The position numbers and the translations under genes are program-made. A DNA stretch of 64,000 nucleotides from Cliona cf. orientalis (taxonomy: Eukaryota > Porifera > Demospongiae > Clionaida > Clionaidae), in assembly GCA_963930775.1 (NCBI GenBank), contig OZ005699.1, forward strand, positions 3,741,501-3,805,500. Direction: 5' to 3'. The stretch's first letter is position 1. Each line of letters opens with the position of its first letter. The notes beneath the pieces were generated by a model. It did not search any database, was not told the origin of the DNA, and was given only the letters and a program-made list of their open reading frames with translations. Shown in pieces: positions 1 through 64,000 of the stretch.

Positions 1-256
1 TATTGGGCTGACGGAAGTATACCCACAAAGCCCAAGATATCAAACTGACAGGAATGCTGCCAATTTTAGCTTATTTTGGTACCATTGCTAGTTGTCAGCT
101 CAGAATTCAAATAAATTTTAACCATGAAATTGGCAGCAATCCCAACAAAGCCCAACATATCAGACTGACGGACATACCACCACAAAGCCCAACATATTAG
201 ACTGACAGAAGTACACCCACAAAGCCCAACATATCAGACTGACGGACATAGAGCCC
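1..256. repeat. Degenerate tandem repeat of a cccaacatatcagactgac motif
   Basis: The motif aagcccaa(c)atatca(g)actgacgg recurs about five times, with a diverged spacer of about 80 bases in the middle. Copies differ in length and in the link to the next unit (cataccaccac or agtacacccac). No open frame runs through it. Confidence 0.7.
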
Positions 257-785
257 AAACAATATTGACCTCGGAAAGGTTATTTTCTTATTAATGCTCA
301 CCTTGCAGCGTATTGATATGGGATTTAGCTATAGGCCTAATCTTTATGCCAAAATTTAATAAGCTTACCTCCTGTTGACATTTATATGACGCAGAGAATC
401 CTCCTAGAAAGCTGTCCTTTCTCTTAAAGCAAGTGCATGTCACAAGTTCTTAGCTTCTCACTGACAGAGCCTGAGACACATGGAAACACTCCAACTTTTG
501 GCGCCAAATCTTGGGGTGCAGAGTTCACTGATCAGCTGTGGGTTTAACCCCCTGGTTTAATTCAGCCCCCTGATGGCTTTGCAGTACTAGCGCTGGAGCT
601 ACCAATCATGACAACAAAACTTTACTCCCAGCGGCGAGTATCCACTTTAGAACAGTGTGCCATGCTGATTATGAATGCAGATCTCTGTCGGAAAGACTAT
701 CAGCTATAAGATAGTGCCTACTATGCAAGTTGATCTATCCTGATAGAAGTGTTGGGTTTATGACAGCACAACTATCCACAACATG
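257..785. other. No gene seen
   Basis: AT-rich unique-looking sequence with no usable open frame, no splice-bounded exon and no clear repeat. Confidence 0.5.
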
Positions 786-1320
786 ATACCGTAAAGTCTG
801 GTTAATAAGCGCACATGCTTATTAAGCGCATATTTTTTAATAAGCGCGTGCTTCCTTCCTATTATTAACTATTGTCTAATAAGCGCATGCGCCCAATAAA
901 GACGATTAGTAATAGTCATCGTTCGATCAAGGGTGTTCCATGCTCTACATGGCTAGAACTAATTTACCAACCTATTTTCGGATAGCCAGCTGCATGAGAT
1001 CGGCTATACTCGACACTTCGATGTTCCACTGAGACGGGTTCGGACTCTTGACCGAAGCGAGCGCCAAAGAAATCGGCTATTTTTCCACGATTTTCTTCCA
1101 GCGATGGCTTCCGATCATACTCCCATGAACTATTACAGAGTTTAGTCCAAGAAATGCTGTGTTCATAATTTGCTAGATTTATCATTGAGCCTCGAACATG
1201 CTGGCAGTGGGCGGGGCCAAAACTTCACTCTCTATTAAGCGCACATCGTCTAATGGGCACATATTTCCTTACCATCGAGAGTGATAAGCGCATGCGCTTA
1301 TTAACCAGACTTTACAGTAT
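786..1320. mobile_element. Inverted-repeat element, aagcgcatgcgc family, copy A
   Basis: The left end reads ataccgtaaagtctggttaa and the right end is its near-perfect inverse (ttaaccagactttacagtat). The ends are followed inward by several taagcgcat / atgcgcttatta motifs on both sides. There is no coding capacity. Two further copies lie at 9200-9645 and 55369-55843, which share the ends and the AAGCGC-rich subterminal region. This copy has a more diverged centre. It is most likely a non-autonomous DNA transposon (MITE); I could not assign a superfamily. Confidence 0.85.
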
Positions 1321-1559
1321 ATACTTACGGTAATTATAATATCCTGTATCTGGGATAGGCAAAATGATAGTTGGTGTGGCCAGAGTGGACAGGTGAGGGA
1401 TAGTAACAGGTAATCTATCCTCCATCTATCGTGCACATAGGCCCGTTGCAATTACGTCATAGTTTATTGGCTTTGCATAGCAATGGTTGCTATCAAGAGC
1501 GTGCGCGCCAACGTGCGTTAATTAGATATTCATATCTAGTGGTTGAGAGTTACGTAGCT

Positions 1560-1868
1560 ATGGCAAGGAGAGTGGCAGGAAGCGGTTTTCTCCCTGGATA
1601 TACAAGCAGCATAGCTGATGCGAGGGACAAGCAGCAGTATGCAGAGAAGATCGTCATCATAGGATGCGATCCATACGAAATATCCAAGGCGGAATGGGAC
1701 GACAATTGTGGCCATCCATTACTTATGTTCACATCTGCATGCGTTTAATCATTAATCCCAGTCCTTACACTAAGGATGACATGCTAAACTACAAAAGCTT
1801 GGACAGCTTCAAGAATTTCCAGGATGGATGGGTACGGGAGGTATTAGTTAAATCACTAAATCAAATGT
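1560..1868 (+). pseudogene. N-terminal exon of a SWIM/YqaJ transposon gene, frameshifted
   Basis: Translation from the ATG at 1560 starts MARRVAGSGFLPGY. Near 1700 the frame shifts by one base, and the next frame continues with LWPSITYVHICM, then SPYTKDDMLNYKSLDSF and GWVREVL. The YT...YKSLDS...GWV pattern is what I know from the N-terminal part of animal proteins that carry a SWIM zinc finger and a YqaJ nuclease domain. The matching later parts lie downstream at 3941-5463 on the same strand. I infer one broken gene, separated by inserted repeats. The family assignment comes from memory of the pattern and needs a profile search. Confidence 0.6.
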
Positions 1869-1919
1869 AGATTGTCATTGGAAAGGTATAAATTAGCTAT
1901 AGCTGTAATTATTGTATCA

Positions 1920-2390
1920 TAGAGTCGGTAGACTCTATAAGTAGGGATGGCCCAGATATGCCATATATGTAATATATTACAAAAATGTTAATAAGTCAGA
2001 GCAAATAAAATTTTAAGATTTTTAACTTACATATTCATAATCTACGCCAGAATATCTATCTATCAAGTCCTGAAACACCCATGGAAACAATCAGGTATGC
2101 TTGAACTAGCTATTTTTAAAATTGTAAAAAAAGTGCAAAGTGTCAATCTTTCTTTCATCTCTTCCAGGCCTAACTCAAGACTGCTTCTACCTCTGATCTT
2201 AGTTCAAGTATAAATCCACTCCATTTTGTTGAGCGTACGTCTGTGGTACACTATTTTTGCGTTATCATGACGGTCGGTAAATCGTGGGTATATGCAGCGC
2301 AATTGGTCATCTCCGATACGCCATTTTGTCGTATAATGCGCATGCTCGTATACTGTTGCCATGGTGAAGTCATGTGACAAAATTAGTACT
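1920..2390. repeat. Dispersed repeat, inverted copy at 37955-38420
   Basis: The stretch from gtagactctataagtaggga to ccatggtgaagtcatgtgac is matched in inverse orientation at 37955-38420. The match includes the segment next to caagactgcttctacctctg and the ends around tagtagggatggcccagata. The copies are clearly diverged. No reading frame is conserved between them, and the class is unknown. Confidence 0.75.
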
Positions 2391-3503
2391 AGTATAGCGC
2401 TAGGGGCGCGCGCGCGCCCGCACAAAGGGTTCGAGCGTTAGCGATCGACCGCGCCGTTGAACGTCGAACTAGCTAGCTCGAGCACTCGGCGACAATTGAA
2501 TGGTAGCTGCCAACACTAAACTTCGCTTCATAAACAGATGGTTCTCATTGCTACATGGCCAAAAACAGCCTCCTTTCAATTTTGTCACTGTGCCAGCTAC
2601 CTCCATGAACGAGTTGATGAGGGGCGTGGCTACGTACTCCTCGTAGTATATACAGCAATGCCATGGGATGAAGCTCTTGAATAATGGTATTCAGGGTACC
2701 AGGCTTATGCATGCACTCACTGGCAGACGCCATGAACTTCCAATCTATAAAATTATGTGTATCTACATATTATACAAGTGAAGAACAATCATTGAATAAT
2801 AATTATTATTATGAAAGGATCCATTATGAAATTTAATAGCACAGCATATGCATATTTCTTCGACACACGTGTCCACTGTCTGTGGTGCCTGGATGTGTGT
2901 GGGTGAGTCTGGTCAGCATGTGAAAACGTGGGAGTGGCCGGCTACATGTTAAACATGTTTAAATAAACTCGTTAGGGTTATCATGCACTCTGGAGTCTTC
3001 TAGTAACTATACTAGCTACTAGTTGTCTAGTAACCTGAAATTGAAATAATATTGTATGCATATACATGTACTTAGGCCAACCTTTTGATGCTGACGGGAG
3101 TGTATGCATGATATCAGCTGCAAGTATACTATCAGGCGGCTGAACATGAGGGACAGTTTGGGGGGGGGGGGGGGGGCAAACTCAGTCAAATAAACACCCG
3201 CAAGCTTGATGTTAGTAGCTACGTATGTACATAGAATATAAAATGTCATATTAATATCTACAACCGCCCCCTGCCCCCCCCCCCCTTGTTCCGCCTTTCC
3301 TGATTATGCAAGAACGAAAGTCTTCGAAATTTCTTCTGAACATACTTCTAATTACACATTTACAGAAGATGACTACAAGATAGTATGGACACACACGTAG
3401 TTTTACCCATTGACAGTAAAGTCCAGCATTGAACGGGCAAACCATGCCAGGTAGTGCTGAAAGACATGAATTGCCCAGAGGGCAATAAAAAAAAGAACAG
3501 TAA
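2391..3503. other. No gene seen; G and C homopolymers
   Basis: No supported gene. It contains a run of 17 G at 3160-3176 and a C-rich tract near 3270-3290. Open frames here are short and cross these low-complexity runs. Confidence 0.5.
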
Positions 3504-3917
3504 CAAGTATAAAAAATAATTAAATAAATTGAAGGATGAAGTAGGGATGGCAGGATCAAGAAGTACACAAACAAGATTAGGGATAATCACATCCACTATA
3601 CATCCCTACGCTTGCTTTTTGAGTAGGTGCAAGAATTAACTAACCAGGCAGGAATGCAACGATCAAAGGTGATTATCCCCCACCCCCTAAGAGTTTAATA
3701 TTGAATTTCTCGATCCCACATGCACATATTAATAATATAGAAGATGCAAATTAAGGATAGTACCAATGGGTCACCATCAATATGTGCATGATAATCAAGA
3801 AAAGCAAGCGTAGGGATGTATAGTGGATGTGATTATCCCTAATCTTGTTTGTGTACTTTTTGATCCTGCCATCCCTACTTCATCCTTCAATTTATTTAAT
3901 TATTTTTTATACTTGTA
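3504..3917. mobile_element. Foldback element with arms of about 117 bp
   Basis: 3504-3619 and 3800-3917 are near-identical inverted copies. Each has taaataaattgaaggatgaa at its outer part and gtagggatgtatagtggatg (or its complement) at its inner part. The spacer of about 180 bases holds a short diverged sequence. It lies directly before the SWIM part of the YqaJ pseudogene, so it probably inserted into that gene. Confidence 0.85.
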
Positions 3918-3940
3918 TAATATAGTATGATGGGGAACAT

Positions 3941-5463
3941 TGCTCCCAGGTTAACCATTCACAAGACTGAGTGAGAAATCTCTCACTCCATGGATTATTG
4001 CAGAGAAAGATGGGAGAATTCTTGGTGCTAACTGTGATTGCATGGCCAGACTAGGCGAAAGTTGTTCTCATATTGCTACTCTTCTTTGGGCCATTGCTGC
4101 TGGGGTAGAGAGACGAGAGTCACTAACATTCACCCAGACGAATGCATACTGGGTAATACCCCCTGCAATCAAATCAGTGCCATAATATGCTCCAATAGCA
4201 GATATTGCATTTACTGGGAAGAAAAGGTGACGTAGTTGTAACAAAGGCAACTCTGATCATAGTACACGCACAGCCACTGTTACAATAAAGATCGTCTGAG
4301 TGTGGGATATTGCAACTTGCAATAAACACTGATAATATTATTAGCATAACCTCCGAGCAAGTTAAAACAATGGAAGTAAAAACCAGACATCAAGCAGAGT
4401 CACGGCTATGGTTTCGTATGTGGGCAGGGAGGATTACTGCTTCTATATAAGTTCAACAGTTACAGTGATTGTTGTACTGACCCAGCTGCTCCTTTGATAA
4501 TGTCAGTTTGCTATCCAGAGCTTTTTCAGTTCAGCATAGCTGCAACGAAGTAGGGGTGCCAGTACGAGAAATTGCCTCTAGTATACTCTGAAATCCACAA
4601 AAAAGATCACCAGGGTTTGAAGTTATCCACATGTGGGCTCTTCACTTGTGCTGGTCACCCATTTCTTGGTTGCTTCACCAGATGGAATCGTGGAGTGCAA
4701 ATGCTGTGGACAGGGAATATGCGAAGTGAAAGTGAGAAAAACTATAGCTGTACATGTATTGCATATACGAATGCATGTACTATATTATTATATGCAGCTG
4801 CATCCATTCATATAATTGTATCGTTTTGTAGTGCCCATTTTGCCATCAACAAAACAAGATGGATGAGGCTGTGGGAGATAAACCTTTTGTTCAGAATAAC
4901 TTCCTGAATCCGATGGACAAACCCAGTTAAAAAGAAACCGTACTTACTACTACCAGGTATAAATTTGAAAATACTAACTAGTAAGTCCTTGGTTCAACAT
5001 TGCATGCATGTATGCATGCAGGTTCAAGCTCCACTGGATTAAGTTACTATGATTTTGTAGTATACACCGAAGAAGACATCCATATAGAGAGGATTGAATA
5101 TGATCCATCCTTTTTGGAGTCAAACCTTCCCAAGGCAAAACATTTCTTTTAAGCCATATACTACCGGAGCTTCTAGGTCACTGGTATTCACGACCACCAG
5201 CTGTAGATAGTTCCAGTGGAATGAAATCTACAGAGTTTGCAGCTGAGTCAGGAGCAACAGAATCAGACCCAAATCCTGTCCTTAAGTACTGCTACTGCCA
5301 AGGTGGAGAACATGGGCAAATGGTTGGCTGTGATAATAGTGAATGCCCCTATCAATGGTTCCACCTAGATTGTTTAAACCTGAAAAATCCCCCAAAGGGA
5401 AATTTGGTACTGTCCCGACTGTCGCAAACTTGATAAGTTTAAGAGAGAGGCAAGCAAAAGCTA
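3941..5463 (+). pseudogene. SWIM zinc finger / YqaJ nuclease / PHD finger gene, several frameshifts
   Basis: Three domains can be read in order. At about 3956-4190 is a SWIM-type finger (HSQ, then PWIIAEKDG, then CDCMARLGESCSH). At about 4370-5210 is a YqaJ-like nuclease domain (WFRMWAGRITAS; HPFLG followed by ASPDGIVECKCCG and CEVK; YYDFVVYTEEDIHIERIEYD; ILPELLG). At about 5275-5450 is a PHD finger (CYCQGGEHGQMVGCD, WFHLDCLNL, then WYCPDCRKL in another frame). The frame changes by one or two bases near 3966, 4670, 5153 and 5403, so no single protein can be made as the sequence stands. From established knowledge, YqaJ proteins accompany a transposase in ISL2EU-type eukaryotic transposons. The transposase remnant next door (minus strand) fits that. 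The alternative is an inactivated host gene that captured these domains. Confidence 0.75.
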
Positions 5464-5544
5464 AAATAATGCATTTGTATATACACATGTATGCATGGCA
5501 TATTATAATAATATACTTGTAGTTCTCTCACAATATAGGATAAT

Positions 5545-6630
5545 ATTTAAGTCACTAATCAGGAGGTACAACGGAGTTGCATAAATTATTGAGGGAGCAG
5601 GAAATTGTTACTACCTTATCCAGCATAGTAACTTGTTCCCCTGGTTTGCAAGCTAAAAAATCAATGGGCTGATAGTGACTCAAAAAATCAACAGGGAGCG
5701 TTTTTTGGAGAACCTATCTTTCAGGCCAAACAACCAAGTGTTTTAATCTCACATATAGTACGTCTACCACATTAGCGAAGATACGTGATACTGTTGAACG
5801 GTGCACACCAAATCTATACCCTAGATCTTGCCTGGATAAACCTAGACGAAGTCTCATCAGGGTCAATGACATGTTCTGCTGGAATGCAGATAACATACTA
5901 TGCTTGTAGACATTAATAAAATTTAATGACTGAATTAAGTGGATAACTATTGCTAGCAAGTTCCAGCTTGCAAGACCAGTATAAAATCTAACCTTCTCAT
6001 CATCTCCCTTAAAGCTATCTTCATTAAACTCAATCCTTATGATGGCCTCAGTTACTTCTTTCTTTTGTTGTCTTCATCAAACCGTGCACATTCTTGCTTA
6101 GTGACATCAAGTTCGGCCTTCTGTAGCATACATTTCCTTTTTGCATCATCCACTTCACTCTTTAACAATAGTAAATCTTCCATTTCACTCATAATTGTTT
6201 CTGTTTGACAAAAACTTGTTTTGATCGGGGGATCTTCATTTTCACAGGTCCCATCACTTTCACTTAGTACATTACCCTAAATCAGTATGTGCATACATAA
6301 TATAACCAGTAGAGCTACAGCAATAGTAATATAACGTGTGATGATGGTGTGTAGGTAGTTGGAGGGAGGGGGGGGAGGGGGTGGGTGGGTGGGCAGGCAG
6401 ACGGACATTGATTGTGTGACAGGCCCTAGGCCTGACTACTATAAGCATTCTGGATCAGATCCTGCTCTTAATGTCTGTAGTTGCTTATTCCTTACATGCA
6501 ACACAGCTCTGTCATGGCGATCTTTAGACACACTGCCAGTCTGGGGACTACATCATCACGCCCAAGGTCTACAGAAGGAGCCCAGTCTGGGTGGCATTCA
6601 TCAAATAATGAGCTAGGTTTACCTGCCATG
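5545..6630 (-). pseudogene. THAP/HTH_Tnp_4/DDE-type transposase remnant
   Basis: Read from high to low coordinates, four pieces are visible. About 6630-6490 gives GKPSSLFDECHPDWAPSVDLG, the linker that normally follows a THAP domain in these transposases. About 6280-6010 is a charged coiled-coil segment (MSEMEDLLLLKSEVDDAKRK). 5959-5714 is the helix-turn-helix region ([20 protein letters not shown], then STVSRIF and a terminal WPER). About 5645-5545 gives a C-terminal-looking end, NNLCNSVVPPD. The central DDE nuclease portion is missing, and a G-rich run (near 6361-6385) interrupts the coding segments. It is therefore an internally deleted copy. The order matches HTH_Tnp_4 plus DDE_Tnp_4 proteins as I know them. 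It faces the YqaJ pseudogene tail to tail, as expected for a two-gene transposon. Confidence 0.7.
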
Positions 6631-6829
6631 AACAGTATAATTTACTTAGTAAGACTGTTCTATGTAGCTACTGTACAATGGCTCACCGTGCAGCTGACGT
6701 AAACGCACGTCATGATGTTGCGCATGTGATCACGTCTGCCGTATTGGTGTACCAACGTCAGCACATGGCTCTCGACCTTTTGTACCATAAATTAAAAAAT
6801 CTACCACAGATTGTTCTTGATAAACAAGG

Positions 6830-7046
6830 ATGGTGATCTGCGCTATTGTAGGCTGCTCCAACAACTCAAAGCAAGCTCGAGGCTTTGGCTTCTATTGCTT
6901 ACCAGCCGTTATAACCCATCAAGGGTAGCGGGCACAGGAGCTCAGTGAGGGGCGATCAACTCTATGGCTGGCGCGCATTCATCGATCCGACATAGGACCA
7001 GAAAAGTATGCAAACACAAGAGTCTGCAGCAAATATTTTGTGACTG
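6830..7046 (+). pseudogene. THAP zinc-finger exon with an in-frame stop
   Basis: From the ATG at 6830 the frame reads MVICAIVGCSNNSK, FYCLPAVITHQ, a TAG stop, then RAQELSEG, LWLARIHRSDI and TRVCSKYF. This follows the THAP pattern: a C-x4-C pair, the conserved Pro, an Arg-rich stretch, Trp, and a closing C-x2-H. In place of the final zinc-binding His there is Tyr (CSKYF). A GT donor follows at 7047. In the usual gene this exon would precede the GKPSSLF segment on the same strand, but that segment is on the minus strand at 6630. An inversion or a second element copy is therefore implied. The stop codon and the lost zinc ligand indicate a dead copy. Confidence 0.7.
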
Positions 7047-7275
7047 GTAACAGGTCTATTGTGACGTATAGGATAGCTAGTTCACTTTTTGCCCAGTGAA
7101 TCTCTCCAGCCCATTTGCCAATACATGTAGGGACACTTTCACTCTTACACATCGTATGCTCAATAATCATGTGCATAATATTATACATACATAATATTAT
7201 ATTATAGCATGCATGCCTGTCTGTTTCGATAATAATTATCTAAGTTTCTAATTATTATTATTACATTGTTTACAG

Positions 7276-7616
7276 AAATTCATAGAATTGAACGTGAGTG
7301 TCCAACAAGAACAGAATTTCAAACTCGTAGCGAAGTCATCCCATTTGTACCCACGTCTGCTATTGAATCGGCACCCGTAACTAATGTGAAAACATTACTT
7401 TGTATTCTCCTTATCATGCTGATAACCTTAACTTGTATTGGTATTGTCGGAGTGGTCTGGTTTGGGCCACGATGGCCAACATATGAAATTTCTTATACCA
7501 TACAAAGATACCTGTTAAAAATAGGAATTCCTCTACCTGCCATATTAGTTACTTTATCTGTATTTATTACCTTAGTGATTGGTATTTGTATATACTTGTG
7601 TTTTGGTCCTCCATAG
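7276..7616 (+). CDS. Terminal exon encoding a two-pass membrane segment
   Basis: A GT-rich tract ends in an acceptor (tgtttacag, to 7275). The open frame then runs to a stop at 7616, and an AATAAA signal follows at about 7634. The product has a hydrophilic start (EIHRIERECPTRTEFQ) and two long hydrophobic stretches, CILLIMLITLTCIGIVGVVW and LVTLSVFITLVIGICIYL. These are joined by a short loop with several aromatic residues, and the protein ends CFGPP. I do not recognise it. The phase (one base carried in) matches the donor of the THAP exon at 7046, so the two could be spliced together, but that is a one-in-three coincidence. No other upstream exon is obvious. Confidence 0.4.
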
Positions 7617-9199
7617 TGTATATCTGACTATAATAAAACTTCATGTATTATAACAATTATTCAAGCTAAACTAACTCGTTTATGTGTAAACGTGCTAATC
7701 CACTTATAAACTGAATTACCTAACCCGAACTGTAACCCACATGCTGATGTGGATTATAAGTGGGTTATATACATAGTAGTGGGCTATGAATATCTCAAGT
7801 CAGCACGTGCGTGTAAACACGGTTTAATCCAGTTCAGTTTCAACTGGTTTGGTACTTGTAAACGGGGCTATAGATTTAAAGCACACTATGTGCTAGATAG
7901 CTATAGCATTAATTGCGTTGCTGTGGTGGGACAATGCGGGAAGCGGAGGAATAGTTTAGCTAATGAAAGAAAGAAGGCTTGCTACTAGGGGTAAAGAGCT
8001 TAAAGATGTAACAATAAAAGAAGGCATAAAGAACCACTCAGAAAGCCAGGCAAAGAAGATCACTGACCCACTGCATGTGTCACTGTGGTCAGACAAAACA
8101 CACACATGAGGAATATATATGTAAAAGTGAGGACTCAAAAAATTCAGCATGTGGAAGAAAAAATAGATACAGAATGTCAGCTAGGGGAGAGGATATTAAA
8201 AAATGTAATGCAGACTGGTGATACAATGTTGACCACACTCTTCCTCTCTTGTGATGGGGCTGGCCCTTGAGACTATATTTATTTTCCTTTTAGTATCAGA
8301 CTATTTGGCACGCGCCGTACAGGTATGATTAGTGTTCTTGCACAGCATAAGGTAGTATAGTACTGTACGTCCATGCTTGTCAAAATAATATAGTCTGGGG
8401 TACCAGCCTCTTCGCAAGAGAGACCTCGAGGAGGCCTAGGGGTCCGGTAAAATCGCTGAACTACTCTTGTGCAAATGAATATAATTTTTACTACATTGTG
8501 GATCACAACTCTTAACCAAAATCATCGCATATGTGCCAATGGTCATAGCACTACATAGCTACTTAGTTGGCAGCTGCTGCTGACTATTTGCGATCTCCTT
8601 AATGAAGCTTAAAACATTAGCATAACTCAAGTAAGTACCACTCAAAACCACCATAGATAGGTATATAGCTCTCATCTAATGCCTCCCATGCAGCATTAAC
8701 ACCCCAAATAGCATATACATCTCGTCTCTCAATATTTATTTGGGTATTGGCAGCAATAGAGTGGCAAATAGTACAGAATAATAATGGAGTCCAATATATA
8801 CCTACCACTACACTTGTAACTACACAGTAACAGTAGTACAAAACAATGTATAATAATATAATAATAATATTGTTACATCAGCAGTGGAGAGTTGGGGTGG
8901 GATAGATGAAGTTTACAGATGTATGTATCGCACTGTTGTTTTAGGGCAGGTGGCCAGCCTTACCCAAGGTAAAAAAAACCTCACCACATAAAAAACCTCA
9001 TAAGGAACAACAAAAAAACTACATGTGGCGAGGAAAAATCCTAACATAAAAGGTCACCCCATAATATTATATCATTAGGTCCTGTCTTCGTTCCTGATTC
9101 ATCTGTCCCTCGATCGCTTCATTCCTTTCCAGGGGCTGCATCATCCATCCTCAGTAGTAGGTCCCGCTTCCTGGCTGTTGTATACTCACAGCAATGACC
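7617..9199. other. No gene seen
   Basis: The open frames here are short and lack recognisable motifs. The phrase ctcatctaatgcctcccatg near 8672 recurs near 16550, so part of this interval is a dispersed repeat. Confidence 0.45.
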
Positions 9200-9645
9200 A
9201 TACCGTAAACTCTGGTTATTAAGCGCACCTCGCTATTAAGCGCATATTATTTATTAAGCGCATGCCCTCTTCTTGTCATAAGCTATTGTTTATTAAGCGC
9301 ATGCGCTTAATAGGCGTGGCGTTCTATGAACCTGACCTTGACCGGCTGGAAAGTATTTGGAGTCCAGCTATCTTTGGAGAAATGATGGCCACGAATAACG
9401 TTATCATGCAAAAAGATCGACAAATCGCCAGCACTCATCATCTTGAGCGGCAACTGTAAACGTTAAAGTGCTCGATCGATCGATCGAGCGTTGGTACAGT
9501 GCTAGCGGGCCTCGCATCCATCACGTGCCCAAACGTTAGTGGGCGTGGTTATGTGCCTTATAAGCGCATATCCTTTATTAAGCGCATACTGTCATTCCGT
9601 TTACCGCTATAAGCGCATGCGCTTATTAACCAGAGTCTACGGTAT
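9200..9645. mobile_element. Inverted-repeat element, aagcgcatgcgc family, copy B
   Basis: The ends ataccgtaaactctggttat and taaccagagtctacggtat are inverted. Subterminal TTATTAAGCGCAT motifs occur on both sides. The centre, with ggagaaatgatggccacga and tcgatcgatcgatcgagcg, is shared in opposite orientation with copy C at 55369-55843. Non-coding. Confidence 0.88.
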
Positions 9646-9662
9646 CAGCTCAGGTGCATTAA

Positions 9663-9922
9663 GGCCAAATAAAATTGAATATTAGTTTCTCATCCCCGCC
9701 CGCCTCTAGTTTTTCCTCTGCCTAACCACATTTTATTTCATGAATATCATTAAAACTATCTGCACAAGGCATTACGTCATATATAGACTCGCCCCCTTTT
9801 TAATGAAATTCATGATGATATTTAATGATATTCATGATAAAAAATAAAATAAAAAGCCACCCTCCCGCCTGGGGAAATTCCTGAACATAGGATGAGAAAC
9901 TAATAATCAATTTTGCTTGGCC
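9663..9922. mobile_element. PIF/Harbinger-like MITE with TAA duplication
   Basis: The ends begin ggccaaataaaattgaatat and finish attatc...ttgcttggcc with inverted matches, including tagtttctcatcc / ggatgagaaacta. TAA lies immediately outside each end (9660-9662 and 9923-9925). A 3-base TWA duplication with GG-starting ends is typical of PIF/Harbinger. Related copies are at 28424, 34583 and 59854. Confidence 0.75.
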
Positions 9923-9925
9923 TAA

Positions 9926-10749
9926 GGACTGGGAAGGGCAGCAATGGCTACAACTATAGGAGTATTTCAGATCCTGATATCTCCACTTGTGAGCATCATT
10001 TATTGAAAGTGAAGGTATCAACAGAAAGTACTAGCCTTGCTCTGTACAAAAACCGCAGTCACGCCCACTAAATGACGTCGCTCACACTTTAGTGGCTTCC
10101 CGAACTGGTACACTACGGAGCCCTACTCTCGCAGATGCGGCCCACTTCTATACCCCTTGAGCCTGCCTTATCAACTTCTATACTTTCTCAATGACCTAAA
10201 CTAACTTCTGAACGGAGCGCTTCTTGATAGCTAGCCCATGAAGGGAGTAGCAACTGAAAAGGTCATTTTGATGGGGTCTAGAACCCACTATTAGGGCTTA
10301 TAACTAGTGATGGGAAGTATTTCAAAACAAGCGCTCCGTTAAACTATCTCAGTACATCAGGAAGAACCTTTCTATGTCCGTGAGGTAAGCTTCAGGTATC
10401 GTCTTCCTCGCCGCCTCTTCAATCTACCTCTCTTGCCTTTGAAGCAGCCATTTCTGCTGACTAAGCAGTGCAATTGAACTTTGACCCACATAGGTGCAAT
10501 ACAAGCACCAACGCGTGGCAGAGGAGGTGCGAACGCATCACGTGATCCGGATTTTTGCCCATACACGTGCCCATATATAGGCGTACTTCCGATTTCAATG
10601 AATATCTATCCGTCTAACGGTGCATAGGATTGTCTTATGCTAATCTGTACGTAAAACAACCCTGTACCCAACCGTACCTCATACCTGCACGCGCCAACTG
10701 AGCGGTAATTTGGTGGGCGGGGCTGCTCGTTGCAGCTGCAGGCAGATCA
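9926..10749. other. Upstream region of the 12-exon gene
   Basis: No exon found. The last 100 bases before the ATG at 10750 are GC-richer (gtgggcggggctgctcg), as expected near a 5-prime end, but I see no defined promoter element. I searched by eye for an inverted partner of this flank near 16.1-16.7 kb and found none. Confidence 0.4.
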
Positions 10750-13700
10750 ATGGATACTCCTAAGAGAAGACCAAAATCCCGGGCCAATAAAAAGCGGAAT
10801 CCAATCCGACCAGTTGCACGCAGAAGGTTATTCTCTTCTGACGAGCAGGGTTTAGGCAAAGCTGTTGAAACATGGAGCAGTGAAGAAAACAAGGCGTTGG
10901 TGCAATTTGTTTTATTCCATGGTCCAGAAGATGTCTGGCCATCGCATTCCAAAAATAGTAAATTTTGGTCTGAAGCTGCACTTTTTATTCAGAGAGCAGG
11001 AAGATCTACTACTAAGCGGACAGGTAGCTAATGCAAACTTGTAGCTACCATAATATTATGCTTGTATACTCAGATGTTAATAATATTAATATTAATACCG
11101 GTATACTATGTCACACACAGCTGGAGCATGTCGCCTTCGCGTCATATCCAAATATCCAAGGCAATTTGCTACTCCCAAATTGGCTGAAGAACACTATTTT
11201 GGCAGGACAAACACAAGTGAAGAAATGGATGTCTCCATGTGCACTGGCCATGTAGATGCTTCGACACAGACAGAATCTTATCTTCCTGCAGCATCCAGGA
11301 CACTCGATAGCACACATTCAATCAAGTCTGCAGTGTCACAACTTGATGAATCTGCTCGGCTTGAAATTATATCTGAAATGTTCAGCGCATATGCTCACTC
11401 TCAGGGGATCTCGGTTTCCAATGACTTTTTACAGCTTTTCTTACAAGTGACACACCATTTGAAAAATTGTAACCGGATCAATGTGGTCTATGGTTTAGCA
11501 AAAGTCATTGGAACAATGAGACTAGACAAGACCGACTCACTAATGCCTGCAAAGAGAATGCCTATGGGTTTAGTAGAATACCTAGTGCAGTTTTTCTCTG
11601 CTAAAACTCTAACAAAGGTTAGTTGTATACTGTGGTAAGATTAAAATTACCGGTATTTCATTTGAGGCTATATACACTAGTACAACAGACTCTTTTGAAT
11701 GACTGTAATTATTCTAAAGGCAGCCTACAAACACCAAACATGCCATTAATTTAGCCACTTACGTCAGTGTGCATGTGTGTGTGTGCATGGCAATGACGGT
11801 CCATGTGTATATTATTATTATTATACGTTCACAAGGTTGGAAAATGTCCAGAGGACTACAAGATTTGGCTTACGACCATGTACTCACACTTCGGGGGGAA
11901 ATGGTGCTGCTTATACAATGGTCCTTTTTGGAGTGTTGCTGTAGTCGAACAAGGAGCAGCAAAGCATCTGGGAAAGACAACATGGGCCATTCAAGATGTA
12001 AGACTAGTTAGTTAATCAAATCAATTATGATGATTACTTAATGATTATCTAGGCTCGTGTCAATATTCCTGGATTGTCTGCACGTAAAATCCAAAAGGAT
12101 ATTGCCACAGGAAACTTCACGGCTACTCCAGAGATTCAGGTCTGTACTAGTATTCGGTTTAATATGGGTATTACATTATTATTTTAATATTATGACCATA
12201 TATTGATTGGTAAATTTAATTTATAGATTCATATACTAGATCAAGCATCCCAGATACTACCTGATATCTGGTGGTGGATAAAGGCCGATGGGTGTGATAT
12301 TTTACCAGGACTGGGGGAGTCAGTCAGAGGAATATGGAGCGGTGATGTTGATCATAACAATGGTGACCTTCAACGTCAATACACTGCTTATCAACAGCGT
12401 CTCCAATCAATAGCTGAAATACAGATGACAACTTCATCGAACCACAGTGAGTTACTTGAAAAACTGAAGGTGGTATGCTCCAAAGTTAGTGATGATCTCA
12501 ACTTTTTATACTCAGGTAAATTAAGAATTACCAACGTCATTAATGCCCATGCACTATATTATTACAATAATTGTAGCACTTACAAAGGCCCAGAGCTCAT
12601 ACGAATCAAAGGTAGAAGCACCTAAAGCTGGAGAATCAGCTCTTTTTAAGCTTGCATGGGCAGTAAGAGAAGTAGAGGAGCTCATTCAGCAGGGAAGAAA
12701 GCTCATAGTGGACATGCAAGTGTTGATTGAGCGTCTCTCAGATGAAGGGTGCAATGCAGTTGTTGAGAACATCGCCAGGTCGCTAGCTTCTCTTAAAAGT
12801 CAACTGACCTCATTTGTGAAAGCACTATCAAAGCATCAGCGAGAAAGTGCCTCACATATTTTTGTTATGATGATCAGTTCAGAATCAAGGAATCGTAAGC
12901 CATATGCCCTACCCCTGCAGTGTCTACCTGTTCGTGGATTGAAGGACAAACAGGTTAGAGAATTTGCTGATGCTATAATCAAAGAAATGTCAAAAAGAAA
13001 TATGAAAGTTGCAGGTAAGCACTTGCAGTGTATTATTATCATCCATGCATGCATGTGTCTTGTCAATATGACATAGGATTAACAACGGATGGGGAGTTTA
13101 ACAGTCTGCGCTGGCATGGACGCACACGTCCCCTCACTATCCTTCAATTGAGAACAGACAGTAGGGCACAGTACAAGAATAAATCATACAAACCAATGAT
13201 TGAGATGTTTACTCCAATATTATGTAAGATTTAGCATAACTGCTAATTACATGTATACTATTATCATAACTTGTAATGTTACAGCTAGTGGATCGATAAA
13301 AGCAGTGAGGGAGAATCCTGCTGTACCCGAGCAGGTGCTATTAGAGGTTTTATTATGGAAACTTGAGGGAGCGATGGAAGTCGATGTCATTGCCCGGTTA
13401 AGGGAAAGGACTGTTCCTCATGGCTATAAGTTTCATACTTGGAAACCAGGTATATAACTTAATTATCAATAAAACAAATTATGCACGGTATAAAAAATAA
13501 ATATAGGGAAAACAGAAACTCAGACTGACCAGCTGAAATCCATCCTTTCCCAACTGCACTACAAATATCTAGTGGAGCAATATGAAGCTAAAGGGATCAG
13601 CTTTCGCTCTCACCTTTATGTTCCGGAGGTTCATCCCATAACTGAAATGGAATTTCATGAACGTGAAGATGAAGGACACGTTTTCAAGGTCTGTTTTTTA

Positions 13701-14779
13701 TATTAAATTTATATTTATAATAAAATGTACATTCATTGTAATCCAGCGAATAGCACAAAAGTTTACGAGAAGGAGGTCCTGCTGAGCTGAGGCTAGAGAG
13801 ATTCATGGAAGCTGTACAGGATCCAGAAGTTCAGCTCTCATATCATGCCATGATTGGTACTAGAAAGCAATCAGTATCTGATGTTGAACAGATTTTCAGC
13901 CTGAGTGTACTCAACTTCATGGAGAGGAAGAATTATGAATTTGAAGCTCGTTATGTCAAGATTATTAGAAATTGGCGAAGGTCATGTGATGAAAGAGGGC
14001 TCAGTGATGATGAGAGAAGCAGATTTAATCAAGATTTGATCGAGTACATACTGGAGGAACTTATACCATGGTACAAACAATCAGATTACAGCACCCTTGA
14101 AGTCAATCAGTAAGTAATATTATATATATAGCAGATGCCCACTAAATCCTCAAATATAATACATTAAAACAATAATAATCTTGCAGGGATATTACCAATA
14201 TCAGGGGCTTCACTAGGGAGACACTATCTGCTCTACTTGTCAATATAGAAAGTCGAGAATGGAGGCGAAAGTTTAACAGATGCAACAACATCCCCATGGA
14301 ACATCCACGGGCTTCCACCTCGGATGACGTTGAATGTTTCTTTAGTGTGTTACGTGATGTGGTAGGGAAAGATTTTACACACAAGAAGGTATGGAGGATT
14401 TTTGTGACCTAAGGGCACTTATGAATAAATTTCTACTTTCTAGGTTATGTATGGATGGAGAAGAACATGTATGGAATTCTCCAGGAGGTTGGACCCAGAC
14501 CTGCCATTTTTTTATCACACCTCACATCACCAGCATTTCTATGAAGGAGAAATGTTGGATTTCAGCTATCCAGCAAAGAATGCCGCAAAGAAAAAACGTG
14601 TAGCCAGAAGAGAGCTTGTGAAAGATGGTATAGGAGGTCGCCTCTCTATGGTGCAACGAGGAGCAGGGTCTATTCGTACTAAGTATCACAATGTCCCAGT
14701 TGAGCTCCCCCCACCCCCCTCTGATTCTTCTAATCACAATAATATAATCAACGAGCATTCATATGCCAACCCAACATGA
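10750..14779 (+). CDS. 12-exon transposon-derived-looking protein, about 1,044 aa
   Basis: The exons, chosen by GT..AG borders and phase, are 10750-11023, 11121-11617, 11836-11997, 12053-12139, 12227-12515, 12577-13014, 13077-13223, 13285-13449, 13507-13688, 13754-14109, 14187-14388 and 14444-14779. They join in one frame to a TGA. Residues about 41-84 look SANT/Myb-like (TWSSEENKALVQFV, then VWP and KFW). There are several acidic motifs of the kind expected in transposases: WWWIKADGCD (355-364), GDVDHNNGDLQ (379-389), TTDGEFNSLR (585-594) and STSDDVECFFSVLRD (909-923). The end is basic (KNAAKKKRVARRE) and then proline/serine-rich. Which acidic residues are catalytic, if any, I cannot tell. 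I believe similar proteins are multi-copy in sponges and cnidarians, but I cannot name the family. The absence of stops or frameshifts across 12 exons argues that it is active, recently active or domesticated. It converges on the HIRAN gene, with about 70 bases between the two stops. Confidence 0.7.
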
Positions 14780-14847
14780 CCAGTATTAACTATTAATGTT
14801 CTAGCACCACTTTTTGACCATTCAGTAACACCTATTAATATGTAATC

Positions 14848-16054
14848 TTATGTTCTAGCACTTTGTGAAATCAGTACAGTTTTTGACCATTCACCTTTTC
14901 GTGTAATGTTAACTCCAGCATACCAGCCAGGTGTCCTCCATACTACTATCAGCTTAATCCACTCAAAATCGACACTTACTATACGATTGGTGTTAAGCGC
15001 CTTGTGAACTTCATCTAGAACCTCGGACACCAAATAGCCGATCCTTTTCCACTCCCCATCCACTTTACATTTTACTTGGATAGCCTTCGCATCGAAGGGG
15101 TTTGTGGGCTCTGGCTCTACTTTAACTTCCACCTTGGTGCCTTCGCGTCGTAGTTGAGCAGCACGGATTAATGCTTGTTGATATGGTTGTTCTTTGGTGC
15201 AACCTATACATTTAAAGGTTACTCTATGCTCAATTTCATCCGGAGAGGTGCTGCCATTATTTTCAGTGGCATCAGTGTCACTATCAGATTCTGGTTCTGG
15301 TGGTGTCTCTGGAATGACAGTGATTTCTTCTGGATCGTCATCATCATTCGGTGTGTTATCGCAGTCACTCCACTTCCAGTCCCAAATGACTAAAACTTCA
15401 TCCTCATTTGGGAATAGCACAAACTTCTTAAGATCCGGCTCAAGAGTTGGACACTCCTCCAAGTCTGCAACCTGCAAGATATTACGGTCAGTTATATACT
15501 ATTAAATGGTTGCCTGGCATCTTGACTCTGACCATGAATCATAGCATGGAGGTAGCTAGCTAGTCGTATCACTAAATCTATCTCCAACTCACCTTCACAT
15601 AGCAAGCAGGATAATTTAAGTCTACTGGCACAGCAAACGACAATTCAGCAGGATACAGCCGATCCAATGAAAGATCATCCCTAATCAGACCATCCAATGT
15701 CATTACTGCTTGACTGAGTGATTTGATAAGCTGGTACTTGATTCGCCTCAATTGTACCTGAACAACGGCAAAACTGGGAATCGTGTAAACATGTACCTCG
15801 GTTGAACACGATAGCACTGGAGCTAAGACACGCACTTCTCCTTCGCTTGTTGTGTATTCGGTTAGAGTCCACCGATCTTCTCTGTCATCTGCACCTGCTG
15901 CCATTTCGGAATCTCCCGCGCCCGCGGTCTTAACATAGATCGCGATTAACGATTGATCGCGCACGCGCACTCTGCATTCCTTTATGTCCGCTACGCGCAT
16001 TCTTGTCATGTGACTACTACGTAGTGTTCGCACCTCCTCTGAACGCGTGGTCAA
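14848..16054 (-). CDS. HIRAN-domain protein, two exons
   Basis: Exon 1 is 16054-15593 and exon 2 is 15471-14848, joined in phase 0 across a 121-base intron (donor GTGAGT, acceptor CTTGCAG). The product is 361 residues if the first ATG is used. Met51 (MAAGADDREDRW, at 15904) is an equally good start, and the ATG context does not decide. Residues about 155-235 are very acidic, with PNDDDDPEE and PEPESDSDTDATE. From about residue 235 to 330 the sequence fits a HIRAN domain (GCTKEQPYQQALIRAAQLRR, NPFDAKAIQVKC, IGYLVSEVLDEVHKAL). HIRAN domains bind DNA 3-prime ends or damaged DNA in HLTF/Rad5 proteins and also occur alone. No helicase or nuclease domain is attached here. Its tail-to-tail position next to a transposase-like gene makes a functional link possible but unproven. 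Confidence 0.7.
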
Positions 16055-16754
16055 TGCGGTTACCGCGGAATGTCAATTTTGTGCTGACTGATGCCTAGAC
16101 AGTCCTTAATGCACCTGAGAGATGACCAAGCCTGTCCTGTAGCCCATATTGACGTCTCCTTAATTCGCTCGATCACCATGGTAATTATGTAGGTAGATAA
16201 CAGCATAAGCACTACACAATACAACATTTGACATACCTGTATCCATATTATGCAGGATGTAGCTGGCAAGTAAGATTTAGTGTACTTGCCACTGTTGCCG
16301 AGAGTGACAACTAGCTTGCGCCAAGTTCTTAAATCCAGAATTATACCCATATCCTACTGACCAATCAAATCAGCTGCATGCAATTACTGCAATGCAATAA
16401 ACACTCATTAACATTCCATACACAGGAAACTGTATACAACTAATGTCCCACACAGGCATGCACACGTGCCTGCATAACAGCACACACAAACGATGAGAGC
16501 ATATTTGCCGTCTAATTCATTGCGTTCAAACGACAGAAAATATATCTCTCATCTAATGCCTCCCATGCAGCAAATAGCTAGCATACCGTATAGGATTGGT
16601 ATGTTATGCGAAGTTAAATTTATGCGATTTTTTATTTATGCGATAATTTCATGAGCCAGACTCCACCTTCGAGGGTGGGGTCTGGGCGCTCTAGTCAAGG
16701 AAAGAGCTATCAGCCCTTGGTAGAGGTGGTTAACGCTGAAAATACTCACCGGTA
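16055..16754. other. No gene seen
   Basis: Upstream flank of the HIRAN gene. It contains a short repeat also seen near 8660 (ctcatctaatgcctcccatg) and a palindrome ccaccttcgagggtgg near 16664. Confidence 0.45.
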
Positions 16755-17131
16755 CACTGTAAAAAACTGGCAGTACAAGCTAGTATATGTATGGTAGTAT
16801 ATGTTTGTTATTCAGCTGTTATAAGTCCACTTATATGTGATAGTGACATAAGCTTGTTTTAAGCTAGCTTATATGGTTAGAAAGATATAAGCTGGAGCCA
16901 ATAACACTCTTATATTGTTAGAGGGTATAAGCTGGAGTTAATAACACTCTTATTTCAATCTCATATGGTATATGCTTGCTATAAATATATGCTTATATCA
17001 AACCCTTGCTTACTATCAGTACCTGCCCCTCCCATTCCCTGCTGGTCTTAGCCCCTCCCTCTCTCTCCAGCTGGGAGGGGGTGGGGCTAGGTCATAATCA
17101 TCGTGGAGCTATGACATCATTAAAACTCGAC

Positions 17132-17231
17132 ATTAAAAGGGCGTGGTTACACAACATGCACCTCACTAATGACTTTGATGTGGTTTAGGTGTCATATCCC
17201 CCACCTCACGCCCACGCAATTTAATACCTTC
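17132..17231 (+). repeat. Solo right end of the TTAA/GGTACC transposon family
   Basis: About 100 bases, from attaaaagggcgtggttaca to cacgcccacgcaatttaat, match the right ends at 37626-37728 and 42459-42558. The terminal tggtacc is degraded to tacc. No left end is nearby, so this is a truncated copy inside the CACTA-like element. Confidence 0.8.
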
Positions 17232-18032
17232 ACGAAGATCTATCTTGCATTGACGCTACGAGTACTGTCGATGTCAGTCAGACTGTCACAGAGAAGATAT
17301 CTGATCACCGCCAGTGAGGCTCAGCTAATCACGCGGCTGCTCTGCCGAGTCAGGCTCGATCCCGCCCGAGTACATACCCCGAGTCACCCCATGTTTTGAG
17401 CTACGTCTACCAACCATTGTCATGATATCCCGGCCATGCAGGCGTCAATGACGGTACGATCCAGCCCGATTCGCCGGAAAGCCGGCTGATTACATGCATT
17501 AATTAAGTGTTTTAGTATGCCATCTTATTGTGAATAGGTGTGCTCTTAATAGAAATATCCTCTGAGTACCTGTTCCTGCTTTGCAAGATGATCATTCTCT
17601 CCCTGGATATTGTCGAACAGATCATCTGAGACTCCAGTCTTCATGGTACGTAGAATTATATAGTATACCAGTATTTACTGTAGTGCACTCAGATGAGCCA
17701 ATTAGGTAATGACAAGCCAGCGTACTTTTTTAATAATCACTGTCTGAGATCATACGATCATTGGATAAATTTATGTGACTTGTTAACCGAGTCCCCCCAC
17801 TATCACCCTCCAGTGCTAACAAGATTTTAATAATGAGAGGCATTTTCTCCCAGATGAGTGTCACATAATCAGTGCCTATAGAGAAGTACGAATGGCAGTC
17901 TGAAAACACAAACACTCATTTATGCATCTTGAAACATATACAGCATATTATTATCATTTAATGGGGGGGGGGGGGGGTCCTCATTCATTCATTCATCCTG
18001 GTTTCAACCACTCTAATTCTACCAAAAGGCTT

Positions 18033-18668
18033 ACCAGCATGTAATCAGCCGTACACAGGTTCAAGACTTGTCCAAACCCGTTTCAGCCAACCACAGTGCT
18101 AGTTCTAAACATAAAAGCTTATTATTAGATTTAATTAACTAGTCAGACGTACCTATGGTTCAATCACCCTCTATATCAGTATGAAATCAAACACACACAC
18201 AGTACCAGGAAATTACAGGCATATACCAGCATGTAATCAGCCGTACACAGGTTCAAAGACTATTGTCCAAACCCGTTTCAGCCAACCACAGTGCTAGTGT
18301 TAAACATAAAAGCTTTAATATTAGATTTAATTAACTAGCCACGACGTACCTATGGTTCAATCACCCTCTATAATATCAGTATGAAATCAAACACACACAC
18401 AGTACCAGGAAATTACAGGCGTATACCAGCATGTAATCAGCCGTACACAGGTTCAAAGACTATCATAATGTCCAAACCCGTTTCAGCCAATTATACTGCT
18501 AGTTCGTTACCTATAATTCACATCCCTCACACACCTCACTTTATATGAATCAACCCTACGCTGCCCATACTGTACTAGGAAATATTATGATTACCAGCAT
18601 GTAATCAGCCATACACAGGTTCAAAGATTATTGTCCAAACCCGTTTCAGCCAACCACAGTGCTAGTAA
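18033..18668. repeat. Four-copy tandem repeat, period about 190 bp
   Basis: The block accagcatgtaatcagccgt, followed by acacaggttcaaagac and cccgtttcagccaa, starts at 18033, 18225, 18425 and 18594. The first three units also share the linker atgaaatcaaacacacacac. The fourth is shortened. Non-coding. Confidence 0.85.
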
Positions 18669-19560
18669 TACTAGGCACATTCATATTATGTAATAGCATT
18701 CCGTAAATAAATTCAAAATAAAGCACACCCTAGGATCTGTGTTGCACATAATTTGGTGTCTAGTTATGTGCGAGTCAGTATAAAAATAAAGAAGTACAAC
18801 CCTAGGCCTCCACTTAAAATACTAAGTAAGGATGATGATGTTCTTTTTGCAGGACTCGACAGGATGCCTATGCATAGATGTCACTGGCGGATGATTGCAC
18901 ACCCCCCTCCTGACGTCGACCTCGGGTGCTATTTGGGGGTAATATTTGGTGTAGCATTTTGCTGTTCCACGGACAAGCAATAGAGTCTGCTGTTGTCAAC
19001 TGAACATGTTAACTTTGTTCTCTCTACCCTTACACAATGCATTGTGAATGTTCAGCACAACATTTTGTCATAACTAGCATAATTTTGCCGCTATCATCAC
19101 TACTAATGCATGTAGCCAAGGAATATAATACATAACTCTGACAATAAACTTCATGCTAGGAGAGAACTTTCATGAAGCGTACTTGGTTTGGTACACTTGC
19201 AAGTTTCCTGTGTAGGTGGGTGGGGCATAATAATTAACATTGGTATACAACAAGCATGCTACACACATGATCATACAGCCACTGTATAGCTACACACTTG
19301 AAGCTCCCGAACTATTCATAATTATTATTATTGTGAAACTTGCTCAACTTCGTTCTCCTGTCTTTAGTAGTCCCTGCTTGATACTATTTCGCGCTCTCTT
19401 CTCACCGGACTCCTTTAGAGGCACCCATATCATCTGTCCTCGAGCATCATGAGCATGCATTGTCGGGTTGAGGATTCGCGGTCACAAGTTCGCGCCAAAT
19501 TTTGCAGTCTTGTCACGGCGCGCGCTGCCATGCCGGCCGGCCATTAACATACGTACGTGC

Positions 19561-21154
19561 AATACAGCCGTTAAGCCAGCGGTCCAATTGTTGCAGATCC
19601 AGGAAGTGCATCCGGTGGCACATTCCAGTGCATGCAATTTTTGCCATTTTTTATCTATTTTTCTTACCTGTTCTATCTAGGTCATCTTTCACTTCTAGGA
19701 CTCCAAACAAAGACCAGAAGACAGAGGAACTCTTCTACTTTCTGCTCGTTCAAGTCCCATAACCCAGAGACATTCATGAGCTCCACGGCAAGCGCTTTTG
19801 TGCATGTTACTCTAAAGCGCTCACAAAATGTGTCTCGCGTAAAAAGTGGGGCATTTAGGTTCCCCTGGATGGATTCCCATGATTCAAGCACCATTCAATA
19901 GCTCTTGTGTTGCTCTATAATATAAGACTGGAACGAAGTTTTTCCATCGAGCGGTTCCAGAGTTACATGGCGTTGAAAATCACAAAATTTCAGTACAACC
20001 GCGTGGTATTTTCCATATCTTCTCGAAGGTTTCTAGAGTCTGCCCAAGAACAAATCGTAAATGACAAGGAAAAGAGTACTCCTTGTCTACTGCCAAGCTT
20101 CTAGGGAGGAGGCATCGTCATCCAGATGGAAGGATTCCTTCTCTATAGTCAAGTAAGCACATCTGAATGTTGGCTAGTGCCCACAGTAATAATAATTATC
20201 TTGACAAAGCGTGTGTAAGGCGAGTGTATCAGCGTAAGTCCAGGGATGGGGTGAGCCTTACCAGTGTACATCAGAGGATGAGTCTGTGTTAAAGCAGCTC
20301 ACATCAAAGCTGAAAACTAGTCTCGCGCGCTAGGCTGGGGACAAGACTAGCTGAAAACCCCGAGCGTATACTTACCTTACAATTGGGAGGTAGCTAGTAC
20401 TTTACTAGTGTCTTGGTACTTCACGCCCCCCCCCCCCCCCCCCTCTCTCTATCTCTCTCCCTCTCTCTCTCACCCTGACCCCATGTACGTACACAATAGG
20501 TGATGTTCCTGTGATCAGATTACCAAGTATTGGAAGAGAGTGCTTTCTGTCAACCATAGCTGTGATAATGGAATAGGAGACTGATTGTGAAAGCTCCAAC
20601 AACCTTCAGCAAAACTTCAAGATGGCCTTTGATAGCTAGTAGCAATACAGCTAGCTTGTACTATGTTAATGTCATTGGTTTGTATGTAAACGTACACAGT
20701 GAAATAACAATTTTTGTACTATTTTTAACAGCGTGTAACTCTGGAACCGCTCGATGGAAAAACTTTGTTCCAGTCTTATATTATAGAGCAACACAAGAGC
20801 TATTGAATGGTGTTTGAATCATGGGAATCCATCCAGGGGAACCTAAATGCCCCACTTTTTACACGAGGCACTTTTTGTGAGCGCTTTAGAGTAGGATGCA
20901 CAAAAGCGCTTGCCGCGGAGCTCATGAATGTCTCCGGGTTATAGGACTTGAACAAGCAGAAAGTAAAAGAGTTGCTCTGTCTCCTGGTCTTTGTTTGGAG
21001 TCCTAGAAATGAAAGATGACCTAGATAGAACAGGTAAGAAAAATAGATTAAAAAAACGGCAAAAATTGCATGCACTGGAATGTGCCACCGGATGCACTTC
21101 CTGGATCTGCAACGCTTGTATGTGTTTTGGACCGCTGGCTTAACGACTGAATAC
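19561..21154. repeat. Large inverted repeat, arms of about 420 bp
   Basis: 19561-19980 and 20721-21154 are inverted, highly similar copies. For example, gcagatccaggaagtgcatc on the left matches gatgcacttcctggatctgc on the right, and gagcggttccagagttaca matches its complement. The spacer of about 740 bases includes 18 C at 20426-20443 followed by a CT-rich tract. The arms carry matching open frames of up to 119 codons. These show no recognisable domain, and they are duplicated DNA, so I do not call them genes. Confidence 0.85.
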
Positions 21155-21280
21155 GACACATGGATTCAAATCCTTCTGACAAAGCTGACCAGGTCGGTGG
21201 CTGTTCTGGCCCTGAGTCTCTGTGATCGACCATGACTGGTATCTCTCCGGCCGGTGTTTAGCGAGGAAACTACTGTATAC

Positions 21281-21765
21281 GTAGCGTACAGTTTTATTTT
21301 CAACAGATTGGATTCCTGGTGCGTATCTCATGTCGGATCGTAGAGATTTAAACACCGTATGATCCTGTAAGTGGCTGATAACGTGAATACCAGACTGTCA
21401 CTAGTTTATTTCTTGCTCAGGTATCTACATATACGTAGCGTACAGTTTTATTTTCAACAGACTGGATTCCTGGTGTGTATCTCATGTGGGATCGTAAAGG
21501 TTTAAACACCGTGTGCCAGGCTAACCCTGTAAGTGGCTGATAACGTGAATACCAGACTGTCACTTGTTTATTTCTTGCTCAGGTATCTACATAATGTATG
21601 TAGCGTACAGTTTTATTTTCAACAGATTGGATTCCTGGTGCGTATCTCATGTTGGATCGTAAAGATTTCAACACCGTGTGCCAGGCTAACCCTGTAAGTG
21701 GCTGATAACGTGACTACCAGGCTGTCACTCGTTTTTTTTCTTGCTATAGGTATCTACATATCATG
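21281..21765. repeat. Three-copy tandem repeat, period 154-165 bp
   Basis: Units begin gtagcgtacagttttatttt at 21281, 21435 and 21600. Each contains ggattcctggtg, gtggctgataacgtga and tttcttgct...aggtatctac. The unit starts immediately outside the right arm of the large inverted repeat. Confidence 0.88.
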
Positions 21766-22258
21766 TAGGCCCATCTGTATATATATTTGGCAGCAATGTG
21801 CAAGCCTGGTTCGAGGGTTTCACCTGTAGTATGATGTTAGTTGAAGGTAGGTCAATTTGGCCAGGGTATACCGTTGAACACCTGCTGTCACTATGATGAT
21901 CATGTAAATATAGGCATGACATTGTGGCAATCTGAAACGGTTTCAGTGTATAAAAGAAATCTGGAAAAAAAACTCAGGTATATTTAAACAAGTATTATGA
22001 TTGCTACTAGCATCATAATTTTACCAATCTCTACAATGTCATGTACTGTAGCTGGCGAGGACTTCGTAGCAATTGCAATGTTATTCAAGCCCTCTGGATT
22101 GACTCAGGTATATAAAGAATAATCATGTGTCTCATAAATGACTATCTTTTCTTAATCAGGCTTGAAGTATAAACCTTGGATCGAGGCACTGCATCCAACA
22201 CCAATCTTGGTCACTACAGGTAGATATTGCAACTAGTAACATATTGCATACAGACCTT

Positions 22259-22429
22259 CCATTCATACACTCTTTCTTTCTTACCCCACCATCCTCTCTC
22301 TATCTCGTTTCACTCTCGCTCATTCACCATTCTCTCTCTCTCCCTCTCTCTCTCTCTCTGTCTCTCTTTCTCTCTCCCTCTCTCTTTCCCTCTATCTCCC
22401 TCGTTTCACTCTCGCTTATTTCACCATTT

Positions 22430-22469
<40 letters not shown>

Positions 22470-22475
22470 GTCATT
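22259..22475. repeat. CT-rich microsatellite
   Basis: Imperfect (CT)n with ttc interruptions. It includes a duplicated phrase tctccctcgtttcactctcg / tctatctcgtttcactctcg. The open frames across it encode only Ser/Leu/Phe-rich low-complexity strings. Confidence 0.9.
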
Positions 22476-23335
22476 CTGCAGATCTGATGAGCAAATGCCA
22501 TCTGGACATTCTTTAAACTGATTTGGTGTATTTTGGCCGTTAAACCATTTATGGCTATATGCTATATATATATACATGATTATTATATCATAGTGACGCC
22601 ATTGATCAAGTGCGTATATATAGCGCTGGCAGTACAGCTCGCTAGTGCGGTTAACCTCATGGCTAGCTCGCTAACCGCACGCGCATAGGATGCATTACGT
22701 AATTGCATTTATGCGCGCGCGCGCAATCGACGCGTATAAGCTTTGGTATACATCTGGTATAGAGCGTTATTCGCCCTAGTATAAGACCGAATAAGTTGAA
22801 TGTATATCACATGGATAAGCGCACTTATACGGCCAAGGCTTAAACGATATCCTTAAGCCCGAATACGCACATATAAGCAACCGACCTACAGAGGTATAAG
22901 CCCAGCGGAAACCAGTCTTAATCTAATGATATAATACAGTTTTAAGCCAGTAATAAGGCTGCGTATACTCATCGTTTTTTACAGTGGTAGTTTGTAAATA
23001 TCGGCAGTGTATTTCTTTCTGGCTCTTTCCAGACGCAAACTGTTGTACTGTTCAGCCAAATAGACTGAGCACTTGCTAGCAGATCGATCACGCGTGCAAT
23101 ATGACCACGTGTACGCAGCGCACGCCTTGGCCGGCCGCCCTATTATGCGTAATGTGCATGTTTATTTGCGATTTTTAATTGTGCCATTTCGCTAAAATTT
23201 GCATAATCATAAAATACCGCATAACGTGTCAATCCCACGGTATATATCTCGCCTCTTGCCATTTACACTGTGTCTACCGTACCGGCACCGGTACCCAAGT
23301 TTTAGTGCTTGGAGTACCGGCAACTATATTTAAAA

Positions 23336-23384
23336 TATAGCTATAGATCCCAGCCCCCTTCGGGGGCTGGGATCTATAGCTATA
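23336..23384. repeat. Perfect 23-bp hairpin beside a transposon edge
   Basis: The arm 23336-23358 (tatagctatagatcccag plus five C) pairs perfectly with 23362-23384 across a 3-base loop (ttc). It ends 13 bases before the TTAA at 23398. It could be a transcription terminator-like or recombinogenic hairpin, or a tiny foldback insertion. Confidence 0.9.
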
Positions 23385-24157
23385 CTAATAGCCACTATTA
23401 AGGTACCATTAAATTACGTGGGCGTGAGCGTGAGGAACGAATCGTGAGGGGGCGTGGCCGAAGAGGCCATACGAGTGCTTTTGATCGAAGGTGGGCGTGT
23501 CGAGAATCGGCCAGGGATGATTATGCGCGTGTAATTAGCGACCGGAAGTGGCCCCTAAAGAAAAGACCGGTAATTGCCCACATCAAAGCAAGATCAAAGC
23601 ATTCTTTTTTAACTATTAACCGCAACGACTTATTACACACTAAGTAGAAAAAAAAAGAATTTAAAGTAAAGTAATATTTGAGACTCTGGGAAAACATTCA
23701 CGACAAATAATTGATATGAGCATGCAGAATAGGTCTTAACTAGAAGTTTCTAGTAGGAAGCGAAATTTTGATTCACACCTTAGAATTAAAATTACAGCCC
23801 TTTAAAGTTTTCCTATAAATTAAATATGTGACCGTCCACAAGAAAACCATGCATATAATGCGCTGGATATCAATCTGAGATACAAGCCAAAATAGTTACC
23901 TATGGTGATAACTATCGTTCACTTAACTAACTATACTCGAAAACCACGGAAATCTAGAAATTGTCCTATTTCTAGAAATAATAAAACCGTATGAGTCAAA
24001 CGTTTCCAGAAACTGTTTCAGAAACCATGACGTCCGTGACTACTGATAGCAGCGCGCGGCCTGGCCTTGGCCCTTGCATGCTCCGCCCCCGCCCTCCCCC
24101 TCCCGTGCGTGCTGCCTAGCGCCTGGGCACGAGATCGAGACTGACCAGGCTGCTGTC

Positions 24158-27100
24158 ATGGCCGAGATACGGTGGGATGATGATGATGATGGTGACATCG
24201 CTGGAAGCGTGGAGCTCGAAGATCAAACTATGGAAGAGGAAGATGAGCCTACTGAGTGAGTCTGTACAATACTGTCAGTAACACTAGCTCGGAGACTGAC
24301 CACCGCACCCTACTCAAGTACTGATATTTACTATATACTGAGTGATTCTTCCCGGTGGCAGGCAGTCTCTGGCTCACACATTAATAAACTATTGGTAGTA
24401 CAGGCTCAGTGAATTGTGATATTTAGTCCGACAGACTGGCAGAGCAGCCAGGAGTAACTTCGTTGCCAGGCCCTTTGACGGGGAGGAGAAAGGCCTGGTC
24501 CGGTACCTATTGCACGTGCATGTGCCTACTACCCCAAGAAAATTTAAACCTGGGGTGTCTCAAACGACTGACAGTGTACGTTTCCACCCCCCCCCCCTTC
24601 TCCAGCGGCCTAGGGTACTATACATCGATATGACAATAATATAACTATAGGTATGAATATTGGCACTAGTATTAGCTATTTGATTAGCAGCCACTTGAGG
24701 TGTGGTCCTAAACATAGTAAAAAGGACGTTTACGACATTTTACTATACAGCATGATGTTAATTGTCACATCGTAACCAGATCCTTCCTCTCTTAATTGTG
24801 GTCCTAAACATAGTAAACAGGACATTCACTATGACATTATACAGCATGATGTTAATTATCACATCGTTACCAGTCCCTTTCTCTCTAATTAATTGTGAAG
24901 GGGATGCATGGTACCTTGATTAGCCCAGAAATGGGCCTGAATACTCGTGGCTACTCAAATTAACTTTTATATCTACCCTTTGTACAATAAATACAGCATG
25001 AATCACAGAGTGCAGGCTGCTGACCATGGACATTCAACTGTCTTTGACCTTAGAAGCAAACGGTGGCATGAACAGCAGGCTAGTTCAAGGCTGTCTTTTG
25101 GAAATGAGGTATATTGTATGGCGGCTAATTTGAAATCTTTTTTTACAATAATTATTATGATTTATATCAAGGTTCAAGCAGCGCTAGATAATGCACCTAA
25201 GTTAGTGGCATCTCGGCTTGCACCAAGAACCAAGAAACTTTATAATGAGGTATAGCTATAATAATAATTATAATAGTAGATATATAGCTAGCTATAATGC
25301 TTGCTGGGGGTATATGCTTATAAATAACTATAATTTTAATTAGGGGAAGAGTTCCTCTTGTCCTTGCTATATTTGAACTTTCAATTTTATACAGAAATAT
25401 CAACTGCTAGTGAATTTTGCAGCAACTATGGACCCTCCAGTGATAGTTAATATTGAACATGAGCCTGCACCACCTCAAGTGATCATTGCATTTTTTAGTG
25501 AGTGATTTAATTGCATAAATCCTCGTAATGATGATAATTATGTAGCTGCATGCATGCATGCACATGTACTCGGCGCTTGAAAGTGCTATACATGTCAGTG
25601 TAGCTGCATTGTGAGAGAATGTTTATTGCATTTTGCTATCATAGCACACAACTTATAGCTAGTATACAAGAAAGCTTGTGTCCTAGCTTTGGACATCTGA
25701 TCACTCATTGTAGAAAATTAATGTATATATATACTATTACGTGTTATAGGAGCAATGTCATATGGTAAGATGATTGAGGTGAAAGACAAACATGGAGTTC
25801 CAATCAAGACTAGTAATGGAACATCTCGTGTGGGTAGAGGATGGGGATACGACACATTCCGGTCATCATTTCATGCACTTAAAACTGTGCATAGAATATT
25901 CTACGGTGATGTTTGCTATGAAGTTATAAATGGCAAGGCGATAGGAAACCCATTGATGTGCGCTGAAGTTATTGTATCCTCATTTAATTTATGCATTACA
26001 CACTCAATGACATGGAGTTATATCATGCACTATTTCTTTAACATTGTTTGTCTATGGTAGGAAGTTTATCACTCAATTTTACGTGGACTTACCCGGCAAG
26101 ATTTCTGTTCTAGCCATGGGAGAGAAGTTGTTTTGCCTGAGTCAGGTTCTCTGTCTCTGACTTAATAAACATCAATCAGTATGTGATGCACCATGCATCA
26201 GAAGAAAATGTTAGAAATTGGGCGTATATTCTTCTATCAATTGGGCTCTTTTTGCGGCAAGATGAAGCAGCAAATCTGGTTCTCAGTGACATTTCATTGG
26301 CTAGAAATCCCTCTACAGAGAGACCTCTCCTAACAGATGATGGCCTGCCACATTGTTTGGTTGTTATGATTATCCATGACAAAACTAACAAAGATGGTCC
26401 AGGTATGAAGTTTTGTCGTCATGGAATTCTGTTGTTGTTATAATATAATAAATTGAAGAGCATATAGCTGTGTAATTAATATTATTATCATTGATTGTTT
26501 CTACAATATTATATTGCAGGAAGGCAACTCTATTTGAGAAGGAATGAGAAGAATCGTGGTCTTTGTCCAGTGATAGCAATAATGATGTGGTTGTCCATTC
26601 TAAGGTATAATTTTGATTATTATTTGTTTCAGCATTTATATATTATGAATTGAAATCATTACAGGGAAAAGTATCATTATCGACAAGGATATGTGTTCAC
26701 TTCAATAAGAAGGGGTCAGTTAGGCTGTAAGCTCTCTGCACCTCATTATTTACAAATTGTGAAGAATTTGGCGAAAGGTTAGTTTGATATTGTATGCTAG
26801 TTATATTATAATAGATTCATGCAAATTGAATCATGCTGTTACCGTGTTAATTATTATAATGCTTGCAGGTGCAGGATTACCTCATTGGAATGAGTATGGT
26901 ACTCATAGCATGAGGCACTCTGCTGCATACTTTGCATCATGGATAGGCATTCCCCCTGAGACCATCCGTGTAAGCTATTATACAACTTTGTTGCAGAATC
27001 ATCATGAACATTAACTATTATAGCCATGTTTATGATATATAATATTATTTATACTACATGCAGATACTGGGACGGTGGAATTCTACTGTATACTTCACTT

Positions 27101-27216
27101 ACGTGAAATCTGCAGATAAAGATAAAAGAGATTGGATGAGTCTGAATGTGGAGAATGCAGGTGATCCTGTTGAACAAAACATGGACATATTTGGTTCAGC
27201 TAGAACCAGCCATTAA
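24158..27216 (+). CDS. Tyrosine recombinase (Crypton/DIRS-type), 11 exons, 449 aa
   Basis: The exons are 24158-24255, 24997-25108, 25172-25249, 25395-25497, 25750-25967, 26061-26126, 26180-26402, 26520-26604, 26665-26777, 26869-26969 and 27064-27216. All borders are GT..AG and one frame runs throughout. The first exon (acidic, MAEIRWDDDDDGD) is the least certain, and Met at 24998 is an alternative start. A core-binding region is suggested by RLAPRTKKLYNEKYQLLVNF. The catalytic domain shows Arg251 (GLFLRQDEAANL), His378-x2-Arg381 (THSMRHSAAYF), and Trp404 with Tyr412 (LGRWNSTVYFTYVK). This is the R...HxxR...W...Y set of phage-integrase-like recombinases, and the GRW.S..Y..Y form resembles DIRS and Crypton enzymes. 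The expected reaction is breakage and rejoining of DNA through a 3-prime phosphotyrosine. No reverse transcriptase accompanies it, which favours a Crypton-like DNA element. No disabling mutation is seen. Confidence 0.8.
24702..24880. repeat. Tandem duplication in the first intron of the recombinase gene
   Basis: Two copies of about 85 bases (gtggtcctaaacatagtaaa ... cagcatgatgttaatt ... cacatcgtaaccag) lie head to tail, with small differences. Confidence 0.85.
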
Positions 27217-28073
27217 CTGTCAGTGATGTGCATATCAGACACTCTTATACATTCGTGACAAACCTTGTCTTCTTGTTTTCATCATGATATTGCTGTACAG
27301 TAACTTGGTTGTTATTATGACCATGCGTATGCATGCACATTATGATACATGCACGATCGATTCATAAAACACAGTAATATCAAATTTTACAGTATTAGAT
27401 TATGTATTATATATTATAATAAGCATGAGCTGAGGATCAGTACACAAACTCTGAATAGTCATTCCACATACTTTCCTTATTGCCAGAAAAGGGGGTTATT
27501 GTGAGGGTAATTCTCTGTGCAATGATTCACAGTCAAAGTTTACGTGCACCGTCTGTCAAAGAGTAGTGTACCAGCTTTGACATCGCTCCTATTATAAATA
27601 GCGTGATTGTAAAGCATTGACACAATTTCTAATGAAGTGCCTTCTCCTGTACGATTGCACACATGCTTAATACATTAACCTACTACCTCGGCGAGGAAAA
27701 CACGTATTCTACCGCCATCAAATTTTATTTTTCTAATGAAGTGCCTTCTCCTGTGCGATTGCACACATGCTTAATACATTAACCTAATACCTATACAAGG
27801 AAAATACGTACTCTTACTGCCATCAAATTTTATTATTAAAAGTTGAATAGAGTATAGATTAAGCCTGCGGTATCATTATTATTTCCTTGATAACCCAAAT
27901 TTATATAATATTATAGCTAGCTATGGGACTATAATGGAGGCTAATTATCATAATAATTATCATTATTATAGTTTCTTATGGTAGGCGGAGCTGATAATAT
28001 TATGGTAGTCTACCATTAGCGCATGCGCACTGCCACTCGCAGCGCGGGCTCACCCGGTCAACGTGAAAATAAT
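27217..28073. other. Spacer between recombinase gene and the next gene
   Basis: No exon seen. It contains the tandem duplication at 27626-27836 and, just before the next ATG, a GC-rich stretch (gcgcatgcgcactgccactc) typical of a promoter-proximal region. Confidence 0.5.
27626..27836. repeat. Tandem duplication, unit about 105 bp
   Basis: tttctaatgaagtgccttct, then cctgt(a/g)cgattgcacacatgc, through gccatcaaattttatt, is present twice in direct order. It lies about 400 bases downstream of the recombinase stop codon. Confidence 0.9.
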
Positions 28074-31000
28074 ATGCCTGTAAGAAGACCAAGAAGGAAA
28101 GGGGCAAGCGGACCGAAGACGAAGAAAGCTAAAGTGGTAAGTTAAAGACACGTTCGGTGAGCGTTATATAGAGTTGGACTCTGGCAGTATCTAACTCGGA
28201 ACGCAGTTAGTTATCTTAGTTACGTACCTATTCTGTGCCGTATCATGGTTGCATGTTAGCTACTAGTGAATACTCTTTCTTTTTGTAGCTATATGAAAAT
28301 ATAGGGTGTGATTCTCTGTATGGTTTGCACAAGTACTCATGGTGGGTTTATATTCTAAATTTAGAATAATAAGCAATCGTGAGCCTTTGTACAAACTTTC
28401 AAAAAATATTCAGTACAAAGTTAGGCCACTCCAAATAAATTTCCTGTTTCCCGTCCTGGAAAATACTAATGTAGTATGCGGGCGGGCGGTAAATCCCATT
28501 ATTTATGTAGTAGCAAGACCTACAGGAAACACTTAAACTAATTAATTATCACTCACTTGAGGCAAGGTACTAGCTAGACCCTTTTCCGGGTGTGGATAGA
28601 GTGGGTAGAGGTCGTCAGGCAAAAAAGGGTCGAGCTTGATAGACTATGCGTGTACAAAAGTAAATGCGGATATAGCATACATGCAAAAGTACTAATAATG
28701 GAAAATTTCGTGATATGCCAGAAAAGGATGCGGGCGGTGGACGGGAAACAGGAAATTTATTTGGAGTGGCCTTATGGGATATTTGCTGTTTGAGCTCATT
28801 GACATTATTGCTCTATTTAATAAGTAGTATACCTATTAGCCATGTTATCTGCAAAAGGGTCACTGTTGTCATAATTTGTATAGCTGCACACTGATTAGCA
28901 ATAATTGCATGCACACTCTAGGTGTGTTTATAATAGAATACTAGCCAATCGTGAGCCCTGTTAGCAGTTAATTTTACATTACATTTAACATTCCCAATAC
29001 ACATGCACGAAGGAGGAGCTGGTCAGGATCCTCTTTGCAGTTTGCATATGCACCTACTCCTTTGTGGGTCATATGTTTAAAAATAGCTGCTAAGCCCTTG
29101 TACCAACTTAAAAGTGTTCTGTCCTAAAGATGTACCTTTGAGTATACACTAAAAATATATTATATATAGTATCTAATTATTAGCCATATTAATTTTATTA
29201 TTATAGTGTGCACTCTAGTCTTGTATACTCTGAGTCACTTTCACAGTACTAGACTAAGTATAATAATATAGTACCTCCTGAGCCCCTTGTATCACCACAC
29301 TTAGAAATGGCAACTAGACTAAGTGGGATAGCCATACGTTATTAACGTGAAGTGCACTTAACAGTGGATTATATAGTTACTGTATTAAATCATACCATAA
29401 TAATATTAAATATTCTGATAATTAATTAATATTGATAGGGGATATAATATCATTAAAGGGGTAGCTACATTCTCTCTATAGTGTTCACGCATACTCTCAG
29501 TGGGGTTGTATTATATAGTTAGAATAGTATGCAATGTTAAGCCCTTGTACCAACTTTCAAAAAGTGTTTTGTACTAAATAAGTTGCAAACAATGGCCACA
29601 TGCCTAGGAGTGCACTGAAATATTGTATGTATTAATAGTAATTAATTACTAGCCACACACTGTCAGTGGAAATGCTGTTACAGTAGCCACTTATATTAAA
29701 TGCTTCATTCCTTCTAGTTCGCGCTAGTACACTACTATATGTAGTATCCAATCCTAAGCCTTTGTACCAACTTTCAAGAGTATTTTAGTCAAGGGATGAA
29801 GTTGCAGTCTATTCGCAGTTTGCATGCATACTCTGAGTGGCATTGTATGTAGTAGTACACCCTGAGCCCGTGTGTCCCCACCTTTATAACAATAGCAGGT
29901 ATAGTTCACAAACAGATACTATTACAGCATTATAGCATATATCCCATTAATTTTTAATCATAGTACAGTTATTAACCACGTCAATTTGTATTAAAATGAT
30001 TAAAGAGGTATACATTCTGTCTATAGTTTGCACGCATACTCTCGGTGTGGGTATATTATATAAAATAGAATAGTACCCCATCCTGAGTCCTTGTACCAAC
30101 CTTCAGAAACTGGTGAATAAAAAATAAAATAAGGGCCATAAATTATACTTGCCTGTTGTGCTCATTGTATTATTAATTAATTAGAATGATGAGGATAATG
30201 ATAGTAGTATTGAAGCCCCTACTATGGTAACTAAAGCTCAAAGGAAAAGTAAGGTGAGCATAGTTGATAATTATTATTAGGCTGGTATAGCTAAGATAGG
30301 TGTTGTAAATATTGTCAAGTGATTGATAATTTTACTCGAGACTTTCAATCGCCTGCTAACAACACAAGCATAGTTTTGTTGGATTAAATTTATTATTATC
30401 ATGTGTTGATCCAATATGCCTCATTGGTACATTGGAATGTATAGTATGATAACTGATGTTATAGGCTATAGATGACGATACACAAGAACTGACACGTGAA
30501 GAGAGTGAGAAGAGTGGCAGTGAGTCTCCTGCAGTTGAAGATGTCAGTCCAGTACAGAAGGGTAAAGTAAGTGCACTATTTTGGTTTAGTATTGGCTTAC
30601 GTGTCTGACTTATGTACCCATGCATGCATTCATGCAGAAGAAAACAGTCAAGAAGATACAACGAAAGAGAACAGAAACCACTTACTGCACAAATTTACGT
30701 GATGCTATGCGAAACAACCTCCCTTTACGAGTGAATCGAAGAGGAGTAATCTTCAATTCTGATGGTGAAAGGCCCTCTTTTGCAATTGATGAATTGTATC
30801 GAAATCGACGAATAGGACTTTCCTACAAGCAGATCGGAAAGAAACTTGGAATTGATCCGGATCGAGAGAATGTGATTCATGTTTATAAAGCACTACGTGA
30901 AGAAGCAGAAGAAGAATTACCATCAATTGAAGATATAGATGCTCCATCCAAGGTGACTCCACCCACTCCACTCTGGTATTTGTTCGATTCAGAGTTGGAA

Positions 31001-31732
31001 GCCATTGCACAGACCGCATTGCCAAATCCTGTTGATATAAAAAATGTGAAGCCTCAGCTAAAGCTCTTTGAACGGCTTGGCACTCATGCTGGATATTCAC
31101 TTTCTATCTTTATGCAAGTAGGTGATGTGCTTCTAGAAGAACTAAAACGGTCCCTAAACTGCAACCCAGGATCCCCAGTCCAGAAACTTAATATCTGGAC
31201 AAACAAACTTCCTATAGCTCTATTGACCAAATCATGGGAAATTCAGCGTAGTGTAGCTGAAGCTGCATATATGATGTCCAGCTATTGGGCACCTGACCAG
31301 GGAACATGCAAATGTGGTGCCATTCTCACTCTACGGTTTGGCTGGAAGGTATCGCCAATATCATATCCCTCCTTCTTTTGGGGATGTGCTGCGTTTGATC
31401 GACGTGATATTGGAAAACATGATCAGGCGAAACCACACCGTGCTACACTGTGGGAAGTAATTAGCCGATCATTGCATGCTATGACTGACAAGGAAATAGA
31501 GGTGCTGAGGGAGAAGCTAACGACACTTGGTCAGACATGGATGGAAAGGAATGAGGAACAAGATAGTCCTCAATTAGTGGCCGATTTACAACATGCAACT
31601 GACCGGTATGGTGGTCCAAAGAACATGATCCCATATAAGAGTCAATCCCATGTTGCAAAACAACTTGAGATCATGCAAAAGAAAATTAATGAACACATGG
31701 ATTCAAACAAAGAACAAGAGAAAGATTCTTAA
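28074..31732 (+). CDS. Unrecognised basic protein with zinc-ribbon-like motif, 442 aa
   Basis: The exons are 28074-28136, 30185-30253, 30465-30566 and 30638-31732, all joined in phase 0. The first intron is about 2 kb and carries a MITE and a repeat series. The N-terminus is very basic (MPVRRPRRKGASGPKTKKAK), followed by an acidic/serine stretch (residues 22-78) and a second basic patch (KKTVKKIQRKRTE). Around residues 130-165, FAIDELYRNRRIGLSYKQIG could form a helix-turn-helix. About residue 287 onward reads TCKCGAILTLRFGW, then FFWGCAAF. This resembles GRF or topoisomerase-type zinc ribbons, but only three of four cysteines are evident. The C-terminus is helical and charged. Position and strand suggest it is a partner of the recombinase, perhaps the DNA-binding component. 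That is inference only; I do not recognise the family. Confidence 0.65.
28330..30115. repeat. Intronic series of a roughly 90-base motif
   Basis: The elements gcatactct(c/g)agtg, then ttagaatagtatgcaat, then gagcccttgtaccaacttt, recur in variable form at about 28330, 28915, 29045, 29215, 29485, 29740, 29820 and 30030. A further copy, interrupted by a MITE, lies at about 32060-32600. The spacing is irregular. The series lies almost entirely within intron 1 of the 442-residue gene. Confidence 0.75.
28424..28771. mobile_element. PIF/Harbinger-like MITE with TTA duplication
   Basis: GGCCACTCCAAATAAATTTC at the left end is inverted at the right end (GAAATTTATTTGGAGTGGCC). TTA flanks both sides (28421-28423 and 28772-28774). 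The internal sequence is closely shared with 59854-60126. It is inserted in intron 1 of the 442-residue gene. Confidence 0.9.
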
Positions 31733-32113
31733 ACATACTGCGTGCAACTGTTACAACAATGTCCTGGCACTCAAAATCTAATTATGCTCAGTCTATTATT
31801 ACATTAATTTGCTAGACTATATTATTATAAATATGATAGTGTTTCATAACAATTATGCTTATTAAATAAAATTATTGCAAAGCCTGAACCTTGTATCGAT
31901 CGCCATTGCACTTTGCAGAAACGGCAGCTCTTAATGTATAATAGTATTATAATTAATTTTATAGTTCATGAACGGATATCCGAAGTATCCGGCTCGAATA
32001 TATATTATACACAGTAATTATAATAATATTATGATCAAGTGATATAAAATTGATACAGTCTGTCTGCAGTTTGCACACATACTCTCAGTGAGTTAGTATT
32101 CTATTATAATTAT
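31733..32113. other. Downstream region of the 442-residue gene
   Basis: AT-rich. The first 130 bases contain an AATAAA-like signal (taaataaaatta near 31861). No gene seen. Confidence 0.5.
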
Positions 32114-32114
32114 A

Positions 32115-32535
32115 TGTGACAGGATCTGAGAAAAGGGACCATTTCGCGCTATTCCCGAATTTTCATTTTAAAACGCTTATATCTCTGGAACCATAGCAGC
32201 TATGAACTTCAAACCTGGCATGAATATTCTTCAATCATCCAACTACACTCGCTGCAAATCGCGGACCCCGCCCACTTCCGGTGTGGGCGGGGCGAGCGCG
32301 CGCGTCGATCGCGTTCGAAAATCGCCGTTTTATGCCTCACTTTGGCGGCTCACCGCTCGGGACAGGAGGCTTGCTCAGGCTTCTAACGTTGGATCTGTGA
32401 AGTAGAAGGTCCAAACTGCTAATAAACCAAGCCAGAAGCCTAGGGCTCTTGAGGCCTTGAAATGGTGACAGTTTGAAAAATGGCAAAAAAAACGCGTTTA
32501 GCGCGAAATGGTCCCTTTTCTCAGATCCTGTCACA
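32115..32535. mobile_element. MITE with TGTGACAGG inverted ends and TA flanks
   Basis: TGTGACAGGATCTGAGAAAA (32115 on, continuing GGGACCATTTCGCGCT) is exactly inverted at 32500-32535. The arms are 36 bases. TA flanks both ends. The element splits one copy of the intronic gagcccttgtaccaac repeat, so it inserted later. Its ends share TGTGAC, a GAGAAAA core and TA flanks with the 10.6-kb element that contains it. Confidence 0.9.
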
Positions 32536-32621
32536 TAATAATAATATTATGCAATCCTCAGCCCTTGTACCAACTGTCAGAAACTGGTCAATAATATTAT
32601 TATAAATGACCCGCAGAGATA

Positions 32622-33705
32622 TTATCTTGATTGTTTCACTTCTTTATCATAGAGTTGACTGGCAGTAAGCTTGTGAAAATGGGAGATACATGCTTCTGGG
32701 CCTCCTGGATAATCCTTCATAAAGCCATAGAGCTTAAGCCATTTACAGCGTGCTGCTTTGGTGCTTTTATTTCTTTGAAACTCGATAGGAAGTTGGTTGA
32801 ACGGCTTAAGTACTTCATCACCCATCTCCATTTGATTAAAAAATTTTCTAAGGTCAATACCAAGAGTGTTAAAATGCTGTATTACTGCCTGTGATAGAAT
32901 ATCTGTAGACGTGCATTCTTGCTGCACATTACTTGAAGATGCACTGGTTTGTCGTCCTTGATTATCGGAATTGTGTCCAAGACCAGCACTGGTAGTCGTA
33001 GAGGCATTATCACGACAATGCATGTTTGCACAATATCTTTCAAACTGTGCTTTTAGGCTCACAATATCTTCTTCTAATTTATCTATTTGCTGAACAAATC
33101 TTTGCTCCCGTGCCTCCAATTCTTTAATGCGTTCTGTTTTTTCTTGGTTTTCTTTACGCAAATTTTCTAATAATTCCGATTGCTCATTGCAGCTGGTATC
33201 ATCCATTGGCTCTCCTAGGCGGTGAACAACAGTTACAGTTGATGGAGAATCATTGTAGGTCTGCTGCTGGTATGCAAGAGTAGGGGTCATCGGCTGACAG
33301 CCGATAAATGACTCAACAGCTTTTATCAATGAATCTGTGTTGATCCACGTGCCATCAGGGAGCATTTTCCCAATGAATGTTGTGATGGCTTCGTCCAAAT
33401 CTGATCCTACATGATATATATTAATTATTATCAATGATTTAATTTGCAAATGAATGATGAATGATGAATGATGACATACAGCTCAGAACTCTCTCTACTG
33501 TGATCCTGCCCCACCCGGGCCCCCCCCCCCCCCCCCCCCCCCCACCCCACAAGCCAGAGGCCCTTGCGGTATGTATACCTAGTCCATTGCACTGACGCTG
33601 GGCCTGATGATTGTACTCGGTAGCTGATCTATCCTGATCCTGAGTAGCTTCGTTTTCATCGTTTATGGCCGACGCCACATCTCCTTCGTTCGCCTCTGCT
33701 TCCAT
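32622..33705 (-). CDS. Coiled-coil protein of unknown family, two exons, about 304 aa
   Basis: Exon 1 is 33705-33579 and exon 2 is 33406-32622, joined in phase 1 (GT at 33578, AG at 33407). The intron contains a run of 24 C (33520-33543 on the plus strand). The N-terminus is acidic (MEAEANEGDVASAINDENEA). A coiled coil follows in the middle (LLENLRKENQEKTERIKELE to about DIVSLKAQFERYC), then a Ser/Thr-rich linker. The C-terminal block has FQRNKSTKAARCKWLKLYGF and YPGGPEACISHFHKL, which could be a small DNA-binding fold. I do not recognise it. It is transcribed towards the 442-residue gene and is the third gene inside the TGTGACC-ended interval. A role in oligomerisation or end binding for the recombinase is a guess. 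Confidence 0.65.
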
Positions 33706-34582
33706 CTCAGTGTGGATCTATGTAGTTTAATAGATCAAATCAATACGTGCGCGCTAATTTCCTATTGGCTGAAACCGCTTCGAAATGTCACCTGACATCA
33801 GAAACGTGTCTGATTGGTCGAAACGCGGGTTTAACACGCGTTTCTGAGGAAATGTGAACGATTTTCACTTTTTGATATAGATCGATAGAGGAATCATTCT
33901 TCTACACAAATATCTGCTTCGTAGCTTCTAGAACGCTATACTTACCGAGTTATGGCTCGAAGAAGTCAGGCGAGTAGCTACATAGAGCGGCCATGATACG
34001 GAGCCGTTGCCATAGTTGCAGGTAGGCAAACACGGCAGCTGCACAGAAAAAACTCTCCAGCCACTTCTTTCTTCGATTCTGTGTACTAACGATCTTTAGA
34101 ACGCTTGTCTTCTTGTTCTCTTCCATCGAAACGCTGGCTGCTGCTCTCGTTCGAGCGTTTTGGCAGCCAGCTAGCTCATTGACTTGGTGGGCGGGGCCAC
34201 GGATTTACCATAAACGGCGAGTATACGGACTTCCGCGTTCAACGTACGTTGCAACGTTCATTGCAATTTTTTTGCAATACTTGAGTACGGGCGATCCGGG
34301 TATATTTTTGCTCATATCTCCATGACTACACGGGCTAGAGACTTCAAATTTGCTGGAGCAATAGTTCAAAGGTTGTAGTTGGTAATGGTGGCCTTAACTC
34401 AAAAAATTTTTTCAGCGCATTATGCATGGTTTTCTCGTGGACGGTCACATATTATTATGTATGTGCACACAATATCATACATACTCATCAGCAGGAAATG
34501 GTATGCAACAGTGTTTCATTAAGGCTTTGTACATACTAGTACAGGTCCGTGTAAAATGTAATTGCAACCTGTGTGCACATAA
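33706..34582. other. Upstream region of the coiled-coil gene and inner right end
   Basis: No gene seen. 33750-33850 has a CCAAT-like pair in opposite orientation (cctattggctgaaa, gattggtcgaaa) close to the ATG of the minus-strand gene, a plausible promoter. The TGTGACC inverted end lies at 34411-34449. Confidence 0.45.
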
Positions 34583-34819
34583 GGCCACTCCAAATCAATT
34601 AGTTGTTTCTCATCCCTTCTTGATTTCCGCCCGCATGTATTTCCATCAGCACTAGCACAATACAAAAGTATACCGCCTCGATTTTTTGGACTGCTGAACT
34701 TATGGTTTTGACGACCATTTCCCATCAAACTTGTGAATAAACGACCATTTCCAGCCGCCTGCCCGCATCAGTTTTTGGCTCAGGGGGGATGAGAAACAAT
34801 GAATTAATTTGGAGTGGCC
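34583..34819. mobile_element. PIF/Harbinger-like MITE with TAA duplication
   Basis: GGCCACTCCAAATCAATTAG and its inverse (AATTAATTTGGAGTGGCC) form the ends. TAA flanks both sides (34580-34582 and 34820-34822). The interior differs from that of the 28424 copy. Confidence 0.88.
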
Positions 34820-35052
34820 TAATATTTATTGTTGAACTAGACTTTGTAGCTATACGGTAGCTGACAAGTGGTACATGGCCCACTGGTGTGTGCCACACAA
34901 TAGTAAGATTTGCCGCGGCTTTTGAACAATAATGCTTCATATAACTTGTATGGTTACATTCTATGGTCCTCCATACAAATGACATGGTATTTCTTAATTA
35001 CAGGTTGTAATTCTTTTATCTTATGGTGTGGTTTAGCTTGAAAAAAACTTTA

Positions 35053-36975
35053 ATAATCTAATTCATGGAGGATTTGGGAGCACTTGCGGACATAATTTTT
35101 ATACGGGCACGCAGAATGGGTCAAAGTAACAGGTTTGACCGGATGGAATTTTGATGCACACCTTAGAATTAAAGTTATGGCCCTTTGAAGTATCCCCATA
35201 TGTTTGTATAGGAAGCCATGCATTTGCAATGTTTTCCGCCCACGCACTACGTGACGGGCGTGGCCACGCGCGCACAGTAACGTGACGACCTCTATCCACT
35301 TTTGTCAAAATTGAAGTTTAGGCTGTCTGCTTGCATTGTATGGGTCTAGTATGCATCCAGCTCAACTATGTGGTGGTCAGGACTGTTTTTTTCTGCTTAG
35401 TGTGTCCGCTTCCTGTTAAACATTAAGTAGAAAAAAAAAACAAAGCTTAAATAATGTAATTCATGGGGGATTTGGGAGCATCTGGGGACATAATTTTACA
35501 TGGGCACGCAGAATGGGTCAAAACTAGAGATTTGACTTGAAAGAATTTTGATTCACGCCTTAGAAACGAAGTTACGGCCCTTTGAAGTTTCCCATGTTTG
35601 TACAGGGAAGCCATGCGTTTGCAATGTTTCCGCCCACGCGCTACGTGAGCACATAAACGTGACGACCTTTACCAACCTTTTGACAAAATTGAAATTCAGG
35701 CTGCCTGCTTGCATTGTATGGTTCCACTATGCACCCAGCTCGACTATATGGTGGTTTTTGGACAATTTTTTTTTCTGTTTAGTGTTCTGGTCTCCTTGTT
35801 AAACACTAAGTAGAAAAAAAAACTGAACTTAAATAATGTAATTCATGGGGGATTTGGGAGCATCTGGGGACATAATTTTTACATGGGCACGCAGAATGGG
35901 TCGAAACTAGAGATTTGACCTGAAAGAATTTTGATTCACGTCTTAGAAATGAAGTTACGGCCCTTTGAAGTTTCCCATAATATATTTGTACAGGGAAGCC
36001 ATGCGTTTGCAATATTTCCGCCCACGCGCACATAAACGTGACGACCTTTACCAACTTTTTGACAAAATGGAAATTTAGGCTGCCTGCTTGCATTGTATGG
36101 TTCCACTATGCATCCAGCTCGATTATATGGTGGTTTTTGGACAAATTTTTTTCTGGTTAGTGTTCTGGTCGCCTTGTTATACACTAAGTAGAAAAAAAAA
36201 CAAAACTTAAATAATGTAATTCATGGGGGATTTGGGAGCATCTGGGGACATAATTTTTACATGGGCACGCAGAATGGGTCGAAACTAGAGATTTGACCTG
36301 AAAGAATTTTGATTCACGCCTTAGAAATGAAGTTACGGCTCTTTGAAGTTTCCCATATGTTTGTACAGGGAAGCCATGCGTTTGCAATGTTTCCGCCCAC
36401 GCGCTACGTGAGGGGTGGGGCCACGCGCGCACATAAACGTGATGACCTTTACCAACTTTTTGACAAAACTGAAATTTAGGCTGCCTGCTTGCATTTTATG
36501 GTTCCACTATGCATCCAGCTCGATTATATGATGGTTTTTGGACAATTTTTTTCTGCTTAGTGTTCTGGTCGCCTTGAAGAAAAATAATTAAATAAATAAT
36601 CTAATTCATGGGGGGTTTGGGAGTACTTGGGGACATAATTTTTACATGGGTACGCAGAATGGGTCGAAACTAGAGATTTGACCTGAAAGAATTTTGATTC
36701 ACGCCTTTGAATTGAAGTTACGGCCCTTTGAAGTTTTACTATATGTTTGTATAGGGAAGCCATGCGTTTGCAATGTTTTCCGCCCACGCGCTACGTGAAA
36801 AACGGGGAATCCCCGTTAGGCGCGCGCACACAAACGTGACGACCATTACCTACTTTGGTCAAAATTGGAGTATGGGGTGCCTGCTTGCATTGTATGGCTC
36901 TACTAAGCATCCAGCTCAACTATGTGGTGGTTTTGGACATTTTTTTCTGCTTAGTGTTCTGGTCTCCTTGAAAAA
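35053..36975. repeat. Five-unit subterminal tandem array, period about 380 bp
   Basis: Units starting ctaattcatggggga / ggatttgggagca lie at about 35053, 35458, 35837, 36218 and 36600. Each contains gggcacgcagaatgggtc, gttacggccctttgaagt, ccatgcgtttgcaatg, a GC-rich cgcccacgcg block and tgcttgcattgtatgg. The same unit occurs about three times in the 2.2-kb element (40653-41780). Short open frames that recur in each unit are a by-product of the repetition. Confidence 0.9.
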
Positions 36976-36979
36976 AAAA

Positions 36980-37728
36980 AAAAGAAGCTAATTAGGCCTA
37001 ATTAAGCATGTGGGCGTCTTCCTGGCACTGTGTGGAGTGTGTGCGTGTGCGTTAATGCAGGTTTTGTTGCTTCCGATTGGGCGTGGCTTCATTGGCCAGT
37101 GCTTGGACATCGGCACCTGGGACTTGGCCGCGGCGATAGATGGGTGTATCCCGGAAGCAGTGGTGACCTTTGAACCCCGCGAGGAGGCTTTGGGGGCGTG
37201 GCAGGAGGTCAAAGGTGAGGCCATGTCAGTTAATGAGGCACTGTATGCCGGTGCGATCGAGGGGACCGTACGGCTGGACGGAAGCTGACGATGGTTTGAA
37301 GCGGATGTGGTTTCGATGACGTGTTGTTACCCCGCCCACACAGGAAATGAGGTGAGCTCTTGTGTGGGCGGTGTGGCAGAATGGCCTTAAGTGTTTGTGT
37401 GTGTTTTGGCCTTGAGGAAGCTCTGTGTTTTAATTGGGATTGATTGTGGGCTTCTGGTGGACATCCGGTGTCCAGTCGGCACTTGATTGAGAATGGTGGT
37501 CCTTGAGGCACAGGGTGGTGCTGTTTTGGGCGTGGCCTGGCCCCTCCCTTCCGGCTCGGCTTCCGGTCCATTGAGGATATTAAATGAACATTTCCGGCTC
37601 TAGCAGCCACACCCCTGAGACCTGGACTATTAAAAGGGCGTGGTCACACAACATGTACCTCACTAATGACTTTGATGTGGTTTAGGTGTCATATTCCCCA
37701 CCTCACGCCCACGCAATTTAATGGTACC
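36980..37728. repeat. Right-end block of the TTAA transposon family
   Basis: This block closely matches 41810-42558 in the 2.2-kb element (gcatgtgggcgt ... cacgcaatttaatggtacc). An open frame on the plus strand (MGVFLALCGVCACALMQVLL) is longer in the other copy, but base differences between the copies are not concentrated at third codon positions. I read it as non-coding terminal sequence. Confidence 0.8.
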
Positions 37729-37954
37729 TTAATACCGCTGCTCAAGCCTTGTTCCTTCGTATGATGGTATAATATCTATGATCGATCCAGCGTAGCACTA
37801 GTGCTGCAAGCGCTAGCGAGTAGCTTGCCTATGCTTAGCGCCTTGCCGCTCCTCGAGCCTTGAACCTTCATATCCATGATCGGCCCAGCGTGCCGTTGCA
37901 CGCGCTAGCGATGTACGCTAGTTAGCTCACCTAGCGCCTAGGGCCAGGCGCTGT

Positions 37955-38420
37955 CACATGACTCCACCTTGGCAACATATTCCGAGCATGCGCACTATAT
38001 CACAAAATGTCGTATTAGACACACCCATTCGATAATGCGCCGTACGCACCCACTATTACGTAACTATCGAGATAACGCCGAACTAGCGTGCCACTGCACT
38101 GCGCACTACAAAATAGAGTGGATTTATACTCAAAGTAAGATGAGCGGTGGAGGCAGTCTTGAGTTAGCCCTGGAAATGAGAAAGAAAGAAAGAAAGAAGA
38201 AAGAAAGATTGACAAATGGCCTATTTTTTTGAATATCTGGTTCTGACGTGTACAATTGTTTTGATGAATGATCTTGGTCTTGTTAGATGCACAATTTGCT
38301 GGAGTTTTGATTTTCACACTTAGAAATTTCACAAAATTACCTATTTTGAGATATTTGGGTATTAGTAATGTATTATATATATGGCATATCTGGGCCATCC
38401 CTACTTATAGAGTCTACCGA
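37955..38420. repeat. Dispersed repeat, inverted copy of 1920-2390
   Basis: ctgtcacatgactccacctt, through ctgggccatccctacttata, then gagtctac, matches 1920-2390 in reverse. The left margin is about 220 bases beyond the right edge of the 14.3-kb element. The right margin abuts a truncated reverse transcriptase. Confidence 0.75.
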
Positions 38421-38990
38421 GTCTATGATATATCAAAAACAGCAACGGACCAAGAACTGAACCTTGTGGAACACCTGATATGGCATTGCATGTTGTGGAT
38501 CGCTCACCATTCAAGACATTGTCAACGTACTGTTTTCTGTTCATCAAATAGGAACATATCCATCTAAGTATGACAGGATTTAAACCAATTGATCTGAGTT
38601 TGTCAATAAGCAACTAAGTCAACCGCCTTCTGAAGGTCAAAGAATACTGCACCCTCTTCAGTACCTTGGTCCAAGGCTTTAGACCAGCTATAGACAACAT
38701 CAATGAGAGTAAACACAGACGATTTTTAGGCTGGAAGCCCCACTGCTGCAGGGCAATAGGATAGTGAGTGCTTAGGTGATGAGAAATTAAATTATGTACA
38801 TGCTTTTCCAGCAGCTTACTGAGGACTGGAAGCAATAAGATGGATCAGATCTATAATTGGAAATACTCGAGTGATTACTTCCTTTGGGGACTGGGACAAC
38901 AGAGGATGTTTTTTAAGCGGGGGAGAATTTTCCAGAGCAAATTGACGTGTTCATAAGCTTTGTAACACCAGGGGCAATACTAACAGCAGT
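38413..38990 (-). pseudogene. Non-LTR retrotransposon reverse transcriptase fragment, copy B
   Basis: Reading leftward in shifting frames gives LLPVLSKLLEKHVHNLISHH, IALQQWGFQP, GAVFFDLQKAVDLV, LNPVILRWICSYLMNRKQYV and SGVPQGSVLGPLLFLIY. These are the conserved early motifs of a Jockey/CR1-like reverse transcriptase. The frame breaks at least twice, and the protein stops before the catalytic (F/Y)ADD motif, where the 37955-38420 repeat begins. A dead, truncated copy. Confidence 0.85.
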
Positions 38991-38999
38991 TTGTTTCAT

Positions 39000-39753
39000 C
39001 TAGCATGTAGTGTCTCAAGATTCATCAGTTTCAATCTGTCTTGATAGTTTACATTTCGCCACTGTTTGGTGCACATTCTTGTTGGAGCAAACTCTGGAGA
39101 CATGGTCACTCCAAGTCAAATTGGAGTTGATTATCACTCCCAAATACTTGTAAGATTGAACCTTTTCCAAGGCCTGTCCAGAGATCTCTATTGTTTGTCC
39201 ACTGAGGTACGAGGCTTTTTGTGATATAGCTATTATTATAGGGATTTGCACTTGCAATTGCGGACATTGAGTGTTAAGTTATGTTCATTAATCCAGCTGG
39301 TTAGCAGGTCAACATCTTTTTTGAAGAGCCAGAGAGTCCTCAATGTAACAGATAACCTTGTGTAAAAGTAAATCATCAGCAAACATGACAAGGCTAAGGG
39401 GATACTGGTGAGACCATCAACATAGCTAAATGCAAAGGTCAGAGAACTGAGCCTTGTGGCACTCCAGAAATCAGAGTCAGAGTTTACTCCTGATACTCCT
39501 ACTAAGTCTTGTTGTTTCCTATTGTATAGATAATTGGCTATCCAGGAAATCAAAAGTGTTGGAATATTCAGGGATATTAATATATCAAGTAGTCGACCAT
39601 GAGGCACACTGTCCAAGGCTTTTTGTAGGTCGAAAAAGATGGCCTGAACATCGGCTCCTTTATCTAAGTGACCATGCCAATTGTGGATGGCACCTGCAGT
39701 AGCTAGATCTTCCTGGCATGAAGCCCCACTGGCGGTCTGAGCATAGTTGCCAA
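39000..39753 (-). pseudogene. Reverse transcriptase fragment, copy A, 3-prime part
   Basis: Leftward from 39753 the frames give QWGFMPGRS, DVQAIFFDLQKALDSVPHG, WIANYLYNRKQ, then in other frames SGVPQGSVL and MFADDLLL (the catalytic ADD). After these come LLTSWINEHNLTLN and VQSYKYLGVIINSNLTW. Several frameshifts are present. The missing 5-prime portion is at 42752-43260 on the same strand; the two are separated by a 3-kb insertion. Confidence 0.85.
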
Positions 39754-39761
39754 CTGTCCCG

Positions 39762-42743
39762 AACTGGCGGGACAGTCCCGAAAATATTGGATATGTCCCG
39801 AATTCCCCCTCTGCTGACATCAGAGTTCGTCACTACGCATGATGCACAAAAGGGGTGTGGCACAAGCCTAACCTTAGTTGGGGCGAGCCAAAGCGAGCCC
39901 CAGACAAGTGATGTCAATCGTTTGTATATATAAATATAGAGAGAGAGAGAGGGCAAGCTCTGTGACATCGAGCGGCTAAAAAGGAAGAAAGACTGAGAAA
40001 AACGGCGCAGAAACAGATGTCAGAAATTTCAAAAGGAGAGCTGCAGCGACTCAGACTGAGAAGGGCAAGGCTACTGAGTAAAAAATAGTGTCTTTCTAGG
40101 CAGGCAGAGCGAAACATTTTGAGTGCAGAGGGTCCATGTAAGACTCCAAATTCAAGGCCCTAAAAAGATCAAGAACAAGTGACTGTTGCTAGCAAAATGA
40201 TCATCGCTGAACTATGAGTAGCTAGAGGCACGTTCTAACCATAGTTTCCACTCCCCCAAGTCAATCATAAATATTAATTCTGATCTGCTAGTATACCAAA
40301 TCATTTGTACTTGTGTGGGGTTCGCGGAGGCTCGCCCTATTGATGTTAAGGTAGCATTAAAGTGCGTGGGCGTGAGCGTCAGGATTGGCTAATTCAATTA
40401 GCGAATCGTGAAGGGGCGTGGCCGAAGAGGCCATACGAGTGCTTTTGGTCGAAGGTGGGCGTGTCTAGAATCGGCCAGGGATGATTATGCGCATGTAATT
40501 AGCGACCGGAAGTGGCCCCTGAAGAAAACACCGGTAATTGCCCACTTCAAAGCAAGATCAAAGCATTCTTTCTTAACTATTAACCGCAACGACTTATTAA
40601 ACACTAAGTAGTTATACACTAAGTAGGAAAAAACAAAAAAACTTTAATAATCTAATTCATGGAGGATTTGGGAGCACTTGTGGACATAATTTTTATACGG
40701 GCACGCAGAATGGGTCAAAGTAACAGGTTTGACGGATGGAATTTTGATTCACACCTTAGAATTAAAGTTACGGCCCTTAGAAGTATCCCCATATGTTTGT
40801 ATAGGAAGCCATGCATTTGCAATGTTTCCGCCCACGCGGTACGTGAGGGGCGTGGCCACGCGCGCATAGTAACGTGACGACCTTTACCCACTTTTGTCAA
40901 AATTGAAGTTTAGGCTGTCTGCTTGCATTGTATGGGTCTAGTATGCATCCAGCTCAACTATGTGGTGGTCAGGACTGTTTTTTTCTGCTTAGTGTGTCCG
41001 CTTCTTGTTACACACTAAGTAGAAAAAAAGAAAAAAGGAATAGGGAAGAAGAAATTCCTTAGGGGTTTATAAAGCATGTTATGCCACAATTTTTTATGGG
41101 CACGCAGAATGGCTCAAAATTAAGAATTTGACCTGGGGGAATTTTGATTCACCCCTTAGAATTAAAGTTACGGCCCTTTGAAGTTACCCCATATGTTTGT
41201 ATAGGAAGCCATGCATTTGCAATGTTTTCCGCCCACGCGCGCACATCAACGTGACGACCATTACCCACTTTGGTCAAAATTGATGTATAGGCTGCCTGCT
41301 TGCATTGTATGGCTCTACTATGCATCCAGCTCAACTATGTGGTGGTTTTCGGACAATTTTTTTTCTGCTTAGTGTTCTGGTCTTCTTGAAAAAAAGAAAA
41401 GATTTAAATAATTAAATAATTAAATAATCTAATTCATGGGGGGTTTGGGAGTACTTGGGGAGATAATTTTTACATGGGCACGCAGAATGGGTCGAAACTA
41501 GAGATTTGACCGGACAGATTTTTGATTCACACCTTACAATTAAAGTTACGGCCCTTTGAAGTTTCCCCATATGTTTGTACAGGGAAGCCATGCGTTTGCA
41601 ATGTTTCTGCCCACGCGCTACGTGAGGGGCGGGGCCACGCGCGCACATAAACGTGACGACCATTACCAACTTTTTGACAAAATTGAAATTTAGGCTGCCT
41701 GCTTGCATTGTATGGTTCCACTATGCACCCAGCTCGATTATATGATGGTTTTTGGACAATTTTTTTCTGCTTAGTGTTCAGGTCGCCTTGAAAAAAAAAA
41801 AAAAAAAAAAAAAAGCCTTATTAGGCCTAATTAAGCATGTGGGCGTGTTCCTGGCACTGTGTGGAGTGTGTGCGTGTGCGTTAATGCAGGTTTTATTGCT
41901 TCCGATTGGGCGTGGCTTCACGGGCCAGTGCTTGGATATCGGCGCCTGGGACTTGGCCTTGGCGATAGGTGGGCGTGTCCCGGATGCGGTGGTGACCTTT
42001 GAACCCGTCCAGGAGGCTTTGGGGGCGTGGCAGGAGGTCAAAGGTGAGGCCATGTCTGTTTATGAGGCACTGTACGGCGGTGCGATCGAGGGGCCTGTAC
42101 GGCTGGACGGAAGCCGACGATGGTTTGAAGCGGATGTGGTTGCGATGACGTGTTGTTACTCCGCCCACACAGGAAATGAGGTGAGCTCTTGCGTGGGCGG
42201 CGTGGCAGAACGGCCTCCAAGTGTTTGTGTGTGTTTTGGCCTTGAGGAAGCTGTGTGTTTTAATTGGGATTGATTGTGGGCTTCCGGTGGACATCCGGTG
42301 GTTAGTAGGCACTTGATTGAGAATGGTGGTCCTTGGGGAACAGGGTGGGGCTGTTTTGGGCGTGGCCTGGCTCCTCCCTTCCGGCTCGGCTCCCGGTCCA
42401 TGGAGGATATTAAATGAACACTTCCGGCTCTAGCAGCCACACCCCTGAGACCTGTGCAATTAAAAGGGCGTGGTTACACAACATGCACCTCACTAATGAC
42501 TTTCATGTGGTTTAGGTGTCATATCCCCCACCTCACGCCCACGCAATTTAATGGTACCTTAAACATAATATCGTCTCTAGTATACTACCTTGTTTTTGTC
42601 TGTATATCTCGAGATTTAGTTGGCGTGGTAGGTGGATTTTGTGCGTAGTCACGGACGTACGTTGCCGAAATAGTGGGTGTGGTAATGCAAAGAAATGGGC
42701 GTGGCCCCCAAATTTCGCGTGCGCTTTGCGCGCGTTAGCTCAT
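39762..42743. mobile_element. 3-kb insertion splitting the retrotransposon, 8-base direct repeat at the edges
   Basis: CTGTCCCG lies at 39754-39761 and again at 42744-42751. Reverse transcriptase coding sequence resumes outside each copy. The inserted DNA therefore looks like a single event with an 8-base duplication. It contains the 2.2-kb TTAA element plus about 590 bases on the left and 180 on the right. I see no inverted repeat at its own ends, so its class is unknown. Confidence 0.65.
40346..42562. mobile_element. 2.2-kb non-autonomous TTAA transposon with GGTACC-type ends
   Basis: TTAA then GGTAGCATTAAAGTGCGTGG (left) and CCACGCAATTTAATGGTACC then TTAA (right) form inverted ends. The structure is a left block (40350-40620), about three subterminal tandem units, a run of more than 20 A near 41790-41814, and the right block. 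It encodes no transposase. It is the short sibling of the 14.3-kb element and defines the true ends of the family. Confidence 0.85.
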
Positions 42744-42751
42744 CTGTCCCG

Positions 42752-43260
42752 CATCCCTTTCTTATAAGGTGAGATGGAGTTTGTTGGCAATATGCTATTC
42801 CAGAACTTTGCTGATTATTGGTAGTAAGGAAATTGGTCGATAATTAGCGGGATTGGACTTATCTCCTTGCTTATGGATTGGCACTACTAGTGACAATTTC
42901 CATTGATCTATAATAGTAGCTAGATGTTGAGATTGACTGATTAAATAGAGCTGTGATGATCGGAGTGATGCTATCGGCTGTGTGCTTAAGCATTCTGGCT
43001 GATACACCATCAGGGCCCGTAGCCTTTGAAGTATCCATGGAAGGAAGTTTAAAGATCAAATATCTAAGATTCAGTGCATAGCAGATCAGGATCTATGTGC
43101 ATATCAGGAGTTCTTGATATTGAAGTTATAATATCGTCATATGACAGAGGAGAAGCAGATTTATTGAAGTTATTGCAGAAGGTATTACTAAGCAGTATCA
43201 CCTTATATGTGGACGTAGCTTGTGGAAAAAAAAAAAAAATTGGACGTGTGCAGTTTAACT
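42752..43260 (-). pseudogene. Reverse transcriptase fragment, copy A, 5-prime part
   Basis: Leftward from about 43260 come FCNNFNKSASPLSYDDI, LPSMDTSKATGPDGVSARML, QWKLSLVVPIHKQGDKSNP and NYRPISLLPIISKVLE. These are the entry motifs of a non-LTR reverse transcriptase. At least one frameshift lies near 42920. The next motif (QWGF) is found only at 39735, beyond the insertion. Confidence 0.85.
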
Positions 43261-43829
43261 GCACCTATTCCCTCCCTATACCTATACTAGGGAAATGCAC
43301 AGCATTGTGGGGTAAGCCTGAGCGACAGTGAGCATGCAACAGTGATTTATGTTGCATCACGCCCAACTATAAACTATATATGCATGGGCTGCCGACTTAG
43401 TTGCTAATTCTGTCTCTTACTCTTGACCACAGTTAAGCTGAGGCTCCAATTCATGACGAACTCTGCCTTGCTTTGCTTCCCACCCTCTGAACCATCAGTT
43501 CTCACTGGCTTATGCTTTGTTCAGCGTTCATAACGATAGCCTAGCACAAGTACTAAGATACAAAAAAAAATAATATGTGCAAGTCGCTGAATTAATAGAA
43601 CAGCATAATAATAATAATTATTATACAGAATGATAATGCAAGTTTACTATTCATTTCATGCTTATTTCAACAAGAAACGGAAGGTAAAGATATTAAAAAT
43701 ATTATGTCCTAAAAAGGTATATAAATCATAGTTAATACTACAGTACAAGAGTAAACATAGGTGCAGGATATACATAGCTAGTATAAAAGAAAAGTCGACG
43801 ATTATAATATTATTACAATATAATAGCCT
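43261..43829. other. Downstream flank of the NTPase gene
   Basis: AT-rich with no gene seen. An ATTATA/AATAAT-rich tract follows the stop codon of the minus-strand gene. Confidence 0.45.
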
Positions 43830-46232
43830 TTAGATAGACATCAATTCAAAAATGTGTGGAATATTTTGTAAAATCTCTTCTAGTTTTTCATATTCCTCCC
43901 TTTTCATAAAATCTTTAAGAATTTGTAATTTTTCTTTATTTTTCTCAGCCTCTAATGGCATTACAAGTGAATAGAGAGGCAGATCTTCTTTACATTTAGT
44001 TATTTTGTCTCTAATTATGGCACAAACCCATTCTTCTCTTGAGATATACTCTGTTACTTCTTTTGGCCAATTTAAGAGTTTTTGTAACTTGGTCATCTTC
44101 AGTGCAGTTATGCCTTTAGCAGCAGTATATCTTGTTTTGGGGGAGCAATCAACTTCTAGTCTCTGTCTTTTGCTGCAGATGGTTTCTTCCTCTTGCTCAA
44201 ATTTATTTAATTGCTTCTTTAAATGATTAGTCATTTCGTGCTCAATTTCGACAAGAAATGGAAGGATAAGATCACTGAATACTCCAAGATAACATGTCAT
44301 ATTGATGTTGTGAAAGTTTATATCATTTAAATAGTGGGCAAACTCCACAGAATTATTGGACCTTGAAGCATAAACTCCAGCAATTGCTATTAATTTTAGC
44401 ACTGTTTGACATTGTTGGTTGTTTCTTGAGAGCTCTTTCAAAGTTGCTTCAAAAAATTGTACACTTCGTACAAAATTCTTTAAGACAAACTGTCGCAATC
44501 CATTTTCAATGGTGCTATTTGTTCCACATTCACAGAAACTGATATGCTTGCAATAGTAAGCACATTCATGATCCGCTGCTATGACCATATATGACAAATC
44601 AGTGAGGTTTAAACGCCAAGGTACTGAGTCATAAGCATAGATTAAAAGGGAGTTATAATATCCCAGAGCGTCGGCAGTTTCATACTGTGCATCTTCAATA
44701 GAGACTATGGTATTACAGCTAACTAGCTTCTGTAAACAAGAACATGATTGAAGTAGTTTCGGCTTTGATGGCAACAAAAATGCTGGTGCATGAAATGATG
44801 CACAGTGCAAAGCCTTGGTTAGGTAGCTGAAGGCCAAGAGTGCTTTAGCATTGGACTTGTTGAATAAACTATTTGGCATACAGAAATGTTCCTGTATGAT
44901 TCTATATGCAAGTTTAAATAGTGATTTTAGTTCATACTTGTCTCCTAATATCTGCAAAAAACTGTTAACCAGCTCTCGATTTGAGCCAATATCAATTGCC
45001 AATGATAGATTCTGCGTCTTTTCAAGCTCAAAGAATCTTGCTTTTGTGTGATTATACACATAATTACGTAATACGTGCATTCGTTTAATGGTACATTTTG
45101 GATCACCCAATGGTTTTTCAAGATATTCAATGAATTTAATTACATGCGATCGAAACTTAAATGTTTTCTGTGCTCCTACTGTTGATTCCAGGAATGAATG
45201 TAATAGTAGTGCATCCAGACAGTCATCCACACTGATATTTGCAATTGCAAGATGTTCTCTAGCTAAGTCCCTTGTAAAAAAATGATTACCTATCATTTCT
45301 ACTAATAGCCAAATACATTCTCGATGTTCAACACCAAGCTGGTCATAAAGAAAGTACATTGCTTTGTTACGCTGTTCTGTTTCTTTGTAGTTTGACCCTA
45401 ATATAGATTCCACATACATAAAAGAACGACCATATTCGTGACTCTTTAGCTCAGCTATAACATCTTGAATGCTCCCTGCAGTTAATGGATGACTTGCATA
45501 CACAGCAATCGATTTGATATCATGTGGTACTCCACCCAACTCACTACAGAGCTCCAGCCCTGCTTGATATGAGATTAATTTATGCTCAGAATCAATCCAA
45601 TGTGCACATACTTCAGGATTCATTCCCTTTAGCTGAATCACTGGCTGCATCAAGTATTTTTTATCGCAATAGGGTGAAATCTGAATAACCGTTATCGATT
45701 GTGACATTGGTAGCAATGAAGTAATGTTTTGATCTATTGCATCAGTCATAGCCTGAGCATTATCTAAAATGAGTATTGTATGCGGTTGTAGATACCTAAG
45801 CCAAGATTGTAGGGGGTTGTCTAGGCCGTAATACCATTCGTTGAAAGTTAGCATAAGTGAATAATAATTAGATATGCACCGATGATCACTGACTAAACGA
45901 GTTTTTACTGCTGAGATATGTGTGTGCTCTAATATATCAATATATATAGCACAATATCCACATTTTTCAACAAGTATGTCAGTTGTATTTTGAACAAGGG
46001 TTGTTTTCCCGATGCCAACTATTCCAACCACATCAATAACCTTATTTTCATGAAACTTTATCGCAGTTAATAGCTCCATTTGCTCCTTTTCTCGTCCATA
46101 TAAACTTATCAATAAGTCCAATTTTGATTTACATTGTGATTGTTGTTGGATACGAGTTAAACATGACCATAAAAGTGCAGCAATTGCAATAAAAATCGTC
46201 ACCGAATAAGAAATTGAATACTGGCAATGCAT
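43830..46232 (-). CDS. STAND/NB-ARC-like NTPase with N-terminal membrane segment, 800 aa
   Basis: A single uninterrupted exon. Residues about 7-25 (SYSVTIFIAIAALLWSCL) form a membrane anchor or signal anchor. From residue 45 there is a nucleotide-binding module: YGREKEQMELL, a Walker A at 70-78 (GIVGIGKTT), a Walker B at 152-159 (TILILDNA), and GGVP at 233-236 in the position of the GLPL motif. The downstream winged-helix-like region (about 310-385) has LLVEMIGNHFF and LLHSFLESTVG. The remaining 400 residues are helical, contain several Cys (YYCKHISFCECG) and end in a charged coiled coil. No LRR, WD40 or TPR repeat is obvious, nor any death-fold or TIR domain. Proteins of this class act as nucleotide-switched sensors, often in immunity or cell death. 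Membrane anchoring is unusual. Neighbour on the same strand: the gene for the 1,460-residue protein. Confidence 0.75.
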   Translation of the reverse strand: MHCQYSISYSVTIFIAIAALLWSCLTRIQQQSQCKSKLDLLISLYGREKEQMELLTAIKFHENKVIDVVGIVGIGKTTLVQNTTDILVEKCGYCAIYIDILEHTHISAVKTRLVSDHRCISNYYSLMLTFNEWYYGLDNPLQSWLRYLQPHTILILDNAQAMTDAIDQNITSLLPMSQSITVIQISPYCDKKYLMQPVIQLKGMNPEVCAHWIDSEHKLISYQAGLELCSELGGVPHDIKSIAVYASHPLTAGSIQDVIAELKSHEYGRSFMYVESILGSNYKETEQRNKAMYFLYDQLGVEHRECIWLLVEMIGNHFFTRDLAREHLAIANISVDDCLDALLLHSFLESTVGAQKTFKFRSHVIKFIEYLEKPLGDPKCTIKRMHVLRNYVYNHTKARFFELEKTQNLSLAIDIGSNRELVNSFLQILGDKYELKSLFKLAYRIIQEHFCMPNSLFNKSNAKALLAFSYLTKALHCASFHAPAFLLPSKPKLLQSCSCLQKLVSCNTIVSIEDAQYETADALGYYNSLLIYAYDSVPWRLNLTDLSYMVIAADHECAYYCKHISFCECGTNSTIENGLRQFVLKNFVRSVQFFEATLKELSRNNQQCQTVLKLIAIAGVYASRSNNSVEFAHYLNDINFHNINMTCYLGVFSDLILPFLVEIEHEMTNHLKKQLNKFEQEEETICSKRQRLEVDCSPKTRYTAAKGITALKMTKLQKLLNWPKEVTEYISREEWVCAIIRDKITKCKEDLPLYSLVMPLEAEKNKEKLQILKDFMKREEYEKLEEILQNIPHIFELMSI

Positions 46233-47908
46233 AATTCCTGACCTATTACAGAAGATAAGGGCTAATTATCACACTTGCAATACAGAATACATGTATGGTA
46301 TCGTTTCAAAAAATAATTGGTAACAGTATATTATATCATTGCTAAGAGCATTCTCTGGTGATTAGAAAGAACTCCGGCCAGTTGTGCAATATTTCCTTCT
46401 TTTCCCAAAATTCCATGTACTAGTTGCTACCAGATAATGCACTATCTTAACTATATTGAATATAATCACAGCTATAGTGCAAAACCCAGTGCACTGAGAG
46501 ATGTTGCATGTCCAATAACCAGGCAAAATTTGAACACCAAGGAGAAGTTGCATCAATCAACTCGTTTATTATCCAGCAATCAGAGTTTACTCATAATTAT
46601 TATGTATGTATAGCTAGTGGGTTGCTTTCTTGAAAAAAATCCTTGTGCAAGAATCTTAAAAACATTACTTAGTTTACTGTGACTTACTAGTTTTAAATTA
46701 CAGGTACTAAGTAGGAAGCTGAATATCAGACCATTAATAATAATAGCTAAACACATAATATAAGTTATAGTTAGACTAGCTATAGCCTTGAGTGGTTTAT
46801 TTGAATTGTACGTGAGAGGCGGGCATTTAAACCACGAGGCGAAGCCGAGTGGTTTAAATGCATGCCTCGAGCGTACAATTCAAATAAATCACGATAAGGC
46901 TATAGTCTAAGTGGCTTGTACTATGACCACCAACCGTGGTATATGGAAGTTATACCACGGCTCTATGCCCATAGTAAATACACGCGTTATCTGCCAGCTG
47001 TGGTATATGAAGTTATACCATGGCTGTGGTTACTCCACAGTTTGCACAGTGGGCAGACAGTGGTTTACATTGTATATACTACAGGCGGTGCCTTTGATCT
47101 TTACTCTAGTCATAGTACAATTATCATTATATCTATAATATTATATTATGTCTAGCTAATGCATGCTTGTAATAGCTAATAATATAATTGTTACGTACCG
47201 GGTTTGCTAGATACTGTGGTTATTATGACATGAATACCGATGATTGTAGACACTACTTTTAATCTTGTATTGAAATAGCCTATAGGGATCTGCCCAATAG
47301 TGATTACACTTTTTGGACCCTCAGGTCCTTTCCTGACTTAGTAAGTTAGTATAGCAACCTTGGTATAATATATTCACGATACATCTTTGCTCCTTCAGAA
47401 TCTCAGTTGGAACCTTGGATGTATCTATTATAATAATTATTTTAGACCATGAGCATCCATAAAAGTCTAGTTCAAAAGCTAGTATACCAGCTAAAATAAT
47501 TATTAAAGAAAGCTTCCATATAGCTCATAATTAAAGGCAAATGCAGTTAGAGCTGGTAGAAATTACCCAAACATAGGTCTTAGAAAATTGTAGCTGTTTA
47601 GTAATAAGATAATAAGGTATAGTCTATAGCTATAGACAGTCACATAATTGACAACTTAAAAAATAATAATGTGGCATGAAAGTAATAACATAATAATATA
47701 GTAATTTTTATACAGTACATGTTCAGAAAAAGGGAAAGAAATTAATAAATTATTGTAAGCAGGCCTTACAGGGATGTTGTTAGTGCTATTAGAAAACATA
47801 CATTTGAATACACACTTTACAGCTACAGAATCTAATAATAGTGAGGCTCAAGTACAATCAGTATCATAATGTATAAGGACAACTAATATTAAGTTTAGCT
47901 TTCAAGTA
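46233..47908. other. Intergenic, no gene seen
   Basis: AT-rich spacer between two minus-strand genes. It contains the hairpin element at 46781-46915 and, at about 46936-47040, two copies of a short palindrome (gtggtatatgaagttatacca). Confidence 0.45.
46781..46915. repeat. Small palindromic element
   Basis: agctatagccttgagtggtt, then tatttgaattgtacg, is inverted as cgtacaattcaaataaatca, then taaggctatag. The centre is a second inverted pair (ggtttaaatgcatgcctc / gcgggcatttaaacc). The total is about 135 bases, and it could fold almost completely. Confidence 0.8.
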
Positions 47909-50900
47909 TTACTGCAAAATTATAAGCTCCTCATCTCGGTGCTTATAGTGGAACTCAGCAATCTTTCGTAATATTAATGCAGTTTTTATCTGCTGCCGAG
48001 CAAGAACATTTGAGTGAAAGTCAGTTTCATTGAAATCATACTTTGTTTCCACCATACGCTTCCAATCTGGATGCTCAAATACATTTCCAAACAGTGCTTG
48101 ATTGATCAGAGTTTGACGAAATGTATTAGTCAGAGTGTCTCTTGGTGCTTGGCTATAGCTACTCAAAAACACTATCTGATGCTTTGCTGCTTTAGTCACT
48201 ACTAGATCTATGTCAGATTCAATGGGATAGGTAACATTCCGTGGGAACTGAGGCTCATCTGGATTTTCAAGACGAGGATTTATGCCAGATTCCTCACTTC
48301 TTACATTTTGAGCATCGTCTTGATGTTCTCTAACACCAATCACTGACGTAGATGACGTAGGGTTAATACTTAACTCTGAGCGATGATCAAGACCTGAGTT
48401 ATTACTTGATATATTACGCTCTCGATCATTCATTGTCATGGTGTCATGTTCGGATGAAAAATCTTTGATCCTTTTAGGTACTGGAACTGCTTCACTTGTT
48501 GATAAATCTCTTTCATGTTTCATACTACTGTTTGATGATGGACTATTGGAGGGTGGTAATAACTTGCCAAGTTCATTCCGGGTTGTGCTGCTTACTTTAT
48601 TGTCAGGTGTTACAGTACCGTGTATGGTAGGTTTTGCAGTTGTTTCATCAATAAAATCTGAGATACCTTTTTCACTTTCATCACTTGAGAAATTAAGATC
48701 TGCACCTTTTTTACTTGAATCATGCACAGTTTGTCCAAGCCTTACACATTTCACATCAGGACCAAATTGGGAAACATTTATCTTATATTGTTCTTCAAAA
48801 TTGGTATGAACACCTCCTGCAGCATGAAGGATAGGATTTGCATCTTGTATTAATGAGTCATGCACTACAGGAAAAGCAGGCTCGGCAGGGATATCTGTTG
48901 GAAAATCACATCCGGGTTTTGAAAAGTGCTCAGTATGAGAAGGTGCTGGTTTAAAAAGCACACCCCCATAAACAGAATTATTATATGTTGATGGAACCCA
49001 TGGGCATAAATTTGGACAATCCTTGATGGGATGAAGTGAGCTTAAACGATTTAATTCTGCACTGAAGGATGCAAATTGCTCCTCGTTTGTCTGTTCGAGA
49101 GATTGCAGCTTGCTATGAAGCTTTTGACACATAAATTGCAACTTGCAAAGTTCCCTAACCCTTGCAAAGATAGGGAAATACTTGGATAATTCTTCATAAT
49201 GATGTGTTAAGTCCTTAGCAAAGTCAGCTTGTGGACCATCCACAGAGTGTTTAGCATCAAACTTATTTCCATTCAGAGCAGTTACCATTGGTCTGCTGTT
49301 AACAGTGAGCTTCACATCACCAATGTAGTAGCTTACAGTGCTTTCATGGACATGCTCATCATAAAAAATTTTTTCAGCTTCAATCCAGAAACGAAAGGAC
49401 TTCATATAAGAAGTTCCACGTGAAGATGGTGGACGACAAATAAACTCTAGATTATCAGACATGTTCTTTATCAGGCTTGTTGTTACACCTTTGAAATCAA
49501 ACGGAGGTTCAGCTGACACTTCAACTCCTGTAGTCAAAAATTTTAGTAGGTAATCTGCATGAAATAGTGACTCCATAAATTCTGTACTTTCAAGTTTCTT
49601 AGGATGACATCTCTTTTTCATGAATGGGTGATATCGTTCTCTTTCACTAGCCGGGTCAAGGCTAAAGCTGATCATTTCTGCCTCTCCAGAAGTCAACTGC
49701 AGCATCTCAAGTATATCTTTAAATGAAAGAAGGCCATTACCATCCTCCGCTGGTTTAATGATAACACAAATTGATGGAGAGGCTTCACTGCAATCAAAGG
49801 TAACTCCTTTTAACTCCGCTATCTCAAGATGATTTCCCAGTGAGTGTTGCTGTTCAATATATCCTTCAGGGTTTCTTTGCAACAGAGAAGTTTTCATAGC
49901 TTTGGAAACATCATCAAGTGTCCACTCTGTATCTTTAAGAAGTTCAGACATTGCCTTTACTCTCACATTGTTGAGCTGTACATTCCACTGCTGTTTACGA
50001 AAAAGGTTCTCAAAATATTGATACTGCAAGAGTGACCTTTTTATTGATAAAGACTTCTCAGATGACAATAGATGCTTGATATAAGCTTCCTGAGCTAGAT
50101 CACTTATCTGATTTATGTCATGGCTAGCAGATACCCAGATATTTTGTAGGCTCATTGGATGACTTAATAGATAAGTAAACTTAGAGTTGTACACAAGATT
50201 CTTGAGGAGGCCACAAGCTACTCTTCCACTAAGACAGGAATGAGTGGTAGGATCAGATAGTTTAGCTACACTGCAGGTCAATCTGTATGATGATGCTAAT
50301 ACAAAAATTCTCATCCCTGGATGAAGCCTCGTTGCCAGTTGACTTGCATCATATGTAAGCATACTAACAGCATTTCTTAAAGCATACTGCTTAGATTGTT
50401 GGTCAGTCCTTTCCAACTCCATTGCAAAGTACGTTGCCGATTTTAGGAGGCACATAGCAGTTTGATGTGGATACTGGATAAAATTGGGATCTTTCATAAG
50501 ATCTAAATATTTCAAGGCTGCCTCAAATGGTGATATTATATTGGAAGCCACTTTGTGCCTAATATCCAGTTCATACTGATATAATTCCTTATCGGAGCCT
50601 TTTGGAGCAATTACGAGAGTGCACTCGCTGTTTATTAGCCCCAAAAAATCATGTGGCAAGATGGATGCTATCAATTTTGCTACTATTTCACTGAGATCTG
50701 GATTTAGCCATACGGCTGACATCATGGATGCCAATGATTCATCTCTTTTGTCTACTGCATCCATTGAATATAAGGCTTCAAGATACTTTATGATACCCTG
50801 TGTTTTACTATCAGTGGGAACTAAATCTTCATGACTGCTATAAAGTTCCAGCATTGTTGTAAACACAGAACTACATTCATTGGAGCAAACACTTTCTGTT

Positions 50901-52408
50901 GCATACGAAAGCAAATCTGGAGACTTTTGTTTAACAAGAAATTTCAGTACGTTTAACAGAGTAGACTGAATATTTGGTAATTGTGATAGATCTTTCTGTG
51001 AAGAAATGTATGTGCAGATTGTCCTCAAAATAAATTTATCAAACATATTGATTTGTTCATTTGGTTCAAGTTTATTCAAAGCATCAATCAATAGCTTGTA
51101 AACTCTCTTTCTTTGTACAGCAAGCAATGGGACAGATTCCTGTAAAAGGGTTACTAAAAGTGGTACAGCTATCTCAGCCAAGCCACAATTAAGCAGCTTT
51201 TCAATAAGGCTTATAGATGCCACAATTATGTCAGAATTTTCACTTGACATTAAATCGAATAGGCTTTCAATGAACTCATCAATGTATTTGCATATAGTTT
51301 CAATTTCGTCGTTAACGATTTGGCTTATTGCAGATTCTGCACCATACTCAGATTGTACTGACTCATTAGAAGAAGGCTTATTGGCTGGCAAAAATGGAAC
51401 AATTTGTTGTAATCGATGAAGAGGAGTAGGTATTGGTCTAAATTGAACCAATGATAGAATAACAATAGCTGGTTGATGTTGACGATACCGTAAACCTACA
51501 GCATTTTGGTGAGAATCACACCTGCATAATCCATCTGATTCAGATTCGGACATTTGCCAAGTGTTGATACGAATCTTCATTACTTCAGATGGCATTGTAC
51601 CTGTACATGTATTAGGTTGAACATATTTAACATACTGGAGTGAATAATCATCAAGGGGGTAAGCTTTCAACACAGCATACATGTAGATAGTGGGCACTTG
51701 CTTGGGGCACTATGGCACATGCATATTATTACGACGATTAAAATCATATGAGTGATTTATGCAGGGCTTACTTTGGCTCATGCCCAGTAATTATGAATAA
51801 AATTAAGTCTTACCTCTTGGAAGTGAAAAAATTGGATCATATTCAATAGGAGTTCCAGCCACAGCTATAACCTCTTCAAAGTAATACGATATGGACTTTC
51901 CAATATCACTGGGTTTACATTCCGCAGAATACTGCTTTGGCAACTTCTCAGCTACATCATATGTCCACTTTTGTATTTGCTGTATGATACCTTCCCATTG
52001 TGGGGCATCCAATGGTATATTAGGATTCCTAATCGATACCAGAAATCTTTTCAGCAAATCAAAATATTTGGCTATGTCGTCATCATTCCTTGCTTGTAGT
52101 CGACGGGCAAATTCTTTTGCTTTCATTAACTCAAATTCTGTGAGCACAATCAGTGAAACACCAGGCTGAGCTTGGTAATAACTTTGTAATATGGAATTAC
52201 TGATGTCTGAAAATATCATATGTATATGTGAAATCAGAGCCTGAGCCTCAGGTCTTCTTTGATTATTCATAAGCTGTGTCCAAACTGGGATTGCATGTTG
52301 AGCAGCCTCTTTTCCTTCAATTGCAACAAGCGAGTTAATAATCCGTGTGTGCACTTTAGTTTCAGATACAGGGATGATTTTATTCCTTCTTTGTTGGCTG
52401 GCCGCCAT
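47909..52408 (-). CDS. Large unrecognised protein, two exons, about 1,460 aa
   Basis: Exon 1 is 52408-51814 and exon 2 is 51696-47909. The join is in phase 1 with a 117-base intron (donor GTAAGA, acceptor CAAGCAAG). The start MAASQQRRNK follows an upstream stop. Residues 1-600 are helical and suggest HEAT/armadillo-like packing (LLNCGLAEIAVPLLVTLLQE, LLNVLKFLVKQKSPDLLSYA). Residues about 830-1030 form a compact, conserved-looking block: YHPFMKKRCHPKKLES, FHADYLLKFLTTGVEV, RFWIEAEKIFYDE, then FPIFARVRELCKLQF. About 1150-1370 is low-complexity and serine/acid-rich (SSDESEKG, PPSNSPSSNSSM). The end is an ordered helix block (FGNVFEHPDWKRMV). The HPFM...FHADYLLKF...RFWI...FARVRELCKLQ block looks like a family signature, but I cannot name it. 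Intact over 4.4 kb, so very likely a functional gene. Confidence 0.7.
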
Positions 52409-53346
52409 GACTCAATAATAAACTTGCAAATGTGATATTAGCTATACAATGATAAAAATTAATAAAAAATAACCAGGGTGAAAATTCAAATAGTATAATA
52501 AATACTATGGCAGTATAGTGTGTACGAATATAGCCTGAAGATAAAATAATAAGGATTCTAGATATATCTTACCATAGGAACAAGTATGCTTGATCGGGAT
52601 AATGTGATTAGGATTAGTATACATGTGTATGCATTATCATCTATCAACAGTAGCTACATGCATGCTCATAATAGTAGCAAGATTGTCCATAAGTATAGTG
52701 CACATGCGCAGATGGAAGTGGAACGAACTTTGAATCTATTAGGCCACACCCCTCACTGCATGTGTGCTCATAATCAAATTCACCTCTTAATAGGCCTAAT
52801 ATTATTAAAGAAGTTAGCAATGGTGACGTTCTTGCTCTGTTTGAACGTCGAATCCAGAGGAGGTAGCTACGAAATAATCAATATTCCATGTGACGCACAC
52901 CAATCTTCGTCATTGTGGGTAGCTAAGTCAATAGTTGCTATACTAAAGCTAGAAACAGAGGGATACTCAAGGGTTCAAATTCACTAGGTCAACCATTGTA
53001 GTTCCGATGGCTTGTCCCATTCATATCAGTTTGGAGCGGGAATCCTGGGGGTTTACCCTTGAAAATCGCCATTCAAAGTTTATTATGTAAAGTCTATGGG
53101 GATAAAAATGATGAGTCAGCAGTTTGTCTTGGGCACGACACTTTCGTACCTCCTCTGCGTTGAATCTACCCGACTATTGACAGGTATGACAAAGAACAAA
53201 TCTTGCCTCTTGCTCCGCTCGAGGCTCGGTGGCTAACGCCTGCATATGAGTATGCATTATATAGCTAACTAGTTCATAGCTATCTCATTGGGCATATTAT
53301 ATAGCTACCATCAGGAGCACATAAAGAGAAGGAGCGTACATGTCAC
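52409..53346. other. No gene seen; dispersed repeat pieces
   Basis: 52739-52860 (ggccacacccctcactgcat, then gacgttcttgctctg) and 53170-53245 (gacaggtatgacaaagaaca, then ctcgaggctcggtggct) belong to a repeat family also present at 58364-58512 and 61592-61790. Open frames here follow the repeat and are not genes. Confidence 0.55.
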
Positions 53347-53565
53347 ATACCGTATAGCCGGAAATATTGGCGGGAATTAAATTTGGCGGTTGAGCCCAAA
53401 ATCGAATATTGGCGGATTTAAATTCATTTTTGGCGGTTCGGTACGGGATCGCCATACGTATATGTGTGAGTAGGAAATTTTAGCGGATTTTAATTTGGCG
53501 GCTGTAATCTAGACCACCAAACCGCCAAATTTAATTCCCCGCCAAATTTTCCGGCTATACGGTAT
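53347..53565. mobile_element. Short inverted-repeat element, ccgtatagccgg ends
   Basis: ataccgtatagccggaaata is inverted as tttccggctatacggtat. The adjacent inner repeat ggcgggaattaaatttggcg also recurs inverted, and again in the centre, so the element is a nest of gcggattt / aaatttggcgg motifs. Non-coding MITE of 219 bases. Confidence 0.85.
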
Positions 53566-54394
53566 ATACAGTAGTAATATCGAAAAATAAAGTAATACTG
53601 GCAGATTCTCATTCCTGCTAATGCATAGCAGGTAGAAATATTTTGACTAAAATTCCGTAATCCAAATGATATGACTAGTAATAGAAGTAGAAAAATTGAC
53701 CACAATATATTAAGGTTGGCAAGTTAGAAAACTGCCATATATGGAAGTTTTTGAACATTTTACCAATAACTTGTGGTTGCAGTGTTCATGGCACATTACG
53801 CTATTCTTGGTATAGTATAGCACTCACTACAATTATCTCTAGGTGTAGTTAGATTTATTTGTTGAGGCTATCACAAGATATCGATAAAATTTACTTTATT
53901 TTTCGATAATTTGTAGATGTACGCTGTTTCTCTTCATGTGCTCCTGCTACCATAGGTACGCACAAAAAACTAAGAAAGAAAGATAGATAAGCTTATCTAC
54001 ATACATCCTGAATTTAATATTAAATTTTATAAGTTGCTGAGTAATAGAAATACCTACCGGGTGTGGGTAATAACATTAATTTTAATGGTACAAGATAGAG
54101 AGTGAAGAGCAAGATTTGTAAGAATCGGACAATGGTAGTGGACAAGATTTGAAGGCTTAAAAAGATAGACTGTGACGTTATATTGTGTGGGTGTTGGATA
54201 TTAAATTTTAGTAAAAGTATCATGTAACAATAACATTCTTCCGAGTCTGCCCAGTATGGTTCATATGGTAAAAGGTCGTCAATATAGTGCGTCAATATAG
54301 TGCGTACACAACGTGCACAGGCCAAGCCAGAGCCTCAATCGCAGAAATGGTGTCTGAGACCAACCTCGTCGACTGGCACTGAAAATTTTCAATC
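53566..54394. other. No gene seen
   Basis: AT-rich. No exon or repeat structure I can support, apart from a short direct repeat (gtcaatatagtgcgt) at 54278-54303. Confidence 0.4.
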
Positions 54395-55240
54395 ACAGGA
54401 GACAAACTCGACAGTACCATACAGTTCTGAACCTCAGGTCGGTCGTGGCATGGTGCATGCTATATATAGCTCAAGGCTAGCTTTATTTATCCACGGGATT
54501 AATTATGTCAGCCAAGAGAACACATGAAGTTCAACCGGCGGTACTTGTCAGAGAAGGTAGTACTCAGCTTGTAATATATTATTCGCTGGATACATGTGTC
54601 AGATACTCTACATATATACCGATTTTCAAATCTCAGAAAGGCTCCATGGAGGCCCTGAATTCTGGTAATTATCTCATAGATTATATCATCATTACCTAAT
54701 AACCGCAGAAAAGTAAATTGCTACTGGGCATGTATATAACTATGTTGACTCAACAGTTAGCAATTGACGTGTACACAGTCATGTAACTGTGACAATAGTG
54801 TTAGCTAGTTGATGAGCAACACAATTACTACCCTCCTGAATAATAATATTATTGTTGATAATTATATTGCAGACCAATTAGTACATAGTGACAAGTTTCA
54901 AAGCTTCAATATTACAGAGAAGAACTTGATAGCGCAGTACAGTTTCAGACTGGTGCGGTGGCACACTACTCGTGGTGCGTGCTAGCTATATATAGCACAG
55001 GACTATCTATAATATTATTATTATATCCACGGGATTACGTCAGCCAAGAAAATGCACAATGTTCGGCCATCGCTACTCGTTAGCAGCAACACGCTGCTTG
55101 TAAGGTATACTTTACATATTCACCGAATTTCAAGTCTCAGAAAAGTTCCGTTGAGACCTTGAATTTTTGCATGATTACCTCATAGGTTACATCATAATTA
55201 CCTAATAACCGCAAAGAGTATAGCTAAATTGCTACTGAGT
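54395..55240. repeat. Direct duplication, two diverged copies of about 340 bp
   Basis: 54395-54735 and 54915-55240 share cagtaccatacagttctgaa-like starts, atccacgggatta, gtcagccaagaaaa, ccgaatttcaagtctcagaa and cctaataaccgcaaa. The open frame in the first copy is not kept in the second. The class is unknown. Confidence 0.7.
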
Positions 55241-55368
55241 ACATGTTTATCGGTATAGTTTGTAGCTAACATCCTTAGATAACTAATATGCAACACCTTA
55301 ATTACTAGTGGTGATGAAAATCATGGAGTGGGCCTTCAAACATACATACTTGTAGTACTTTTAGTATT

Positions 55369-55843
55369 ATACCATAAACTCTGGTTAATAAGCGCATGCG
55401 CTTATAGAGGTAAACGGAACGACAGTACACGCTTAATAAAGGATTTGCGCTTGTATGGCACATAACCACGCCCACAAACGTTTGGGCATGTGATGGATGC
55501 AAGGCCCAACAGCGGTAGCGCCAGCACTAGCGCTCGATCGATCGAGCGTTTTAGCATTTACAGCTAGCTGTCGCTCAAGATGACGAGTGCTGGCGATTTG
55601 TCTGAAACTCGATCTTCTTGCATGACAGCTTTATTCGTGGCCATCATTTCTCCCAAGATATGTGGACTCCACATACTATCCCAATGTATCCAGACGGTCA
55701 AGGTCAGGTTCATTGAACGCCACGCCTATTAAGCGCATGCACTTAATAAAAAATAATAGCTTATGACGAGAAGAGAGCATGCGCTTAATAAATAATGTGC
55801 GCTTAATAGCGAGGTGCACTTAATAACCAGAGTTTACGGTATA
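55369..55843. mobile_element. Inverted-repeat element, aagcgcatgcgc family, copy C
   Basis: The ends ataccataaactctggttaa and taaccagagtttacggtat are inverted. The interior is the reverse complement of copy B (9200-9645), including ctcgatcgatcgagcg and atcatttctcc. Non-coding. Confidence 0.88.
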
Positions 55844-55934
55844 TATGTATGGCATTTATTGCACCGAAGCCTGAGAGCCTTGTGCCCGAGGGTTGAGGGC
55901 AATAAACGCCATGCATCCCGAGTGCGTGTGATAT

Positions 55935-56131
55935 AACTACCGTAAATCGCGAATATTTCGTGTCTAAAATATTTCATGCGATAAATTTTCACGTTAAACA
56001 ATTTTCGGACAAACGACCCTGTACCGCATTATCGTTCATATTGCGCATGTATTTTCGTGCGTTTAATTTTCGCACAAGCCAGGCTGTCCGAAAATATTTT
56101 AACAACGAAATATTCGCGATTTACGGTAGTT
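55935..56131. mobile_element. Short inverted-repeat element, actaccgtaaatcgcgaata ends
   Basis: actaccgtaaatcgcgaata and tattcgcgatttacggtagt are perfect inverses. The interior has further inverted pieces (cacgttaaacaattttcgga / tttaattttcgc). About 197 bases, AT-rich, non-coding. Confidence 0.85.
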
Positions 56132-57654
56132 TATATCCCGTGGGCATATATAGCTACCATAGATACACATAGAACACTAAAAAAGAAAGAAAAGGTAAGC
56201 TTTCCTTACTCGAAACAGACACACAAAGCCGCTCTCTGGGTCAAGTTTTCAGAACATCAATCGAACTTCTGAACATCTCGTGACCGAGGGGTGTGGTCAA
56301 ATATCCACACACCTGTAACGTCGAGCTCAGAAGCCAGAAAACAAAGCTCATGCTGTTGACTATCCTAAAACAAGGCTACGTGCCTACACAGTAAGCTTAC
56401 CTAGATACGCGTATACTGTGTTGACTCGCGATCGATCCATTGACGACTCTGCCCGTCGCTTCAAACCGGCGATCTCCCGCTACCTTTCCCGCCATACGTT
56501 CCATTTAGTCTCGCGAGACGCTCCATTAAAAGTGTTACTTTTGCTGCTACTAACATATTTATTGTTCAAGGCCTTCAGTACTTAATATTGCACAGTAAAT
56601 TCACCTGAGGCTAATCACTTTACACAGTTACACTGCAATATGGCTAATATAGCACATAGCAACAACATAGCAACGGGATATTAAAATATATATATATACA
56701 CATACATATAACCGCTTCCTGTCTCTTGTGTATTCGGAGCTCGCTCAGGCTCGCCCCGAATTATATGATAATGTCCCTTAATTATTATGATCAATTATGA
56801 TCACTTGTACTAAATCTTGTATATTATACAACTCAAGTCTGTTATTTCAGGATGTATTAGAGTAGGGTTAGCATATTTCAGACAGCTAAGAAAAGACAGC
56901 GTTATATCACAGACAAATGAGCAGCACTAGATCGCGAGTATACAACCACAGATAGGCCCAAACACCACCTACTAAACAAGCCCTTAACTGTGGCCCCACC
57001 TACTTCGGTTCGTGCAGGGCATGCGCATAAAGTACCGCCGGTTCAAGAGGTAGAGAGCGGACAGTGTCGACCATTACCGGATGATGATGAAAAAAATACA
57101 TAAAAAATTGCGGCTGCGATTATCAATATGACACATAAATGGCATCAAAATTAATGCATCATGAACATCCTTCTTAAACCTGCCTTTAGACTTGAAGATT
57201 CATCCAAAAACTGTGATATATTATAATACATGAATACATAAAGTAATGCAATATATGCATTGTCCAGAAACTACCTCTGAAAATTCTTTGCAAAAAAATC
57301 TGGTTTATGCTTAAAATTCTCCATATATTTCTAGTATGCACATACCAAATGAAAAAATAATTCATCAAAATTGATGCTGCTGTGCCATGGTAATAATATT
57401 TATAAATCTTAGCTACCATGAAAAATTAAACAACTTCTGGAAAAAAATGTAAAAAAGTTGCAACTGTCTAGAGCAGTGTTGTGCAGCTTCTGTGTGGATA
57501 CACGTACACCACTAGTACTTACATGGCCCCTACCTCATGGCAAATGGTGAAAGATTATGCAATACCGTTGGCCGTATAAACACAATTATGTGCGAGGCAT
57601 CCAGTAACTGCCTCCGTCCGAAAATACCCTACCCTACTCTATTATTATTATTAT
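56132..57654. other. No gene seen; one short dispersed repeat
   Basis: aaccgcttcctgtctcttgt, then gctcgctcaggctcgccccgaa, at 56709-56763 recurs at 62298-62350. Nothing else here can be supported as a gene. Confidence 0.45.
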
Positions 57655-58000
57655 TAGCGATTACGGACCTCCAAATTTCACCAGTTTTTCCGCGAAACTT
57701 CTCCCAGTGAGATATCAATGTTCGAGTATCAGAAGGTTGAGCTCTATCCAACAGCGCTTGTAACGCGATTATAGGCAAAACCGTTACAAAGCTACGCCCA
57801 CCTAAATTTTCTCCATAGAAACTAAATACTAGCAAAAATGAAGCTAGCGGCAATTCCGCGCGACCGATTTGCAAGGTTAAGGACTCAATAGATAGCTTTT
57901 TCATTGAGCTATCTACCGCAATTTGTTTCATGAAAGTAATTTTAGCCAGAGCTGAGATATTCATGATCTACTGGAGGCCCTTGGAGGTCCGTAATCGCTA
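57655..58000. mobile_element. MITE with tagcgattacggacctcca ends
   Basis: tagcgattacggacctcca (57655) is inverted as tggaggtccgtaatcgcta (to 58000). (TTA)n lies on both outer sides, so the duplication cannot be read exactly. An open frame of 111 codons covers it on the minus strand; its start and end lie in the terminal repeats, so I do not call it a gene. Confidence 0.85.
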
Positions 58001-58512
58001 TTATTATTATTGAATCGGTAAAACACACCACAATAGCTAGGTGCAATACAATTAGTATAAAATAAACTAAAATTGTATATTAATAAGTTTTGCTAGCAAG
58101 TACACATAAATAAAATATCGTCCAATAAGTGATCATTTAAAATTGGGTCAAGCTTGACATCACGGATAAACCCGGCACAAAGAGATTCTTGGTCAGAGTA
58201 ACATTTCAAATGACGGTGACCGTACAGCTTGTTGGAACCCAAACTGATAAAGGCCAGGGTAGAGCTTTGTGTGAATACATCAAATAGCATACGATTGCCC
58301 ATTAGTACAGTGCGCATGTGCAGATAGAAGATGAACTTTGAACCTATTATTGCGTAGGCGTTAGGCCACACCCCTCATTGCAAGCAGCTGCTCTAACTAC
58401 TAAGGTGGCAGGCGATATGTTCTCGGCTCTGCTCGAACATTGCTAATAGACTATTGATAGGTATGACAAAGAATAGACCTCGCCTTTTGCTTCACTCAAA
58501 GCTCGGCTAGCG
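58001..58512. other. Dispersed repeat flank, no gene
   Basis: 58364-58512 belongs to the ggccacacccctcat / ggtatgacaaagaa repeat family. The rest is AT-rich spacer. Confidence 0.5.
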
Positions 58513-59103
58513 CTAGTCTATCGAGCTAGACCCTTCCTTGCGCTTGTATTGTACGCGCGGGGGGAAGGGTCTAGCAAAGGTCACGTTTAATTGAATTTCA
58601 GCTGACCAATCAGATTCAACTATCCAAATTCTGGATAGCAATTTATGCGTGGGCGAACGCTCGCAATCAGTGCTTATTCGCGATTTTGAGCTAGCTGTTG
58701 CTCTTTCGCTTGGATCATTTTGTGTGGCACTGAAGTACTAGTACTACAGAGGCAATAGCGGGCGATTTAGAAAACCATTCATCACCATTTTTTGAGAGCT
58801 GCCAGAGGAGAGTCGATCATTGAAACGGGAGAGAGTCCGTTCAACACTTGTTTGATCACTGTCCCAGCCAGGTCAGACAAGCGGAATGCCTTTTACTCGC
58901 TACCTCTGTATATTTCAGCGATCATTAAGAAGTTCTCTGTACCAGCGAAGAGCTGCCAACCTTGCCATCAGCATCATTTTTGCTGCTTTTCTCGCTCACG
59001 TTTTCCGCGTTTTAATTAATTGCATTCCAAACGTGACCTTTGCTAGACCCTTCCCCCGCGCGTACAATACAAGCGCAAGGAAGGGTCTAGCTCGATAGAC
59101 TAG
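58513..59103. mobile_element. DNA transposon with 75-bp inverted ends and a 7-base duplication
   Basis: 58513-58587 (ctagtctatcgagctagacc ... caaaggtcacgttt) is inverted at 59029-59103 with one length difference in a G run. GCTAGCG occurs directly outside both ends (58506-58512 and 59104-59110). It is inserted into a copy of the dispersed ggccacacccctc repeat, which resumes at 59104 (gcctgttcagcaggcctctc). There is no transposase, so the element is non-autonomous. Confidence 0.9.
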
Positions 59104-59110
59104 GCTAGCG

Positions 59111-59850
59111 CCTGTTCAGCAGGCCTCTCGAAATGCGCAGCGCTTCGTGCCACTCATTCAATAATGCGTACGAGTCTCTAGCTAGCTAGCTAGCTCTATG
59201 GCCTGAGGCACTTTTCTTTGTGCACACAGCCCTACAGTTCTCTGAGCCTTTCTCTCTGCCCATTCCGCATAGGAACTGGGCACATTCAAGCCCCCATGTG
59301 ACACGGGCTATAGATCTACACTATTTTTTAATTAATTTGTATATAGCCTATGTGAGTTGCACCGTGGGGTCTATAAATAAGCCCTTGGTTGCACCTATTG
59401 TGATGTGTATTACCAATTCAATGAACACCATCATTGGTGCCAAACCCTCATAGCTGTGAGAATTATAGTAGTGAAATACTGAGCAGGTGGCTATAAAGAT
59501 GATCATAGTTTTCATATAAAATTAATGTATAATATACGATTTCATTAATAGTGGTATACATGCAGTGATATTTTGAATGAACATTTTGGACACTGCTTGA
59601 CTGGAGAAATGATTTGATTTTTCAACGGACGCTGAAATAAAATCAATTGTAAGGCCTCTGAAAACTGTGAGCTTGATAATGACACACACTTCGCTGGGCG
59701 AATCAGATGCTAGAAGCATTCGGTACAGAAGGGCAAGCATAGTCTCGATCTCGTCCCCAGATCCCGTACTCGTAACTCTCACGCAATGCCATGCGTATAA
59801 TCATTAAGCACATGCCGTATGTAGCGCGTGATACATAACGTTCTATTTAG
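59111..59850. other. No gene seen
   Basis: The first 50 bases are the rest of the interrupted dispersed repeat. After that there is AT-rich sequence with no supported feature. Confidence 0.45.
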
Positions 59851-59853
59851 TTA

Positions 59854-60126
59854 GGCCACTCCAAATAAATTTCCTGTTTCCCGTCCTGGAAACAACTAAT
59901 GTAGTATGCAGGAGGGCAGTAAATTCCATTATTTACATAGTAGCAAGGCCTACAGGAAACACTTAAACTAATTAATTATCACTCACTTGAGGCAAGTATA
60001 CTACGTGTACAAAAGTAAATGCGGATATTGCATACATGCAAAAGTACTAATAATGGAAACTTTCGTGACATGCCAGAAAAGGATGCGAGCAGTCGACGGG
60101 AAATAGGAAATTTATTTGGAGTAGCC
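59854..60126. mobile_element. PIF/Harbinger-like MITE with TTA duplication
   Basis: GGCCACTCCAAATAAATTTC and its inverse with one mismatch are the ends. TTA flanks both sides (59851-59853 and 60127-60129). The interior is near-identical in order to the 28424-28771 copy but 75 bases shorter. Confidence 0.9.
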
Positions 60127-61591
60127 TTAGCTGGCCAAAGTCAAGAAGCTTGGAATCAACAAATTTTAATGACGCCAAACAGTGGCATAGGCAGGGGGGT
60201 GCTCCGGCGGCTCAAGCACCCCCCTCTGCTCTTGGCCTAGTCATGCCTAGTTCACATAGTCCATAGAAGCTCATCCAGCACCCCCTTGGCTACTCCAAAC
60301 TATATATCATCTACTACAAAAAAAAACAGCTCAGAAGACAGTTAATAACTTACCTCATCCCAAGATTTGGCCGAAACCTTTGCTAGCTACGTTCAGAATG
60401 CGTTCTCTTTGACAATTTGAACTTCGACCTTGACGGTTAATAAGTGGGCGTGGCTTAAATTTTGTGAGCGCGATTTACACGCGTACTCCAGCACCCCCTT
60501 ACCTAAAATCCTGGCTACGCCCCTGCCAAAACTGGCGAACTTTTTCTGCAAAACGCACGCAGATCATGAGTTTGGAATGCCATAAGGAAACGTATACCTT
60601 AGGGATAGGTTTAATAATGGGTACTATTAACTGCGAATTTTGCGATTTATGTCAAAATCACAATACTTAATACCCGCGAATATATAAGGTCTTCTGGCTA
60701 TATACCATAGCCATGATTATGCCCCCCCCCTCCCTGACTGGTAAATAGAGTCCATAAGCCAATAAAAACAGTAGCTACAGCTAGCAAACTAGCTGTTTGT
60801 GTCATATTATGCCTTAATTTATCGTTTTTCTCGAGTTTTGCCCACCAAACAACCAGAGAGAGAACGGATCGCACGCTCACGTTGTATTCGGTGGTCGGTA
60901 ATGGTCGTCACACGGAAATGTAACGGTCCCGCGTGTAAGGCCCCTCCCCACTTTCGCTAGCATGCACAAAGGGAGGCGTATTCGTGGGATTCTACGGTAT
61001 TATCTTGGTTATTGTTGAAGAACATTAACTGTATAATTAGAGGGTGTGGTTAATTTTTTGCAATTCCACAATTATTAGTACCAGCAAAATGTGAGGGGTA
61101 GCCAAATCGCAAAATAATTGAAACCTGTCCTTAAGGTAACACCGCAGTTTGGACTCGCAAACGAGGTATGTAGCGTGGTAACAGACAGACGGACGCACAC
61201 ACACCGTAACACTCACGCATGCGCCGAGGGTCAATAATAATTAGTGGTGACAAAAATCATCTGTGCGGGGCGAGCCTTTGCGAAAGTCACAAGATTTCTT
61301 TGAAAGCACACAGGCATGCATGCACACATGGGGTTGGTACCCCAATAGCTAGACCTGAGAAGCCACCACGACAGTGAAGGCATCACAGATTGCCAGTATA
61401 ATAGCTATAGCTATAGTACCTGCAGGCAGGCCCTGAGGGGATAAGCCTCCATGCAATCATGTTCATGCTTAGGAAAGTGGAGTCTACCAGTGATGTTAAC
61501 CATGGACCTGAGCCTTGCCAGAGTGGTACAGTACAGCCACTCACCTTTCCAGTTTTACAGGCCCGAGTTGTCTCTCAGATCGATGGTGCAG
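60127..61591. other. No gene seen
   Basis: It contains a possible further inverted-repeat element at about 60180-60530 (gtggcataggcagggggg against ctggctacgcccctgcca, with gtgctc/gcacccc stretches), too diverged to delimit. There is a C-rich run near 60721. Confidence 0.4.
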
Positions 61592-61790
61592 TGCGGGCGT
61601 AGGCCACACCCCTCATAGCTCTAAGTGTTCCATGGCGACATGTGGCGACGTTCTTGCTCTGCTCGAACGTTTCTACTGGACTACTAATAGGTATGACAAA
61701 GAACAGATCTCACCTCTCGCTTCGCTCGAGGCTCGGTGGCTACCGCCAGCGCCTGCTTAGCAGGCCTCTCGAAACGTGCCGATCGTTCAA
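61592..61790. repeat. Dispersed repeat, fullest copy
   Basis: ggccacacccctcatagctc, then gcgacgttcttgctctgctc, ggtatgacaaagaacaga, cgctcgaggctcggtggcta and agcaggcctctcgaaacg, in order. Partial copies are at 52739, 53170, 58364 and 59104. Confidence 0.75.
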
Positions 61791-64000
61791 CAATGCGTCA
61801 CTAGCTGTAGCTATGGCCCAAGGCATTGAGCCCACTCTTCTTTGTGCACATGACCCTACAGTTCTGACCAATCCTGAGCCTTATAGTGCAGACTTTCTCT
61901 CCACCCACGCTGCACGTTCATAGCAACCGGGCGAATCCAAGACGCGTATCCATGCCCACATTACTATTATCACTCATTTGTTCCCAGCAGTGTCAGAGCC
62001 AGGAACTCACTCGACGAAACCCTAGTTAACTCTCCCAGTCTGCACTCATTTAAGCATTTACTTAACCAAACCAACACTAACTATTATATAGCATATTATT
62101 GTATTCTTACTGTAAGTAATTAGTTATGTCACCGGGTGCACACCCGATTAGATGTTATATTAATTTTTGGCTATTGTGTATCCTTTGCTATTTAAGCAAA
62201 AATTCTTATAGACAAAAAAATGTAATGACACGGACTATATTATAAGAAAAATGATCGTCTCTGAAAAATATTTTCGTTGTAGCTATATAGTATAAAAACC
62301 GCTTCCTGTCTCTCGCGTATTCAGGGCTCGCTTAGGCTCGCCCCGAATAAGAAAAAAATGATCGTCTGAGAAATATATATATATTTTTTTGTCGTATTCA
62401 ATAATAGTATAGACCCATTGCACGTGACATCATGGGGCGCGCAGAGGGTCGCCCTGGAGGACAATTGGAGCCGTTTTCCATGGCGAAAATGTACAGAGGC
62501 TACCTTTGCCGCTCGTTTCAAAGAAGGTAAGCATCCATTTTTTTTCGTGGTTGCAGTATGTTAGACTAACCACAGCGTGCTTCGAAATATCATTTTATTG
62601 GCTGGCGTTTACGCACAACGACAGAGCAATAGCACCATTTAGCACTCGCTAGTACAAATTTACATAGATGCTTGTACTCCAATATGGCGGCCATTGGAGG
62701 ACAATTCACGGATTTTTCTTGTACGTGCAATGGGTCTATAACAAATATGACGACTGAAGGTGAGGAAGAACATGCACTTAGTCTAGTCTATAGGTACTTA
62801 CAGCCATGTTCAAACGCAAGGTATATTATTATAATAAATATTATGTTGTCACGCATACAATTAGCTATTGGGCGCGCTCACATTCTCGCGGAGCCATATT
62901 ATTTTCTACTATAGTAAGTGCATGCGCTTTTACCTTTCCAAGAAGAAAATCTGTGCTTAAGAGGTGAACAGGGATGCGCCTAACTAAAAATGGCTACGCA
63001 TGCGCCTTCGCGGGCATAAATTAAGGAGCACGACCAATCACTCTATGGATTCTCGATCGTTCGCACGGCTGTACGTAACTTACTGTTCTCCGATCAGCTC
63101 GAAATGGCACTCCATATAAAAAAGAACCCCTGGCAATCGGCCGTATATAGTCATCGTACAATTTCGATTAAATCGAAAAGGCTGCATGGTATCCTGGGCT
63201 AGCAAGCAAGCATGGAGATATCGAAATGCGCCTACAACGAGAAAACACTGTAGCTACTCTCCGACAATGTGGTATCTATGATAGCACTGTATACACAATA
63301 TTAAAACTTGTAGCTAAAGTAATGGCAAGTGCATGCACGGCTCGAACAACTTTTGGAACAAAGGACGCTGACGATGAAATTAATGCGTGCATGCCTTATG
63401 TATAGCTATAACGTGTGACCGCTGATACTGTCATACCAAGATTTAAAGAAAATTAACAACAGGAAGGCAGGCAGTTTGAATTCATGGTCATGCACAGATA
63501 TACATGCATATGCACGCATTTGGCTACAAATTTTAGAGGACTCTTTTAATTGCTATTGGTGAAGCTGTACCTGTGTATAGCTAAAAGTTAATAGCTATCA
63601 CTCTTTCACGTTTTATTCAAGATATCGCTAAAACGATATATACCGTAGTTAATCGAATAGAACGTATGATTCAATCTATAAACGTAAGAAATTAGCATTA
63701 ATTTTTTCGAATTCTCATAACGTATATATATGGAGCGATTGACGACCTTTACCAGAAAACCGCACGTTTTTCAAAATTGAAATTACTTTTTTTCCATACG
63801 TAGTATTAGACTAAGTACGGTAGCTATCAACCTGAAATTTTCTTTTCAGGACAAAAATTGATATTGCAGGATTTGTGCCCTGTTTTGCAGGATATTAGCA
63901 AAAATGTGCTAAAATGCAGGATAATCCTGCGAAATCAGAACAATATAATGTAAAATGAGGTTGCGAGAATCGATCATTAATGCAAACCATTAAATTTTTG
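61791..64000. other. No gene supported
   Basis: Two ATG-led short frames end at good donor-like sites (62431-62527, ending caaagaag/gtaagc; and 62684-62758, starting MAAIGGQFTDFSC, near a gtgagg). They could be first exons of genes running off the window, but I found no second exon. The rest is AT-rich. Confidence 0.35.

Follow-up and report, generated by a model that had tools for sequence, protein, structure and literature searches.

Genes at the locus

The window, by which we mean the entire stretch of 64,000 nucleotides of Cliona cf. orientalis DNA analysed here, contains three predicted genes between an inverted pair of repeats, in the order and on the strands proposed in the initial annotation. 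The first (24158..27216, forward strand) encodes a tyrosine recombinase, YR, and was modelled by hand as approximately ten exons (24158-24255, 25009-25108, 25172-25249, 25395-25497, 25750-25973, 26061-26402, 26520-26604, 26665-26777, 26869-26969 and 27064-27216). The second, G2 (28074..31732, forward strand; exons 28074-28136, 30185-30253, 30465-30566 and 30638-31732), encodes a protein of 442 amino acids with a CxC...C...H motif, and the third, G3 (32622..33705, reverse strand; exons 33705-33579 and approximately 33405-32622), is convergent to both and encodes a coiled coil and a conserved C-terminal helical domain.

The catalytic-type residues reported for the recombinase in the initial annotation are visible as FLRQDE, THSMRH, GRW and YFTY in the window copy and in copy B, one of the related loci found elsewhere in the genome (see below), with equivalent residues in copy C; at locus E, HSCC stands in place of HxxR. 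The reading frame of the window YR, however, is broken near 26145, such that the segments on either side are out of frame with each other, whereas copy B is continuous there. Because of this break, the window copy is probably dead or no longer autonomous, to judge from its sequence. The window and copy B recombinases share 72% amino acid identity over 396 codons, with differences of 0.23, 0.14 and 0.58 at the first, second and third codon positions. The Pfam family Phage_integrase matched YR at 19.8 and 23 bits, under its curated cut-off of 27.1; for the copy B protein it was the only match up to E = 10, with no match to DUF3435. A protein search with YR scored none of 3,918 candidates.

In its confident structure model G2 consists of helices and a beta hairpin, and it is predicted to be DNA-binding on account of a modelled fold like that of DNA-binding proteins together with a possible zinc site. 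No peptidase was found by Pfam among G2 and G3. Two satellite arrays, inverted in orientation, flank a G2 relative at L045 (G000:C17:5168143-5168973) whose open frame has 382 amino acids; neither YR nor G3 was found within the 20 kb fetched there. The first intron of the window G2 gene holds 34-bp perfect inverted repeats approximately 280 bp apart with TTA at both edges (28421-28775), which is probably another nested MITE; a diverged relative of it lies at 34579-34823.

A split MITE around the three genes

The inverted pair (23823-23855 and 34421-34453) aligns over 33 nt at 97% identity, or over 43 nt at 93% in a second alignment, and TA adjoins both outer ends (23825-23826 on the left and 34450-34451 on the right). 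The pair, described in the initial annotation as 38 bases long with TA outside, is thus present; the same annotation took it for the ends of a recombinase transposon of 10.6 kb. Within the window alone a 13-mer of the repeat is not conspicuous, as it has two matches with up to two mismatches, a number equalled in 17 of 100 shuffles. Across the whole genome (216.8 Mb, 149 contigs), TGTGACCGTCCACNAGAAAACCATGCAT is matched 258 times in forward and 260 times in reverse orientation when up to three mismatches are allowed, against none for the reversed-pattern control, and these TGTGACC matches are often paired approximately 650 bp apart.

We read both ends of 29 such paired copies, 11 of them from the first 20 loci listed (two of which showed a single end) and 18 picked because both ends were listed; one of the 29 (L010) belongs to a related subfamily. 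Every one of the 29 has the same 2 bp on either side (23 TA, two AA, two AT and two TT), and 27 are 625-697 bp long, the other two being approximately 1,000 bp. The first 91 bp of these copies align to 23827-23917 of the window and the remainder to 33859-34449, with no gap and with CG alone counted twice. Leaving out the two copies of approximately 1,000 bp and counting L062, which is identical to L060, only once, we found that all 26 distinct copies are contiguous across the point at which the window sequence is split, the site being CG in 22 and CA in four. An intact copy reads AACTAT-CG-ATTTTCAC, and the window reads AACTAT-CG-TTCAC...GTGAA-CG-ATTTTCAC. The TGTGACC repeats are therefore the ends of a non-autonomous transposon (MITE) of approximately 679 bp, which in the window is split into parts of 91 bp (23827..23917, forward strand) and 591 bp (33859..34449, forward strand), and the intact MITEs are empty sites of the recombinase element. 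Empty sites had been anticipated in the initial annotation as a bare TA; they exist, but as uninterrupted MITEs, with the junction at a CG inside the MITE. A larger element can thus seem to have terminal inverted repeats that in fact belong to a MITE used as its target.

The initial annotation had also raised the possibility that TGTGACC occurs only as part of a tandem unit of approximately 380 bp, which is not what we found, since it forms the ends of a MITE. A tandem repeat of approximately 380 bp lies to the right of the element (34988-36978), and pieces of the same unit lie to its left (23626-23817). More widely, the genome holds a large group of terminal inverted repeat (TIR) elements that start with TGTGAC(C/A) and carry a GGAAAAC-like motif approximately 15 bp in, examples being the outer MITE of the window (23827-34449), 32115-32535, L046:6373-8331 and L047:227-2285. 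Genome-wide, matches to the TATGTGACCGGATTTGGGAAAACCC pattern number 862 in forward and 860 in reverse orientation (controls, 1 and 0), and the TGTGACCGTCCAC family shows a 2-bp flanking duplication that is mostly TA, and also AA, AT or TT. No autonomous partner of the TGTGAC(C/A) group was identified.

Limits and ends of the recombinase element

The recombinase element itself is 9,941 bp long (23918..33858, forward strand), with one CG at its left junction (23916..23917) and another at its right junction (33859..33860). Its ends were defined from three copies only, namely the window copy, copy A (C1:28.29 Mb) and copy B (C3:4.21 Mb), all of which read CG-TTC on the left and GTGAA-CG-AT on the right; the ends of loci C and E were looked for and not found. 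Each of the three bodies is flanked by CG, which is all that the two junctions have in common. The 21-mer at the right end, TTTCTGAGGAAATGTGAACGA, has three exact matches in the genome, which are these three copies, and four more at three mismatches (reversed control, seven). At the left end the three copies fit all 30 specified positions of a 37-position pattern that was built from those same copies. In each of them, the similarity between the left 300 bp and the reverse complement of the right 300 bp fell within the range of 200 shuffles, and the inverted bases at the window ends number only about five to seven, beside the CG.

YR starts 240 bp inside the left end and reads inward. Between the two lies a cluster of three TTTC/GAAA palindromes (23969..24025), with TTTCTAGAAA at 23969, GTTTCCAGAAAC at 24002 and GTTTCAGAAAC at 24015; GTTTC-N(0-3)-GAAAC occurs two, three and three times in the window, A and B elements, never more than 110 bp from the left end. 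At the right end, TTTCTGAGGAAA (33841..33852) is identical in the three copies, with 6 bp between it and the element end. The palindromes and TTTCTGAGGAAA look like candidate protein-binding sites. Inside the element is a nested MITE of 421 bp (32115..32535) with TA on both sides, which belongs to the TGTGACAGGATCTGAG family, the same as that of the MITE hosting copy A.

It could be argued that the TGTGACC repeats are nevertheless the true ends of an autonomous transposon of 10.6 kb, from which the MITEs of approximately 679 bp arose by internal deletion, given that the MITE ends and the outer ends in the window are of one family with TA outside. We consider this highly improbable: related bodies occur in a second MITE family (copy A) and in another repeat (copy B), each time with the same two limits; nothing is missing when the halves of the MITE are put together; and the equal 2-bp flanks of the 29 MITEs are ordinary behaviour for a TIR transposon, whereas CG borders the bodies of the window copy, A and B. 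The element ends are those at 23918 and 33858.

Other copies and linkage of the three genes

Searching the genome with the window proteins, we found seven G2 loci and four G3 loci. When the copy C protein served as query, five G3 loci were found at E = 0.001 (the window, A, B, C and E); a sixth match (E = 0.005) covers the coiled coil only. YR, placed by tblastn in the fetched regions, is present in the window and at A, B, C and E and was not detected at D and F. Thus YR and G2 lie beside G3 at five of five G3 loci, and both YR and G3 lie beside G2 at five of seven G2 loci, counts which start from G2 or G3 loci, so that copies of YR without partners elsewhere would fall outside them; at D and F, G2 is present, and YR and G3 were not found in the 20 kb fetched. 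A, B and E have their genes in the order and on the strands seen in the window. At locus C, G2 runs opposite to YR and G3 is approximately 6 kb distant, and the trio at locus E is weak and decayed; both loci are more diverged than the window copy, A and B. The expectation that further copies would share both ends and genes was borne out for the gene set, and the window copy, A and B do share termini, but these are not TGTGACC.

Over their main body alignments copies A and B share 91-92% identity, and less within tandem repeats. The alignment stops at the same two positions, and the flanks outside them show no similarity at E = 1e-5. Their G2-G3 intervals contain tandem repeats of 126-128 bp; B has approximately five copies, and A has two arrays of about two copies each. 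The window has other repeats, which are interspersed, at 28308-32601. The copy A body lies between the two halves of a MITE of a different family, TGTGACAGGATCTGAG, with outer flanks AA/AA, and its left junction has one extra C. Copy B lies inside another repeat, and a search with its two flanks joined yielded 111 matches, of which many continue through the junction. All eight fetched copies of this repeat are uninterrupted, and all have approximately 10 nt (GCCATATCTC or near) that are absent from B beside the left junction. Given the extra C in A and the missing nucleotides in B, only the window offers a perfectly clean empty site, those of A and B being near-clean.

Low copy number, and the retention of open G2 and G3 frames in diverged copies, might be expected of an old block of host genes spread by segmental duplication rather than by mobility. 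This explanation is hardly credible, as the copies have sharp common ends and interrupt multicopy repeats that are found intact at other places, and A and B have no common flanks; the existence of empty sites already contradicts it.

Interpretation and proposed mechanism

The window very probably contains one copy of a low-copy, Crypton-like family of YR transposons carrying YR, G2 and G3, whose 9,941 bp are inserted into a TGTGACC MITE of approximately 679 bp. This reading starts from direct observations, namely the element limits, the common ends, the uninterrupted target copies and the gene trio at five loci. It retains from the initial annotation a recombinase transposon with partner genes, seen as the same gene set at several loci, and reassigns the TGTGACC ends to the target MITE.

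Alternatively, a different transposase may drive the movement of the element, as for MarCry or Tec1/Tec2; such composites have been described by Kojima and Jurka (PMC3212892, in the part drawn on here), the functions of G2 and G3 are unassigned, and the genome harbours an abundant TIR family for which no transposase was found. We regard this as quite improbable. No DDE transposase family was found by Pfam for YR, G2 or G3 up to E = 1, one of the 31 members of the G2 alignment, scanned up to E = 10, matched Transposase_32 (E = 0.17), the confident G2 model is made up of helices and a beta hairpin, and the element's own ends lack long inverted repeats.

The best reading of the transposon is that it integrates at CG-centred sites and has two constant partners, as seen at the trio loci. 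Two of the three copies with known ends (the window copy and A) are inserted in MITEs; the window and A targets have CGATTTTC in common, and the B target has CGATAGTC. We propose that YR would excise the element as a circle, in which the joined ends would read GTGAA-CG-TTCAC. The circle would then integrate by strand exchange at the CG of a target resembling AANNNNCGATNNTC (judged from only three sites), and a single CG would remain at either end of the element. G2 probably binds DNA, either at the element ends or in the target, and the coiled coil of G3 probably serves for oligomerisation, so that the two proteins together may act as accessory or targeting factors for YR. As the ends, the junction dinucleotide, intact targets and both partner genes can be read, the way in which a YR transposon of an animal integrates can be tested directly with defined junction and target sequences.

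AP-2 is a developmental regulator of animals and is not known outside them. The structure model of G2 bears a possible resemblance to the AP-2 fold; however, there is no sequence similarity to the TFAP2 (AP-2) DNA-binding domain by Pfam or profile comparison, and a scan of the same genome with TF_AP-2 (PF03299) up to E = 1 did not match G2. PF03299 matched one AP-2 transcription factor gene in four pieces (G000:C12:466936-469799), in keeping with an animal genome. That G2 is a remote AP-2 relative guiding the recombinase to CG-centred targets, and that AP-2 descended from, or was captured by, a recombinase transposon, seems unlikely; if true, this family of YR transposons would show the role of such a DNA-binding domain in a mobile element.

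Comparison with known systems

In the part of Kojima and Jurka (2011, PMC3212892) drawn on here, Crypton boundaries are described as hard to define, with no terminal repeats found in animal Cryptons and terminal direct repeats of 4 or 6 bp in fungal ones; Cryptons carry YR alone or, in some oomycete elements, YR with a C48 peptidase. The element resembles them in its tyrosine recombinase with R, H-x-x-R, H/W and Y, with a Phage_integrase match that is here below the cut-off, and in being a DNA element without long terminal inverted repeats for which excision as a circle is proposed. It differs from them in having three genes, a length of approximately 9-10 kb and recognisable ends with a common CG, and it has no Pfam match to the Crypton-related domains DUF3504 or GCR1_C. 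The contrast with animal Cryptons that the initial annotation drew from terminal inverted repeats falls, since those repeats belong to the MITE; the partner genes stay as a difference. What is new relative to Cryptons is thus the two partner genes beside YR, a YR DNA transposon itself being of a known kind.

Fungal Starships, as far as they are covered in the part of PMC12506042 used here, likewise have YR first at the edge and reading inward (240 bp from the end here, approximately 350 bp in Sanctuary), more genes behind YR, and empty sites. Unlike Starships, the element has no DUF3435, is approximately 10 kb long compared with 170-196 kb for Sanctuary, and has the same partners at each locus, whereas Starship cargo is variable.

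Tec1/Tec2 and MarCry, again going by the portion of PMC3212892 drawn on, also combine YR with other genes in a DNA transposon. They carry a DDE transposase, with YR probably only resolving intermediates, whereas none was matched in the three window proteins. MarCry, moreover, has TIRs of its own with TA duplications, whereas the TIRs in the window are those of the target MITE.
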